Source: an uncultured SAR116 cluster alpha proteobacterium
GTDB taxonomy: Bacteria; Pseudomonadota; Alphaproteobacteria; Puniceispirillales; Puniceispirillaceae
Assembly (NCBI GenBank): GCA_902559985.1
Contig: CACEJY010000003.1
Location: forward strand, 1-64,000
Direction of reading: 5' to 3'
Length of the DNA: 64,000 nt
Positions within the stretch are counted from its first letter, which is position 1, and each line of letters begins with the position of its first letter. Positions 1 to 64,000 of this stretch are shown here, one piece after another. A program made the translations under genes and the position numbers. Below the pieces are notes generated by a model, which saw only the letters and a program-made list of their open reading frames with translations, was not told where the DNA came from and ran no database searches.

Positions 1-217
1 GCAAAAGAGCCATGCCTTGATCTTTGCAAAATGCAATGGCAGCTTCGATGTCATCGTTAGTTTTAGGAATGACAACACCATGCGGCATCATTTGATAGAT
101 TGATGCATCAGTGGCGTAACGGCCACAGGTAAAGCCATCAACATGGAGCTCACCTTCTAGTGATCGTTTTAAATTTTCAAGCCCCGGTAATTTCTTGCTA
201 TTTGCCATAAGAGACAT
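1..217 (-). CDS. FAD-linked oxidase / glycolate oxidase or D-lactate dehydrogenase-like, N-terminal part (truncated by window edge)
   Basis: Reverse-strand translation MSLMANSKKLPGLENLKRSLEGELHVDGFTCGRYATDASIYQMMPHGVVIPKTNDDIEAAIAFCKDQGMALL resembles the start of FAD_binding_4 oxidases (YATDASIYQ...P.GVVIPKT..D). Runs off the window edge. Confidence 0.75.
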   Translation of the reverse strand, partial: MSLMANSKKLPGLENLKRSLEGELHVDGFTCGRYATDASIYQMMPHGVVIPKTNDDIEAAIAFCKDQGMALL

Positions 218-224
218 CCAGAAT

Positions 225-236
225 ATTGTATACAAT
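225..236. promoter_or_regulatory. Perfect 12-bp palindrome ATTGTATACAAT in divergent promoter region (GntR/FCD-type operator-like)
   Basis: Sequence equals its own reverse complement; lies between divergent genes (minus start 217, plus start 351). Confidence 0.5.
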
Positions 237-350
237 TAAGTTTTATAGCTATACAAAGAAATACTCAAACACAATCTTACGTGGTTGAAGCAACTAAATA
301 AAAGGCTCTTTCGATAAGCAGGCCATCATTTTGAAATCGAGAATTGTTTC

Positions 351-1523
351 ATGTCCAAATCTTACAATGCTGGTCGTCATTTTCTTCAGATACCTGGCCC
401 TACGAATGTGCCAGATCGGATTCTCCGGGCAATGGATTACCCGACGATTGATCATCGCGGACCGCAATTCGCTGAAATTGGCACAAAATGTCTTTCTGGT
501 ATGAAAACCATCTTCAAAACAAAAAGCCATACAGTAATTTTCCCGGCATCTGGGACTGGGGCGTGGGAGTCAGCTTTGGTAAATTGTCTGCAAGATGGCG
601 ATTTAGTGCTTATGGTTGAGACTGGCCATTTTGCGAGTCTGTGGCATAAGATGGCGACGCGACTTGGTATTGAGACCGAGTTTCTTAAGACGGATTGGCG
701 TCGTGGGGTTGACCCCCAGCAAATTGAAGATCGTCTTAGGCAGGATATGGATCAAAAGATCAAAGCCGTTTGTGTTGTACATAATGAAACGTCAACCGGA
801 TCAACCTCGCGGATTGCGGATGTCCGATTGGCAATGGATAATGCTGGTCATAACGCACTACTACTTGTCGATACGATCTCATCCCTAGGTTCAATTGATT
901 ACCGACACGATGAATGGGGCGTGGATGTTACGGTTGCCGGTTCGCAAAAGGGGCTAATGCTACCGCCCGGACTATCATTTAATGCTGTATCGGAAAAAGC
1001 GTTGGCTTTAGCCCGCAAAGGTGGTATGCGCCGAAGTTATTGGGATTGGGAAGACCAGATTGCTGCCAACAAGGAAGGGGCTTTCCCCTATACGCCCGCA
1101 ACCAACCTTTTATACGGACTAGCCGAAGCTATTGATATGTTGCATGAAGAGGGGCTGGACAATGTGTTCCGGCGGCATGATCGGCATGCCGCTGCCACGC
1201 GAAAAGCGGTGCAAGCATGGGGTCTTGAAGTGCTGTGTCAGGAACCAAAAGATTTTTCTAGCTCGTTAACGGCGGTGCTTCTTCCAGCTGGACACGATGC
1301 CGATGCATTTCGTGCTGGTGTTCTAAAACACTTTAACATGTCGCTTGGTAATGGTTTGTCTCGGTTAGCCGGCAAGGTGTTCCGTATTGGACATCTCGGT
1401 GATTTCAATGATCTCATGCTGCTTGGGACTTTAAGCGGGGTTGAAATGGGCCTCTCAAAAGCGGATATACCGCACCAAAAAGGCGGCGTTGATGCGGCGA
1501 TGAATATACTTAAAGGTGATTAG
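351..1523 (+). CDS. Pyridoxal-phosphate aminotransferase, serine-glyoxylate / aspartate-glyoxylate (BhcA-like) family
   Basis: 390 aa; PGPTNVPDRILRAM, HNETSTG, VDTISSLGS and GSQKGLMLPPGLSF (PLP-lysine) motifs typical of class V alanine/serine-glyoxylate aminotransferases. Confidence 0.88.
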   Translation: MSKSYNAGRHFLQIPGPTNVPDRILRAMDYPTIDHRGPQFAEIGTKCLSGMKTIFKTKSHTVIFPASGTGAWESALVNCLQDGDLVLMVETGHFASLWHKMATRLGIETEFLKTDWRRGVDPQQIEDRLRQDMDQKIKAVCVVHNETSTGSTSRIADVRLAMDNAGHNALLLVDTISSLGSIDYRHDEWGVDVTVAGSQKGLMLPPGLSFNAVSEKALALARKGGMRRSYWDWEDQIAANKEGAFPYTPATNLLYGLAEAIDMLHEEGLDNVFRRHDRHAAATRKAVQAWGLEVLCQEPKDFSSSLTAVLLPAGHDADAFRAGVLKHFNMSLGNGLSRLAGKVFRIGHLGDFNDLMLLGTLSGVEMGLSKADIPHQKGGVDAAMNILKGD

Positions 1524-1587
1524 ATGCGGCAAAGCACTGGCGTTGCAAGTGCACACCAGGTTAGGTTGTCATCAGGAGGGCGGCAAC

Positions 1588-2400
1588 ATGAGCACCGATG
1601 ACATGCATACTGATTGTGATGAATTACTTGTTCATATTGACAATCATATTGCTCATGTGATTTTGAACCGGCCAAATTCTCGCAATGCCCTAACGTTCAA
1701 TATGTATGAAAATCTTGCGGAGATTTGCTCCAGAGCTGGCACGGCTGATGATAGCAGACATATCAAAGCTATTATCATTTCAGGAGCTGGCGACAAAGCT
1801 TTTGCCGCGGGGACTGATATTGGTCAATTTACTGATTTTACCAATGCCGAGGACGGGCAGGCTTATGAAGCCCGGATGGAGACTGTAATCAGTCAGATTG
1901 AGACATGCAAAGTGCCGGTGATAGCCGCGCTTCACGGCGCTGTGACGGGAGGTGGGCTGGTGATTGCATCTGCTGCCCATGTTCGAGTTGCCAGCACGGA
2001 CGCGGTTGTAGGTATGCCAATTGCCCGCACCCTTGGCAATTGCCTGGCAATATCGAATTTGCGGCGCCTTACAGCGTTATTTGGCGAGTCCCGTGTTGCT
2101 CATATGATTTTGACCGCTGAATTGATGGATGCGGATGGCTTGCTTGCAAGTGGCTTTGTTCATGAAATTCTAACTGATCAGCATGCGTTGATGGCACGCG
2201 CTACAGAGATTGCCAACCGCATGAAAACGATGGCACCTTTGACTATTCAAGCCAGCTTAGAAGGGTTGCGCCGTCTGCGTAATGCCGTTCCCTTGCCAAA
2301 TGATCGAGATTTAATAAAACGCAGCTATGTTAGTGCTGATTTTGCTGAAGGGGTTCGTGCCTTTTTGGAAAAGCGAAAACCTGAGTGGCAGGGCAAATAG
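1588..2400 (+). CDS. Enoyl-CoA hydratase/isomerase family protein
   Basis: Crotonase-fold motifs (HVILNRPNSRNALT, GDKAFAAGTDIGQF, GAVTGGGLVIA). Start placed at ATG 1588 after AGGAGGG. Confidence 0.85.
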   Translation: MSTDDMHTDCDELLVHIDNHIAHVILNRPNSRNALTFNMYENLAEICSRAGTADDSRHIKAIIISGAGDKAFAAGTDIGQFTDFTNAEDGQAYEARMETVISQIETCKVPVIAALHGAVTGGGLVIASAAHVRVASTDAVVGMPIARTLGNCLAISNLRRLTALFGESRVAHMILTAELMDADGLLASGFVHEILTDQHALMARATEIANRMKTMAPLTIQASLEGLRRLRNAVPLPNDRDLIKRSYVSADFAEGVRAFLEKRKPEWQGK

Positions 2401-2415
2401 GGGGATGATGTGGGT

Positions 2416-4098
2416 TTATTGGGTTGCTAATTTATTTATGGCACTAACCACCGCACGGATCGGCGCGAGTGTAATTGAGGTATCAATTCCAACTCCAAAG
2501 ACCGAATGTTGCGTGTCATTTAGGTCATGTACCAGTTCCACATAGGCGGCAGCTTCAGCCTTAGAAGTAGCTGAACGAGTGTTTTGGCCAAAATCAGCAA
2601 GCCTGAAACTAAGCCCAAATTCATTGCGCATCGCATCAACAAAAGCCGATATTGGTCCGTTACCAGTAGCGCTAATGTCAACTTTTCTACCATCATGCAG
2701 CAGCGTCGCGGTAATACGTTCAGCCTCGCTGGCCCGGCTGGCTCGGCCAGATTCAAAATTCATAAGCTCAAACGGGCCCTGTGGGTTGATGTAATGCTCT
2801 TCGGCTAGCTCCCAGATGCGTTGACTAGTAATTTCTTTTCCAGTCGTGTCAGCCTCATTCTGAACAATGCTAGAAAATTCAATCTCAGCTTTGCGGGGCA
2901 ATCGTACGTGGTGATCCGCCTCAAGTAGATAGGCTGCACCAGCTTTCCCTGATTGTGAGTTCACTCGAATAATAGCCTCAAATGTACGGCCAATATCTGC
3001 GGGATCAATTGGTAAATAGGGAACCTCCCATACATCGTCATTTGCCTCTGCTAAAGCTTCTATACCTTTTCGGATTGCATCTTGGTGGCTGCCTGAAAAT
3101 GCGGTGTGGACTAATTTTCCGGCATAGGGATGACGTTCGTGAACAGGTAATTGGTTGCAAAATTCGGCAGTTTCAATCAAATTATTTATGTCAGAAAAGT
3201 CCAGATTTGGATTAACACCTTGAGTAAACATGTTTAAACCAAGTGTAACCAAATCTACATTGCCAGTGCGTTCGCCATTGCCAAATAGAGTTCCTTCTAC
3301 ACGGTCTGCTCCCGCCATTAGCCCAAGTTCAGTTGCTGCAACCGCGCAGCCCCGATCATTATGCGGGTGCAGTGATAAGACAACTGACTCACGATTACTA
3401 AAATTGCGGCCCATCCATTCTATTTGGTCTGCGTAAATATTCGGTGCTGACATTTCAACTGTGGCGGGTAGGTTGATAATCGTTGGATTTTCTGGGGTTG
3501 ATTGCCAGATCTCCATTACTGATTCACACACATCAAGCGCGTAATCAAGTTCAGTGCCAGTGAAGCTCTCAGGACTATATTGTAAGCGCAGGTTGTCTGC
3601 TCCGGCATTTGCCAAACGGTCCGCCACCATCTTTGCTCCGTCGGTCGCTATTCGCTTGACGCCGTCACGATCTGCTTTAAAGACAACCCGCCGTTGCAAG
3701 GTGCTTGTCGAATTATAAAGATGCAAAATGGCATTGGGAGCGCCGCGTAGTGAGTCAACTGTCCGATCAATCAGATGTTCGCGTGCTTGTGTAAGCACTT
3801 GAATCGTCACATCAGCGGGCACGTGACCACCTTCAATCAATTCCCGCAGGAAATTGAAATCAGTATCTGATGCAGCGGGGAAGCCAACTTCAATTTCTTT
3901 GAAGCCCATTGCCACCAGCATTTCGAACATTTTCATCTTGCGGACACTATCCATGGGTTCGATGAGCGCTTGATTGCCGTCGCGCAAATCGACCGAACAC
4001 CAGACAGGTGCTGATTTGATCTTGCGATTAGGCCATTGCCGGTCGCTCAGATCGGGACCGATAAATGGGCGGTATTTTTCATGACGCAGACTAGGCAT
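2416..4098 (-). CDS. leuA: 2-isopropylmalate synthase
   Basis: 560 aa; KIKSAPVWCSVDLRDGNQALIEPM, SLHPHNDRGCAVAATELGLMAGADRVEGTLFGNGERTGNVDLVTL; C-terminal LeuA regulatory domain. Confidence 0.95.
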   Translation of the reverse strand: MPSLRHEKYRPFIGPDLSDRQWPNRKIKSAPVWCSVDLRDGNQALIEPMDSVRKMKMFEMLVAMGFKEIEVGFPAASDTDFNFLRELIEGGHVPADVTIQVLTQAREHLIDRTVDSLRGAPNAILHLYNSTSTLQRRVVFKADRDGVKRIATDGAKMVADRLANAGADNLRLQYSPESFTGTELDYALDVCESVMEIWQSTPENPTIINLPATVEMSAPNIYADQIEWMGRNFSNRESVVLSLHPHNDRGCAVAATELGLMAGADRVEGTLFGNGERTGNVDLVTLGLNMFTQGVNPNLDFSDINNLIETAEFCNQLPVHERHPYAGKLVHTAFSGSHQDAIRKGIEALAEANDDVWEVPYLPIDPADIGRTFEAIIRVNSQSGKAGAAYLLEADHHVRLPRKAEIEFSSIVQNEADTTGKEITSQRIWELAEEHYINPQGPFELMNFESGRASRASEAERITATLLHDGRKVDISATGNGPISAFVDAMRNEFGLSFRLADFGQNTRSATSKAEAAAYVELVHDLNDTQHSVFGVGIDTSITLAPIRAVVSAINKLATQ

Positions 4099-4308
4099 CA
4101 GCTTTTTTAATCCCTTATTCTGAAATTTTTAATAATGCCCCAAAGGGAACACAATCCGACTATAAGCGCAACTGCCAATAGGAAACAGGAAAAAGATCCT
4201 AAATCTTCGTTTCCGCCTTTGATTAAATGCGGTAATTCGCCAAAAATTGTTGTATAGAAATGGCTTAAAAGTCATTTTTATCCAAATTGTGGGACTGCGT
4301 CATAAATC

Positions 4309-6111
4309 ATGACCAAAATTGAAAAAATCCGTAATTTCTCAATCATCGCGCACATTGATCATGGCAAATCAACAATAGCTGACAGATTGATTCAGGTCTG
4401 TGGGGGGTTGAGTGACCGTGAAATGAAAGAACAGGTTCTTGATAGTATGGATATTGAGCGCGAGCGCGGTATCACCATTAAAGCGCAGACGGTTCGTCTG
4501 GAATATAAGGCGCAAGACGGCACTGAATATGTGCTTAATTTAATGGACACTCCGGGTCACGTTGATTTTGGTTACGAAGTATCACGATCCTTATCTGCCT
4601 GTGAAGGATCACTCCTTATTGTTGATGCCAGTCAGGGCGTCGAAGCGCAAACGCTGGCAAATGTCTATCAAGCGATTGATGCTGACCATGAGATTGTGCC
4701 TGTTCTGAACAAGATTGATCTTCCAGCTGCCGAACCTGAGAGGGTTAAGACGCAAATTGAAGAAGTAATTGGCCTGCCAGCTGGGGATGCAATCGCAGCT
4801 TCAGCAAAAACTGGCGACGGTATCAACGATATTCTTGAAGCTCTTGTAACCAAATTACCACCGCCACAAGGCGACGCTGATGCGCCGTTGCAGGCGTTGC
4901 TGGTTGATAGTTGGTACGACGCTTATTTGGGCGTCATGACATTGGTTCGAGTGCGTGAAGGGGTGCTCAAAAAAGGCATGAGGATTAGAATGATGGCAAC
5001 TGGAGCCACCCATGTGATCGAACGGGTTGGGGTGTTTGCTCCAAAGCCGATAGCTCTTGATCAGCTCGGACCGGGGGAAATTGGCTTTATTAATGCTGGG
5101 GTGAAACGCGTTGCTGACGCGAAAGTAGGCGATACAATCACCGAAGAGCGGCGTCAAACTGATGAGGTATTGCCCGGTTTTGCGCCGTCGGTGCAGGTGG
5201 TATTCTGCGGCTTATTTCCTGTTGATACAAATGATTTTAGTGGGCTACGTGAAGCCCTCGAGAAACTATCATTAAATGATGCGTCATTTTCCTTTGAGGC
5301 GGAAACATCTGCGGCGTTGGGCTTTGGCTTTCGGTGCGGGTTTTTGGGATTGTTGCACATGGAAGTAATCCGCGAACGATTGACCCGGGAGTTTAATTTA
5401 GATCTTATATCAACTGCCCCATCAGTGGTCTATCAAATGACACTAACAGATGGCAAAAAGTTGGATCTTCATAACCCTGCCGATATGCCCGAAGTTACTC
5501 GTCTATCGTCAATTGAAGAGCCATGGATCAAAGCCACCATTATGACGCCAGATGACTTTCTAGGACCAGTTTTAACCCTATGTACTGAACGTCGCGGCGA
5601 ACAGATAGATCTGACTTATGCGGGTAATCGGGCAATGGCCGTTTACCGGTTACCGCTCAACGAGGTTGTTTTTGATTTTTATGATCGATTGAAATCAATC
5701 ACCCGTGGATATGCCAGCTTTGATTATGCCCTTGACTCCTATCGAGTCGGCGACCTCGTAAAGGTATCGATTCTTGTTAACGGTGACCCCGTGGATGCCT
5801 TATCAATGATTGTGCACCGCGATCAAGCCGAGGGAAAAGGCAGGGCCATTTGTATCCGGCTAAAGGATCTTGTTCCACGCCAAATGTTTAAGGTCGCGCT
5901 CCAAGCGGCGATTGGAGGCAAGATTATCGCCCGTGAAACCATTGCAGCTTTGCGAAAAGATGTAACCGCGAAATGTTATGGTGGGGATATAAGCCGAAAG
6001 AAAAAGTTACTCGAAAAGCAGAAAGAGGGTAAGAAGAAGATGCGGCAGTTCGGTAAGGTTGAAATCCCACAGAATGCATTTTTTGAGGCCTTGAAGATGG
6101 GGGATAACTGA
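4309..6111 (+). CDS. lepA: Elongation factor 4 (LepA)
   Basis: 600 aa; [38 protein letters not shown]-terminal [34 protein letters not shown]. Confidence 0.98.
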
Positions 6112-6156
6112 TCAATCATTTGTCTTTTTGAGGGGATTTACCTTGAGACACTCAGA

Positions 6157-6525
6157 TTATTTTTCACCTTGTCGTTTTAAGGAGCGCACCCTGCCTTTAC
6201 GTCCAGATGGGCGTTCAAGGGATAGCGATAACCAATAGAAAATCATGCATAGCCCAAATAGGACAAGTGCGGCTGGCCAACTTAAAACTGTTGATACAAA
6301 AGGATGCCATAAAAAAGGTGAGCAATCGAGAGCTCTTATAAGGCTGCAAGGGTCAATGTAGCGGCTGACAACGGCTTCGGCGACCTGCAGCGATCCGGGG
6401 TTGTTTGAATACCATAATTTGCCAAGCGGTGCGCTGGCAGTGTAAATGTTTGTTAAATCCTGCCAAATTGCATAGCCTGCTCCAAAGAGAGAGAATATAG
6501 CGAAGATGTTAAAAACATATTTCAT
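6157..6525 (-). CDS. Hypothetical membrane protein
   Basis: MKYVFNIFAIFSLFGAGYAIWQDL... with N-terminal and C-terminal hydrophobic segments. The ORF may extend to 6603. Confidence 0.55.
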   Translation of the reverse strand: MKYVFNIFAIFSLFGAGYAIWQDLTNIYTASAPLGKLWYSNNPGSLQVAEAVVSRYIDPCSLIRALDCSPFLWHPFVSTVLSWPAALVLFGLCMIFYWLSLSLERPSGRKGRVRSLKRQGEK

Positions 6526-6755
6526 GATAGTAGCATAGTGTTTGCATATTTCGTCGAATACAAGAAAATTATAAAATGTCAGCTTTGCTTCATGATTGGG
6601 CAAAGCCGATGCAAAAAGGCTGTTTTTAAAATTTCGAATTGGTTAGGTGCAATTTCTTCGATCTTGCAAGAAAGTTAAATGACCGAGGAGGGCAGATAAA
6701 TTGAATTCATTTGTTTTATATAATAGGGTCGTCTTGTGATTTTTGATCCAAAGTT

Positions 6756-6845
6756 GGAGGGGTGGCCGAGTGGCTTAAGGCGCACGCTTGGAAAGCGTGT
6801 TGAGGGTAACACCTCACCGGGGTTCGAATCCCCGTCCCTCCGCCA
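6756..6845 (+). tRNA. tRNA-Ser (anticodon GGA), CCA encoded
   Basis: 7-bp acceptor GGAGGGG/TCCCTCC, anticodon stem-loop CGCTTGGAAAGCG, long variable arm, GGTTCGAATCC T-loop, terminal GCCA. Confidence 0.96.
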
Positions 6846-7061
6846 TGTCCTTATCTGTTTTAATAAGCAGTTAGTTAACGCACAAAAAGATTAATACGGT
6901 GCTTTTTCTAGATTAGAAAAATTCCAACAAGCTTTGTTGTCAGGGTTTAACATTCGCGGTAATGATTAAAAAGTAATAAAAGTAGGTAGTTTGATTTTGG
7001 TAATTAACAAAAAATATGCTTAAAATCGGTACACCCGACAATCAGATTTTATGGAACAAGT

Positions 7062-7184
7062 ATGGGTTTCTTTTTTGGAATAGTTATAACATTGATCTTA
7101 GTTATATTTGCTTCAGATATTCAGTCACTAATGGTGGAGTCAGGCATCAGAGATAGTCTAATTACCTGGCTAGAGAGTTGGTAA
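7062..7184 (+). CDS. Candidate 40-aa single-pass membrane micro-protein
   Basis: MGFFFGIVITLILVIFASDIQSLMVESGIRDSLITWLESW; below the 60-aa ORF track cutoff. Confidence 0.35.
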   Translation: MGFFFGIVITLILVIFASDIQSLMVESGIRDSLITWLESW

Positions 7185-7197
7185 TGACAACGATTAC

Positions 7198-7674
7198 TTA
7201 GTAATCTGAGAAAAAATCATTTTCAATGCGTTTTTGGATTGTTTTCAGTTTATCTGTCACTGCTCTGGAAACCTCATTTTGTTCCTTTGCTAACTGTATT
7301 AGCTTCTCAATATCCCTTGCATATCGCGCACTTTGTTCGTTTGAATCAACAAGCCGCAATTGAACATTCCGCAGCAACGCGGAGAGTATAGGGGAACCTT
7401 CCTGTAAATGTGCAATGTATATTTTGGGAACTAGTTGAGTTTTTACACCAATACTGCCTGCGCGAGCAGTGACGGAGCGTTTTTTATCTAATAACAGCGA
7501 AGCTTCACCAAAAATTTCAGACGGGCCAATAGTATTAAGCTTGAGTCCCCGTGGGGTAAAAATATCAACTTCACCCTCAATTATGTAATAAGCATTGAAT
7601 GAGGGAGTGTCATAATCATAAATAAGAGCGTTTGGCTCCCAAGTTTTGATTGATAATTCACCACTATTTTCCAT
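7198..7674 (-). CDS. Cyclic nucleotide-binding domain protein (Crp-like CNB fold, no HTH)
   Basis: 158 aa; YYIIEGEVDIFTPRGLKLNTIGPSEIFGEASLLLDKKRSVTARA matches cNMP-binding domain; C-terminal helical tail, no DNA-binding domain. Confidence 0.8.
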   Translation of the reverse strand: MENSGELSIKTWEPNALIYDYDTPSFNAYYIIEGEVDIFTPRGLKLNTIGPSEIFGEASLLLDKKRSVTARAGSIGVKTQLVPKIYIAHLQEGSPILSALLRNVQLRLVDSNEQSARYARDIEKLIQLAKEQNEVSRAVTDKLKTIQKRIENDFFSDY

Positions 7675-7837
7675 GAATTAAGTTTCCACAAGCGCCATTG
7701 ATCATGACTAGGCTGATGGTCTGTTAGTCAAAACAGGTATACGGTCCGTTAAAGACCTAGCAATCTTAGAGGGCATTACATTACTGTCAACGTGAACTTT
7801 TCCTCTGCTAACATTGTTTGAAAAATTTCTGCGCTAC

Positions 7838-8011
7838 TCAACCGAAGGCCCCCCATGTGATGACGGCACAAACAAAAGCAATCAAAATTGCATAGTTTTT
7901 TGCTTCTTCAGCTGAATATCTCTCCACAAAGACCCAACGGAAAAAGAAAAACATGGCTACTCCAAACAGCGCTGATGCAACCAAGGGAGATCCAAATAAA
8001 GTCTCGTTCAT
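7838..8011 (-). CDS. Candidate 57-aa two-TM membrane protein
   Basis: MNETLFGSPLVASALFGVAMFFFFRWVFVERYSAEEAKNYAILIAFVCAVITWGAFG; ATG start, two hydrophobic helices; not in ORF track because under 60 aa. Confidence 0.5.
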   Translation of the reverse strand: MNETLFGSPLVASALFGVAMFFFFRWVFVERYSAEEAKNYAILIAFVCAVITWGAFG

Positions 8012-8216
8012 AATTAGCCCCGATACTCCTTAGCTTGCTGAAATGACAAAAAATATGAAACTTATGAGTGATGCTATTAAGGTGGTTTGCATAATCGCCC
8101 CATTGGAATTGATCGACAAAATATTTGCCTTGAAAACCAGATTGATATTATAGCCAAATCCTGCACTTTAATTGAAATAAAAATAGGAATTTCCCTGAAA
8201 GGGCTTCCTATCTATG

Positions 8217-8954
8217 TCACCATGTTTCCGCGTAAGGACGGATGTCCATTTCATGTGTCCAGCCATCGCGCTGTTGGTGATGCAACGTCCAATAGGCTTC
8301 GGCAATGCTGCCCGGGTTCATTAAGGTGTCTGGAGGCAGGTAGTCGGGGTTTTTGCCTGCCTTCCGCAACCGGTCGCGCACGAACTCGGTGTTGACACCC
8401 GCATCAATAATAAGATGTGCCACATGGATGTTTTTTGGTCCAAGCTCCCGGGCCATTGACTGTGCTAGCCCGCGCAGAGCGAATTTTCCTGAGGCAAAGG
8501 CGGCATATCCCAAGCTGCCTCGCACCGAAGCGGTGGCTCCGGTGAAAAAGATTGAACCTTTTTGCCGCCCCACCATGTATTTTGCGGCCTCGCGTCCAGA
8601 CAGAAACGCCGCGTATGCGCACATTTCCCAGACCTTGCGAAAAACCCGCTCGGTTGTTTCTAGGACGGGAAAGCATACATTACCACCAACATTGAAGATA
8701 CAAATTTCTATGGGGCCAATCTTACCTTCGACGAGGGCAAACATTTCGGACGCAGTCTCTTCCCTGCGGGCATCCCATGTGAAACCCTGCGCGCTGCCAC
8801 CTGCTGTCTCGATTTCGGCGATCACCGGCGCAAGCTTTTTGGCGTGGCGACGGCCCATAACGATGTGAAATCCACCTTTAGCAAAACGCCTAGCAATTGC
8901 GGCACCAATATAGTCTCCGGCGCCGATGATCAAACAGATCGGTTTTGAGTTCAT
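8217..8954 (-). CDS. SDR family NAD(P)-dependent oxidoreductase
   Basis: 245 aa; IIGAGDYIGAAIARRFA cofactor motif, NVGGN, FTGATASVRGSLGYAAFASGKFALRGLAQSMARELGP. Confidence 0.85.
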   Translation of the reverse strand: MNSKPICLIIGAGDYIGAAIARRFAKGGFHIVMGRRHAKKLAPVIAEIETAGGSAQGFTWDARREETASEMFALVEGKIGPIEICIFNVGGNVCFPVLETTERVFRKVWEMCAYAAFLSGREAAKYMVGRQKGSIFFTGATASVRGSLGYAAFASGKFALRGLAQSMARELGPKNIHVAHLIIDAGVNTEFVRDRLRKAGKNPDYLPPDTLMNPGSIAEAYWTLHHQQRDGWTHEMDIRPYAETW

Positions 8955-8963
8955 ACCGTCATC

Positions 8964-9566
8964 CTACACTGACGCTGCCCTCTGAAAGGCCGGCCTAGCC
9001 TCCAGTCGATCCGCATAGGTTGAAAGGTTCGGTAGTTTAGAAAAATCGGCATCAAAGCGTCGCGCCATGATAATGGCGTGCCCTGTGATCGTGTCGGCAA
9101 TTGTAAAATAGTCAGCAAGAAATTCTCGTTCTTTCATGTGTTTTTCGACTGCTGAGAGTGTACGGTTCAGAAGCTTGAGCGCGCGCATAGCAATCTCGTC
9201 ATTACGGCGTTCGGGCGGCAATAGAATGGTTTCAACCACGTAATTGTTAATTGGTGGCATGATCATGCCCTCGGCGTAATGCAGCCATTGCAGGTAATTG
9301 GCAAAATTTGGAGCTTCAGGGCTGGGGGCCAAATTCGGTGCATACTTGGCGGCCAGATATTGCGCAATTGCGGTACTCTCGCTAATCGTGACATCAGAAT
9401 CAACTAGTGTAGGCACTCGGCCATTGGGGTTTATAGCCATATAATCAGGCGCACGCATTTCCTTTTGGCCAAGTTGGAACTTTTCGAGTTCATACGGTAG
9501 GCCAATTTCTTCCAACAACCAAACAGTCCGTACAGCACGTGACTGAGGTGCAAAATAGACTTTCAT
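8964..9566 (-). CDS. Glutathione S-transferase family protein
   Basis: 200 aa; MKVYFAPQSRAVRTVWLLEEIGLPYE...NPNGRVPTLVDSDVTISESTAIAQYLAAKY thioredoxin-fold N-terminus. Confidence 0.9.
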   Translation of the reverse strand: MKVYFAPQSRAVRTVWLLEEIGLPYELEKFQLGQKEMRAPDYMAINPNGRVPTLVDSDVTISESTAIAQYLAAKYAPNLAPSPEAPNFANYLQWLHYAEGMIMPPINNYVVETILLPPERRNDEIAMRALKLLNRTLSAVEKHMKEREFLADYFTIADTITGHAIIMARRFDADFSKLPNLSTYADRLEARPAFQRAASV

Positions 9567-9912
9567 AAGACTCCCCCTAAATTTTTGGTCAAGTGCGTTT
9601 CTTTCTCCAACACTTCAGTCTCAACCATATCGTTTTTCTTGTCTTAACAAAAGCTTTGGTTCGTCATCAGACTCACCTGTATGCTGCAACGGAATCTGCT
9701 TTGGTCTTTTAAGTTTGATCAACCGCTCTCAGGCTGCTGTTAGGCTGCCATCTCTTTTATCTTAATTGGGTGTTTCCCCTATGTAAGCTTGATCCGCTTG
9801 GAAATGCAGACCGCAAGCGGGTTTTGCGTTAGGCTCTCATTATGATGTGATGTTGGCACTTTGATATATATCGCGTTTTATGCTGACCTTTGTATTACAA
9901 GTCCGAGCGCCG

Positions 9913-9958
9913 CCCTCACCCCGAACCAATTTTTACCCTCACCCCGAACCAATTTTTA
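9913..9958. repeat. Perfect 23-bp tandem duplication (CCCTCACCCCGAACCAATTTTTA x2)
   Basis: Read directly: copy 1 9913-9935, copy 2 9936-9958, identical. Confidence 0.95.
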
Positions 9959-10035
9959 AAAGTGGAATCTCGAACAAAAATTTTGATAGGCTGTTGATTG
10001 CACTTTTCATTGAAGTCATTCCGGGGAGTCAATAA

Positions 10036-10249
10036 GTTGAATCATTTTTTAGTTCTGCTATGTGGCGTGGGATTTATCTTTATTTCGGGATTGGCTTTTA
10101 TCGTTTTACGTGTTGCCGAAAAATATCCGCTTTCAAATAAAGCACAACGGATGCTGCACTTAGGTTTTTTCATATTTCTTGCAATATTATGTATTCTAAT
10201 TTTTGACTGGTATAGCTCTGAATATATTAAAAGTTTGTCTGGAAATTGA
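10036..10249 (+). CDS. Hypothetical small membrane protein (two predicted TM segments)
   Basis: Within ORF 9998..10249; likely TTG start after CCGGGGAGTC; LNHFLVLLCGVGFIFISGLAFIVLRVAEKYPLSNKAQRMLHLGFFIFLAILCILIFDWYSSEYIKSLSGN. Confidence 0.5.
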
Positions 10250-10260
10250 GGGTTAAAAAA

Positions 10261-10398
10261 ATGCTAAAAAATAAAGACACGGAATATGAAGGTTGGCGTG
10301 AGCCCAAAATAGCTATGTCTTTTCACCGTAATCGTCTAAAATATTATGGGATAGTTTGGTTAATAATAGTAACTTTTATTTTATTAAAAGATGGATAA
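10261..10398 (+). CDS. Candidate 45-aa single-pass membrane protein
   Basis: MLKNKDTEYEGWREPKIAMSFHRNRLKYYGIVWLIIVTFILLKDG, starts 11 bp after the preceding small ORF. Confidence 0.4.
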   Translation: MLKNKDTEYEGWREPKIAMSFHRNRLKYYGIVWLIIVTFILLKDG

Positions 10399-10465
10399 AA
10401 AATGTCAGTTGCCACACTTTAATTTAACATTTGAGATAAAGTTTGTTGCTGCTTAACTCCGCATT

Positions 10466-10504
<39 letters not shown>

Positions 10505-10505
10505 G

Positions 10506-10712
10506 TTATCTTTGATATGTATCCCATGATGGGTGTATCCAGGGCTTAGAATTTTCAGCTGGAAGTGGGTTTCGTTGTAAAATATGACCTGCACCTTTTT
10601 GACCGGCCATAATTGACCGTGCATTTAGGTTCCCATTGGTAATACATGGAAAAATTGAACTGTCCGCTACCCTAAGACGGTTAACACCAATAACACTACA
10701 TTTTGGGGACAA
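10506..10712 (-). pseudogene. C-terminal remnant of a GMC-family (choline dehydrogenase-like) oxidoreductase
   Basis: VIGVNRLRVADSSIFPCITNGNLNARSIMAGQKGAGHILQRNPLPAENSKPWIHPSWDTYQR resembles the conserved GMC C-terminus (LRVADASIFP.I.SGN.NA..IM..EKGA..I); the N-terminal several hundred residues are absent. Confidence 0.8.
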
Positions 10713-10714
10713 GA

Positions 10715-12160
10715 ATGTTTGATATTCTAATTAAAAAAGGAATGGTGTTTGATGGGACTGGTGCCCCTCCTGTCAAAGCAGATATTGGAATCAAAGGTGA
10801 CTTAATAATTGCGGTTGGCGACCTTGATGATTCTAATGCAGTTGATGTGATTAACGCTTCAGGCCTCAGTGTTGCACCGGGCTTTATCGATGCTCACACT
10901 CATGATGATGCTTCGCTTATTATTCGGCCTGATATGGAGGCTAAGCTAAGTCAGGGTGTTACAACAGTGATCTGTGGCAATTGTGGCATCAGCGGCGCTC
11001 CATATAATTTAACATGTGAACCTTCTGGGTTGCTGAGACTGGTGTTCAAGTCAGAAGACTTTGTTGCCAAGGACTTTAAGTCTTATATGGCAAAAGTTGA
11101 AGAGGCAAAACCATCTGTAAATTCTGCTTTTTTTACGGGTCACACGACGCTCAGAATGAATGCAATGGGAAAAAATCTCAATCGAGCAGCAACCAAAAAA
11201 GAAATTGATGTTATGAAGGAGGAGCTCGAACTAGCGCTATGCCAAGGTTCGATTGGTCTATCTACTGGATTGTTTTATGAGCCAGCGAATGCTGCTCCAA
11301 CAGCTGAGATTGTTGAGTTGGCAAAAGTTTTGGAGTCTTATGGCGGCATTTATGCAACGCACATGCGTGATGAGGCTGACTTTGTGGTGGAGAGCGTTGA
11401 GGAGGCTATAAAAATTGGTTCTGAAGCAAAGGTTCCGATAATAATTTCACATCACAAATGTCAAGGCCAACACAATCATGGAAAAAGCATTGTTACACTT
11501 GAAGCCATGGCCAAAGCCCGGAAAACGCAGTCAATTGCCGTAGACATCTATCCCTACGCTGCATCTTCCACTGTTCTCAACGAAGTTAGTGTTTTGCGCG
11601 CAGAAAAAACAATCGTGACTTGGTCTGACCCATACCCTGAAGTAAGTGGACGCGATCTCAAGTCTATCGCTGCGGAATTTGGTGTTTCAAAGTTAGACGC
11701 TATGAAAAAATTATTACCGGGCGGTGCCATTTATTTCATGATGGATGAGGGTGACATTGAGCGGATAATGACATCAAATAATGCAATGATAGGGTCCGAC
11801 GGTTTGCCTGAAGACTCGCATCCACATCCAAGATTGTGGGGAACGTTTCCACGTGTTTTGGGTCATTATGCACGTGACAGGCAAGTGATGCCAATGCACG
11901 ACGCCGTTAACCGGATGACAGGTTTATCCGCAAAAAATTTCCATCTCGCTGGAAGAGGAGTGCTTAAACCAGGGTTTTTTGCAGACGTAACCATATTTAA
12001 TCATGACACAATCATCGACCTAGCAACCTTCGAAAGGCCAAAACAAAAATCTCTTGGTATCGAGCAGGTAATTGTCAACGGTAAGACCGCATGGATTGGT
12101 GGAAAATGTGTTGGCGCAGGCCAGGGCAGAGTTCTAAAGCGCCGTGTCGGTGAAAAGTAA
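10715..12160 (+). CDS. D-aminoacylase / N-acyl-D-amino-acid deacylase family amidohydrolase
   Basis: MFDILIKKGMVFDGTGAPPVKADIGIKGDLI...APGFIDAHTHDD, TTVICGNCGIS, GLSTGLFYEPA, ATHMRDEAD, SHHKCQG, GSDGLP; ATG at 10715. Confidence 0.9.
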   Translation: MFDILIKKGMVFDGTGAPPVKADIGIKGDLIIAVGDLDDSNAVDVINASGLSVAPGFIDAHTHDDASLIIRPDMEAKLSQGVTTVICGNCGISGAPYNLTCEPSGLLRLVFKSEDFVAKDFKSYMAKVEEAKPSVNSAFFTGHTTLRMNAMGKNLNRAATKKEIDVMKEELELALCQGSIGLSTGLFYEPANAAPTAEIVELAKVLESYGGIYATHMRDEADFVVESVEEAIKIGSEAKVPIIISHHKCQGQHNHGKSIVTLEAMAKARKTQSIAVDIYPYAASSTVLNEVSVLRAEKTIVTWSDPYPEVSGRDLKSIAAEFGVSKLDAMKKLLPGGAIYFMMDEGDIERIMTSNNAMIGSDGLPEDSHPHPRLWGTFPRVLGHYARDRQVMPMHDAVNRMTGLSAKNFHLAGRGVLKPGFFADVTIFNHDTIIDLATFERPKQKSLGIEQVIVNGKTAWIGGKCVGAGQGRVLKRRVGEK

Positions 12161-12226
12161 GTAATTAACCCATCGTTATTGGTGAAACAATCTTTTTGCT
12201 TCGGTAAGGTCACGAATATCAGTTGA

Positions 12227-12883
12227 CTATTGGCTATTTTCTGACGGCCAAATACGTTGCCCATTAAAGTGTTCGATTGCGAAATCTCTCGAAAATTCTG
12301 ATGTTTGAGGTCTAAAAAGGTTTTTATTCGGACCAATGGGATGATGAGAGTTCGCGTCGTGTAGGATCCCGTGAAAATGGCTGCTGGTCACACTGATTAG
12401 CTTATATATTTTTGAGTCATCTAACTCAGGAATATTTGAGAGTGATGGTAGACTTTTTGCTGCCCACGCTCCAACCTCCTCATCATTGCCATCGGTACGG
12501 ATAGAAAAAAAATCTAATTGTATACTCCGTGGCTCTTGCAAGCCTTCTGGTCCATTTACGCTCCACTCGAGGGCGAAGACATTTCCTTTAGATGAGAGAC
12601 GTTTTCCCATCATTTCTTTAGTTAAATCATCTTGCGTGCCACGCAATTCAGAAGGACTTGGGTCAAGGAAGGTTCTAGTCGAAGTTCCCCCAAAAAGTAC
12701 AAGATAAGACCTTCTATTTTCACTGTGGTCAAGAGCCCCAATCTGTCCCTGATAATGAACTGCCCATAAATAACCGGGCCGTCCTAATTTTTCTGGGATA
12801 TGTATATTGTGAAACCAATTGAGATATTCGTGTTCTGAGCCACTTTTTAGGTCATATTGTAAAATCCAAATAGCTTGTGACAT
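12227..12883 (-). CDS. Hypothetical protein, possible dimeric alpha-beta barrel (EthD/DUF-like)
   Basis: MSQAIWILQYDLKSGSEHEYLNWFHNIHIPEKLGRPGYLWAVHYQG resembles small-molecule dimeric alpha-beta barrel proteins. Confidence 0.45.
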   Translation of the reverse strand: MSQAIWILQYDLKSGSEHEYLNWFHNIHIPEKLGRPGYLWAVHYQGQIGALDHSENRRSYLVLFGGTSTRTFLDPSPSELRGTQDDLTKEMMGKRLSSKGNVFALEWSVNGPEGLQEPRSIQLDFFSIRTDGNDEEVGAWAAKSLPSLSNIPELDDSKIYKLISVTSSHFHGILHDANSHHPIGPNKNLFRPQTSEFSRDFAIEHFNGQRIWPSENSQ

Positions 12884-13076
12884 TATCGCTCGTTTCAATT
12901 AACAGGATTATGCGTACGATAGTCGAACCCTAACCAAATACCTAAAATATTGCGAAAAATAAATGGAGTAAAGTCTTACAGTCCAGAGCATAACGAGACT
13001 TGCTACCATACCCGAATAGTTCTCATGAAGGACATGCATTTAGATTTCATATTTTCTCAGTTTGGGAGATCTTATC

Positions 13077-13625
13077 ATGATCAATAAAGTACATGGCGCG
13101 TTTATTTTATTATTGGTGGCAATCGCCCCAGCTAAACTAGCTGCTGAGACATTTGTTTACTCTGGCGGGTGTTTTTGGTGCACTGAGGCAGATAGTGAAA
13201 AACTCGAGGGTGTATCTGACGTGATCAGCGGATTCACTGGTGGTACAAGTGCAAACCCAGTTTACCGCGAAGGCAAGTGGGGTGATCACCGCGAGGCTGC
13301 ACAAGTGATTTATGACCCTGCTCTAATCAGTTTTGAGGAGTTGGTCACCTATGTTTATGCAACCATTGATTATGAAGACCTTGATGGCCAATTCTGCGAT
13401 CGGGGTCGGTCCTACTCGCCAGCGATATATTACAAAAGTGAAGCAGAAAAATTGGCCATCGAGAAGCTTGCCCCTGAATCATCAGTGGTGCCGATAGAGC
13501 CAGAAACAAAATTTTATCCCGTGCGCACCGAGCATCAAGGGTATTACAAGAAAAACCCAATGCGCTATAAATTCTACCGAAGCCGTTGTGGACGAGACCA
13601 GCGTATAAAGGAACTGGCTAAATAA
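13077..13625 (+). CDS. msrA: Peptide-methionine (S)-S-oxide reductase with N-terminal signal sequence
   Basis: FVYSGGCFWCTEADSEKLEGV...GFTGG, AAQVIYDP; hydrophobic leader FILLLVAIAPAKLAA. Confidence 0.93.
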   Translation: MINKVHGAFILLLVAIAPAKLAAETFVYSGGCFWCTEADSEKLEGVSDVISGFTGGTSANPVYREGKWGDHREAAQVIYDPALISFEELVTYVYATIDYEDLDGQFCDRGRSYSPAIYYKSEAEKLAIEKLAPESSVVPIEPETKFYPVRTEHQGYYKKNPMRYKFYRSRCGRDQRIKELAK

Positions 13626-13735
13626 TTTTGTCCCTGATACGAGCTCTTAGTAAATTGGCTCAGTTCACTGTTTCAGGGTTTGAACTTCCTCAAAAGTTTT
13701 CTAACAAAGTCCACTAGATTTTTATTTGGCATTTT

Positions 13736-14653
13736 TTATTTTTTAGTCTGTCTTTCATTCTGGTTCATTGCATCAACATAATGTTGCAATACATCGGATA
13801 GGGCTAGATTATCACTGGCCGTTTCGCGTGTTCTGGCAGCAAGTGGGGTGCGATTGGCAAGTTGCATTATATCCCCTGCGCCTTTGTGAAAATGTGATGT
13901 TACGCCAAAGGCCTCATATGTGCTGGCAATTTCTGCCATTTCAAAAATCCAGCGATTTGCGTCTAGCGGAATACGCGGAACCATCTTTTTGATAGTGGTC
14001 AGAGTGTTTGGTTGGCTTTCGGAAAGTTCGCGAAATAATTCATCACGAAGACCGGTTAATTCAGCCATCACAGCGACTGCGGTGAAAAGTGAAAACGCCC
14101 CTTTGGTGCTGCTGGCATAAACCATTTTCATTGCTGACGCTCGACCGATTTCCGGTCCCAGATCCCGTACAATCATTCCTTGGCCATTGAGCTGGCGCAC
14201 AAGGTTGGTTTCTGAACCACTTACATACAGTCGGGTCAATCCTGCCTCTTTTAATGGGTTTAGCCCAATAATGCCGCCGTCGACAAAATTTGTTGCTGAA
14301 CCATCAAAGGCGGCTGCGACCTTTTTTGCGGTAGTGGGGGAGATGGCGTTGCAATCAACATAATCGGGGTAGGTATCGGTGGCTTTCATCGCTGCTGCAA
14401 CATGAATAGCTTGTTCAACAGCGTATTCTGGTGGGAGTATAGACAAGATTAAATCTGCCTTTTTAACTAGCGCATTGAGATCGGGCATGATTTTAAGTCC
14501 CGCTTTTTTAGCCAAATTCCTTGTATGTTGACTTCTGCCATTGAGGCAACTGACGACCCGAAATCCGTTTTGCTGGAAAGCAATTGCACAGCCATGCCCC
14601 ATATCTCCGGGCATTAGAATAGCGATAGTGTTTACTTGTTTTTGTTTTGTCAT
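13736..14653 (-). CDS. NAD(P)-dependent oxidoreductase, 6-phosphogluconate / 3-hydroxyisobutyrate dehydrogenase-like with DUF1932-type C-terminus
   Basis: IAILMPGDMGHGCAIAFQQNGFRVV N-terminal Rossmann motif; GQGMIVRDLGPEIGRASAMKMVYASSTKG. Confidence 0.8.
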   Translation of the reverse strand: MTKQKQVNTIAILMPGDMGHGCAIAFQQNGFRVVSCLNGRSQHTRNLAKKAGLKIMPDLNALVKKADLILSILPPEYAVEQAIHVAAAMKATDTYPDYVDCNAISPTTAKKVAAAFDGSATNFVDGGIIGLNPLKEAGLTRLYVSGSETNLVRQLNGQGMIVRDLGPEIGRASAMKMVYASSTKGAFSLFTAVAVMAELTGLRDELFRELSESQPNTLTTIKKMVPRIPLDANRWIFEMAEIASTYEAFGVTSHFHKGAGDIMQLANRTPLAARTRETASDNLALSDVLQHYVDAMNQNERQTKK

Positions 14654-14731
14654 GGATCTGCACCTTAAAGTATCATTAGCAGATGACTGTTTTTTCACGG
14701 AGGCAAAACATCAACCCAATCGACTGAGAAT

Positions 14732-15778
14732 TCATATCAATTTATTATCAATCAGGGCCTCTTTTCTACGAAAGGCAGCGAGGTCCGGTGCCCCAGTGAG
14801 AAACAGCGTTAGTGCCATTTGCCGTTGCAACTGATCAACCAGACCTGAGAGGCTGTCTGGTGATGGTGTCTTGTTATGTCTGAGGAGCTGAGCCAGCAAT
14901 GGTCCGGCAAGTGATATCGTCTCGGCTCCAAGCCAGAAAGCTCGCATAGCATCCAATCCATGCCGTACCCCACCCGACGCAATAATATGTTGGTCTGGAA
15001 ATGACCCACGCATAGAAAGTAGACACTCAAGTGTTGGGATGCCCCAATCCAAAAACGGGATAAAAAGATTGGTGTCATAACGACGGCGTGCAGCCTCAAT
15101 TCTTGCCCAATTTGTACCGCCAAACCCTGCAACATCAACAGCCATCACACCGCAATCAAACAGCTCTTTGGCAACTTGAACAGAAATGCCTGCACCAACC
15201 TCTTTAACAATTACCGGCGCCGTATCAGTTCTAACAAGGTTAGCAATGGCGTCCCGCACACCACGCCAGTCGCTCTCGCCTTCAGGTTGAACGGCCTCTT
15301 GAAGTGGATTCAGGTGAATTGCAATTGCATCAGCTTGCAAATCATCAATCGCAGCTTTGGCAAGATCAAGGCCGGTAGATTGGGCCAATTGAATGCCGCC
15401 AAGGTTGCCAATAATCGGAATATCGGGTGCAAGGTCTCGCAGATAAGCTGCGCTTTGCCCATTTTCTAGAGCCGCGCGCTGCGACCCAACGGCGAAGGCA
15501 ATTTTTTTTTCCTGTGCCACGGTGGCAAGCGCCCTGTTAATTGCTTCGGCGCGCGCGGTTCCGCCGGTCATAGCGCCAATCATCATTGGTGCGCTAAGGT
15601 GCCGGCTACAAAATGACGTGGTAAGATCAATCGTTGCAATGTCAAGTTCTGGCAGGGCACAATGTCTAAAACTCATACGATCAAATGAATTTTTACCTTC
15701 AGAATTTGTTTCAGGATCAAGCGCTAAGTCAATATGTGCATCTTTCCGTGATGAAGCTCGAATTGATTTAGTTGTCAT
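14732..15778 (-). CDS. fni: Type 2 isopentenyl-diphosphate delta-isomerase (FMN-dependent)
   Basis: 348 aa; RKDAHIDLAL, APMMIGAMTGG, FAVGSQRAAL, VKEVGAGIS, ASGGVRHGLDAMRAFWLGA. Confidence 0.93.
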   Translation of the reverse strand: MTTKSIRASSRKDAHIDLALDPETNSEGKNSFDRMSFRHCALPELDIATIDLTTSFCSRHLSAPMMIGAMTGGTARAEAINRALATVAQEKKIAFAVGSQRAALENGQSAAYLRDLAPDIPIIGNLGGIQLAQSTGLDLAKAAIDDLQADAIAIHLNPLQEAVQPEGESDWRGVRDAIANLVRTDTAPVIVKEVGAGISVQVAKELFDCGVMAVDVAGFGGTNWARIEAARRRYDTNLFIPFLDWGIPTLECLLSMRGSFPDQHIIASGGVRHGLDAMRAFWLGAETISLAGPLLAQLLRHNKTPSPDSLSGLVDQLQRQMALTLFLTGAPDLAAFRRKEALIDNKLI

Positions 15779-16608
15779 TCTAAACGGTCCTTTTTTTCAG
15801 TTCGAAAAAACCCGTCAACAAGTATCATATGTGGCACGGTTAACGCCGCAAGGCCAATGAAAATAATTTGTATAAGTTCGGCTTCTAATGTGCTCTCATT
15901 CAGCCACAAAAATGCTACCGCGCCAAAAAGCCAACTGGCAATGGTGTAGCCCGCGGCTTGCATTATGAGGCGCTTTGGCGCCGCTGTAGCTTTCAATATA
16001 TGCCAAATCCTTCGCATATGCCTGCTAGTGTGGATGATACAGAAATATAATGCAAAGCCAACAAGCGGTGGTAAAGCTGCCAAAAGAGTGGTGATGATTA
16101 TTATCTCTATAAACCTTCCTCGTAGAGTTGGGTTATGTAATGCAAGCACCGCATAAAGAACGCCAAGGCATAGCAATATTGGGGCTGCAAGCTGGCCTAA
16201 CCGCATAGCTAGGTCCGGTGCACCGAAGGTTAAAATAGAAAATAACGACGCCACCTCATCTGGATGAAAATAGATAATGCCGAAGACAGGAACCCCACCA
16301 TGGATGACAATTTGCACAAAAAATGGCAAGCCAAACTTGGCGCTGGCATCGCCCCAGCCGAAATGGATGACGGATATAATCAAAAACAGCACCAGCATTT
16401 CACCCGGTAAGGCAGTCCATAAGGCAATGATTGTTGCTGATGTAAGGCCGTAATAAATAATGAATTTCGTTGCAGTGTAAGCGGATTTTCCAGCGCCGAG
16501 GTGAGCCGCAATGGCCCCATCAAACGCTCCATGTGGCAGACCTATCAAAATCACAAATAGCAGCGCGCAAAGATTGATAATATCAAGGGTAATGAATTGC
16601 TCTATCAT
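15775..16608 (-). CDS. blh: Brp/Blh family beta-carotene 15,15'-dioxygenase
   Basis: FVILIGLPHGAFDGAIAAHLG, HFGWGDA, HTSRHM; overlaps crtY stop with ATGA. Confidence 0.92.
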   Translation of the reverse strand: MIEQFITLDIINLCALLFVILIGLPHGAFDGAIAAHLGAGKSAYTATKFIIYYGLTSATIIALWTALPGEMLVLFLIISVIHFGWGDASAKFGLPFFVQIVIHGGVPVFGIIYFHPDEVASLFSILTFGAPDLAMRLGQLAAPILLCLGVLYAVLALHNPTLRGRFIEIIIITTLLAALPPLVGFALYFCIIHTSRHMRRIWHILKATAAPKRLIMQAAGYTIASWLFGAVAFLWLNESTLEAELIQIIFIGLAALTVPHMILVDGFFRTEKKDRLE

Positions 16609-17756
16609 TTGTTTTGCCCCAGATTTTGGTCTGTGGTGATTTGGTCGTCTCGATATTTTTTCCTGATTTGCGGTACCAAAGAGAGTAAAAAAGGCCATTT
16701 CGGCATCGCAAAAATAACTTTCAACCATATTTTCATGCTTGCTTCCCCACTTAAAAAACAAGCGAATTCATCACCGTTTAGATAACGGGCTAATGACGTG
16801 AAAATAGCCGGGGCCAGAGACGGTTTATGCCGAATAACATCTAGAAAAATTTGGTCCATCATAAGTTCAAAACGGCTGTGGGGCTTTTTTACTTGAAGCG
16901 GCTTTCCGGGCTTTGCACCGCGTAAAATCTGATCAATTTGTTTTTGGATGAAAGTAAAAGCGTATCCACTGGACGGTCGGATGGCGCCTCCATTTGCTCC
17001 GATTCCAGTTCGATCTGGATCGCGTTGTTTTAAATTCGCCATAGGAATCACGCCCCGCTCACGTCGCTTTACAATGTAATCTGTGCATTCAAGATGGTTA
17101 GCGAGATAATGCTTTATGGCTGTGTCGTAAAAATCTTCGGGCACCAATGATGGAGAAAATAATGTGGATTCAACAAGTGCACGCCGCTGGGTAAAAGGAA
17201 GGTAGTAGATAAAATGAACACCACGGCTTTGGTCACATCTGAAGTCCATTAAAATGGCTGTATCAGGGTTAAACACATCGCGATTACTTGTGATTTCATA
17301 ACCTAAAAAATGTTGCAACAAAGCCCCTGGAGGGGATTTAGGTGGCCGACTATCAAGGATTTGTTCAGGATTTAGATGATCCAGGTTATGTACAACGCTA
17401 ACCCCAGCATCTTTAGCCCGTTGATGGCAGTGAGACAGCCACTCATGCCGGCTGAGGGCGCAATAGGGATGGGTTTTAGATGATAAGTCTAGCAGTAGGT
17501 CCGGACTGATAATGCGCCAATTATGCCATGTTTTCTGGGTAACGCTTGTTACATGGTCCAACCACGGCATTGCCCAGAACCCCCAAATATGATCGTCTGA
17601 CAAATGGGTTTCTGGGTCGACAATGGTAAACTGATGCGACGAGAACGCATCACTTCTAGCGGCGAGCGATAGAGCAGCGCAGCCTGCTCCAAGAACGGCA
17701 ATAGGCATTTTAGCCTGCCCACTGTTTATTCTATTATCTGACGCCTTACCTGACAT
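16605..17756 (-). CDS. crtY: Lycopene beta-cyclase
   Basis: IAVLGAGCAALSLAARS, DDHIWGFW, ILMDFRCDQ, MANLKQRDPDRTGIGANGGAIRPSSGYAF, CrtY-type. Confidence 0.93.
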   Translation of the reverse strand: MSGKASDNRINSGQAKMPIAVLGAGCAALSLAARSDAFSSHQFTIVDPETHLSDDHIWGFWAMPWLDHVTSVTQKTWHNWRIISPDLLLDLSSKTHPYCALSRHEWLSHCHQRAKDAGVSVVHNLDHLNPEQILDSRPPKSPPGALLQHFLGYEITSNRDVFNPDTAILMDFRCDQSRGVHFIYYLPFTQRRALVESTLFSPSLVPEDFYDTAIKHYLANHLECTDYIVKRRERGVIPMANLKQRDPDRTGIGANGGAIRPSSGYAFTFIQKQIDQILRGAKPGKPLQVKKPHSRFELMMDQIFLDVIRHKPSLAPAIFTSLARYLNGDEFACFLSGEASMKIWLKVIFAMPKWPFLLSLVPQIRKKYRDDQITTDQNLGQNK

Positions 17757-18699
17757 GGGGAAGCCCCTTAATAGGTTGATGAAGCGCAGCATTATGCTGG
17801 GCATAAGAATGCCCACGCTGGACCAAACTTCCGAGTGCTTTTATACTACAAATTATCTTTGTAAACCGGCTAGTGACCTCGCGCCCACGATGCCAACCAT
17901 GCTGTTTAAGGCGCAGCTGAACGCCAATCTGGCGGTATACGTGTGCCGCAATAGCAATCGAGATATGGGCGCGAAGCGGCAGATATGAAAATCCCTCCAT
18001 GCCACTTTTGTAATAATCATCAGCAAGGTTTAGCAGTTTTTTTACGGCGGTGGTGACGGCGACGGCTTCGTTGGCTAATGGGGTTTTGGCGAGGGCAACA
18101 ATTCGCGACGGTTGCAGATCACCAACCCAGCTTTCAGGGAGGTAGCGGCGGCCCATTTCAGCATCTTCTAGGACATCACGAGCAATATTGGTTAGCTGCA
18201 TAGCGATACCCAGATCCATCGCATGATCCAGCGCGTTTTTATGGTGGCAGTTCAGGATATCACACATGAGAATACCAACTGTGCCGGCAACACGATAGGC
18301 GTATACAAGCAATTCCGCTTCAGTTTTGATTCGTACTGGTTTTTGATCGCTTAACAGACCATCAATCAATGCTACTACCACATCAGGCGAGCAGCGATGT
18401 TTTTGGAGAAAAGGCTTGAAGACAACCATCAGCGGATCAAGAGGTTCACCAATGGTTTCAAACTCTCGACGGATGGACCGAAGCCGGTGATATCCATTTT
18501 CAATGTCTCCATCAGCCATATCATCAAGGACGCGGCACAATTGATAAAGACGAGCGGCATCGGCACCCATTTTTTGGCCAAGAAAACGCTTGGCCCAATT
18601 AAAGCTCTTACCATACACAGCAAGTGTCTTATCAGGTGTAAATGTTTCGCTGGGGGCTGCGGTCATCATTTTTACCAATTCTTCACCACGCCAATGCAT
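17746..18699 (-). CDS. crtB: Phytoene synthase
   Basis: SFNWAKRFLGQKMGADAARLYQLCRVLDDMADGD (first Asp-rich motif), AMQLTNIARDVLEDAEMGRRYLP (second). Confidence 0.95.
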   Translation of the reverse strand: MHWRGEELVKMMTAAPSETFTPDKTLAVYGKSFNWAKRFLGQKMGADAARLYQLCRVLDDMADGDIENGYHRLRSIRREFETIGEPLDPLMVVFKPFLQKHRCSPDVVVALIDGLLSDQKPVRIKTEAELLVYAYRVAGTVGILMCDILNCHHKNALDHAMDLGIAMQLTNIARDVLEDAEMGRRYLPESWVGDLQPSRIVALAKTPLANEAVAVTTAVKKLLNLADDYYKSGMEGFSYLPLRAHISIAIAAHVYRQIGVQLRLKQHGWHRGREVTSRFTKIICSIKALGSLVQRGHSYAQHNAALHQPIKGLPHVR

Positions 18700-18701
18700 G
18701 A

Positions 18702-20240
18702 TTATAGCGCATCAACCCTTGCCTTGGCGATGGCTTGTTTTTTTTCATCTTCATCAACTAGACTTTCCACCACTTTTGCTGAACATAGAACGCCGGGTAT
18801 ACCTGCGCCTGGGTGCGCGCCGGCCGCTGCAAAATATAAATTGGGGATATGTGGATCACGATTGTGAAAACGAAACCACGCCGACTGCATGAAAATAGGC
18901 GCAATTGAAAATCCAGCTCCATACATAGACCTGTAGTCATTCTTGAAATCTTCGGGTGTCATGTAGAATGGGTCTGAAATGACTTTATCCAGATCAGGCA
19001 GAATCGTGTCAGCAAGTGCCTTGATAATCCGATCCTGCAATTTAGGACCGCTTTCATTCCAGTCGATTGACGCGCGCAAGTTTGGCACGGGACACAAAAC
19101 ATAAAAGCTATCACACCCGTTAGGGGCAAAACTTTCATCAGTGGCCGTTGGTCGGTGTAAATATAACGAGAAATCATCAGCAAGGATTTTTCGATTAAAA
19201 ATATCGGCCAGTAACTCCTTGTAACGTGGCCCCATCCAGATGGTATGATGGGCAATATTGTCGTAGCGTTTTTTTGTGCCAAAAAACAACACGAAAAGGC
19301 CCATCGAGTATTTAGTCAATTTGTCTGGCATCAAGCGTTTTCCTTTTGCGTGCTTGGCGGGCATCATTTGCCGGTACACCGTCGGTGGGTCTCCATTACA
19401 AATAACACGATCAGCCGGGTAATATTTGCCGTTGCTTGCGGTCGCGCCAACCGCTTTGCCATCCTTTATATTAATGCTGGTAATATCGGTATCCAAAACC
19501 ACTTTGACCCCAACGCGTCGCAATAAGGCATTCAAGGCTGACACTAGCTGGCCCGTGCCCCCCATTGCAAAAAAAACACCCCAACGCCGTTCAAGGTAAT
19601 GAATAAGTGCATAAATCGATGTAGTACTGAATGGATTGCCGCCAACCAACAATGGATGGATAGAAAAGGCCTGCCGCAAAAGTGGGTGCTTGATATATTT
19701 ATTAACAATGCCAGCAACAGAGTAATAGCTTTGTAGCCGCAACAGGCTTGGAATTTGGGCAAGCATGGTAGTGAATTTTGAAAAAGGCTTGTCAGCTAAC
19801 TTTTCAAAGCCGATTTCAAAAATAGCTTTAGAGGTGCGAAGTAGCTTGGCATAGCCAGCGACATCATCAGGCGAAAAGCGCCTTATTTCAGCGTTGGTAT
19901 CTTCAACCGACGGGCGATAATCAAATTGCTCACCAGTATGAAAATAGAATCGGTACCAAGGATCCAGAGAACGAAATTCGACATGATCTTCTCGTTTTTC
20001 TCCAAAAAGGCCAAATAATTCATCAAATAAAAAAGGTGCGGTAATAACGGTCGGGCCAGCGTCATGGCGAAAGCCGCCACGCTCAAATACCTGAGCCCGA
20101 CCACCAATTGCTGATAGCCGGTCAAGTAGCGTCACATCATACCCACGGGCGCGCATGCGCAAAGCGACGGCAATACCTCCAAATCCAGCGCCAATCACAA
20201 TCACCTTGCCTCCTGCTTTTAGCAAGGTATTAGGCTCCAT
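18702..20240 (-). CDS. crtI: Phytoene desaturase
   Basis: VIVIGAGFGGIAVALRMRARGYDVTLLDRLSAIGGRAQVFERGGFRHDAGPTVITAP; NLYFAAAGAHPGAGIPGVLCSAKV. Confidence 0.96.
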   Translation of the reverse strand: MEPNTLLKAGGKVIVIGAGFGGIAVALRMRARGYDVTLLDRLSAIGGRAQVFERGGFRHDAGPTVITAPFLFDELFGLFGEKREDHVEFRSLDPWYRFYFHTGEQFDYRPSVEDTNAEIRRFSPDDVAGYAKLLRTSKAIFEIGFEKLADKPFSKFTTMLAQIPSLLRLQSYYSVAGIVNKYIKHPLLRQAFSIHPLLVGGNPFSTTSIYALIHYLERRWGVFFAMGGTGQLVSALNALLRRVGVKVVLDTDITSINIKDGKAVGATASNGKYYPADRVICNGDPPTVYRQMMPAKHAKGKRLMPDKLTKYSMGLFVLFFGTKKRYDNIAHHTIWMGPRYKELLADIFNRKILADDFSLYLHRPTATDESFAPNGCDSFYVLCPVPNLRASIDWNESGPKLQDRIIKALADTILPDLDKVISDPFYMTPEDFKNDYRSMYGAGFSIAPIFMQSAWFRFHNRDPHIPNLYFAAAGAHPGAGIPGVLCSAKVVESLVDEDEKKQAIAKARVDAL

Positions 20241-20279
20241 TCTTCAAAAAGGAAATTTTTAAAGATCATAAATGGCGCT

Positions 20280-21302
20280 CTAGGAGGCAGAGTTGGTGCA
20301 GGCTGCAGTACATGCCTCTTTAATCAGCTTTTGAACTGGTGTTGTTACATCAGAAAGCTCAACAGACAGGCGTTCAGCCTTCTGCTCTGCTCGGTCTAAT
20401 GTTGCAAACATTCGATCAGCGGCCTCCTCAATTGCAACTGAATGTAATACACGGTCACGCCATGCGGCTAAATCTTTTATGTCGCCACTTTTGTACCATT
20501 GCTCAAAAATAACACGTTCATCAGCATCTAGTTTGTCAACAAATGAGAGCGTTACGGCGTTTGGAGCACGACGAGCGAGGTCACCAGCAACCAATTTAGC
20601 GCCATCATTACCATTAAAATTAGCGATGTCATTACCAATTTGGTAGGCCTCACCCAGATCACGGAAATATGCAAAAACTGTCTGTTCGGCGTGTTGATCC
20701 CCAGCCATTACCGCAATACCTTGAAGAGGCGCAGTTAAAAGTGGTGCAGTTTTATCAGCGGCTATGGTCAGGTAAGCATCCCAACTAAGATTACCATCCC
20801 ACTCCAATTCCATGGCTTCACCAGCGGTTGTTCGGGACATATGTTGGGCTAGAATCCGCATTAGCCTCGGAGTGTTCGAAATTTCCGCAGCTTCGGCGGC
20901 AAATTCAAAAGATAGTGCAATCAGCCAATCACCAAGTGTCAGTGCAACATTGCGACCAAATTTTGCCCAAACGGCTTGATTACCACGGCGTTGTTTATCA
21001 CCATCACAGATATCATCATGTACCAATGATGCATTGTGCAGCACCTCAACAGCCGCGGCCCATCTGATTGCCGCTGTTTGGTTCACTTGCAGAGCGTCCG
21101 CACCATGCATCGTCATCTTCGCACGAAGCATCTTTCCAGGTTTGCTGAAATGGTGCGCTGCGGCCTTGCCCAACGGCTTGTCATGAGTTGGCAGGCGGCT
21201 AACAATTAAATTTTGAACGTTATTTTTATCGGAAGGGTAAATGGGCGAAGAAATTAGGGATTTTTGATAGGAAAGGTTTCGCAATGTTGACAATTCATTC
21301 AT
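20280..21302 (-). CDS. crtE: Geranylgeranyl diphosphate synthase
   Basis: 340 aa; polyprenyl synthase motifs LVHDDICDGDKQRRG and YQIGNDIANFNGNDGAKL. Confidence 0.92.
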   Translation of the reverse strand: MNELSTLRNLSYQKSLISSPIYPSDKNNVQNLIVSRLPTHDKPLGKAAAHHFSKPGKMLRAKMTMHGADALQVNQTAAIRWAAAVEVLHNASLVHDDICDGDKQRRGNQAVWAKFGRNVALTLGDWLIALSFEFAAEAAEISNTPRLMRILAQHMSRTTAGEAMELEWDGNLSWDAYLTIAADKTAPLLTAPLQGIAVMAGDQHAEQTVFAYFRDLGEAYQIGNDIANFNGNDGAKLVAGDLARRAPNAVTLSFVDKLDADERVIFEQWYKSGDIKDLAAWRDRVLHSVAIEEAADRMFATLDRAEQKAERLSVELSDVTTPVQKLIKEACTAACTNSAS

Positions 21303-21336
21303 TGGATGCCTCTACCTTTATATCTGATAGCGGGGA

Positions 21337-21361
21337 AGGGGGCCGGATTTCCAGCCGCCCC
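21337..21361. promoter_or_regulatory. GC-rich stem-loop between proteorhodopsin and crtE
   Basis: GGGGGCCGGATTTCCAGCCGCCCC forms an interrupted GC stem (outer GGGG/CCCC, inner CCGG/CTGG); T-run follows on the plus-strand side. Confidence 0.5.
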
Positions 21362-21371
21362 TCATATTTTT

Positions 21372-22151
21372 TTATTTGCTGGCTGAAGTCGCAGCGTTTG
21401 CTGCAGCCCAGATAATGCCAACGAAGGCGATCTTGTTTACAACGTCTGCAACGTTATAGATCACGTTCAAAGTCACAGCGTCGACAGACCCATTCAGGTA
21501 GCCCAAGAAGTAACCGAGTGGATAGATCGCCCATCCTACAGTTACGATCAAACGCATAGTGCCAAAGGCTGACTGAACCCCTGCTGGAGCTGACTCTGCG
21601 GAAACTCTGCCAGCTTCACCGGCAAAGATTTCATATAGAATGTAACCCCATCCTAACATGCCCACGATGAATGCTGGCCACGCAGGCGCCAAACCTGCTT
21701 CGCCCATGTAGCCTGCGACTAGCATCACCAGAGAACCAATCATCAAGCGCCAGAAAACGCCTGAGCTAACGACCGTGACAGCCGCAAGAATGAAGTAGAA
21801 TTCGACCATTTGAAGCGGAACAGTTATCAGCCAATCTACATACCGATAGACGGTCGGGCTAGCACCGGTGGATGCCCAGACATCCCTCATGTAGAAGTAG
21901 TGAACAGCTGCAACCAGAGTGACAAGGGCGCCAACGGTAAGCGACGTCCTCCATTTGCCACCCATCCGTCCGGCTTCCATTAGGAAGAAAACGGTAGCGG
22001 CAACCATGGCCATTGAAATAGTCCAGAAAGATATGCCCACATAGTCATTAGATTGGAGCATAGTTGTGGCAGCATTTGCGCTTACTGGTAATAATGTCAG
22101 CGCCGCTGTTGCCAAAGAAGCTTTAACGCCTCTCGCAGTTAGAAAACTCAT
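21372..22151 (-). CDS. Proteorhodopsin, proton-pump type (D97/T101/E108), Q105 blue-absorbing class
   Basis: 259 aa; RYVDWLITVPLQMVEFY gives D97, T101, Q105, E108 by motif alignment; Schiff-base Lys in NVADVVNKIAF; His75 in AAVHYFYMRDVW; N-terminal signal sequence. Confidence 0.98.
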   Translation of the reverse strand: MSFLTARGVKASLATAALTLLPVSANAATTMLQSNDYVGISFWTISMAMVAATVFFLMEAGRMGGKWRTSLTVGALVTLVAAVHYFYMRDVWASTGASPTVYRYVDWLITVPLQMVEFYFILAAVTVVSSGVFWRLMIGSLVMLVAGYMGEAGLAPAWPAFIVGMLGWGYILYEIFAGEAGRVSAESAPAGVQSAFGTMRLIVTVGWAIYPLGYFLGYLNGSVDAVTLNVIYNVADVVNKIAFVGIIWAAANAATSASK

Positions 22152-22313
22152 TAGAGTACCTCCGTTAACGTATTACTCAACTCCCCATCACAAACGGACC
22201 ACCACTGTGGCATAATGCCGCTTGCACGTTGCGATTAGTGATTTTTTCTCTTCCTAAATCAAGATGAAAAAGCTGCACGAAAGGAGATGTCAGGAAATAT
22301 ACATTTTTTTCAA

Positions 22314-22331
22314 TTGATTAAGGTAGATCAA
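22314..22331. promoter_or_regulatory. Inverted repeat TTGAT-N8-ATCAA upstream of proteorhodopsin
   Basis: Read directly: TTGATTAAGGTAGATCAA, about 165 bp upstream of rhodopsin start on its 5' side. Confidence 0.35.
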
Positions 22332-22511
22332 AATTATTTTGCGATTTTAGCAAAAATGATGATTTTATCACCTAGCATTGTTGATTTTAATAATAAGAAT
22401 GAAAGTCTCGCTTGAGTTGTTGAAGCCACAGTCGGAATTACCGTAAGTTGAAGTTATTGAAGTGGGCTTTGACTGCTTATTATTAACGTTGAGAGTGTCC
22501 TTATTTTCGGC

Positions 22512-23381
22512 TTATTTGGAACCATTTGGGCACGCGTTTCTATATTGTGATTCTGGCAAGTAGGGAAAATTATCGAGCGCTGCATTGTCGGAGTCAAAGA
22601 CTTCAACAAGAAGTGGGTGGCACGTAGCACTATCAGATGAATGTTCAGATGAACAATCGCCACCCGGACATGCAGATAGACCGCAAAGTAAATCCGTTTC
22701 AGCAAAGAATTCGATAAAATCGCCCGGCCGAACTGGACTTGCTTTCATGAAATATTGGTGTGTGTCTTTTGTAAAGCCGGTGCACATAAAAACATTCAAT
22801 ACATCATGAACCAAAGGCTCGGCCTTTGCATAATCAAGCTGACAATGTGCGGAAAGTGCGCGGGTCAAATTCGAATGACAGCAATGATGATAGTCGATAC
22901 CACTCAGAAGCTTCGCGGTGTAAGGGTCACATCGAGTTCCAATAACATCATGTACCGACCCGCCATCATCGTCCCATCCATACCAGTCGAGGGTGTCATG
23001 ACTGATTGTCGCTAGGGGGCGCATAGAGGGAAAGCTGGACCACATGCGATCGCCTGTGGATAGGTGCGTTCCGTGTATTGCTCGTGTCTTTCCTGCGTAA
23101 AAATGTTCTGCAAGGTTGGTCTTTGACCAGATGTTTAAATCGCCGACTTGGGGGCCATCGATACTGTTAATCCTAAAAAAATGGCCTTTTTGAACATTAA
23201 AACAGCGAGCATCACGTGGCGGAACAATGATTTCGCTAATTTTGGTAAGGTTGGTTCTCGCACGCTCTAAATTAGCCATATCGGGATGGGGCAACCCATA
23301 GGTGGGGTAACATATGACAGCCGGAGCCGCTCGTCGCGACGCAGCATCTGCCGGAATATTCGATACATTTTGCTTTTTCAT
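22512..23381 (-). CDS. DUF1989 / urea carboxylase-associated family protein
   Basis: VPPRDARCFNVQKGHFFRINSIDGPQVGDLNIW...GTHLSTGDRMWSSFPSMRPLATI, GTRCDPYTAKLL, CHSNLTRAL, LNVFMCTGF. Confidence 0.85.
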   Translation of the reverse strand: MKKQNVSNIPADAASRRAAPAVICYPTYGLPHPDMANLERARTNLTKISEIIVPPRDARCFNVQKGHFFRINSIDGPQVGDLNIWSKTNLAEHFYAGKTRAIHGTHLSTGDRMWSSFPSMRPLATISHDTLDWYGWDDDGGSVHDVIGTRCDPYTAKLLSGIDYHHCCHSNLTRALSAHCQLDYAKAEPLVHDVLNVFMCTGFTKDTHQYFMKASPVRPGDFIEFFAETDLLCGLSACPGGDCSSEHSSDSATCHPLLVEVFDSDNAALDNFPYLPESQYRNACPNGSK

Positions 23382-23550
23382 CAAAATCACCCCGCGTTGG
23401 TTCGTATGTTTGGCTTACCAACATTCAAAAAGAATAGCAAAGCTGAAACATGCTGATTTATTTGTGTTGGGAATTGTTGGTTGAGACTATTAAGGTCAGG
23501 ACCTGGCCATCTGGTGGGATAACGGGATTGGCTTTTGTCATTTGTGATCT

Positions 23551-24123
23551 CTATTCAACACCAGACCCTGTCCAGCTTTTTACAGACGGTAAATTGATAT
23601 CAAGAAGATTCAACGCACGGCCAACACTTTGGTCAATTACATCGTCCAGTGTTTGCGGCCGGGTGTAAAAACCGGGAACGGGTGGCATGATAATGGCACC
23701 GCTTTGCGTAGCTTGATCCATTAGCCGAATATGCCCTGCATGAAATGGTGTTTCGCGCAACATCAGCACAACCGGCCGACGTTCTTTCATGCAAACATCG
23801 GCTGATCGCGCAATTAGTTCGGCATTAAAAGAGTTGGCGATTGCGCTCAACGTTTTTATCGAACAGGGGGCGACAATCATGCCACTGGTCCGAAAGGACC
23901 CTGATGAAATCGCTGCACCAATATCCTTATGGTTATACAGGTGATCGGCAAGCGCTTTGATTTGTTCTGGGGTATAATCCACTTCGGCCATTGCTGTGCG
24001 GTATGCGGACGGTGTGACAATCACATGTGTTTCAACATCTTCAATCTGGCGCAGGTGTTCCAGCGCACGGATCCCATAGACCACGCCAGAAGCACCAGTT
24101 ATTGCCACAATTAATCGTCGCAT
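23551..24123 (-). CDS. ubiX: UbiX-family flavin prenyltransferase
   Basis: MRRLIVAITGASGVVYGIRALEHL, SGSFRTSGMIVAPCSIKTLSAIANSFNAELIARSADVCMKERRPVVLMLRETPFHAGHIRLM. Confidence 0.95.
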   Translation of the reverse strand: MRRLIVAITGASGVVYGIRALEHLRQIEDVETHVIVTPSAYRTAMAEVDYTPEQIKALADHLYNHKDIGAAISSGSFRTSGMIVAPCSIKTLSAIANSFNAELIARSADVCMKERRPVVLMLRETPFHAGHIRLMDQATQSGAIIMPPVPGFYTRPQTLDDVIDQSVGRALNLLDINLPSVKSWTGSGVE

Positions 24124-24197
24124 CACTCTCTCTATCTCTTTCATTACCAAACGATAAGCATTAGTTACAGTGATCCGTCGCTCGGATATTTTTACAA

Positions 24198-24644
24198 TTA
24201 CTTCTCATTAAGCATAATTTTCTCAAAGTTACTGAAAAAACTTTTTGACAGTTTTTTTGCAGTACTTTCAATCAACCTAGCTCCCAATTGAGCAATTTTT
24301 CCGCCAGTTTCGGCACTGGCCTTGTAACGCAAAGTGGTCTCATTGCCCTCATCAATGAGTTCAACATCAGCGCCACCTTTCGCAAAACCTGCGAGGCCAC
24401 CGTCACCAGCCCCCGCCAGCGACAAACTCCCTGGGGCGGCACTCAGATCCAAGGTCACATTGCCAGAAAATTTTGCCTTCACTGGACCAATTTTCAAAAT
24501 AACCTTCGCTGCATAATCGGTATCACTTGTTTTTTCCAATTCTTGACAGCCCGGAATGCAACGTCTGAGAACCTCTGGATCGATTAGATTAGCATAAACT
24601 GTCTCAATTCTGCCTGGAATGCTGAGTTCATCCGCTATATTCAT
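24198..24644 (-). CDS. CoxG-like SRPBCC protein (carbon monoxide dehydrogenase subunit G family)
   Basis: PEVLRRCIPGCQELEK, LKIGPVKAKFSGNVTLDL, YKASAETGGKIAQLGARLI; start MNIADELSIPG at 24644. Confidence 0.88.
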   Translation of the reverse strand: MNIADELSIPGRIETVYANLIDPEVLRRCIPGCQELEKTSDTDYAAKVILKIGPVKAKFSGNVTLDLSAAPGSLSLAGAGDGGLAGFAKGGADVELIDEGNETTLRYKASAETGGKIAQLGARLIESTAKKLSKSFFSNFEKIMLNEK

Positions 24645-24836
24645 CGTTACTCCTTGGTTTACGAATTTTATTTCTGGCGGTTCGAATAACAACCCCAGCC
24701 GCTTATTTACCTCTAAGAATATACTTGTAGGGCTCTCAAGCAACTGAAAAGAATTTATGTTTTGTTAGGTAAACTAGAACATTCCTATTAAGAAATAATA
24801 TAGAAGAAGTTCAAGAATAGCATTTTTATTTACAGG

Positions 24837-25286
24837 CTAATTCGCTTCAAATTCTTTTTTCAGCGCAGTAAAAAACTGACGGACAAGATGTTTAGCGACA
24901 CCCATTAAAACTCGCTGTCCAACACCTGCCACAAGGCCGCTAACCTCGCCATCTGCTTCATAGGTGATTCGCGCGGTATCATCTTCATTCGCGGTGATCG
25001 TAACGCGGGCCGTGCCCTTGCCGATGCCCAGGGTTCCATTTCCTGATACATTGATAAGGCAACTGTTTGGTGGGTTCATCTCTGAAAGTTTCACGCTGCC
25101 CTCAAAATTACCGCCAACGGCTGCAACCTTTAATTCAAGCGTAATGGTATATTCCCCGGGAGCTAGCTCATCCATGCTGATACAGCCGGGAATAGACCGC
25201 TGCAATACAGCGGGATCAATCACCGACTCCCATAGCCGACTGGGGTTTGTTTGGATGGATTCTGTGCCAGTTAAATTTAGGTTCAT
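24837..25286 (-). CDS. CoxG-like SRPBCC protein (second paralog)
   Basis: IDPAVLQRSIPGCISMDEL, LELKVAAVGGNFEGSVKLSE, YEADGEVSGLVAGVGQRVLMGVAKHLVRQFF. Confidence 0.88.
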   Translation of the reverse strand: MNLNLTGTESIQTNPSRLWESVIDPAVLQRSIPGCISMDELAPGEYTITLELKVAAVGGNFEGSVKLSEMNPPNSCLINVSGNGTLGIGKGTARVTITANEDDTARITYEADGEVSGLVAGVGQRVLMGVAKHLVRQFFTALKKEFEAN

Positions 25287-25316
25287 GAAGAATTGCTTTT
25301 TCTGATAGCTGAACAG

Positions 25317-26297
25317 TTAAAGGTCAAAAAGTGCCTTTGCGACATTGGTCTCAAGCATAGAGCGCTCAGTTGTATTCAACTGAACGTGATCAAGTATATT
25401 GCGTGGCACAGGATCACCGATTGGAAATGGCATATCCGAGCCAAGCATGATCCTGTTAACACCAACCTTTTTTATCAACAACGCCAGCGCAGATGGATCG
25501 TGTAACAAAGTATCATAATAAAGCAGCGATAGTGCCTTTGATGGATCAGCAAGTTGGTGTTTGTGCAATTCATAGTTGCGCATCATCCGGCCAATCACAA
25601 ATGGCAATGCTGACCCTCCGATACCAATAACGATTTTTGCATTGTGGTAAGTTTCAACGTGACCTGAATAAATGATTCTTGAAATGGCGATTAAAGTGTC
25701 GGTAATGCGGCCAACTGCGTTATTCATGCCAAAATCGTTCACTCGCTCATCACCAGAATCAAAGACTGGATGAATAAACAGAATTGAGCCGTTCCGATGC
25801 GCTGACTCCCAAAATGGCTGTAGATCTGGATCATCCAGCGTTCCGCCCTTGCCCTTTGGCTGCGTTCCTATCATCGCTCCCTTAAACCCACTAGAATGCG
25901 CAGAATCCAAGACTTTTGCAGCCGCTTTTCCATTTTGCATTGGCAAACTTGCAAGCGGTAAAAAGCGAGGGTTTTCAGCACAAAATTCTTTTAAGTGATG
26001 GTTGATTAATTTTGACCAGCGTTGTCCCTCATCAGCCGGTATTTCATAGCCAAACATGTCAAGCCAGCCGCCAATGACTTGCATATCAATTCCGTTTGTG
26101 TTCATCCAGTCTAGCCGGCCATCAGTGTCGGACAGCAGTTTACTCACTGGACGCGTTGACTTATGGCCGGCAAAGGAGAAGCCAAAACTATTATCTTCGC
26201 CTTTTATCAACTCAATTGATGGGAACTGCGAATTCATATCGCGGATAGCGTCAAGAAGACGTGGTGGGACAAAATGCGCGTGGCTGTCTATAATCAT
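25317..26297 (-). CDS. Amidohydrolase_2 family protein (ACMSD / metal-dependent decarboxylase-like)
   Basis: MIIDSHAHFVPP...IGTQPKGKGGTLDDPDLQPFWESAHRNGSILFIHP, NRIMLGSDMPFPIGD. Confidence 0.85.
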   Translation of the reverse strand: MIIDSHAHFVPPRLLDAIRDMNSQFPSIELIKGEDNSFGFSFAGHKSTRPVSKLLSDTDGRLDWMNTNGIDMQVIGGWLDMFGYEIPADEGQRWSKLINHHLKEFCAENPRFLPLASLPMQNGKAAAKVLDSAHSSGFKGAMIGTQPKGKGGTLDDPDLQPFWESAHRNGSILFIHPVFDSGDERVNDFGMNNAVGRITDTLIAISRIIYSGHVETYHNAKIVIGIGGSALPFVIGRMMRNYELHKHQLADPSKALSLLYYDTLLHDPSALALLIKKVGVNRIMLGSDMPFPIGDPVPRNILDHVQLNTTERSMLETNVAKALFDL

Positions 26298-26332
26298 ATT
26301 ACCGGTTGTTTCCTAATTCATGGGGAACAAAA

Positions 26333-28711
26333 CTATGCTGACTTGTTGGCAATTGCATCACTAATTGCGCTCATTCGGATTGGCAGTTTTTCGAAACGTA
26401 TATCTAACGCAGAAACAGCGTCATTGATTGCACTCGATATTGCGGCTGGGGATCCCAGGTATCCACTTTCGCCAGATCCTTTTTGCCCAAAAACCGTATG
26501 TGGCGAAGGGGTACAATGTTTGACGATCTGAATTGGTGGTACTTCGTGTGATGATGGCATCAGATAATCAAGAAAGCTTTGTGTCATTAACTGGCCGTTA
26601 GGATCATAGGCGAACTCCTCGAGTAATGCAGCGCCAATTCCATGGGCAATACCGCCATAAGTCATGCCGCTGACGATTGCAGGATTGATAACAGTTCCGC
26701 AATCATGCCCAACGGTATAAGAATGAATTTCTGGCCGACCAATTACTGGATCAAAAGCCAGCAAAACCAGATGAAACTCAAATGAATAGCATGGATACAT
26801 GTGTACCTTTCCATCCACTGGTAGCGCATTTCCCGTTGGCACTTGCATGATGTCGAACGCCGCCAGACCTGGATCCATGCCTTCCGGCAAATTATGGAAC
26901 TGTCGATGAGCAAGCTCAACTGCATCCTGCCATGTATGCTTCCGTCCATCGGGTGCTAAAACGTTCCCTCCGGCATAGGTTAGTTTTTCTGCGTCAATGC
27001 CAAGGCTATGCGCCGCGATCTTAATCAATTTTGCTTTTAATTTTTCTGCGCTCCGCGCTGCCGCCCCACCGAGCATAATTGCCATCCGACTGCCGACAGG
27101 CGAGTTTCCAGGCAGACTTTCTAATGAGTTCGGTCGGGTAATACGGATGCTAGACGGGTCAATTTCTAAGACCTCGCCAAGTACAGTTGATACCAGTGTT
27201 TCATGTCCCTGTCCCGATGAGGTAGTATGAATTCGTGCAGTCAAATGTCCAAGTCCATCAATATTTATTTGACAGGACTCCATCCAAGTTGAAGTTTTGT
27301 TCGACTCATTAAGTAAGGGCTCAAACGAGGAGTTTCCTCCACTTGGCTCGAGGCAAGCCGCAATGCCAATGCCTGCCATCATGCCTTCGTCACGTAGATG
27401 GTTTCTATTGGCAAGAAGTGTCGGATATTCCGCAGCGGTCAGTACTTTCTCAATCACTGCGTGATAGTCACCACTGTCGTATGTGCTTCCGCTCGGAATC
27501 AAATAGGGGAATTGGTCACTTCGGATCAAATTACGCTGACGTAGAGCAAGGCGATCCATTTTTAAAAAGGAAGCAACTCGATCCATTGCTGTTTCGATTG
27601 CGTAATTCGTTGGTGCCTGGCCGAATCCACGAACTGCTTCTTGGACAGTTTTGTTGGAGGTGACTGAAATTGCATGATAGGAAACCGAATTGATCTGATA
27701 GGGTCCAACAATCGCACTGATTGGCTTGCCAAGCTGGAATGGTGCACGTCCGGCATAAGCGCCTGCATTATCGAGTGCTCGCATTTTCATTGATCGCACA
27801 CTCCCATCAGAATCGAACGCGACCTCTACATTAAATTTCCGTTCTGGTCCATGAGCATCACCGGCTCGCATATTTTCTAACCGATCCTCAATGAAGCGAA
27901 TAGGCCGTCCAAGCTTGCGCGCGATGTAGCCAATCAAAGTTGCATGTTTTATGCCGCGTTTAACTCCATAACTACCGCCAACATCGACATCGTAATGAAC
28001 TCGCACAGCATTGCCGGGAAGGTTCAGGCAGCGCGCAATTTGGTCTGAGTATTTTGGCATTTGAACCGATGCCCACACGTCGAGGATATTATCCCATCCA
28101 TTCCATTCAGCGACAACACCAAAGGTCTCAATCGGGACTGTGGAATTACGTCCCCATATTACACTAAATGACAGGTTATGCTCGGCATTGACAAAATCCT
28201 CACCAACCGTTCCCCAAACAAATTTCCGATCGAGAAGTATATTGCTGCCATGCTTCGGATGCACTGGTGGGCTGGAAGGCAGAAGTGCTTCTTCTGCATC
28301 CAAAACAAATGGTTGGGGAGTAGCGTCGATGATAATTTTTTCAAGTGCATCCTCCGCAATCGCGCGGGTTTCAGCCACTACCGCGCAGACCCATTCACCA
28401 GCGTACCTTACACGGTTGACCGCGAGCGGAAAGCGTTGAACCTTCGGTGTGTCAAGACCGTTCATTAATGGTTGAATGGCAGCTCCAATTTCAGCACCAG
28501 TAATTACGTCAATGACGCCGTCCATCATCATTGCTTCCGATATGTCGATATTGTTGATAATAGCAGCTGGGTAGTGCGATGACAGAGGTGCTACGTGCAA
28601 CATGTCGGGTCGGTCTATGTCTGCAACAAAGTTACCACGGCCAGCAACAAAGCGCCGATTCTCTGTTGGGTGGCGCGGTTGAGAGATGAACTTGTATTTT
28701 TTTGCGGCCAT
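26333..28711 (-). CDS. Xanthine dehydrogenase/CoxL family molybdopterin-binding large subunit
   Basis: 792 aa; AVRGFGQAPTNYAIE, SSGQGHET, GESGYLGSPAAISSAINDAV (catalytic Glu region). Confidence 0.93.
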   Translation of the reverse strand: MAAKKYKFISQPRHPTENRRFVAGRGNFVADIDRPDMLHVAPLSSHYPAAIINNIDISEAMMMDGVIDVITGAEIGAAIQPLMNGLDTPKVQRFPLAVNRVRYAGEWVCAVVAETRAIAEDALEKIIIDATPQPFVLDAEEALLPSSPPVHPKHGSNILLDRKFVWGTVGEDFVNAEHNLSFSVIWGRNSTVPIETFGVVAEWNGWDNILDVWASVQMPKYSDQIARCLNLPGNAVRVHYDVDVGGSYGVKRGIKHATLIGYIARKLGRPIRFIEDRLENMRAGDAHGPERKFNVEVAFDSDGSVRSMKMRALDNAGAYAGRAPFQLGKPISAIVGPYQINSVSYHAISVTSNKTVQEAVRGFGQAPTNYAIETAMDRVASFLKMDRLALRQRNLIRSDQFPYLIPSGSTYDSGDYHAVIEKVLTAAEYPTLLANRNHLRDEGMMAGIGIAACLEPSGGNSSFEPLLNESNKTSTWMESCQINIDGLGHLTARIHTTSSGQGHETLVSTVLGEVLEIDPSSIRITRPNSLESLPGNSPVGSRMAIMLGGAAARSAEKLKAKLIKIAAHSLGIDAEKLTYAGGNVLAPDGRKHTWQDAVELAHRQFHNLPEGMDPGLAAFDIMQVPTGNALPVDGKVHMYPCYSFEFHLVLLAFDPVIGRPEIHSYTVGHDCGTVINPAIVSGMTYGGIAHGIGAALLEEFAYDPNGQLMTQSFLDYLMPSSHEVPPIQIVKHCTPSPHTVFGQKGSGESGYLGSPAAISSAINDAVSALDIRFEKLPIRMSAISDAIANKSA

Positions 28712-28719
28712 TTTTTACC

Positions 28720-29247
28720 TCAGCCCCGCGTCTGGTCGGAATTTTGGCCTGGCTTGCTTTTATAATTGCGGTTCGCAAGACGATCTGCTGCCAACATCAC
28801 TGCTTCGACAATCTGCACATAGCCAGTGCAACGGCAAATGTTGCCTGAAATGGCCTCGCGTACATCACCCTCGGTTGGATTCGGCGTGTCAGCAAGTAAC
28901 GCCTCGGCCGCGAGCACCATTCCCGGTGTGCAATAACCGCATTGAAGGCCGTGCGCCTCGCAAAAGGCGTCTTGCACAATGCTGAGTTCGCCAGAACGCC
29001 CGAGATCGCCGCCAACACCCTCTATGCTGATTACTTCTTGTTCATCAGCCTGCACTGCAAGAACAAGGCATGATCGGATCGCATTGCCTTCAACTAAAAC
29101 GGTGCATGCACCGCAAACACCATGCTCACATCCAGCGTGGGTGCCCTTAAGGCCAGCAACATCCCTGATGAAGTCCAGGAGTGTAAGGCGCGGTTCTACT
29201 TCAGCTGTAACTGTCTTGTCATTAACCTCTATCGAAACTCGGATCAT
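28720..29247 (-). CDS. (2Fe-2S)-binding small subunit of molybdenum hydroxylase (CoxS-like)
   Basis: GCEHGVCGACTVLVEGNAIRSCL and QCGYCTPGM...GNICRCTGY. Confidence 0.95.
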   Translation of the reverse strand: MIRVSIEVNDKTVTAEVEPRLTLLDFIRDVAGLKGTHAGCEHGVCGACTVLVEGNAIRSCLVLAVQADEQEVISIEGVGGDLGRSGELSIVQDAFCEAHGLQCGYCTPGMVLAAEALLADTPNPTEGDVREAISGNICRCTGYVQIVEAVMLAADRLANRNYKSKPGQNSDQTRG

Positions 29248-30116
29248 TTCGCTGGAGCCTCTCTGACTTCATCACGCGCGGTCTGCAGAGCTTTGACTGC
29301 CAAATGCGCGGCAACTCGTTTACGATATTCCGCACTGGCATGGAGATCGTCAACGGTCTCAATTTCAGTTATTGCGGTCTCAACCGTCGCAACGATCGAC
29401 TCATCGTTTAGGTCTGTTTTCAATAAGTGATCAACATCAAGTCGCTCAGGAAAATCTCCAATAGATCCCACGCCAACACGGATGGTTTTTGCTGCTCCCT
29501 TTGAGTCAAAATTAATTTGAGCCGCCGCGGATGCAAGCGCATAATCGCTTCTGCGCGGCGCCACCTCGTAAAAGCCGGTGCCACAAATTTTTGAGGTCTT
29601 TGGGAAACCAACTTTTACCAAACAGCCATCAGGCGGAGCAACAGTAAGCATTGGGCCAATGAAGAATTCAGTTGCATCGAACATATGGTCATCGCAACCA
29701 ACTCGGTATGTAATTTCCGCTCCCAGTGTGACAGCAACAAGAGCAATTTCAGCAGACGGATCTGCATGGGCGATCGAGCCGCCAACAGTGCCACGTGCCC
29801 GCGTCGGCGGATGACCAACATGGTGAAGCGCTTTTGAAAGAAGTGGAATATATTCTCGTATCATTATGGCGTTCTTCGCGACGGCCTGTCTTACCATAGC
29901 GCCAATTTCAATATGAGTGTCCGTCGCCACAATTTCACTTAAGTCTTTAATGTGGGCAATATCAATCAGAAGGGACGGTCTCGAAAGGCGCATCGATAAC
30001 ATTGGTATCAATGACTGGCCACCAGCTAAAATGCGTGCGTTACTATTGCTGGCAAGGAGTTCACACGCCTCATCAATCGTCCTCGGTCGTTCATAATCAA
30101 AATTTACAGGTTTCAT
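29244..30116 (-). CDS. FAD-binding medium subunit of molybdenum hydroxylase (CoxM-like)
   Basis: ILAGGQSLIPMLSMRLSRPSLLIDI, RARGTVGGSIAHADPSAEI; overlaps the small subunit by 4 bp. Confidence 0.95.
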   Translation of the reverse strand: MKPVNFDYERPRTIDEACELLASNSNARILAGGQSLIPMLSMRLSRPSLLIDIAHIKDLSEIVATDTHIEIGAMVRQAVAKNAIMIREYIPLLSKALHHVGHPPTRARGTVGGSIAHADPSAEIALVAVTLGAEITYRVGCDDHMFDATEFFIGPMLTVAPPDGCLVKVGFPKTSKICGTGFYEVAPRRSDYALASAAAQINFDSKGAAKTIRVGVGSIGDFPERLDVDHLLKTDLNDESIVATVETAITEIETVDDLHASAEYRKRVAAHLAVKALQTARDEVREAPAK

Positions 30117-30210
30117 TACGAACTACCTGTGTTAGCCATAAAAAATTCTGGGGTCTTTAAAGCAATCATATTTACAGCCATTAATTTAGAAAATTGAATT
30201 GATGTGTTAT

Positions 30211-30798
30211 TCAGTCGCCATTGCGAAGAGGTATCCCTTTGCCCTCACCACTTGATGTTACTCCATCTATAAGAACAAACATAATAGTGCAAGGTTCAGT
30301 CCCTCGGTTTGCCCATGCGTGATTTGTTCCGCGCTGAATAACAACATCACCGGCTTTTAATAAAACATCATTCTTCTCATTATCCATCAACATCCAAATT
30401 TCTCCGTTTAAGACGATGCCGTAATCTACTGAGTCTGTCCGATGCATCCATGGGTGTCTACCCCCCCGGACAACATTATCACCGGCGCCCATTTCCGCAA
30501 AGGCAGCAGCCCCATCCTCACTCGATAATTGCGCCATTACTTCTGGATCCTCAGGCATGAATTCAACACAGCGGAATACTGAACCCCGTGCCGGTGGTTT
30601 AAGAGTTAGGGGACCCAGGCAGGTTTCAGTTGGTCCGTCATATTCAGCTGGTGTTTGATCTGTTATCCAGAAGTTTGTGAGTCTTACGCCTGGTCGGTTT
30701 GGTCGTTCCAAGGTGTGAGTGGCAACCTGATCACTCTCAATGATTGCAGCGCCATTTTTGTCATGGCCAGTCACAACACGGCGGTAGGATCTGTGCAT
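30211..30798 (-). CDS. Cupin domain protein
   Basis: MHRTDSVDYGIVLNGEIWMLMDNEKNDVLLKAGDVVIQRGTNHAWANRGTEPCTIMFVLIDG. Confidence 0.85.
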   Translation of the reverse strand: MHRSYRRVVTGHDKNGAAIIESDQVATHTLERPNRPGVRLTNFWITDQTPAEYDGPTETCLGPLTLKPPARGSVFRCVEFMPEDPEVMAQLSSEDGAAAFAEMGAGDNVVRGGRHPWMHRTDSVDYGIVLNGEIWMLMDNEKNDVLLKAGDVVIQRGTNHAWANRGTEPCTIMFVLIDGVTSSGEGKGIPLRNGD

Positions 30799-31189
30799 GG
30801 TCTGCTCCCTGTCTTGCTAATCAAATTTGCTATTGTTGATTTATGAGTTTATTGAAAACCTTAATCCGTTGTTTACCAAAATTTTAAATCTCAAGAAGGG
30901 TGTGCTTCAATATCAAAAAGATAACTTCATGTTATATCTGGCAATTTGAATTTTCGTGCAGGTTGTCAGATTGCTGTAAATGTTAACTTACAATTCAGAC
31001 AAAGCCAGTTCTCTGGATACAGACCAAAAAGAAAGGTTACATCATGGTATCCTTGAGAGAATAAATACTATGTTTGATCTTCCGGGCCAAAACAAAATTA
31101 CCCATCTCTCAGAGTGACACTCTTGGATTTAGACCCTAACATCAAAAAGTTTTTAGATTTATTTACATCATATTTTTGGCAGGTGGAAA

Positions 31190-31738
31190 GTGAGTATAAA
31201 CATAGCTGATAACAAAGAGATTTTAAAATCTAGTTTGTGGAATTTTGCGGTTTCCATTTATCAAAAAAACGGCGTATCAGCTGCTTGTTTGTTTTTGCAA
31301 GAATCTTGTGATGTTGATGTCCCTTTGCTTTTTTGTGCTGGTTTTTTGGTGGTTAACGGTAAATGTTTTGATCCCGCAATACTCAGCGCTCTGCAAAAGC
31401 AGACAAGTCCTTGGCAACGTGATGTTGTTCAGTCCTTACGAATGGTTCGCCAAAAATTAAAATCGGGGTCCTATCCGGTACAGATGGATAAAGGGGAAGC
31501 ACTACGTCTGAGTGTTAAAGCAGCTGAGCTATCTGCTGAAAAGATCCAATTGAATATGATGGAGGACGCTACGGCGCAAGTGCCCCCAAGCGATATCCCA
31601 CCCAACCTCTCTAACCTGACAGCTGTTTTAACAATGGTAGTTAATGCTCAAAGTAAAACAGCTTTGAAGCCAGAACATATGAAAAATATTCAACTTATTG
31701 CCAATGCAATTCTTGACCGAAAGGCTGAGAGAGCTTAG
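31190..31738 (+). CDS. TIGR02444 / DUF2390 family protein
   Basis: SLWNFAVSIYQKNGVSAACLFLQESCDVDVPLLFCAGFL matches the LW.FAL.LY...GV..ACL.LQ...G.DV..LLF pattern; GTG start. Confidence 0.7.
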   Translation: MSINIADNKEILKSSLWNFAVSIYQKNGVSAACLFLQESCDVDVPLLFCAGFLVVNGKCFDPAILSALQKQTSPWQRDVVQSLRMVRQKLKSGSYPVQMDKGEALRLSVKAAELSAEKIQLNMMEDATAQVPPSDIPPNLSNLTAVLTMVVNAQSKTALKPEHMKNIQLIANAILDRKAERA

Positions 31739-31830
31739 CGCCATTCAATCTGCGATGCTAATGTCTCTAAGGTTTGCGGGTACAGTCCACTGTTAGTTAT
31801 GGGACGCCATCAAATATGATAAGCAATGAA

Positions 31831-33474
31831 TCAAGATTTGAATGGTTTGCCGCTGTCTGGATCAAGCTTGGTTTCAGGTTTTAAGCCCACGACGGACAGT
31901 GATTTAGAAATACGACCATTTTCTAAATAGTCTCCAGTTGCAGCACGGTGACCAGCTTCATCCCAGATTTTGTGCCAAGCACCGAGAGAATAACCATGCC
32001 AAGGCATCTGTACATTCAGTTTTGGAAGTCCCATTTCGTCCCAGATTTCCTTGGCGCGGGACATGTGTTCCTTTCCAGGAAGTGCTAGGGGAGGCATTGG
32101 CGATTTCATTGTTGCATCAACAAGCAAAGTTGAGTCTTCTTCACCACCATGCTCACGTTTTGGTCCATGGCCTTGCCCGCGATAATCTAATGTTTTTATA
32201 TCTTTAATCGGGTTTGTCCGATAAGAAATCGCCCAGAGCAATGCATCCGCGTTATCAGCGTCAATATCTTCATTCACTGCAATTGTAATTTTGCTGCAGT
32301 CACCCTTAAAGAATGCTGCGCTGTAGAGCGCGCGCCATACTTCGGTATGTGGCATGTCTTGCTCGCATGTCAGTACAGTTACCCGCAATAATCCTGTCAA
32401 TGGCTCATGCAGCGAGACTTTCTTCACCCCCTTTATATTATTATCATTTCGGAGATGGCGAAGGAAAAGGGGTTCATACGCAATACGCTTGATCACGCTT
32501 GATTCGCTTGGAGCAACTTGACTTATGTAAGAGGGTACGATTGCATTTTTTCGGCGCGTAATGGCTGTAATCCGCATTGGCATATTATATTCCTCAAGCG
32601 CAATATGCCCGTGTGATTCGCCAAATGGACCTTCCGGTTCAACCCTTGTCGTATCAATAAAACCCTCAATAATAATCTCTGCTTCAGCTGGCACCGTCAA
32701 ATCAACGGTTTTACCAGTGGTCACATTGATAGGCTTTCCTGCAAGGCCGCCAGCAACGGTAAATTCGTCAACACCAATTGGTAATTTCTGAGGTCCCATA
32801 AAGGCAACATATGGTGGACAGCCAAGAACAATGGCAACTGGCATTTCTTTCATACCCATTGCCTGACATTTTTGATAGTGCTGGTAGCCACCAGCTCCAC
32901 CAACGCGTGTTGCCATGCGCACGACAAGGCGATCCGGCGCCTTCAGTGCACAACGGTATGTACCCATGTTTGGCACCCCTGTTTCGGGATCTTTTGTGAT
33001 AACGTTTCCAGCGCTTAAAGTTGGGGCGCTATCGAACCCTGGTGTTGACACTGGTATTGGTAATGCATCTAAGCCATTACCCTCTTGGGATAGTGTAACA
33101 CCTTTTTCAATCATTTCATGACATGGTGCTGCATCTACAAATTTTGGGGTGATAGGATTTTTGATAGCTTCATCCCATTTGTCTTGCATTTCATCAATCG
33201 AGCATCCCATTCCAACACTGTATATCTGCCGGTTGGCGGCCAAGCCTCCAACAAGAACTGGCATTTTATATTTGCGCCCTTTGCCATCGTGTATATTGGT
33301 AAACAAAAACGCTTTGCGCTCACTTTCTTTCATGCCGCCAATAAATTGCCAGCGCACAAGCGAATGCATCTCGCTGTCCTTGTCGATAGGACAATCAACT
33401 TCAACAAGAAGGTCATGCTGGCGCAATGCCTCTAAGTGGAGGTGAAGATCATTATATGGGGGGTGGACGACCAT
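31831..33474 (-). CDS. UbiD family (de)carboxylase
   Basis: 547 aa; NMGTYRCALKAPDRLVVRM and EPEGPFGESHGH contain the prFMN-binding and E-R-E catalytic motifs. Confidence 0.94.
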   Translation of the reverse strand: MVVHPPYNDLHLHLEALRQHDLLVEVDCPIDKDSEMHSLVRWQFIGGMKESERKAFLFTNIHDGKGRKYKMPVLVGGLAANRQIYSVGMGCSIDEMQDKWDEAIKNPITPKFVDAAPCHEMIEKGVTLSQEGNGLDALPIPVSTPGFDSAPTLSAGNVITKDPETGVPNMGTYRCALKAPDRLVVRMATRVGGAGGYQHYQKCQAMGMKEMPVAIVLGCPPYVAFMGPQKLPIGVDEFTVAGGLAGKPINVTTGKTVDLTVPAEAEIIIEGFIDTTRVEPEGPFGESHGHIALEEYNMPMRITAITRRKNAIVPSYISQVAPSESSVIKRIAYEPLFLRHLRNDNNIKGVKKVSLHEPLTGLLRVTVLTCEQDMPHTEVWRALYSAAFFKGDCSKITIAVNEDIDADNADALLWAISYRTNPIKDIKTLDYRGQGHGPKREHGGEEDSTLLVDATMKSPMPPLALPGKEHMSRAKEIWDEMGLPKLNVQMPWHGYSLGAWHKIWDEAGHRAATGDYLENGRISKSLSVVGLKPETKLDPDSGKPFKS

Positions 33475-33572
33475 GAGATTGAAACTCCATAAATTAGACC
33501 AAGATAACAGCTAGAAGTCAGGCGCAAGTGCCTATACTTTTTAGAGCGTGATGGCATTGTGTTCAACCAAAC

Positions 33573-34304
33573 TTAATAAACAGGCACTTTAAGCTTAGAC
33601 GTCATCCCATGTTTTTCAAGCCGACCTGCAAGCCAGCCGTCTCTGATGGAACTCCTGATTACTTCATTTACGAAAGCAACAGAGTCTTGCTTTTCTTTTG
33701 GCAAGCCAATGGACTGTTTGATTGCAGTGAAAGGTTCGTCAATAAGCCTTATGCCCTCGTTATTTTCTGTCTCTTCAAGAAGTTTTGGTTTTAGGCTCGC
33801 TAGCACATCAACTTTGTTTTCAAAAAATAAGTCGTGAGACATTTGGATTGATGGGGATCTTACAATTCTAGCTAATTTAAAGTTATTACGAAGCCAAAGA
33901 TCATAAGCGCTGCGTTCCGACACGCCAATGCTAATGCCACGCCGGTCAATGTCAGAGTTGGTATGAAAATTAGCACAGTCACGAACCAGGAAATTAGCCT
34001 CAATCAACACATAGGGATCACTGAAATCTATAGCGTGTGCTCGATCAACCTCAAAAGCGATGTTGCCGATATCCCAAATATTTTTGCCGGCTGCATCGGC
34101 TAATTCGCCCGGCCGTTCGAAAGTGACAAACTCGAGAGGCAGGTCAAGAGCATTAGCAACGCGCCTCGCAATGTCAGGGGAAATCCCTTTAGGGGCTCCA
34201 TCAGGCCCACTGCCAGAGACAAGTAGAAAATTACTAAGGTTAATACCGGCTCTTAAAATGCCGCTTGGTGCGAGTTGGTGTTTAACGGCCCTCGATACGG
34301 TCAA
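33573..34304 (-). CDS. Type 2 periplasmic-binding-fold protein (SBP_bac_3-like) without recognisable signal peptide
   Basis: LRAGINLSNFLLVSGSGPDGAPKGISPDIARRVANALDLPLEFVTF...WDIGNIAFEVDRAHAIDFSDPYVLIEANFLV; TTG start after GGAGAG; ORF may start at 34316. Confidence 0.8.
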   Translation of the reverse strand: MTVSRAVKHQLAPSGILRAGINLSNFLLVSGSGPDGAPKGISPDIARRVANALDLPLEFVTFERPGELADAAGKNIWDIGNIAFEVDRAHAIDFSDPYVLIEANFLVRDCANFHTNSDIDRRGISIGVSERSAYDLWLRNNFKLARIVRSPSIQMSHDLFFENKVDVLASLKPKLLEETENNEGIRLIDEPFTAIKQSIGLPKEKQDSVAFVNEVIRSSIRDGWLAGRLEKHGMTSKLKVPVY

Positions 34305-34318
34305 AAAACTCTCCAAAA

Positions 34319-35119
34319 TTACCCGCAGGCAATCACGGCGCGGCGGGTCATCTCACCAATCAGATGCGCCCGATATTCTGCCGACGCGTGAATATCGCTC
34401 ATTAAATTGTCAGCTGAGACCAAACCATCGATAATGGAATTTGCTTTGAAGCTCTCATCAAGGGCCGCTTCAATATTGCTGGCGCGGAATACACCATCTT
34501 CACCGGCACCAGTAACAGCAACCCTGACCCCATCGGAAAATTTTGCAACAAACACTCCAACCATAGCATAGCGTGATGCAGGGTTTGGGAATTTCACATA
34601 GGCTGCCTTATCCGGTTTTGGAAAGCTTATACCAATTATAATTTCGTCTTCCTCTAAATCGGTTTCGAACATACCAGTTAAGAAATCCTCGGCTAAGATG
34701 GATCGGTTCTGTGTGTGAATGGTTCCGCCAAGACCTAGTAGGGCAGATGGATAGCATGCGGCTGGATCATTATTAGCAAGAGAACCACCGATAGTGCCAC
34801 GGTTGCGCACCTGTCGGTCACCAATCTGTGATGCCAAATTAGCGATTGCCGGAATGGCATTTTGAACAAGCACAGACTCGGCAACATCAACATGGCGCGA
34901 CATGGCGCCTATGCGAATTGAGGCCCCTTCATCTTCGATGCCCGTCAATTTGCAGTCAGACAGATCAATGATTAAATCAGGGCTTGCAAGACGCTGCTTC
35001 AATGTTGGAATCAATGTCATCCCACCAGCTAAGAACTTGCCATCTTCGGCATCGGCAATGATGCTAGCAGCCTTATTAACATTCGTTGCCTTAACATATT
35101 TGTTAGAATACATTTGCAA
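34319..35119 (-). CDS. FAD-binding medium subunit of molybdenum hydroxylase (CoxM-like, second copy)
   Basis: FLAGGMTLIPTLKQRLASPDLIIDLSD, RNRGTIGGSLANNDPAACYPS. Confidence 0.95.
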   Translation of the reverse strand: MQMYSNKYVKATNVNKAASIIADAEDGKFLAGGMTLIPTLKQRLASPDLIIDLSDCKLTGIEDEGASIRIGAMSRHVDVAESVLVQNAIPAIANLASQIGDRQVRNRGTIGGSLANNDPAACYPSALLGLGGTIHTQNRSILAEDFLTGMFETDLEEDEIIIGISFPKPDKAAYVKFPNPASRYAMVGVFVAKFSDGVRVAVTGAGEDGVFRASNIEAALDESFKANSIIDGLVSADNLMSDIHASAEYRAHLIGEMTRRAVIACG

Positions 35120-35144
35120 TCCTAAATAATTGACGCCTTGTCTT

Positions 35145-35609
35145 TCAGCTCATTTTTTCGGCAGCGGCCTGTATTGATTTGACAATATTGTGATAGCCAG
35201 TACATCTGCAGATATTGCCTTCAAGACCCTCACGTATGTCACGTTCAGTCAGATTTTTATTTTTCGTGACAAGTTCGATCGCGCTCATCACCATACCAGG
35301 GGTGCAAAAACCGCATTGCAAACCATGATTTTCATGAAAGGCCTGCTGCATCGGGTGCAACGTGTCACCATCCGCAATACCCTCAATAGTTGTAATTTTG
35401 GCTCCATCAGCCTGCGCTGCAAAAAGACTGCAGGATTTCACAGACTCGCCATTTAGATGTACAATACAGGCTCCGCATTGGCTGGTGTCGCAACCAACAT
35501 GGGTCCCCGTTAGCCCCAATGTTTCTCTGAGGAATGTAACCAGCAGCGTATTGTCGGGCACTTCATGGGTTGCACTGTTTCCATTTACGTTCATTGATAC
35601 AGTCAGCAA
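35145..35609 (-). CDS. (2Fe-2S)-binding small subunit of molybdenum hydroxylase (CoxS-like, second copy)
   Basis: [49 protein letters not shown]. Confidence 0.95.
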
Positions 35610-35793
35610 TATTGTCTCCGTTTATACGTTACTTTCCAGCGTCAGATAACTAAATCAAAAACAAGAAAATCTTGTATGGGGATACCGTATTTGTAAACAT
35701 AGAAAATAGCTAAATAGTACCTCGAGAACAAGTGCCGATGATGCCGACAAAGGATAGGCTGATACATATCGGAAAAAAAGGAGACCGAAACCA

Positions 35794-36786
35794 ATGAGTG
35801 ATCAGCCAACTGGCAAACCGGGTGTGGCAATGATGGTTGCAGATGATGAGTTGTTTGCGCTGGCAGCCAACTGGCACGCTGCTGGGCATGATCTTGCGCT
35901 GGCATTTGTGATTAGCACATGGGGCTCGTCACCTCGTCAAATAGGCAGCCTTATGCTGGTTCGAGGTGATATGCAGATTGCTGGATCGGTATCAGGGGGA
36001 TGTGTGGAGGCTGCGGTTATTGATTCAGCTCAAGAATCGATCAAAAATGGCAGGTCGCAACGGTTGGACTTTGGCGTTGCCGATGCCATAGCTTGGGAAG
36101 TTGGGCTGTCTTGCGGTGGTAAGATTTCAATTTTGGTGATGGCCGTGTCCGAGGCGGGGTTTCCTCCACACCTTTTGACTAGTGGAGTGGAATCTCTTGC
36201 GGAGCGACAGACGGTTTGTTTTCGCCTTCCTGTTAACGGTGGGCATGCCCAAAAGTCAGAGAAAGTGTTCGAGGCAAGTAAGCTTGAGGGTGATGAGTTC
36301 TTGTTTGCGCAGGCTCCGCGACCGCAGTTAATAATCATCGGCGCGGTTCATATAAGCCAGCATCTCGCCTCAATGGCTATTCAAACTGGTTTTGATGTTA
36401 CGGTGATTGATCCAAGACGCACTTTTGCCACTGCCGAGAGATTTCCGGGAATAAAGTTGGTCTTTGATTGGCCTGATATTGCGCTTGGTGATATTAGCCT
36501 TGACGGCGAGACATCTCTTGTCGCTCTCACTCATGATCCTAAGATCGATGATACCGCTCTTCATCAGGTGCTTGGCAAGCCCTTGTTCCACATTGCCTGT
36601 CTTGGCAGTCGGCGCACTCATGCGGCGCGCCTTGAACGATTGTCAGAGGCTGGGTTTTCTGACGCAGACACAGCGAGGATTAAAGGGCCAGCAGGGCTAA
36701 ATATTGGAGCAAAAACACCAGCTGAAATTGCGGTTTCGGTGTTGGGTGAACTTGTTGCCGCCTATCGCGGCAGGGCGCTGCAATGA
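35794..36786 (+). CDS. XdhC/CoxI family molybdenum-enzyme maturation protein
   Basis: LALAFVISTWGSSPRQIGSLMLVRGDMQIAGSVSGGCVEAAVI, VALTHDPKIDDTAL, CLGSRRTHAARLERL. Confidence 0.93.
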   Translation: MSDQPTGKPGVAMMVADDELFALAANWHAAGHDLALAFVISTWGSSPRQIGSLMLVRGDMQIAGSVSGGCVEAAVIDSAQESIKNGRSQRLDFGVADAIAWEVGLSCGGKISILVMAVSEAGFPPHLLTSGVESLAERQTVCFRLPVNGGHAQKSEKVFEASKLEGDEFLFAQAPRPQLIIIGAVHISQHLASMAIQTGFDVTVIDPRRTFATAERFPGIKLVFDWPDIALGDISLDGETSLVALTHDPKIDDTALHQVLGKPLFHIACLGSRRTHAARLERLSEAGFSDADTARIKGPAGLNIGAKTPAEIAVSVLGELVAAYRGRALQ

Positions 36787-36851
36787 AGTTGTCCAATTTT
36801 GCTGATGAGGGCCGCTATGGCCTGATATTAGTCCATCGCTATGCTCGTTGA
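36783..36851 (+). other. 22-codon mini-ORF bridging xdhC stop and mobA-like start
   Basis: ATGA overlap with xdhC stop; MKLSNFADEGRYGLILVHRYAR then TGA just inside the downstream ORF start (ATG 36841). Confidence 0.5.
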
Positions 36852-37482
36852 AAGCCCGCCAGCAGAAGCAAAAGTTGCGGGCATTATTCTCGCTGCTGGT
36901 GCGTCACGCCGGATGGGCTCGGTGAATAAGCTGCTGGCATCAATTGCTGGCAAGCCGTTAGTCCGGCATGCGGTTGAATCCTTTGTTGCTACGTCATTAT
37001 CTCCAATCATTGTAGTGGTTGGATATGAGTCGGATAAGGTTGCGGCCGTGCTTGAAGGGTTACCCGTGCGATTGGTTTTCAACCCTGACCATGCTACCGG
37101 GCAGGGATCATCAGTGGGAGTTGGTGTAGAAGCTCTCGATAATAATGTAACTGATGCGATGATTGGGCTTGGTGACATGCCACTGTTGCCATCTACATTG
37201 CTGGATTCTCTTATTCACACGCATATTGGTCGTGAGGGGCATGCGTGCAATATTACAATACCGGTGTTCGAGGGGCAACGCGGTAATCCGGTGCTGTGGG
37301 GTAAGACTTTTTTCCCCAAATTAATAGCCCTTACCGGTGATCGTGGTGGACGACAATTGTTGAATGACCATAAGGCTGCGCATCATTTGATAGCATGTGA
37401 TCATTCGAGTGTTTTGCGCGATGTTGATACTGTGGATGCGCTTGCCGCTATTGTCAGTGAGGCTGAAAAGGATCTCCAATAA
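36841..37482 (+). CDS. MobA/MocA-like molybdenum cofactor nucleotidyltransferase
   Basis: VAGIILAAGASRRMGSVNKLLASIAGKPLVRH, NPDHATGQGSSV, MIGLGDMPLL. Confidence 0.92.
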   Translation: MLVESPPAEAKVAGIILAAGASRRMGSVNKLLASIAGKPLVRHAVESFVATSLSPIIVVVGYESDKVAAVLEGLPVRLVFNPDHATGQGSSVGVGVEALDNNVTDAMIGLGDMPLLPSTLLDSLIHTHIGREGHACNITIPVFEGQRGNPVLWGKTFFPKLIALTGDRGGRQLLNDHKAAHHLIACDHSSVLRDVDTVDALAAIVSEAEKDLQ

Positions 37483-37486
37483 ACGC

Positions 37487-38893
37487 TCAAATAGGATGAT
37501 TATTTGAGATATTGGTTTTTCGTGTTTTTTGCCCGGTAAAGATTCCACCAACAAGTGGCAGCGCAACTTGGTTGGCAATAAACAGCGATAGTATCATGCC
37601 GGTTAAAACACTTGTGGCAATTCCATACCACACACCAACCACGCCAAAACCCCAGACATAAACAAAGACAAAGCTAAAAAAAGCCACGCCAAAAGCCTGC
37701 CGGTAAATGCCGATAAGCAGGGTCCATATGGGCCTCTTCAGGGCTTGCAGGAACGAGTTTATGGCAAACAACATCATATAGATTGGCAGCACAAAAACAT
37801 CGATGCGCAGATAGCTTACCCCAATGTCAATGACTGCACGGTCAGAGGTGAAACTGCGCATTAAAAGTGGAGCGGAAAAATACAATAATGGGCATGCAAC
37901 AAACATAAAAACCCAGCCGAATTTCCAGCAAGTAAGCAAGGCCATGCGCACTCGTTCGGACTGGTTAGCACCAAAATTTTGGGCGGCGATAGGTAGTAAT
38001 GCACCTGTCAATCCAAAAACTGGCAATAAGAATAACTGCTCTACCCGCAAAGCAACTCCATAGGCGGCTACGGCTGGAGTGCCGAATGTTTTGAGATAAA
38101 ATTGGACAATGAAGCCGGCGGTAAACATAACAAGCATGGTGAATGTTGTTGGCAATAGCTGCGCTAGAATTTGACGATATAAAGCCAGATTTGGTAAAAT
38201 ATTGTTGAGGGTATTAGCATCAAGTAAACCTGATCGCATTAATCTAAAGCCAATATAAACCATTACGCCGGTTTGACTTATTACCGTTGCAGCGGCGATG
38301 CCATCAAAACCCAACCCGCCCCAAATGCCGGGAATGCCAAACATCATCAATGGATTCAGCCCAATATTTGCAAAAAAGGCCCCAATAAGCGCATATTGCA
38401 TTGAAACAGTATCGCCTTGAGCTTGCAAAATTCCATTTAGACCATAACCCATAATGAATCCGGGCAAGCTTAAAATTAAGATCATGAAATAGGCCTCTCC
38501 GGCCGTACGGTATGCTCCTTCGGTGGAAATAATTGCCAGCAAATGGGGGCCGATAACGCGCGCCGCAACAATCAGCAAGACCGACGTTACAATCGAAAAG
38601 CCAATGCCTTGGGCGGCAATGATGCTGGCATCTGTAGTTTTTTTTGCTCCTATGGCATTACCGACAAGGGCGGTCATCGCAGCGCTTAAGCCAAACCCAA
38701 TTGTCACAAAAATAAAAAAGGCCTGAAAGGAAATGGCGAGGCCCGCCTGAGCATTAGTCCCAATCATGCCGGCAAAAAATACGTCGACAACATTGTATAA
38801 TGTGGAAAAGACCATTCCAATGGCAGCGGGAACGGCCAACCGCATAAAATGTTTTGCAAGGGAGCCAGTTGTTAAATCATATGTTTTTGTCAT
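37487..38893 (-). CDS. MATE family efflux transporter
   Basis: 468 aa; LAVPAAIGMVFSTLYNVVDVFFAGMIGT, 12-TM pattern. Confidence 0.93.
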   Translation of the reverse strand: MTKTYDLTTGSLAKHFMRLAVPAAIGMVFSTLYNVVDVFFAGMIGTNAQAGLAISFQAFFIFVTIGFGLSAAMTALVGNAIGAKKTTDASIIAAQGIGFSIVTSVLLIVAARVIGPHLLAIISTEGAYRTAGEAYFMILILSLPGFIMGYGLNGILQAQGDTVSMQYALIGAFFANIGLNPLMMFGIPGIWGGLGFDGIAAATVISQTGVMVYIGFRLMRSGLLDANTLNNILPNLALYRQILAQLLPTTFTMLVMFTAGFIVQFYLKTFGTPAVAAYGVALRVEQLFLLPVFGLTGALLPIAAQNFGANQSERVRMALLTCWKFGWVFMFVACPLLYFSAPLLMRSFTSDRAVIDIGVSYLRIDVFVLPIYMMLFAINSFLQALKRPIWTLLIGIYRQAFGVAFFSFVFVYVWGFGVVGVWYGIATSVLTGMILSLFIANQVALPLVGGIFTGQKTRKTNISNNHPI

Positions 38894-39017
38894 AGCGTCT
38901 CAATACGCTTCAATGATGATGGTATCAATCTCCTTTTTGCTGGAATGCTCATGGACGGCTTCAGGTGAAAAAAAATTGAGTGAAAGCCAATATGTAGCAA
39001 TCTGTGATATGCCGAAT

Positions 39018-40106
39018 TTATTGCCCAGCCTCAGCGATGCGGTAAAGCCCACCTTCTTCTTCGTCACTCAGCAAAAGAACACTTCCGTCATACGCAATCG
39101 CTACGTCACGGACGCGGCCAATTGCACCATCCATCATGACAGATTCTCGCGCTGGCAAACCGTTTTCAAGAACTACTAAATAGAGCTGCTTGAACTTTAA
39201 TGAGCCGACAAGCAAATGCCCGTTCAAGAATGGGAACATATCACCCTTGTAAAAAGCCATTCCTGATGGCGCAATAGAGGGTGTCCAAACCCATACTGGA
39301 TCGGTTAAGCCAGGGGCACTTGTGCCGCTGCCGATGCTGCCTCCAAGATACTCCTTGCCATGGCTGACTTTGGGCCAACCATAATTATGTCCAGCATTAA
39401 TGATATTGATTTCATCCCCACCGCGTGGACCATGTTCATGGGCCCAGAGCACGCCGGTTTCCGGGTTTATGGCCAATCCCTGAGGGTTGCGATGACCCTT
39501 AGATAGTATTTCAGGTGCCCAGCCTCGAAGGTTTGGATTATTGGGAGCTGGGGTGCCATCATGTAATAATCTAATGACAGCGCCACCATGAAGTGATGGG
39601 TTCTGTGCATCATGCCGGTTACCGCGGTCTCCAAGACTAGCATATAAATATTGCTGATCAATGGCCAACCGACAGCCATAATGGATGGCACTTATTTCTT
39701 GATTATTCGCTTTGAAAATTGTTTGCCTGTCAGTTAAATCAATACCACCAAATTTGGCCTTATCAATCGCGGTTACCGTTTTATCTCCGATAAGCAGGCT
39801 GTAGCAAAGATAGACTGTTACGCTACCATCATCAGGGTTTTGATGCACAGCAACATCCAGCATTCCACCTTGGCGTGTGGCCTGAACAGTCGGCACATTT
39901 GCAATGGTATCGCGTTCGCCTGTCAACAGATTAACAAGATACAAATTGCCTCCTCTTTCAGTAACAAATAAATGTTGATCATCCAAAAAATCCATACCCC
40001 AAGGATGCGATAGTGTGGCTCCGATTTGTTGGATAAGAGGTGCTGCTGCAGTGGGTGTGTTTATACTGGCAAGGACTATCCAAATAATTGCTATCAGGGG
40101 TGCCAT
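39018..40106 (-). CDS. PQQ-dependent sugar (glucose/sorbosone) dehydrogenase family, exported
   Basis: ATLSHPWGMDFLDDQHLFVTERGGNLYLV, GHRNPQGLAINPETGVLWAHEHGPRGGDEINII, NYGWP; signal sequence MAPLIAIIWIVLASINTPTAAA; ORF may extend to 40184. Confidence 0.92.
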   Translation of the reverse strand: MAPLIAIIWIVLASINTPTAAAPLIQQIGATLSHPWGMDFLDDQHLFVTERGGNLYLVNLLTGERDTIANVPTVQATRQGGMLDVAVHQNPDDGSVTVYLCYSLLIGDKTVTAIDKAKFGGIDLTDRQTIFKANNQEISAIHYGCRLAIDQQYLYASLGDRGNRHDAQNPSLHGGAVIRLLHDGTPAPNNPNLRGWAPEILSKGHRNPQGLAINPETGVLWAHEHGPRGGDEINIINAGHNYGWPKVSHGKEYLGGSIGSGTSAPGLTDPVWVWTPSIAPSGMAFYKGDMFPFLNGHLLVGSLKFKQLYLVVLENGLPARESVMMDGAIGRVRDVAIAYDGSVLLLSDEEEGGLYRIAEAGQ

Positions 40107-40384
40107 ACAAGATTTGGCGACGTTGCGGGTCACAAAAGTTATTGCGGTAAAGGAAAACATGGCCTGATGTATCATGACGGTCATAGCCTATGATAGATGC
40201 TGGGTAATAGATCGTGTTTTATGATCTCGAGGGGGTGATTATGACGCGTTTATGTTCCATGTGACAAGAGGCAACCTTTTCCTGTGGCAACGCGACGCAC
40301 AAGATATTTTCCCCTGTCGTAAATATTAAACGTGGGTTAGAATTAAACGTTTGTAATTTATGGAAAGGCTTAATCACGCGGTTG

Positions 40385-40717
40385 ATGACAACAATTGACT
40401 TCACACATTTTGCATCTGTGATCCGCGCCGAGATGGGTCAGCTAAAGGTGCTGAGCGAAACTGCAAAAGAGAGCCGAGCGCCTGTTGGGCTAGATCAGCA
40501 ATCGGTTGGCCGATTATCGCGCATGGATGCTATACAGCAGCAATCAATGGAACTCGCCACTGAGGATCGACGCCAGCAGCGGTTAACGGCGCTTGCTGCG
40601 GCACTGCTGCGAATTAAGGCTGGTGATTACGGGTATTGCCTGAAATGTGATGATGAAATATCTGCTGGCCGACTTGCAGCCGATCCAGCTGTATCCTTAT
40701 GCATCGGATGCGCCTGA
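40385..40717 (+). CDS. DksA/TraR-type C4 zinc finger protein
   Basis: AALLRIKAGDYGYCLKCDDEISAGRLAADPAVSLCIGCA (CxxC...CxxC). Confidence 0.9.
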   Translation: MTTIDFTHFASVIRAEMGQLKVLSETAKESRAPVGLDQQSVGRLSRMDAIQQQSMELATEDRRQQRLTALAAALLRIKAGDYGYCLKCDDEISAGRLAADPAVSLCIGCA

Positions 40718-40836
40718 TGGCTTTAATCTGTAGTGGGTGGTGTTGATGGTTTGTTTATTGGAGTTTCGATTAGATAGAAGGTTAAAACCATAATATTTTA
40801 AAGTAGAGATGAAACCCTTTGGGGAGAGAGTTTGAA

Positions 40837-43332
40837 ATGACAAATCAGGCGAATTTAGCAAAAGAGGTGGAGGCACAGCCAACGAGGAAACTCCCGTCGT
40901 CCGCTCGTGCGGTCGTGATTGGTGGCGGTGCCGTTGGCTGTTCAGTTCTTTATCATTTGGCTGAAATGGGATGGACTGATTGTGTTTTGTTGGAAAAGAA
41001 CGAACTAACGTCAGGTTCAACATGGCATGCGGCAGGGAATTGCCCAAATTTTGTTGGCTCATGGACGATGATGAAAATTCAGTCCTACTCTACCCAACTT
41101 TATCGCAAGCTCGGTGACCTGGTGGATTACCCCATGAATTATCATGTCACTGGTGCCATACGTTTGGCGCACAGTCGCCAGCGCATGGAAGAATTCCGGC
41201 ATGTTCAATCGATGGGTCGGCATATGGGCATAGAATTTGAGGAAATGTCGAATAGTGACATGCAGGCGATGTATCCCTTTCTTGAAACACATGATCTTTA
41301 CGGTGGCCAGTGGGATCCCCTAGACGGTGATATTGATCCGGCACAATTGACCCAAGCGCTAGCCAAAGGTGCGCGCGATATGGGTGCAAAGATCGTTCGG
41401 TTTTGTCCTGTTACTGGCGTTGAACATGTTGACGGTGAATGGGAAATTTCCACACCAAATGGGAAAATTCGTGCTGAATATGTGATTAATGCAGCTGGGT
41501 ACCGTGCTGCCGAACTGGGTGCGATGTTTGGCCGTGATGTGCCATGTATATCATTGGCACATCAGTATTTAATTACCGAACCTATTCCTGAATTGACAGC
41601 ACGTAACAAAAAGCTGCCCTTGATCAGGGACCCGGATAGTTCCTATTATCTGCGGCAGGAAAAAGACGGTCTACTGCTTGGCCCTTATGAAAAGAACTGC
41701 CGAGCACATTGGCTGGAGGCTGATGATCCAATGCCAGATGATTTTTCCTTTCAGCTCTATAACGATGATCTTGAACGTCTGGAATGGTATATTGAAGATG
41801 CCTGTGCGCGAGTGCCACTTCTTGGTACTGCGGGCATTAAAAGGGTGGTAAATGGGCCCATACCATATACACCGGATGGTCTCCCGTTAATCGGACCAAT
41901 GCCGGGTGTGCCTAACGCGTTTGAGGCGTGTGTCTTTACCTTTGGTATTGTGCAGGCGGGCGGGGCTGGCAAGCTGCTTGCTGAGATGATTGTTGAGGGT
42001 GAAACCGAGAGTGATAGCTGGGCGGTTGACCCGCGCAGATTTACGGATCATGTCGATGTTCGCTACACGGCGGCCAAAGCTATTGAAACCTATAGCCATG
42101 AATACGCTATGCATTTTCCGCAGATCCAATGGCCAGCAGGGCGGAAGGCTAAATGCTCGCCGCTTTATGACCGGCTGGAAGAAGCCGGGGCCGAATTCGG
42201 CAGCTATGGTGGCTGGGAACGGGCGGACTGGTTCCCGTCAAATGACGATGACCGCCTGGCCGCGAATAGCTATGATCGGCAGCATTGGTTTGATACGGTT
42301 GGGGAGGAATGCCGTCATGTTGCAGCCCATGCTGGCATTATAGAGTTGACTGGGTTTTCTCGGTTTCATGTCAGTGGGGTGGGGGCAGATGATTGGCTGA
42401 AGTCGCAAATCACAGGTAATTTGCCACTCGTTGGCCGCATTGGTCTGGTTTATTTTGCTTCCCCAAAAGGCAAGGTTTTGAGCGAAATGACCATGACCCG
42501 CGTTGCCGAAAATGACTATTTGTTGATGACTGGTGCCGGTGCCTATTGGCATGATCGTGATTTACTGAATGCCAGCCTTTCGGAAAATAAAAGTATTAGC
42601 ATCGCTGATGTAACGCGAGACCTTGCCACGTTGCTGGTGACTGGACCAAAATCACCAGCCATCCTGGCGGCGGTGACAAGTCAAACAACATCAACTGAAG
42701 ATTTTCCATGGCTAAGCCATCAGAAAGTGAGAATTGCTGGCTCTGAAGTAACTGCCATCCGTGTGTCATATGCCGGTGAAGCTGGATTTGAGCTGCATTG
42801 CAAAATGAGTGATGTTGTTTCGGTTTATGACTCTGTTTTGGCAGCTGGTGCGGCGCATGAGTTACGATCCTTTGGCATGCTGGCACTTGACTCGATGCGG
42901 CTGGAAAAAGGCTATCGATCGTGGAAAGCTGATTTGACATCTGACTATACGATGCTGGAGTCTGGGCTTGACCGCTGGGTCAATTTCAACAAGGAAGATT
43001 TTGTTGGGCGGGCTGCACTCCAAAACGAAAGTCAGGCAGGCAGCGGCCGTGAATTTGTAACCCTCGTTCTGGATGATCCTGAGGATGATGGTCCATTTGG
43101 CGAGGCAGTTTATTTAAGTAGTGTTGTAATTGATGGCGCCGATGCTGGGCTGGTTGTCTCGAGCGGCTATGGGCACCGAGTAGGAGCATCAATTGCCATG
43201 GCGGTTGTTGATCGCAAACCCTTAAAAAGTGGCTCAGAGATATCGGTGCATGTGCTCGGCCGTCCACGCCGCGCCACGCTGATTGAGGGGCATGTACTTT
43301 ATGATCCTGAAAATACCAAAATGAAGGGGTAA
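40837..43332 (+). CDS. FAD-dependent oxidoreductase fused to GcvT-like domain (dimethylglycine/sarcosine dehydrogenase family), paralog 1
   Basis: AVVIGGGAVGCSVLYHLAEMGW, SGSTWHAAGN (covalent-FAD His motif), C-terminal GcvT segment VSYAGEAGFELHC...MLALDSMRLEKGYRSW. Confidence 0.93.
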   Translation: MTNQANLAKEVEAQPTRKLPSSARAVVIGGGAVGCSVLYHLAEMGWTDCVLLEKNELTSGSTWHAAGNCPNFVGSWTMMKIQSYSTQLYRKLGDLVDYPMNYHVTGAIRLAHSRQRMEEFRHVQSMGRHMGIEFEEMSNSDMQAMYPFLETHDLYGGQWDPLDGDIDPAQLTQALAKGARDMGAKIVRFCPVTGVEHVDGEWEISTPNGKIRAEYVINAAGYRAAELGAMFGRDVPCISLAHQYLITEPIPELTARNKKLPLIRDPDSSYYLRQEKDGLLLGPYEKNCRAHWLEADDPMPDDFSFQLYNDDLERLEWYIEDACARVPLLGTAGIKRVVNGPIPYTPDGLPLIGPMPGVPNAFEACVFTFGIVQAGGAGKLLAEMIVEGETESDSWAVDPRRFTDHVDVRYTAAKAIETYSHEYAMHFPQIQWPAGRKAKCSPLYDRLEEAGAEFGSYGGWERADWFPSNDDDRLAANSYDRQHWFDTVGEECRHVAAHAGIIELTGFSRFHVSGVGADDWLKSQITGNLPLVGRIGLVYFASPKGKVLSEMTMTRVAENDYLLMTGAGAYWHDRDLLNASLSENKSISIADVTRDLATLLVTGPKSPAILAAVTSQTTSTEDFPWLSHQKVRIAGSEVTAIRVSYAGEAGFELHCKMSDVVSVYDSVLAAGAAHELRSFGMLALDSMRLEKGYRSWKADLTSDYTMLESGLDRWVNFNKEDFVGRAALQNESQAGSGREFVTLVLDDPEDDGPFGEAVYLSSVVIDGADAGLVVSSGYGHRVGASIAMAVVDRKPLKSGSEISVHVLGRPRRATLIEGHVLYDPENTKMKG

Positions 43333-43336
43333 TTAG

Positions 43337-45808
43337 ATGCAAGTCCCATCAAGAGCGCGTGCGGTAATTATTGGTGGCGGCGTTGTTGGCTGCTCAATTG
43401 CATATCATCTTGGCAAATTGGGCTGGCGCGATGTTGTGCTGCTGGAACGTAAGCAATTAACCTGCGGCACAACATGGCATGCGGCGGGGCTGATTGCGCA
43501 ACTGCGCGCAACCCAAAATATGACGAGACTTGCCAAATATTCACAGGAACTTTATTTCGGCCTTGAAGCTGAAACAGGAGTTGCCACCGGGTTCAAGCGC
43601 AACGGATCAATCACGGTTGCGCTTACCGACGAGCGTATGGAGGAATTGAGCCGGTCAGCTGCGATGGCGCGAGCCTTCGGTGTTGAAATTGATGAGGTTA
43701 CCCCCAGCGATATCAGTAGCCTGTATCCTGAATTAATGACTGATGATGTCGTTGGCGGTGTTTGGCTGCCAAAAGATGGGCAGGCAGATCCCGTCAACAT
43801 CACTCAAGCCTTGGCAAAAGGAGCGCGTAATTTTGGTGCCTCAATACTGCAAGGGGTCAAGGTAACAGGAGTCAATCAGGCCAATGGCCGGGTCACCGGT
43901 GTTGAGACCAATCATGGGCCTATTGTGGCTGATTATGTAGTGAATGCCGGCGGCATGTGGGGGCGTGAAATTGGTGCCATGGCAGGTGTGGCGGTACCGC
44001 TTCATGCTTGCGAGCATTTTTACGTCGTGACCGAGGCAATGGCTGGTTTAACGCCAAACCTGCCGGTGCTGAGGGTGCCTGATGAATGCGCTTATTACAA
44101 AGAAGACGCCGGTAAAATCCTGCTTGGGGCGTTTGAAGCAAATTCAAAGCCATGGGGGATGAGCGGTATTCCTGAAGATTTTGAATTTGACTCGCTGCCC
44201 GAAGATTTTGATCATTTCGAACCAATTTTGGAAAAGGCTGTTGAGAGGTTTCCGTTGCTGGCTAAGACCGGTATCCAAACTTTTTTTAATGGCCCCGAGA
44301 GTTTTACCCCTGACGACCGCTATATCCTTGGTGAGGCACCAGAGTTGGGTAATTTTTTTGTTGCAGCTGGTTTTAATTCCGTCGGAATTCAATCGGCTGG
44401 TGGTGCAGGGATGGTGCTCGCTGACTGGATGGATCGTGGGGAGGCACCCATTGATCTTTGGGATGTTGACATACGCCGGATGCAACCATTTCAAGCGAAT
44501 CGAAGCTATCTGCAGAGCCGCGTTTCAGAAACCCTCGGCCTCCTATATGCTGATCATTTCCCTTACCGCCAATTTGCCTCGGCCCGCGGCGTTCGGCGCT
44601 CGCCAATCCATAGCCAACTCGAGGCAGAGGGTGCATGTTTTGGAGAGGCCTCTGGCTGGGAAAGGGCCAATTGGTTTCTGCCAAAAGCTGCGAAGAATGC
44701 TGGCAAAAAAGCTGAATATGACTATAGTTGGCGTCGTCAGAATTGGTTTGAATATAGTGCAGCAGAACATATGGCCGTACGGCAGAAGGTGGGCATATTT
44801 GACATGTCCAGCTTTGGCAAAATCAAATTAATTGGGCGTGATGCGGAGGCGGTGCTTCAGCGTATTGCGGCCAATGATGTTGCTGTGCCAGTTGGCAAGA
44901 TCGTTTATACGCAGTTTCTTAATTCCGAGGGTCATATTGAGGCTGATGTCACGATTACAAGGCTCAGCCCAGATGAATTTTTGATCGTAACTCCAGCTGC
45001 AACTATTCGACGTGACCTGCATTGGATCAACGGTCACATTCCTGATTCATCTCATGCTATTGCGGTTGATATTACCGTGTCAGAGTCTGTCTTTGTGGTG
45101 ATGGGACCAGACGCGCGTTCATTCCTGGAGCCATTAATTCCACAAAGTCTGGAAAATAAGGATTTTCCCTTTGGGACAATGCAGCCTATCGAGATTGGCC
45201 ATGCCATCGCGAGGGCACACCGTGTCAGTTATGTTGGTGAATTGGGGTGGGAGCTTTATGTATCATCTGATATGTCGGCCCATGTGTTTGAAACAATTGC
45301 CGCTCGCCGCAAAGACCACCCGCTTGCCATGTGCGGCCTCCATGCACTTGATAGCTGTCGCATTGAAAAGGGGTTTCGCCATTTTGGTCATGATATCTCA
45401 AATGAAGATCATGTATTGGAAGCCGGTTTGGGGTTTGCCGTAAAAGAAAATAAACAGCCCGGCAAGTTTGGCCCGATGATTGGCGCTGATGCGGTAAAGG
45501 CAAAGCGTAATGATGGTCTTTCGCAACGCCTAATGCAGTTTCGCTTGGAGGATCCGGATCCGCTGTTGTATCACAATGAAGCAATTTACCGTGATGGTGT
45601 GGTCATTGGCTATTTAACCAGCGGTAATTATGGTCACCATCTTGGCGGAGCCATTGGCCTTGGTTATGTCAAGTGCAGCGCTGTTGGCGAAACTGCTGAG
45701 GCCCAATTAAATTCCCATTACCAAATTGATGTTGCAGGCAAATTGTTTGATGCAGATGTAAGTTTGCGCCCGTTTTACGATCCCAAAGCACTGCAGGTAA
45801 AACTTTGA
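43337..45808 (+). CDS. FAD-dependent oxidoreductase fused to GcvT-like domain (dimethylglycine/sarcosine dehydrogenase family), paralog 2
   Basis: AVIIGGGVVGCSIAYHLGKLGW, CGTTWHAAGL, C-terminal VSYVGELGWELYV...GLHALDSCRIEKGFRHFGHDI. Confidence 0.94.
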   Translation: MQVPSRARAVIIGGGVVGCSIAYHLGKLGWRDVVLLERKQLTCGTTWHAAGLIAQLRATQNMTRLAKYSQELYFGLEAETGVATGFKRNGSITVALTDERMEELSRSAAMARAFGVEIDEVTPSDISSLYPELMTDDVVGGVWLPKDGQADPVNITQALAKGARNFGASILQGVKVTGVNQANGRVTGVETNHGPIVADYVVNAGGMWGREIGAMAGVAVPLHACEHFYVVTEAMAGLTPNLPVLRVPDECAYYKEDAGKILLGAFEANSKPWGMSGIPEDFEFDSLPEDFDHFEPILEKAVERFPLLAKTGIQTFFNGPESFTPDDRYILGEAPELGNFFVAAGFNSVGIQSAGGAGMVLADWMDRGEAPIDLWDVDIRRMQPFQANRSYLQSRVSETLGLLYADHFPYRQFASARGVRRSPIHSQLEAEGACFGEASGWERANWFLPKAAKNAGKKAEYDYSWRRQNWFEYSAAEHMAVRQKVGIFDMSSFGKIKLIGRDAEAVLQRIAANDVAVPVGKIVYTQFLNSEGHIEADVTITRLSPDEFLIVTPAATIRRDLHWINGHIPDSSHAIAVDITVSESVFVVMGPDARSFLEPLIPQSLENKDFPFGTMQPIEIGHAIARAHRVSYVGELGWELYVSSDMSAHVFETIAARRKDHPLAMCGLHALDSCRIEKGFRHFGHDISNEDHVLEAGLGFAVKENKQPGKFGPMIGADAVKAKRNDGLSQRLMQFRLEDPDPLLYHNEAIYRDGVVIGYLTSGNYGHHLGGAIGLGYVKCSAVGETAEAQLNSHYQIDVAGKLFDADVSLRPFYDPKALQVKL

Positions 45809-45838
45809 TCATGAATATCGGGTGGGGAGACACGGCGG

Positions 45839-47386
45839 TTGGTCTATAACCGAAATATTCCAAATTCATCACGACGTAGCGGTGGCCGTGAAGCAAGGCG
45901 CTCCTTACGTGCTGCCCCACTGGCAAGGGATCTGAGGCCGGTCCGCGCAGGGCTTGAGGGTGGGCAATTCAAACCGTTGAGCGCAGAATCGGTAAAATCT
46001 ATTGATGTAACGGTCTATCAGATTCTGGAAGAAATAGGCTTAAGTCAGGCGCCGGAATCGGGGTTAAGATACATGACTGATGCTGGTGCGGTTCTGGGGG
46101 ATGATGGCCGGGTCCGGTTTCCCCGCGCATTGGTCGAAGATACGCTCTCAAAATGTGCCCGTAATATCAACCTGTATGGGCAAAATTCCAAACATGATTT
46201 ATTGCTATCAGGATCCCGCGTGCATTACGGAACAGCCGGTGCGGCGGTTCACGTCGTGGATGTTGAAAAAAATGAATATCGCGAGTCTTATCTTGCTGAT
46301 ATTTACGATGCTGCCCGCATTGTTGACCAAATGGATAACATCCATTTTTTTCAGCGTCCAATGGTTGCTCGAGACATCCTCAACCCCGCACACCTTGATC
46401 TCAATACGGTTTATGCGTCGATCAAAGGCACTACCAAACATGTTGGGTGCAGTTTTACTGAAGCTGAGTATATGGCTCCTGTTTTTGATATGCTGCACCA
46501 AGTTTCTGGCAGTGAAGAAAAGTGGCGAGCTCGTCCATTTGTATCCAATAGTAATTGCTTTGTCGTGCCTCCCCTCAGATTTGCAACCGAGTCCTGCCTT
46601 GTTATGGAAGAAGCGGTTCGTAATGGCATGCCGGTTTTATTACTATCGGCTGGTCAGGCTGGCGCGACTGCCCCGGCTAGTATTGCCGGCGCTGTTGCAC
46701 AAGCTCTATCGGAAGTAATTGCAGGTCTGATTTATGTAAATGCAATGCAAGCTGGTCATCCTTGCATTTGTGGAACATGGCCATTTGTATCGGATTTACG
46801 AACAGGGGCCATGTCAGGCGGGTCCGGCGAGCAGGGCCTGCTAACCGCTGCCTGCGCGCAGATGCTGCAATTTTATGATTTACCTGGCGGTGCTGCGGCC
46901 GGCATGGCGGATTCTAAAATGCCTGATGCGCAATCAGGTTATGAGAAGGGCTCCACGTTAGTAATGGCAGGGCTGTCGGGGCTGAATATGGTTTATGAAG
47001 CAGCTGGTATGCATGCCTCACTTTTAGGATTTTGTTTGGATAGTCTGATTATTGATAATGATGTGCTTGGTCAGTGTTTGCGATGTGTGCGGGGGATTGA
47101 AGTAAATGAGTCGACGCTTGGTTTGCAGGTTATGAAGGATGTGTGTATGGGTGGCCCTGGCCATTATCTTGGGCATGACCAAACAATCACTTTAATGCAA
47201 ACCGAATACATTTATCCTGAGATTTCTGATCGGTCTAGCCCGAAGGAATGGGAAGAACTGGGTAAACCTAATCTTTTAGATAATGCGCGAAAACGCAAAG
47301 AAGAGATTTTGCACCATTATCATCCAAACCATATTTCAAAGGAGCTTGACTCGGAATTGCGAAGTCAGTTTAAGATTTTACTATAG
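45839..47386 (+). CDS. Trimethylamine methyltransferase (MttB) superfamily protein, non-pyrrolysine
   Basis: 515 aa with no in-frame amber; GTAGAAVHVVD, AGQAGATAPASIAGAVAQALSEVIAGLIYVNAMQAGHPCICGTWPFVSDLRTGAMSGGSGEQGLL. Confidence 0.92.
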   Translation: MVYNRNIPNSSRRSGGREARRSLRAAPLARDLRPVRAGLEGGQFKPLSAESVKSIDVTVYQILEEIGLSQAPESGLRYMTDAGAVLGDDGRVRFPRALVEDTLSKCARNINLYGQNSKHDLLLSGSRVHYGTAGAAVHVVDVEKNEYRESYLADIYDAARIVDQMDNIHFFQRPMVARDILNPAHLDLNTVYASIKGTTKHVGCSFTEAEYMAPVFDMLHQVSGSEEKWRARPFVSNSNCFVVPPLRFATESCLVMEEAVRNGMPVLLLSAGQAGATAPASIAGAVAQALSEVIAGLIYVNAMQAGHPCICGTWPFVSDLRTGAMSGGSGEQGLLTAACAQMLQFYDLPGGAAAGMADSKMPDAQSGYEKGSTLVMAGLSGLNMVYEAAGMHASLLGFCLDSLIIDNDVLGQCLRCVRGIEVNESTLGLQVMKDVCMGGPGHYLGHDQTITLMQTEYIYPEISDRSSPKEWEELGKPNLLDNARKRKEEILHHYHPNHISKELDSELRSQFKILL

Positions 47387-47401
47387 ATTACATACTACTA
47401 A

Positions 47402-49753
47402 CTAGTTGCGCACCGGTGCGCCATCATCCAGCATAGTGGATATGCGTTGATATGTGGCAGATGTCTTGGCAAGCTTTATGAATGCTTCGCGCTCCCGTTC
47501 ATATAGCATATTTTCAGTAGCCTCACCGTTCTGTCCGGTTGCGTCTATCATCACGCCGGCTATGGTCATCGCGACTGTTTTGTCATGAGGCATAAAGTCA
47601 CCACGCTCGACCCCCGCTTCCATAAAGTCAGACATTTTTTTAAGTAAACTATGATTAGCAAATCTTAAGCTTGGTTTTCCCGGTGCTGAGTAGTTGTCTT
47701 GCATTTCTCCGACTAATGTTATTGCGCGTGTGAGAAGGCGGTCGCGGTTCATGATTGTTTCATCGCGGCCCTCCAGAAAATATAGCAGTTTTGCTGAAAG
47801 TTCGGGAGATGAGCCTGTGGCCGCATAGCCAAGATTCATCCAAGTGTTCCAAGCTGCATCTTCCCAGGATTGTTTGGCATTAAACCACCTGAGGTATGTT
47901 TCCTTTATTCCACCACCACCCGGAACAACACCAACCGCTGACTCTACAAGTCCCATAACTGAATTGGTATGGGCGACTATTCTATCGCAATGTGCAAGCA
48001 CTTCAAAACCGCCACCCGCAGCGAGGCCAGACGGTGCTCCAATCACAGGAACCGGGGTATATTTGAGTTTGCAAACCGCCTCTTGAAACCGTCTTAGGAA
48101 GGCATCAATTCCATTCCAGTCTTCTTTTTCGATGTAATTTCGAAATGCATTAAGGTCCACTCCAGCAGAAAAATGTTGGGCGTCGTTGTGGATAATGATA
48201 CCGCTGCCATGGTCTTCAGCTGCTGCTGAAACAATTTCCATTGAGGCGTCTGTAAGTGCATTTGCTTTTGAGTGAAATTCCACCAGCCTCAGGTCATTTA
48301 CGCCTTCAGCAAAGCCATTCAGGACAAAAAGACTAGCAGCTTCATTTTCCAAAATTGGGGTCATAGTCCGACGTTTCATTTGGAACCGTATTACACCGGG
48401 AGGCAAGCTAAAAGGCTTATATTTTTTATCGGCGTGCCGGACCGTCAAGGCACTTCCATCTACTTTATAAAAGGGTCGATCAAGCTGAAGAGCATCTGGA
48501 GTTTTCACCCCAGTTTCTTTCAGCAATTCCTTCATTTTGCTGTGACCTATGGCATCTATTAACTCAAAGGGGCCCCGCTGCCAATTAAACCCAAGCTTCA
48601 TGGCGTCATCGATGTCTTGGGGAGTTTCAGTCACAGTAGGCAAGAGACTTGCCGCGTAAGACAAGACCCGCCCAAGCACCCGACGACAAAATTTTGCGTG
48701 GTTTGAATTACCTTCAATAATTTTGGTGAGTGGCTCTTTATTTTGAGCCAATGCGGCTGCCGCTTTTATTGCTAATTCTGGCAATTCCTTTTTTGCAGCT
48801 GCGTAAGGTGGAAGGTTTTCCCCTTTGTGTCCAACAAGCTGAAGTGTATGTGAAAGGCCGTCTGGGCCTGTTTTGTAAAAACCGCCCCTTCCTTTGTTTC
48901 CTGTAAAGCCATTTTTAATCATTGAGGTAATGGTTTTATTTTCTTTTCCAACAGCGTGGAAGGCGTCACCAGTAGGTAGAATATTATTTAGTGACTTTAC
49001 AACATCCACCATCAAATCTATGCCAATCAGATCGTATAAACCAAACACACCAGTCTTTGGAATGCCCATTGGTCGACCCATCAAGGCGTCAGCATCTTCT
49101 ACTGAAAGTCCGCAGCTAATGGCCTCGTCGATACCCACTTGCAAAGCAAATACGCCTACGCGATTGCCCAAGAACCCGGGCGTATCTGCACAGCGCACAA
49201 CACCTTTACCAAGAGAACGATCATTGAAATCTGCTAATTTGCTTATAACTCGACTGCTTGTATATTTACCGCGAACTAATTCCAAAAGGCGCATATAACG
49301 CACTGGGTTAAAATAATGCGTGATTGCAAACCTCTCCCTGAATGATGCTGGCATATCTTCAACCAACAGTTTAATTGGAATGGTTGAGGTATTGGAACTA
49401 ACGATACATTCTGCACTTATTACGTTATCGAGACGTTTATACAGAGCTTTTTTTACATCGAGGCGCTCTACAACAGCCTCAATGATCCAATCACATTCAG
49501 AAAGCTTGTTAAAATCGTTATCGATTGTGCCGGTAGTAATTCTTTCTACATAACGTTTGTGCATCAATTGAGGCGGGTCCGAAGCCAATAACCTATCAAG
49601 GGCTGCTGCTGCCGGCGTTTTAGTGTTTTGGTCCTTTGATTCGAGGTCAAGAAGCAAAACATCATAGCCCGCATTGGCAATTTGTGCTGCGATGCCACTT
49701 CCCATTGTGCCAGCCCCAATAACGGCAATGTTATTAAAAACAGTATTAGTCAT
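47402..49753 (-). CDS. 3-hydroxyacyl-CoA dehydrogenase / enoyl-CoA hydratase bifunctional protein (HAD domain N-terminal, FadN-like order)
   Basis: IAVIGAGTMGSGIAAQIANAGYDVLLLDLE; ITHYFNPVRYMRLLELV; C-terminal crotonase GAPSGLAAGGGFEVLAHCDRIVAH. Confidence 0.92.
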   Translation of the reverse strand: MTNTVFNNIAVIGAGTMGSGIAAQIANAGYDVLLLDLESKDQNTKTPAAAALDRLLASDPPQLMHKRYVERITTGTIDNDFNKLSECDWIIEAVVERLDVKKALYKRLDNVISAECIVSSNTSTIPIKLLVEDMPASFRERFAITHYFNPVRYMRLLELVRGKYTSSRVISKLADFNDRSLGKGVVRCADTPGFLGNRVGVFALQVGIDEAISCGLSVEDADALMGRPMGIPKTGVFGLYDLIGIDLMVDVVKSLNNILPTGDAFHAVGKENKTITSMIKNGFTGNKGRGGFYKTGPDGLSHTLQLVGHKGENLPPYAAAKKELPELAIKAAAALAQNKEPLTKIIEGNSNHAKFCRRVLGRVLSYAASLLPTVTETPQDIDDAMKLGFNWQRGPFELIDAIGHSKMKELLKETGVKTPDALQLDRPFYKVDGSALTVRHADKKYKPFSLPPGVIRFQMKRRTMTPILENEAASLFVLNGFAEGVNDLRLVEFHSKANALTDASMEIVSAAAEDHGSGIIIHNDAQHFSAGVDLNAFRNYIEKEDWNGIDAFLRRFQEAVCKLKYTPVPVIGAPSGLAAGGGFEVLAHCDRIVAHTNSVMGLVESAVGVVPGGGGIKETYLRWFNAKQSWEDAAWNTWMNLGYAATGSSPELSAKLLYFLEGRDETIMNRDRLLTRAITLVGEMQDNYSAPGKPSLRFANHSLLKKMSDFMEAGVERGDFMPHDKTVAMTIAGVMIDATGQNGEATENMLYEREREAFIKLAKTSATYQRISTMLDDGAPVRN

Positions 49754-49757
49754 TCTT

Positions 49758-50564
49758 CTAACTCTTATCGGTTTCATTCAGGAAATTGCGTAACGTTGTA
49801 TTAACCTCATTGGGGAATTCTGCTGGCAGCATATGTCCAGCGGACTCTATGACAGTAACTTGCCCTCGAATTAGAGTGTTAGCCATTTGTTGCCCAAATT
49901 TTAAGGGAGTCATCTTGTCTTTTTCAGCAAGAATGCACAGCGCTGGTTGCTGAATTTTTGATGCCGAATCTTCACCATTTTTATATTTGTTACAGGCAAT
50001 TAGATCATTTTTTAACGCATTTTGGTTGTTAGCCGCCATCAATTGATTGCCAAATCCCAAAAATGAGTGGCCCGGCTGGGTGTTATCATGCATATGGCCC
50101 ATTGGGCCATGCCCCCAGCTTATCATTGCTTGTATAGCTTCGCTGAGAGCTTTATCGGATAATGACAGTAAGTGGTCATTTACCGGGATGGCTAGAGCAC
50201 CGGCAATGAGCCCAACCCGCGCAACGCGGTCAGGATAGCGGGCAGCTGCCTCAATCGTGACAAGGCAACCTTGCGAATGCCCAACAAGACAAGCGGCGTT
50301 GACGTCCAGACTGTCAAGAAGTGCAATTATCCAATCGGCCATAGCTTCGATTGAGTCCAGGGGCGTGCCACCTGATAAACCGTGCCCTGGAAAATCGGGA
50401 GCTAAAACCTGATAGCCGCGGTAAGCAAAATAACGACTTTGCAAAATCCAAGTTAAATGGCTTTGTCCACTACCATGGATAAATACCAATATTTCACCAT
50501 CATTATTAAAAGTGCGTCCACCGGTGGCAATATGAACATTAGTGTCGAAAAGCTGGTGCTTCAT
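49758..50564 (-). CDS. Alpha/beta hydrolase
   Basis: LVFIHGSGQSHLTW, PDFPGHGLSGG, LVGHSQGCLVTIEAA nucleophile elbow, AGHMLPAE. Confidence 0.92.
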   Translation of the reverse strand: MKHQLFDTNVHIATGGRTFNNDGEILVFIHGSGQSHLTWILQSRYFAYRGYQVLAPDFPGHGLSGGTPLDSIEAMADWIIALLDSLDVNAACLVGHSQGCLVTIEAAARYPDRVARVGLIAGALAIPVNDHLLSLSDKALSEAIQAMISWGHGPMGHMHDNTQPGHSFLGFGNQLMAANNQNALKNDLIACNKYKNGEDSASKIQQPALCILAEKDKMTPLKFGQQMANTLIRGQVTVIESAGHMLPAEFPNEVNTTLRNFLNETDKS

Positions 50565-50592
50565 CGTTTGGACTTCCTCGCTGACGGGACAA

Positions 50593-51897
50593 TCATTCTT
50601 TCAATTTGAGTTTTTTGGCTGCGGCCAGGAATCCAAGCTCAAAATCAGCTTTAATATCTGTAAAATCTTCGAGCCCCACTGAAATTCTGATCATATCATC
50701 AGACAGCCCGCCTTCAACCATTGCCTCGGCTGAAATGTGAGAATGTGTTGTGCTTGCGGGATGAATCACTAATGTTTTAGCATCCCCAACATTGGCAAGA
50801 TGAGATGCAAGTTCCACCGACTCGATGAAGGCGCGGCCAGCATCACGCCCACCCTTAAGTCCGAAAACAATAATTGACCCGGCACCGCGCGGCATCATTC
50901 GTTTTGCCAATTCATGTCCAGGATGATCAGGCAGACTTGGATGGCGAACCCATGCCACCGCATCATGGCCAACAAGGAATTCTAACATCTTTGCAGTATT
51001 ATCCATATGGCATTGCATGCGAAGGGACAATGTCTCCATACCCTGTAAAATATGAAATGCATTTGTTGGTGATAATGATGGCCCAAAATTATACATGCCT
51101 TCTGCACGGAATTTTGCGGTAAAGGCTGCGGGCCCGAATTCTTCATAGAAATTGATGCCATCCATCGCATAATGCGGCCCAGCGATATTGGAGAATTTAT
51201 CATTCTGCCCCCAATCAAAATTTCCACCATCAACTACAACGCCGCCAATCGCGACGCCGTGCCCGCCAATCCATTTTGTTAGGGAGTGAATGATCAAATT
51301 AGCACCAAGCTCCAGAGGTTTCAGCAGCCATGGTGTATTAAAAGTGCAATCAAGCATCAGTGGAATGCCAGCAGAAGCGGCTATTTTGGCAATAGCTTCT
51401 ACATCCATAATATCTAGCCCTGGATTACCAATAACCTCGCCAAAAATAACCTTAGTATTTGGCTGGATTGCATTTTCTATACCGGCTAAATCGTTTGGGT
51501 CGATGAAACTAGTGGTAATGCCAAAGCGGGGAAGCGTGTTCTCCAACAAATTAATGTTGGCTCCATACATCCGAGATGATGCAACAATATGATCTCCTTG
51601 CGAACATAACACCAATAATGCGGTTGCTAACGCAGCCATACCAGAGGCTGTAGCTGTGGCCGCAACAGCACCTTCCAAAGCAGCAATTCGTTGTTCTAAA
51701 ACAGCTATTGTCGGGTTCGAAATCCGAGTGTAAAGGTGGCCACCAAGTTCTTGATTATAGAGTGCCGCCGCATGTTCGGTATCTTTGAACACATAGGATG
51801 TAGTTTGATGGATCGGAACTGCACGCGAACCGTGGCGTTCGTCCGGCACATGGCCAGCATGCAGGCTCAAAGTGTCAAATTTGTAGTCACCGCTCAT
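50593..51897 (-). CDS. metY: O-acetylhomoserine aminocarboxypropyltransferase / sulfhydrylase family
   Basis: 434 aa; FDTLSLHAGHVPDERHGSRAVPIHQTTSYVF, NPTIAVLEQRIAALEGAVAATATASGMAA, IIHSLTKWIGGHG, VGLEDFTDI. Confidence 0.94.
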   Translation of the reverse strand: MSGDYKFDTLSLHAGHVPDERHGSRAVPIHQTTSYVFKDTEHAAALYNQELGGHLYTRISNPTIAVLEQRIAALEGAVAATATASGMAALATALLVLCSQGDHIVASSRMYGANINLLENTLPRFGITTSFIDPNDLAGIENAIQPNTKVIFGEVIGNPGLDIMDVEAIAKIAASAGIPLMLDCTFNTPWLLKPLELGANLIIHSLTKWIGGHGVAIGGVVVDGGNFDWGQNDKFSNIAGPHYAMDGINFYEEFGPAAFTAKFRAEGMYNFGPSLSPTNAFHILQGMETLSLRMQCHMDNTAKMLEFLVGHDAVAWVRHPSLPDHPGHELAKRMMPRGAGSIIVFGLKGGRDAGRAFIESVELASHLANVGDAKTLVIHPASTTHSHISAEAMVEGGLSDDMIRISVGLEDFTDIKADFELGFLAAAKKLKLKE

Positions 51898-52069
51898 TGA
51901 GAGCTACCCTTCATTGGTGATTTAGTTGGTTCTTTCTGCCTTCTTCGTTAACCCAAGTCAATAATCGCGGCGTCGGATTATGTACAAATCACAACTCCGT
52001 TTGTTGGTGTGGGGAATGTGCATGGCGCCACTCATTAACTGGGGGTTGAATTACCCGTCGCCTTCGAAA

Positions 52070-53107
52070 TTAATTATTATGGAAATAATCGATGCCAGCC
52101 ACCTGTTCAATTCGCATTTCATCGCGAGCAACTAAGTGGTTTAGATGGGCACGGGCTTCGCAACTTGCGAAGTATAACTCATGGTCAGTCAGATCGAATG
52201 CAAATAATACTTTCATCGCGTCAGCGGTTGATACAGGTCCGGCGTTGCTCGCTGCATCTCGCAGTAGCTCAAGTCTTGAATTGTGATGTTCAATTAATTC
52301 AGCGGCGCGGATACCGCCCCCGAAATAGGGCCAATCATGGCCGGGAATGACAAGCCATTCATTGTCAAGACTGAGCATCTGGCTGAGGTATTTGTAGTAG
52401 TGTCCTAGCATATCCAATTCGATTGAGCGCAGGCTGACCGAAATATTGGGCGAGATGCGTGGTAATAAAAAATCAACACAGATATGTAATTTGCGATCGA
52501 AATCAGACAGACTCATATGGCCCGGTGAATGACCAGTATCAAAACGTGCTAACCAGCAACCAGATTTTGTTTCAAATTGTTGACTGGCTTCAATGATTGT
52601 CACATCGGGCAAATCGCCAGCTAATTTGCGATAATAATTGCCCTCTTGCCGGACGCGGTTTACCACCCCATCACTCAACCCAAACCGGGCATAGGTTTTG
52701 GCTAACAATCCGCCAGCATGTTCGTCTGATTGGGCAAGACCCCAACTTGCCTGCTCATGTTCGACCGCTCCCATATAAACTGGTGCACTGGTTATTTTTG
52801 CTAGGTTGCCTGCATAACCAACGTGGTCGGCGTGATAATGAGATACGATAATGCCGCAAATAGGCCGTCCCGCCAGAGGCCCTTTGAGCATCATCGCCCA
52901 CTGGTTTGCAATTGCCTCACTATTGATGCCACAATCCAGAAGCAGCCAGCCGTCTTTTGTGTCAAATGCATATAAATTGATGTGGTTTAAGCGGAATGGC
53001 AGAGTAAAACGCATCCAATACAAATCATCAGCGAGCGCCACCAAACTTCCGGCTTCGGGCGGGTTTATTGGCAATGGACTCATGTCAGATCCGTTTTTGT
53101 TGGGCAT
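52070..53107 (-). CDS. MBL-fold metallo-hydrolase
   Basis: GIIVSHYHADHVGYAGNL (HxHxDH), DTGHSPGHMSL, VIPGHDWPYF. Confidence 0.93.
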   Translation of the reverse strand: MPNKNGSDMSPLPINPPEAGSLVALADDLYWMRFTLPFRLNHINLYAFDTKDGWLLLDCGINSEAIANQWAMMLKGPLAGRPICGIIVSHYHADHVGYAGNLAKITSAPVYMGAVEHEQASWGLAQSDEHAGGLLAKTYARFGLSDGVVNRVRQEGNYYRKLAGDLPDVTIIEASQQFETKSGCWLARFDTGHSPGHMSLSDFDRKLHICVDFLLPRISPNISVSLRSIELDMLGHYYKYLSQMLSLDNEWLVIPGHDWPYFGGGIRAAELIEHHNSRLELLRDAASNAGPVSTADAMKVLFAFDLTDHELYFASCEARAHLNHLVARDEMRIEQVAGIDYFHNN

Positions 53108-53177
53108 TTGTATAATCTCTTTCAGAAAGGATGGAGCGGTCTTCTTTTTAAGATGGGAGGGGTATCTTTAAATTAAA

Positions 53178-53651
53178 TTATCTGGCCGCCTCGCTATTCG
53201 CAAAATTAAGCTGTCGCCAAGCTTCATAAATCACGATCGATACAGCATTAGCAAGGTTTAGTGATCGGTTTCCTGCTACCATTGGCAAGCGTAATTTGTT
53301 TTGTTCGTCAATTTTACGGTGTACGGCTGGCGGTAAGCCTGATGTTTCTGACCCAAATAATAGAGCATCGCCAGGTTGGAATTTTATGTCAAAAACCGAA
53401 CTCTGACCCCTTGTGGTTAATGCAAATAGCCGTGGCTGATTAAGCCAGCTAAGGCATGACGCAAAATCTTCATGAATTTGAACTTCACTCAGTGCATGAT
53501 AGTCTAGCCCAGCACGTCGGCAAGATTTCTGATCCAGTTTGAAGCCAAGCGGCTTAATCAAATGCAGCCGATTGCCGCTGTTTGCAGAAAGTCGGATAAT
53601 GTTGCCGGTGTTCGGTGGAATTTGTGGGGCAAATAAAATAATTTCAAACAT
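53178..53651 (-). CDS. trmL: tRNA (cytidine(34)-2'-O)-methyltransferase
   Basis: IILFAPQIPPNTGNIIRLSANSGNRLHLIKPLGF, DALLFGSETSGLPP, RSLNLANAVSIVIYEAWRQ. Confidence 0.95.
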   Translation of the reverse strand: MFEIILFAPQIPPNTGNIIRLSANSGNRLHLIKPLGFKLDQKSCRRAGLDYHALSEVQIHEDFASCLSWLNQPRLFALTTRGQSSVFDIKFQPGDALLFGSETSGLPPAVHRKIDEQNKLRLPMVAGNRSLNLANAVSIVIYEAWRQLNFANSEAAR

Positions 53652-53958
53652 GGGCCATAGATGCCTTTGTTACCTTATGTGAAAGGTAGCAATGAGGGAA
53701 TACAAAAGAAAAGTAAAATTAAACTTTTAATAGTATGGGTGGCGACCTGTAAAATACAGAAGTTCTTGCCTGTCAATATTTGGGAAGAAAATCAGAATGC
53801 GAGTGTTTACGTTTTGCGCCCAATGCCAAAATTTAAGAAACTCTGTCTGGCGAGAGCTAGAAATGAAAACCTAATATTAGCGAGCCTTGTCACAAAAGAG
53901 TATTTGGTGCGATGTTAGGAGCCTATAGAATTTGACTGCTGATTGCAGAGGGCCGAGC

Positions 53959-54636
53959 ATGGACATCCAACAAAATGACCGCTTAAAATTTGATTTGCCA
54001 ACGGTGTTGTTTGGCGCATCACCCATTGGACCTTCGGTGCTTAAGGTTACGCAAAAATTTGAAAGTTGGCCAGTGCTCGCAGCAGATGGAGGAGTGAACG
54101 CCGCCATAAATGCTGGCCTATTGCCACAAATGGTAATAGGCGATATGGATTCTGTGACGGATTTGGATCAGCTGCCAGTTTCGGTTCGGCAAATCAGACT
54201 CTCTGGTCAAGATGATACAGACTTTGAAAAGTGCCTTCGGTTGATAAACGCCCCGCTAATTGTTGGGGTTGGGTTTCTGGATGGACGACTTGATCATTCG
54301 CTTGCTGTATTAGATGCGATGGCGCGCTTGGAACATGATCGACCAGTTTTGCTGGCCGGTTCCAACGATGTTGTTCTGCGGCTTCGAGGTAACATCCAGT
54401 TATTACTCAATCGGGGATGCAGAGTTTCGATTTGGCCGCTTGGGTACCAGCATTTTATTAGGTCTGAAGGTCTAGACTGGCCATTAGACAATTTAACTAT
54501 GCAGATGGGGCATCGCACTGGTACATCGAACCGTACAAATGCCGGAAAAATAGCGATTACTGCTGGCAAGGGTGATGGCTATGTGGTGATTGTTCCACTA
54601 GCAGCGTTTGATAAAGTTCTGGATGCGGTTCTTTAA
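53959..54636 (+). CDS. thiN: Thiamine diphosphokinase
   Basis: VLAADGGVNAAINAGLLPQMVIGDMDSV, QDDTDFEKCL, GFLDGRLDHSLAVLDAM. Confidence 0.93.
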   Translation: MDIQQNDRLKFDLPTVLFGASPIGPSVLKVTQKFESWPVLAADGGVNAAINAGLLPQMVIGDMDSVTDLDQLPVSVRQIRLSGQDDTDFEKCLRLINAPLIVGVGFLDGRLDHSLAVLDAMARLEHDRPVLLAGSNDVVLRLRGNIQLLLNRGCRVSIWPLGYQHFIRSEGLDWPLDNLTMQMGHRTGTSNRTNAGKIAITAGKGDGYVVIVPLAAFDKVLDAVL

Positions 54637-54682
54637 GTGATCCACTTTACTTCCGCATTGCACTCGCTCTATACTTTAAAAA

Positions 54683-55327
54683 ATGCTAACTTACTTGAGG
54701 CAAGCAATGCTTGAAGTTCATAACTCACATGCGGCAAAAGTCCGCTTCCCAGTTTTAACCGAAGCACTGATCGCTGGTCCGCTATCATCAAAATCGATAT
54801 GGACGCCAGCCTTAAAGGCATTCCTTGTAGTCATTGGCAGCCTTTTATTGGCGACGTCAGCGCAATTCAAAATTCCCTTGTATCCGGTCCCCGTCACCGG
54901 ACAAACGCTAGTGGTGTTGCTGATCGGCATGGTTTATGGACCTCGGCTTGGTGGAGTGACAGTAGCTACTTATTTGCTGCAGGGGGTTATCGGTTTACCG
55001 GTTTTTGCTGGCGGCGCCTTCGGCGTTGCGACTTTGCTTGGCCCGACAGGTGGTTATCTGGGGGGATTTCTGATCGCAGCCGTTGTTGTGGGCGTTCTCG
55101 CGGAGCGTGGCATGGGCCGTGGCATTATGAGCACTATTATTGCTATGATGATTGGAAACGCGATTATTTATGTTACTGGGGCAAGCTGGCTCGCGAGCTT
55201 CATTGGTGCCGAAAAGGCATTGACGGCTGGTGTGCTTCCGTTTCTTTATGGTGATATTCTCAAGCTTGCAGTCGCGGCTGGTTTGATGCCTGTGGCTTGG
55301 CACCTGGTCAAGACTTTTCAAAAATAG
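54683..55327 (+). CDS. bioY: Biotin transporter BioY
   Basis: FKIPLYPVPVTGQTLVVLLIGMVYGPRLGGVTVATYLLQGVIGLPVFAGG...GPTGGYLGGFLIAAVVVG. Confidence 0.95.
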   Translation: MLTYLRQAMLEVHNSHAAKVRFPVLTEALIAGPLSSKSIWTPALKAFLVVIGSLLLATSAQFKIPLYPVPVTGQTLVVLLIGMVYGPRLGGVTVATYLLQGVIGLPVFAGGAFGVATLLGPTGGYLGGFLIAAVVVGVLAERGMGRGIMSTIIAMMIGNAIIYVTGASWLASFIGAEKALTAGVLPFLYGDILKLAVAAGLMPVAWHLVKTFQK

Positions 55328-55401
55328 ATTTGTTAGAACACGCTGAGAAAACTCTGACGCGTAACGTTTTGCGTGCCCCATGTTAAATCGGACAGTTTTT
55401 T

Positions 55402-55695
55402 CTACAATAGCTTAACTACGTCATTGTCGTTGTCTGGTCGTAAATCAGGCCTTGATGAGCTGCTGAGGATATCATGTTCTCCCATCATATCCGCAACATC
55501 AAATACTTCTGCTTCACCAGAGGCGTCAATTATGTCAAGTAAGCGTTCTTCGGGTGACTCGCCCTCACGATGTAAAATCGTAACGGCAATAACTGCAGCA
55601 ATGCTGCTTGTTAGGATCGCATTTTCACTGGTTACAGGCCTCACAAAAGGAATGACGCGGCATTCCTGCCGTGGGTCATGATCGGGCATACGCAT
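55402..55695 (-). CDS. Hypothetical protein
   Basis: 97 aa, ATG start, acidic C-terminus; no family recognised. Confidence 0.4.
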   Translation of the reverse strand: MRMPDHDPRQECRVIPFVRPVTSENAILTSSIAAVIAVTILHREGESPEERLLDIIDASGEAEVFDVADMMGEHDILSSSSRPDLRPDNDNDVVKLL

Positions 55696-55897
55696 AACAA
55701 ATCTCCGTTGGGGAAAGGATGTTTTTTGATTGTATGAAGGTCAAGCTTCGGTCTAGACGTCGATTACGCCGCAAATCAACAATTGGTTGTGACATTGCTT
55801 CTTTCATACAAGCTTTAGTGTGTCCTTATTTTTTCCCCGAAGAAAGTGAAAAAAGAAAAAAGTGTCTTAGCACAATTTTTTATTTTAATAAGCTCAC

Positions 55898-56272
55898 CTA
55901 TTTTTCTTCGTCAATTACGTTCCTTGCGGCGCGCATGCATTCAAGGGCCTGTGGTACACCGCAATAAATGCCAATCACGTGGATGATTGCGCGGAGTTCC
56001 TCGCGCGTCACACCGTTTTTGATTGCGCCTCGACAATGTAGTTCCCATTCTGTCATTTTGCCAAGCGCTCCAATCATGCTCAAGTTCATCATCGATCTGG
56101 TTTTTGCGTCAATTGCCTCGTCCCCCCAGCCAAACCCCCAGCACCATGCTGTCATGGCTTCCTGAAAAGGGCGAGAAAAATCATCTGCGCCATCAAGTGA
56201 TTTCTGAACATAGTCTGCGCCCAGAGTTGCTTTGCGCTTTTCAAGGCCAGTTTCAAACATATCTTTATCCAT
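55898..56272 (-). CDS. Carboxymuconolactone decarboxylase family protein
   Basis: MDKDMFETGLEKRKATLGADYVQKSL...CWGFGWGDEAIDAKTRSMMNLSMIGALGKMTEWELHCRGAIKNGVTREELRAIIHVIGIYCGVPQALE. Confidence 0.93.
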   Translation of the reverse strand: MDKDMFETGLEKRKATLGADYVQKSLDGADDFSRPFQEAMTAWCWGFGWGDEAIDAKTRSMMNLSMIGALGKMTEWELHCRGAIKNGVTREELRAIIHVIGIYCGVPQALECMRAARNVIDEEK

Positions 56273-56773
56273 TGGGTTTCCAATCTTTTTTAGGTTAACA
56301 GTGCCAAATGACCTGTCTTTTAATTCGAGGTTTGTTGGACCAAAGGTGGCAATATTTCAAGACTGCGGACAGATGGTTGGTCAGTCAATAGTCATCTTTT
56401 CCCAAAAATGCTGTAAAATTTTCTAAAAATTATAGAATGATTACGCGGACAAATTGGGGTACCTAACAATAATAGTTACTGGATTACGACCGCTTTACTA
56501 AGGCGATCGTTTATATTGTCACCAGTCGCAACAAGCGTGAGCAGGATTGATATCACTTTTAGGAGGGTCAAATATTCTTTTTGCTATCAATTTTGACATC
56601 AAATTCTGTAAATCTCGGATTGTTGATTTTGGTTAAAGGTGTCAGTGAATTATTTGATGATTTTTGCACTGCAAATGGATAGTGTAGCGATGTCGCGCCT
56701 CCGATCGATATCGCTTACAATAAAACAGGGATGATGATCAGACGTTTCTGCCACAAAATATAGGGTCGAATAA

Positions 56774-57481
56774 ATGAATATTTTAAAAAGCTTCAAGGAT
56801 GAGGTGCTTGTGCCTATTCATCCAGCTGGTTGGCCTTTTATTTTCTTATTCATTTTAGTGTCTAGCGCGATTAGCTATTTCTGGACGTTATTTGTTTTGC
56901 CGGGTGTCCTTTTGTCTCTTTGGTGCGTGTATTTTTTTCGTAACCCAAAACGTACAACGCCAATCACTGATCATTTGGTAATTTCACCGGCTGATGGCCG
57001 TATTCTTTCGGCGGATGTGTTACCAGTACCCGAGGATCTTGATTTGCCATCTGGTGAATGGCGACGAATTTCAATTTTCATGAATGTTTTTGATGTCCAC
57101 GTGAATCGATCCCCAGTTGCAGGAAAAGTAGTTGCCACCACGTATCACAAGGGGACGTTTTTGAATGCGAGCCTTGATAAGGCATCTGAGAATAATGAAC
57201 GGCAGAATATGGTTGTTGAAATGGCAACTGGTCAGAAAATTGGTGTGGTTCAAATTGCTGGACTAGTAGCTCGTCGGATTTTGCTGGAAGCTGCGGTTGG
57301 TGATCACCTAAATGTTGGTCAACAATATGGCATCATCCGGTTTGGCAGCCGTGTTGATGTTTGGGTACCCGCGACGACACCTGTTAATGTTCTGGTTGGT
57401 CAAACTGCTATTGCTGGCGAGAGTATCCTTGCTGATTTGTCGGGGAAGATGGACGAAATTACAGATGGGATTTGCCGTTAA
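56774..57481 (+). CDS. psd: Phosphatidylserine decarboxylase (short PSD-A type)
   Basis: VISPADGRILSADV, ISIFMNVFDVHVNRSPVAG, RFGSRVDVWVP (GS pyruvoyl cleavage site). Confidence 0.95.
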   Translation: MNILKSFKDEVLVPIHPAGWPFIFLFILVSSAISYFWTLFVLPGVLLSLWCVYFFRNPKRTTPITDHLVISPADGRILSADVLPVPEDLDLPSGEWRRISIFMNVFDVHVNRSPVAGKVVATTYHKGTFLNASLDKASENNERQNMVVEMATGQKIGVVQIAGLVARRILLEAAVGDHLNVGQQYGIIRFGSRVDVWVPATTPVNVLVGQTAIAGESILADLSGKMDEITDGICR

Positions 57482-58248
57482 TGAATGAACGCCCACGTAA
57501 GAAACGCAACTTCCGGTCGGTATCGCTATATTGGTTGTTGCCGAACATTTTAACCATTTCGGGGTTCGTCTCTGGTCTGACAGCATTGCGTTTTGCTATG
57601 GATGGGAGATGGGCAGGGGTGATTGTGCTCATTAGTGTTGCTGCGGTATTTGATGCCCTTGATGGGCGCACAGCGCGAAGGTTTCAAACCTCGAGCGCCT
57701 TTGGAGCAGCTCTGGACAGTCTGTCTGATATGGTGGTTTTTGGTGTAGTGCCCGCGCTATGCCTTTATATCTGGGCTTTGCAGGGTGCGGGAACAATTGC
57801 CTGGTGGGCAACGTTATTTTATGCGGTTTCCATTGCCCTAAGACTTGCACGCTTTAACTCTGAACTCACGGATCCACCAGAATATGCAAAGAATTATTTT
57901 ACTGGTATCCCAGCGCCAGCATCAGGATTCCTCGTGCTATTGCCTATCGTGATTGATTTGCAATTCAAGTTCGGGATCGTGCAAGAGGCGAGATGGGTAT
58001 CAGCATGGTTAGTGCTGGTTGGTGCGGGAGCCGTCAGTTCTCTGCCTACTTTTGCTGGCAAAGGAATGAAATTACCAGTGTCATCAGTGTTGCCTGTCCT
58101 GGCTACTATTGGCTTGTTGGGAGCAGCAGTCGTCACGGAGCCATGGCTTGCTTACATGGCTGTGGTTTTGACTTATGTTCTCAGCTTACCCCTTTCCACC
58201 TTGCGGTTTATCCGTCAACGCCAGCACCACGAAAAAGACATCGGCTAA
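57481..58248 (+). CDS. pssA: CDP-diacylglycerol-serine O-phosphatidyltransferase
   Basis: FDALDGRTARRFQTSSAFGAALDSLSDMVVFGVVPA (CDP-alcohol phosphotransferase motif); start overlaps psd stop (TAATG). Confidence 0.95.
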   Translation: MNERPRKKRNFRSVSLYWLLPNILTISGFVSGLTALRFAMDGRWAGVIVLISVAAVFDALDGRTARRFQTSSAFGAALDSLSDMVVFGVVPALCLYIWALQGAGTIAWWATLFYAVSIALRLARFNSELTDPPEYAKNYFTGIPAPASGFLVLLPIVIDLQFKFGIVQEARWVSAWLVLVGAGAVSSLPTFAGKGMKLPVSSVLPVLATIGLLGAAVVTEPWLAYMAVVLTYVLSLPLSTLRFIRQRQHHEKDIG

Positions 58249-58274
58249 ATAAAACCTCTTTTGTTTGTTTGTGA

Positions 58275-59201
58275 CTAGCGGCCTTGTTGGTTGGCGATAC
58301 GCTCACGGTGAAATAGATAAATCCCGCAAACGACAATCATGCTAACACCAAGAACTGTGCTTTTGGCGGGCAAATCATTAAATACTAGGTAGCCCAGGAT
58401 AACCGATGAAATGATTTCTGTATATTGAAACGGTGCTAAAACGCTCGCTGGGGCGTTGTTTGCGGCCCAAACAATCAAGAGGTGTCCGATGGTGGCTACA
58501 AGCCCCATGTAGATAATCCATTCAATTTGTTGGGTGTTGGGCATGATGAAACTGGTTCCGGCAACTTCAAAAATCGGTCCAATAAGCATTATAGCCCCAA
58601 GAAACAACGTAGCGGTGAATCCAACGATGAACTGCATTTGATAAGGGTGTGCCTTTCCTGCTAATTGCCGTGTAATCGTTACATATCCTGCCATGGTTAA
58701 CGCGGAACCCAATGGAAAAAGAGCGGGAAGCCCAAAGATCACCAGGCTAGGCTGTAAAATGATAACAACACCAAGCAAACCAATGATAATGGCAATAATA
58801 CGGCGTCGGCGAATCTGTTCGCCAAGAAAAACTGCCGATAAGGCTGTGAGGATTAGTGGTTGAACAAAGTAAATAGAAATTGCCTCCGCCATTGGCAAAT
58901 GGCGAAGGGCGGCAAAAAAACAAACTGTTGCGATGGCCAGTAACACGCCGCGAGCAAACTGCATTCCCAGTGTGCCGTCAGGCACGTGCCATTGGCGAGT
59001 CCAAATGACCAAAGGGGCCATCAGCATGGTCTGCACAATAAATCGCATAAATGTCACTTCGACCGGATCAAGTGTTTGCCCAAGAAGTTTGGCAAAGACA
59101 TCAAGCACCGGAATCAAAAGCATAGCCGCACAAAGCTGGAGGATCCCGGTTGTCGATTTGGAACCAGAAGTGGGAGGGCTGGAAGCGTTGAACGTTATCA
59201 T
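58275..59201 (-). CDS. DMT/EamA family transporter
   Basis: Two EamA repeats, ten hydrophobic segments; likely start MITFNASS at 59201 (ORF extends to 59324). Confidence 0.9.
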   Translation of the reverse strand: MITFNASSPPTSGSKSTTGILQLCAAMLLIPVLDVFAKLLGQTLDPVEVTFMRFIVQTMLMAPLVIWTRQWHVPDGTLGMQFARGVLLAIATVCFFAALRHLPMAEAISIYFVQPLILTALSAVFLGEQIRRRRIIAIIIGLLGVVIILQPSLVIFGLPALFPLGSALTMAGYVTITRQLAGKAHPYQMQFIVGFTATLFLGAIMLIGPIFEVAGTSFIMPNTQQIEWIIYMGLVATIGHLLIVWAANNAPASVLAPFQYTEIISSVILGYLVFNDLPAKSTVLGVSMIVVCGIYLFHRERIANQQGR

Positions 59202-59545
59202 GCGCAAACAGTTCCCGCAATCTGGACCGAGGTCAACCGAATTCGGCGAGCGAAATGCCAAGTTGTACAAAATCACGTTTAACTCTGGTTTGCTGCTCTT
59301 ATCTGGCCTATCGTTTGGATGCATTCAAATAAATTGGACAAATAGGCAGTTTATGGCGGTCGGACTAATTGATTAATATTTTAAAAATGCTTTCCAAATG
59401 ACCGTATGAGCGGCCGATTATTTTTGGGGTAGTTTTATGGTCACAGGATCATCCGGATTAGGACCAGCGATATCAACGCACGGTGGAGTGAGGCCGCACA
59501 ATTTAGATTACAATTTTTTATTGCACAGTAAAATGCACTCAGGGG

Positions 59546-59761
59546 GCAGGGGTTATCGACCGGCTTGAGTTTGGTCATGGACTTTTGCGGTACGAGGAGT
59601 CTGGCGAAGATCACGAACATCTTTTTGATTTGGAAATTGGCAAGGTGACCAGGTTTTGTCAGCTGGAACTTAAGACGCTAAAAGAGCAGATTGCGCGTGA
59701 TATGGATTACAAACCGGCTGATCGACGGTTGGGATCAGTTGGCCTTAAACTGAAATCCTGT
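59546..59761 (+). pseudogene. Degraded Fur-family regulator fragment (dimerisation/metal-binding region)
   Basis: Frame translation AGVIDRLEFGHGLLRYEESGEDHEHLFDLEIGKVTRFCQLELKTLKEQIARDMDYKPADRRLGSVGLKLKSC matches the Fur pattern AGxIxRLxFGDGxxRYEE...HHDHLI..xxGxVxEF; no intact winged-helix N-terminus upstream. Confidence 0.72.
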
Positions 59762-59979
59762 CCGCTTTTGACAAAATCTATTCGGCATAAAACTGCGGCT
59801 CATCGGCGTTTGGTGACTTTTTGCATATTTGGCAGTTTTGGTGTTTGTTCGGCGCAAAAAGAACCCCGTCGCTTTATAAGCTGTGAAAATGTTACTATTA
59901 GGTAAAATTCGAGATAAGCGGCATCCACAATATTTGTTTTTTAAGTTCGTAGAAGGTTACCAATATTAAGGGTGTTGTG

Positions 59980-61158
59980 ATGGAAACGAAAAGAAACACC
60001 GGCAATGTGATTAGGCTGTCGGTGGCACAGGCATTGTCAATGACAACAATGAATGTGAACATAATTAACACAGCGCTTGTGGGTAGTCTGTTGTCGCCGG
60101 TACCATGGCTCGCAACACTCGGCCTGTCATTGCAATTTGTAACCTCAATGCTAACAACTTTACCAGCGTCACTTTTGATGGTTAAGTTTGGCCGCAGGCC
60201 AATATTCATGGCTGGAGTGTTGGTTGCAGCGGGGGCAACTTTTACCCAAGGCATTGCAATTTTACTTATGAATTTTACGCTATTTTGTGTGGCATCGATG
60301 TGTCTTGGCATTGCACAAGGCTGCGCTGGCTTCTACCGTTATGCAGCGGCAGACAGTGCGGAGGACTCACAAAAATCGCGAGCGATATCCTATGTGCTTG
60401 CCGGAGGGTTGCTGGCGGCTTTTTTGGGTCCTGAAATTGCCCGCAATACTGTTGGGCTCGTGCCCGGACACTTATATGCGGGGTGTTTTTTCAGTATAGC
60501 CTTGGTGCAGATCTTTTCACTCGTAACCCTCAGCGGGATAGATATTCCAAAACCTAATCGCACCAAGGCGGGAGGGCGGCCGATCAACGTGTTTTTTAAA
60601 ATGCCAACCTTTGTTGTTGGTACAATTAGTGCTGCGATTGGATATGCACTAATGAGTTATATGATGACAGCGACCCCATTACAAATTGTGAATATAGCTA
60701 AGCTAGGCACGTCGGCAAATGCTACAGTCATCCAGTGGCATGTTGTTGCGATGTTTGCCCCAGCTTTTTTTACCGGAAATTTGATTGCACGATATGGCGC
60801 ACAGGTCATTTTGGCATTTGGCATTTTAACTTATTTCTTGGCGATTGGCTGTGCACTGGCTGGTAACACGTTTTGGTGGTATTTCGCTTCATTGGCGTTG
60901 ATGGGGCTTGGATGGAATTTTTTGTTTATTGGAGGCAGTTCTCTTATAGTCAGCGTTGCGCAGCCGGAAGAACGCGGTCGCGTTCAGGGCATTGCTGATC
61001 TGATGACCACTGCAACGGTTGCAGTTGCATCGCTGACGGCAGGGGTGTTGCACAGCCAGTTTGGTTGGAAAGTGATGGTATTGTCTGCATTGGGACCGGC
61101 GGTAATCATTGCGGCGTCAATTTTGTGGCTGGCGATCTCGCGTTCTACTAAAGGATAA
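59980..61158 (+). CDS. Major facilitator superfamily transporter
   Basis: 393 aa; MVKFGRRPIFMAGVLVAAGATFTQG, internal MFS repeats, EERGRVQGIADLM. Confidence 0.9.
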   Translation: METKRNTGNVIRLSVAQALSMTTMNVNIINTALVGSLLSPVPWLATLGLSLQFVTSMLTTLPASLLMVKFGRRPIFMAGVLVAAGATFTQGIAILLMNFTLFCVASMCLGIAQGCAGFYRYAAADSAEDSQKSRAISYVLAGGLLAAFLGPEIARNTVGLVPGHLYAGCFFSIALVQIFSLVTLSGIDIPKPNRTKAGGRPINVFFKMPTFVVGTISAAIGYALMSYMMTATPLQIVNIAKLGTSANATVIQWHVVAMFAPAFFTGNLIARYGAQVILAFGILTYFLAIGCALAGNTFWWYFASLALMGLGWNFLFIGGSSLIVSVAQPEERGRVQGIADLMTTATVAVASLTAGVLHSQFGWKVMVLSALGPAVIIAASILWLAISRSTKG

Positions 61159-61393
61159 TATTTACCGAGGTTCATGCGCGTTTGAGCATATGGGCTGATG
61201 ATAACAATAGCGTCGCCTGTGCTGATTGATCCACTTTGATGGTTATTGAAGCCCTTCATTCTGCCAATCTTTGTCTTGTTTTGAAACGTCATGCTGCAAT
61301 GCAGCATTAATATACTTCCCATTTCACTATATACGAAATGGCAATAATTGATGTTTGAATAATATTTTACTTTGAAAAAAAGGAAAAAGTGGC

Positions 61394-61409
61394 CGTGAGC
61401 GTACTCACG
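61394..61409. other. Perfect hairpin CGTGAG-CGTA-CTCACG followed by a strong SD-like AGGGAGGA with no ORF
   Basis: Read directly; SD-like motif about 10-20 nt downstream, followed only by a very short ORF. Confidence 0.5.
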
Positions 61410-61619
61410 ACCGAGTCCAGGGAGGAAACACGCAAACAATAGTTTGGTGCATTGCAATATATGGAAGCAATCGCATTTTAAGTCAACCCCACTGACCATT
61501 TTATCATTAAAAAAGATTACTGTTATCCGCCCAAACTATTTGTTGCGGGTTTCATGTAGTTTTTTAGAAATGGTGAGGATCTAAAACTAAAGACAACATT
61601 ATGACTCAGCAAAAGTTCA

Positions 61620-62558
61620 CTATAGTGGCCTTGATTTAGGTAGGGGTGGCATTTTTGCAAAAATGTTTGCTGGATCCTCATAAAGTTCTCTCATTTTGTC
61701 TAGCTCATGAGCGGAGTCTCGCTTCGCAAGACGTTTGCCAGTCGCATCGCAAACAAGTGCATGGTGGCAATATTCCGGCACAGGTAAGTTTAGTAACGCC
61801 TGTAATAAACGATGCAGATGGGTGAATTGGGCAAGATCATTGCCACGCGTCACAAGATTTATCCCGTCCAATGCATCATCAACAACGACTGATAAATGGT
61901 AAGAGACGGCAATGTCAGCTCTCGCGATTACTACATCGCCGAACTCCTCAGGCTTGGCTACTTGATGGCCAGTGATGTGGTCAAACCATAATAACGGGTT
62001 AGGACTCATTTGTTGCGTCATTTTCAGCGCCGCATTCATACGTAACCGCCAAGCTGGTTCCCTCCCTGCAGCCCGACGCAGATTCTGCTCGCTAGAGCTT
62101 AAAAGCTGATCCGTATTGATTGTCAATAGCTGGGCACGTTGATCTGTTTTCACCTGTGGGGATGGCAATGCATGTGGAGCGCTTAATACCCCGTTCAACT
62201 CACGCCGGCTCAGGTAGCAAGGATATATAAGACCTAAATTATCTAAGGTTTTTAATGCTTCTTGATATTGGGCTTTACGATGTGATTGTCGAGATAAATT
62301 CTGACTCGTGAAGCCATGGTTAGTGACATCATTAACTTTAACACCGTGCCAATTTAAGCCCAACCAAGCAAGATTCTTCAGAATTGGCGGGATAAATTCT
62401 TCCCGACAGCGTGTATGGTCAATATCATCAATCCGTAAAATCATTTTGCCGCCTGATCTGGTAGCAAAGTCATGTGCCACTCTCGCCGCATACGCGTGGC
62501 CAAGGTGCAGGGCACCTGTTGGGCTTGGGGCAAAGCGGGTGACAAAAGGTTGGCTCAT
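61620..62558 (-). CDS. gluQ: Glutamyl-Q tRNA(Asp) synthetase
   Basis: VTRFAPSPTGALHLGHAYAARVAHDFA, ILRIDDIDHTRCREEF, HALVCDATGKRLAKRDSAHE; short class I GluRS-like without anticodon domain. Confidence 0.93.
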   Translation of the reverse strand: MSQPFVTRFAPSPTGALHLGHAYAARVAHDFATRSGGKMILRIDDIDHTRCREEFIPPILKNLAWLGLNWHGVKVNDVTNHGFTSQNLSRQSHRKAQYQEALKTLDNLGLIYPCYLSRRELNGVLSAPHALPSPQVKTDQRAQLLTINTDQLLSSSEQNLRRAAGREPAWRLRMNAALKMTQQMSPNPLLWFDHITGHQVAKPEEFGDVVIARADIAVSYHLSVVVDDALDGINLVTRGNDLAQFTHLHRLLQALLNLPVPEYCHHALVCDATGKRLAKRDSAHELDKMRELYEDPANIFAKMPPLPKSRPL

Positions 62559-62708
62559 GGCGGCTATCCGGCTGTTCTTCTTTTTTCAGAACTATCGTTT
62601 TATGACTGTATCGTCAATGAAGGACGGGAGTAGGGTATGATGCTAAGGTTCCTTTTGTAGTTTGATGGTTGCAATTGAAACGTCAGCCAAAAGAATAGGA
62701 GAGTAATT

Positions 62709-63368
62709 ATGGAAATGCGAAGTTTTGGAGACCTCTCTGGTCCGTTTATCGCGCCTGCACGCGGTGGGATCGCCAGCAGTTTAATCATACTTCTGCATGG
62801 TTGGGGTGCCGATGGTAATGACCTTGCCGATCTTGCCCATCCGATTTCAATCCGTTTTCCGGGTGCAGCGTTTTTTGTGCCAAACGGACCAGCCCCATGT
62901 AAAATGAACCCTGCAGGCCGGGAGTGGTTTGATATTGATGACCGGGTAAATGGCCCAATTATGGCGGCACCTTTTATTGATAATGCTCTCGCAGATGCAT
63001 TAGATGTATTGAATTTATCAGTATCTGCACTGGCGCTGGCTGGTTTTTCGCAAGGCGGGATGATGAGCCTTCATTGTGGATTGCGTCAGACTCCAGCGCC
63101 AGCCGCAATTATCAGTTTTTCTGGCACTCTATTGCTTCATGAAGATCTAATTGAAAATAGCACCAGTGCTCCATATTCGCCTGTGCTGCTTGTCCATGGA
63201 ACCGAGGATGAAGTGGTGCCGTTCCAATTTCAAGCAGCATCTCGCGATATATTACAAGCCCGGTCAATTGAGGTTGAAACTGTGGACTGTGTTGGCCTTG
63301 GGCACGGGATTGACCCTGAAGGGTTGTCAGCGGCAATTAAGTTTCTGGCTAGATATCTTCCAAACTAA
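62709..63368 (+). CDS. Phospholipase/carboxylesterase family alpha/beta hydrolase
   Basis: IILLHGWGADGNDLADLA, LALAGFSQGGMMSLHCGL, LLVHGTEDEVVPF. Confidence 0.93.
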   Translation: MEMRSFGDLSGPFIAPARGGIASSLIILLHGWGADGNDLADLAHPISIRFPGAAFFVPNGPAPCKMNPAGREWFDIDDRVNGPIMAAPFIDNALADALDVLNLSVSALALAGFSQGGMMSLHCGLRQTPAPAAIISFSGTLLLHEDLIENSTSAPYSPVLLVHGTEDEVVPFQFQAASRDILQARSIEVETVDCVGLGHGIDPEGLSAAIKFLARYLPN

Positions 63369-63570
63369 ATCTTCTTTGGCCAAATCATGGCACTTAATAA
63401 GGATCGATTAATTAGCTCCAAAATGAGTATAAAATCATCAGCCAGAGTGCCATGGTATATTTGGTGGTATTATTGATTTTCTTTACGTATATCAAAATCC
63501 AAGGGTTGTGTTTGTATGGATGTCATGTTTTGCTTTCATCGCTGGGACACCGGCAAAGGAAAGGATATCC

Positions 63571-64000
63571 ATGAACGTAGGTAGCTTTTCACCAGCCTTG
63601 GTTTTGAATGCGGATTTTCGGCCGTTAAATTATTTTCCCCTGTCTCTATGGTCATGGCAGGACACAATAAAGGCTGTTTGTTCGGACCGTGTGACAATCA
63701 TTTCCGAATATGACGTGTCTATTTCATCTCCAAGCACTAAAATTAGTCTGCCGTCAGTGATTGCGCTAAAGGAATATGTGCCGCAAAAACGCAATCCAGC
63801 CTTTACCCGCTTTAACGTATTCCTACGTGATCGGTTTTCGTGTCAATATTGTGGTGTTGGATTCTCAGCTTCGGAGTTGACCTTTGACCACGTCGTGCCG
63901 CGGTCTCGGGGCGGTCGCACGACTTGGACCAATGTAGTAGCCGCATGTAGCCCGTGTAACCTCCGTAAAGGTAATAAACTCCCAGGGCAAAGCAATATGA
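63571..64000 (+). CDS. HNH endonuclease family protein (truncated by window edge)
   Basis: MNVGSFSPALVLNADFRPLNYFPLSLWSWQDTIKAVCSDRV...RDRFSCQYCGVGFSASELTFDHVVPRSRGGRTTWTNVVAACSPCNLRKGNK. Confidence 0.92.
   Translation, partial: MNVGSFSPALVLNADFRPLNYFPLSLWSWQDTIKAVCSDRVTIISEYDVSISSPSTKISLPSVIALKEYVPQKRNPAFTRFNVFLRDRFSCQYCGVGFSASELTFDHVVPRSRGGRTTWTNVVAACSPCNLRKGNKLPGQSNM

Follow-up and report, generated by a model that had tools for sequence, protein, structure and literature searches.

Thousands of non-pyrrolysine MttB proteins are, to our knowledge, without a known substrate. An aerobic MttB/MtgCD system that feeds folate has been described in Ruegeria, where it demethylates glycine betaine; such a system has also been reported for SAR116 bacteria, which are named as carriers of mtgC (PMC12478193). 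In E. limosum (MtpB/MtcB/MtyB with MtqC, RamQ and MtqA), many MttB paralogues that differ in substrate are encoded separately from the single corrinoid protein and the single activase that they share, and the ability of one corrinoid protein to serve several MttB enzymes is established there (PMC8604678).

The SAR116 locus described here resembles the MtgBCD(E) system of R. pomeroyi, with its split methionine synthase, in that a non-pyrrolysine MttB-family enzyme is found in an aerobic marine alphaproteobacterium, the lineage has a single set of MtgC, MtgD, RamA, DUF1638 and MetF2-like proteins, and enzymes for the later demethylations are encoded nearby. It differs in that its MttB falls outside the clade of the mtgC-linked MtgB, two FAD-GcvT genes are part of the putative operon, and the gene neighbours in relatives point to taurine rather than to glycine. 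The general aerobic scheme is already known; what is distinct here is an MttB of another clade than the glycine-betaine enzyme. E. limosum, by comparison, is an anaerobic acetogen in which no FAD-GcvT proteins carry the demethylation beyond the first product, and the likeness to it is one of description rather than of compared sequences.

Organization and predicted chemistry of the locus

The stretch of DNA analysed (the window) comprises 64,000 nucleotides of contig C3 of a SAR116 (Puniceispirillum-type) MAG of 1.7 Mb that is 72.7% complete. In named collections, its closest relatives are Candidatus Puniceispirillum and SAR116 MAGs (locus L192 and G008:C11 are one and the same contig). A second, partial MttB paralogue, missed by the first-pass annotation, is present on contig C64 of the same MAG. 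A bacteriorhodopsin-like gene and carotenoid-type genes are also located inside the window. The locus consists of the following features:

40718-40836, + strand: intergenic stretch 5' of the putative operon, without the XRE-cupin regulator gene typical here of most SAR116 relatives
40837-43332, + strand: FAD-GcvT protein 1 (DMGDH1), 831 aa, ATG start; predicted dimethylglycine-dehydrogenase-type N-demethylase with folate-binding GcvT domains
43337-45808, + strand: FAD-GcvT protein 2 (DMGDH2), 823 aa; predicted N-demethylase, paralogue of DMGDH1
45839-47386, + strand: MttB-superfamily gene, 515 aa, TTG start; predicted non-pyrrolysine quaternary-amine:corrinoid methyltransferase of clade A

In the ORF list, 4 bp separate the stop of DMGDH1 from DMGDH2 and 30 bp the stop of DMGDH2 from MttB, a spacing that we count in favour of a single operon. 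Both FAD proteins contain complete DAO, FAO_M, GCV_T and GCV_T_C domains (Pfam), the architecture of the DMGDH/DMGO family, and their covalent-FAD His motif TWHAAG (residues 62-67 of DMGDH1 and 46-51 of DMGDH2) aligns with the same motif in mammalian dimethylglycine dehydrogenase. The best PDB matches of DMGDH1 are the mammalian DMGDH entries 4pab/5l46 (567 bits), and that of DMGDH2 is the DMGDH entry 4p9s (468 bits), with the DMGO entry 1pj5 at 383 bits. Alignments to 1pj5 and mammalian DMGDH show that His225 and Tyr259 (1pj5 numbering), which we take to be the catalytic residues of DMGO, are kept in both proteins. At the folate-site acid (Asp552 of 1pj5), DMGDH1 has the Glu of the mammalian enzyme, and DMGDH2 keeps the Asp of DMGO. 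Thus, the full-length DAO-FAO_M-GcvT build, the His motif and both of these residues are shared with DMGDH (4p9s, 4pab, 5l46) and DMGO (1pj5), whereas the tandem arrangement of paralogues and the unequal folate-site acids set the locus apart.

The MttB protein scores 371 bits on the Pfam MTTB profile (PF06253), where 25 bits is the cut-off; this excludes a chance match, and the alignment takes in profile positions 1-489 of 500, a full-length match. It belongs to the same family as pyrrolysine MttB (7xcl, TIGR02369), to which it aligns over nearly its full length with 28% identity. In contrast to the pyrrolysine enzyme, however, its frame has no amber codon and is free of stops before the end codon 516, Met356 occupies the pyrrolysine position of 7xcl, and its score of 360.7 bits against TIGR02369 (pyrrolysine-type TMA methyltransferase) lies under the 525-bit equivalog cut-off, placing it outside that equivalog. 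The first-pass annotation had described a tandem FAD-GcvT pair, each protein with TWHAAG and a GcvT-like folate-binding domain, together with an MttB gene lacking an in-frame amber codon; ORFs, Pfam domains and a check of the motif positions bear this out.

On balance, we favour the view that the trio is one catabolic operon that removes all the methyl groups from a trimethylammonium compound which is not, or at least not primarily, glycine betaine. In a first step, MttB would methylate the cob(I)alamin carried by one MtgC-type corrinoid protein, whose gene would lie in another part of the genome. MtgD would then hand the methyl group from MtgC to tetrahydrofolate and MetF2 would oxidise the methyl-folate, while RamA, with DUF1638, would re-reduce the cobalamin. 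For the second and third steps, residues and domains suggest that the FAD-GcvT pair oxidises first the dimethyl amine and next the monomethyl amine, with the GcvT domains of both proteins capturing the carbon as methylene-folate. The predicted activities of all three enzymes draw on the observed gene order, domains, residues, conservation of the triad, the corrinoid apparatus shared among relatives and the separation from MtgB. Aerobic demethylation that channels methyl groups to folate, as had been proposed from the first reading of the locus, is in keeping with the domains, with the catalytic residues shared with DMGO/DMGDH and with MtgBCD, the aerobic system already published (PMC12478193).

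Conservation of the triad and the taurine neighbourhood

DMGDH1, DMGDH2 and clade A MttB are contiguous in 18 of the 20 SAR116 loci that were fetched with their flanks, with variable genes on either side, and the triad is also present in many Rhodobacterales and some Rhizobiaceae. It is split on one contig in G018 (L045, L184) and in G024 (L050, L183). An XRE-cupin regulator is encoded upstream in L034-L044 and L046-L048 and is missing in L033 and in the window, where a tblastn search with the regulator of G004 returned no significant match; it is lost also in G013, a close relative of the window. Near MttB in the window's genus are genes for an acyl-CoA dehydrogenase, a 3HCDH-ECH fusion, an alpha/beta hydrolase and an O-acetylhomoserine sulfhydrylase, which we take to be unlinked because they are conserved nearby in SAR116 family f1 alone.

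In the loci of family f2 of SAR116, genes for phosphotransacetylase (Pta) and a class III aminotransferase come after the triad, along with those for a molybdenum enzyme built of three subunits like SoeABC, a regulator of the MocR type and a TauABC-like transporter. The arrangement AptA/Tpa-Pta-SoeABC(-TauABC) lies beside the triad in the f2 loci L044, L046-L049, L198, L201 and L203, where AptA, like Xsc elsewhere, scores over its curated cut-off and Tpa, Soe and TauABC are named from domains and context. The order in G024 is DMGDH1-DMGDH2-Pta-Xsc-AptA, with MttB followed by TauCBA and with Xsc at 922 bits against a cut-off of 676; that in G018 is Xsc-Pta-DMGDH2-DMGDH1. A different MttB, of the MtgB side, is directly adjacent to Xsc in G025. 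Genes of taurine dissimilation (Tpa-Xsc-Pta, TauABC, SoeABC) border on the triad in genera g4 and g10 of SAR116 as well as in its family f2, but are not adjacent to it in the window or its genus; in f3 and Rhodobacterales, too, they are not found beside it. In the FastTree phylogeny, the two groups with linked taurine genes branch as sisters, and one of them contains the genus of the window. On this tree, the linkage to taurine genes is either ancestral and lost, or was gained twice.

Genome-wide, Xsc co-occurs with clade A (26/38 versus 19/347), but so do choline dehydrogenase (35/38 versus 53/347) and the DMSP demethylase DmdA (19/38 versus 13/347). This co-occurrence was consequently dropped as proof of a link to taurine, which leaves the gene neighbourhood by itself to carry the taurine idea. 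From that neighbourhood in relatives, our best single guess for the substrate, and a tentative one, is N,N,N-trimethyltaurine (taurobetaine), which would be converted to taurine. A red alga contains tri-, di- and monomethyltaurine alongside taurine (PMC10538540). On homarine, on trimethyltaurine degradation and on MttB with taurine, the literature searched, in which few subscription papers were included, gave no prior description; nor did it show a taurine cluster with an MttB and two FAD-GcvT genes.

It is also conceivable, at well below even chances, that the same mechanism acts on another trimethylammonium compound, for instance beta-alanine betaine or a different betaine from algae; the substrate may differ between clade A lineages. 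The triad-adjacent aminotransferase of SAR116 f2, G024 and two Rhodobacteraceae-type loci scores above the cut-off for the omega-aminotransferase AptA, which suits beta-alanine and taurine alike. MmsA is encoded beside the triad in f3 (669 bits, cut-off 448.5), and in Rhodobacterales the neighbours are instead an aldehyde dehydrogenase, a HIBADH-like hydroxyacid dehydrogenase and a Cys/Met PLP enzyme, the two dehydrogenases again being in keeping with another betaine. However, Xsc, Pta and the SoeABC-like and TauABC-like neighbours would have no obvious use in the breakdown of a carboxylate betaine.

Relation to MtgB and the shared corrinoid apparatus

SAR116 MttB proteins form three groups in a FastTree phylogeny, namely A (which includes the window protein; 63-97% identity in the order), B (39-44%) and others (23-31%); groups A and B fall together and the remaining MttBs fall with the characterised MtgB, in a tree that leaves out MtcB, MtpB, MtyB and R. 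pomeroyi SPO2108/SPO2134, contains some long branches and calls for care at its deep joins. Local support is 100% for the grouping of MtgB (9yce, 2qne) with the mtgC-linked paralogues, and the window MttB, with 27% identity to MtgB (9yce) and 25% to 4yyc, is located outside that group. The mtgC-linked paralogue is 42-43% identical to 9yce and 63% identical to 4yyc, which is named in the PDB as a putative trimethylamine methyltransferase and which we take to come from Sinorhizobium meliloti. In relatives, this MtgB-like paralogue is found ~20-30 kb from mtgC, beside genes for DMGDH and sarcosine oxidase (SoxAB). In four relatives, clade A is missing although an MtgB-side MttB, MtgC and RamA are all kept. 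This absence, together with the separation from MtgB, indicates that group A is an accessory branch, probably with another substrate.

The window MttB is, on these grounds, likely not the glycine-betaine enzyme; the analogy with MtgB that had been drawn for it, in a first reading that committed to no single substrate, is not supported, as the MtgB-type protein is another paralogue near mtgC, and for the same reason we judge glycine betaine unlikely as the main substrate. A second glycine betaine pathway, in which MttB would act on glycine betaine and the FAD pair on dimethylglycine and sarcosine, with glycine passing to the cleavage system, would accord with the closest resemblance of the FAD proteins being to DMGDH/DMGO, with gcvT-gcvH-gcvP following the triad in f3, with the strong association of clade A with choline dehydrogenase and with the induction of two MttB proteins by glycine betaine in R. 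pomeroyi (PMC12478193). We consider it unlikely, given the low identity to MtgB, the position outside its clade and the presence in relatives, near mtgC, of an MtgB-type paralogue that is accompanied by a DMGDH and a sarcosine oxidase of its own.

A profile search recovered no B12-binding_2 or RACo/RamA domain in the window or in the whole MAG, which is 72.7% complete. The observation in the first-pass annotation that the window lacks corrinoid and corrinoid-activation genes is thereby upheld, and the genome-wide search that it had called for, for an MttC-like protein and RamA, came back empty in this MAG but yielded MtgC, MtgD, DUF1638 and RamA in relatives. A B12-binding_2 protein occurs in 31 of 40 relatives, and RamA likewise in 31; nearly every MttB-bearing genome encodes a single MtgC of ~240 aa, with the B12 motif DIHDIG, and likewise one RamA, against up to 9 MttB paralogues per genome. 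Two B12-binding_2 proteins were found in G025 alone, the second within a CmuA-like protein, and in family f4 (5 genomes) MttB, MtgC and RamA are all missing together. The gene order in G004 is mtgC, DUF1638, MetF-like (MetF2), pterin-binding mtgD and ramA.

The DNA of G013 is 94.9% identical to the window across 19.5 kb, and this relative carries an MtgC-DUF1638-MetF2-MtgD-RamA cluster on a 17-kb stretch with aconitase and cytochrome-c maturation (ccm) genes, the last two named by eye from the sequence. Nothing of this stretch, aconitase included, is present in the window's MAG. Since the whole block is missing, there are strong grounds to regard the absence of mtgC and ramA as an assembly gap rather than as biology, and the methyl acceptor of unknown nature that had been postulated for MttB is rejected as mostly an assembly artefact. 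Action of MttB on an acceptor other than MtgC, or without a corrinoid, for which the lack of corrinoid and RamA genes in window and MAG could be cited, appears very improbable when the entire mtgC/ramA region of the 95%-identical relative, with aconitase and ccm, is gone from the MAG and when f4 lacks MttB, MtgC and RamA together.

Implications for SAR116 and the MttB family

Returning to trimethyltaurine, we raise as a possibility, and with due reserve, that the SAR116 clade A MttB is a trimethyltaurine:corrinoid methyltransferase and that no route described earlier turns trimethyltaurine, by way of its di- and monomethyl forms, into taurine as this operon would. Abundant ocean bacteria would in this way tie a sulfonated betaine from algae to the release of sulfite and to the supply of one-carbon units on folate. 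Each SAR116 genome has several non-pyrrolysine MttBs without a substrate, and a conserved set of three genes, with one enzyme per methyl group and with taurine genes as neighbours in two related branches, offers a concrete, testable substrate for a large MttB clade. If true, methylated sulfonates from algae would be tied to the cycling of one-carbon units and sulfur in the ocean, and SAR116 would have a higher demand for cobalamin.

Arg/Gly-rich N-terminus of aerobic MttB proteins

Window 45839-45915, Arg/Gly-rich MttB N-terminus (RRSGGREARR), present also in clade-A (window-type) and MtgB-type orthologues

This N-terminus is common to the aerobic MttB proteins compared, namely that of the window and its clade-A and MtgB-type orthologues, and falls outside the region that aligns with the anaerobic PDB enzymes.

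Further MttB and corrinoid clusters

L100 7211-16930, L185, L186 and G004:C1:1180825-1187752, group B MttB cluster
L280 8561-12100 (G025), MtgB-side MttB gene and Xsc, immediate neighbours
L105 6091-10916 (G025), cluster of a CmuA-like URO-D/B12-binding fusion with a pterin-binding methyltransferase and a second RamA-like gene
L189 11917-21237 (Ruegeria pomeroyi DSS-3 megaplasmid), further MttB type in a gene row
L220 5710-6606, homocysteine-methyltransferase-like gene

The group B cluster comprises a dipeptide-type ABC transporter, LysR, an FMN-type dehydrogenase, a TPP enzyme, a small protein and a GcvT protein, the last of which exceeds the cut-off for the DMSP demethylase DmdA in the relatives G020 and G004; contig C64 of the window's MAG carries a piece of this cluster. 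In G025, a member of the same order whose genome is one contig, Xsc directly adjoins an MttB of a different, MtgB-side type. The Ruegeria MttB represents another type (46% to the window MttB) and is accompanied by a class III aminotransferase, two FAD-GcvT proteins and a TPP enzyme that is 30% identical to Xsc. DMGDH1 and DMGDH2 of a Rhizobiaceae MAG (L220) flank the homocysteine-methyltransferase-like gene, named by eye from its sequence.

Other genes of the window

14732-22151, minus strand, bacteriorhodopsin-like gene (proteorhodopsin) with carotenoid-type genes
33573-34316, minus strand, short family-3 solute-binding-like protein

Copies of the solute-binding-like protein with 39-54% identity are located near MttB genes of groups A and B in several genomes (L100, L107, L186, L045, L050, L205 and L220). 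This protein may be a sensor or enzyme member of group A/B MttB clusters.
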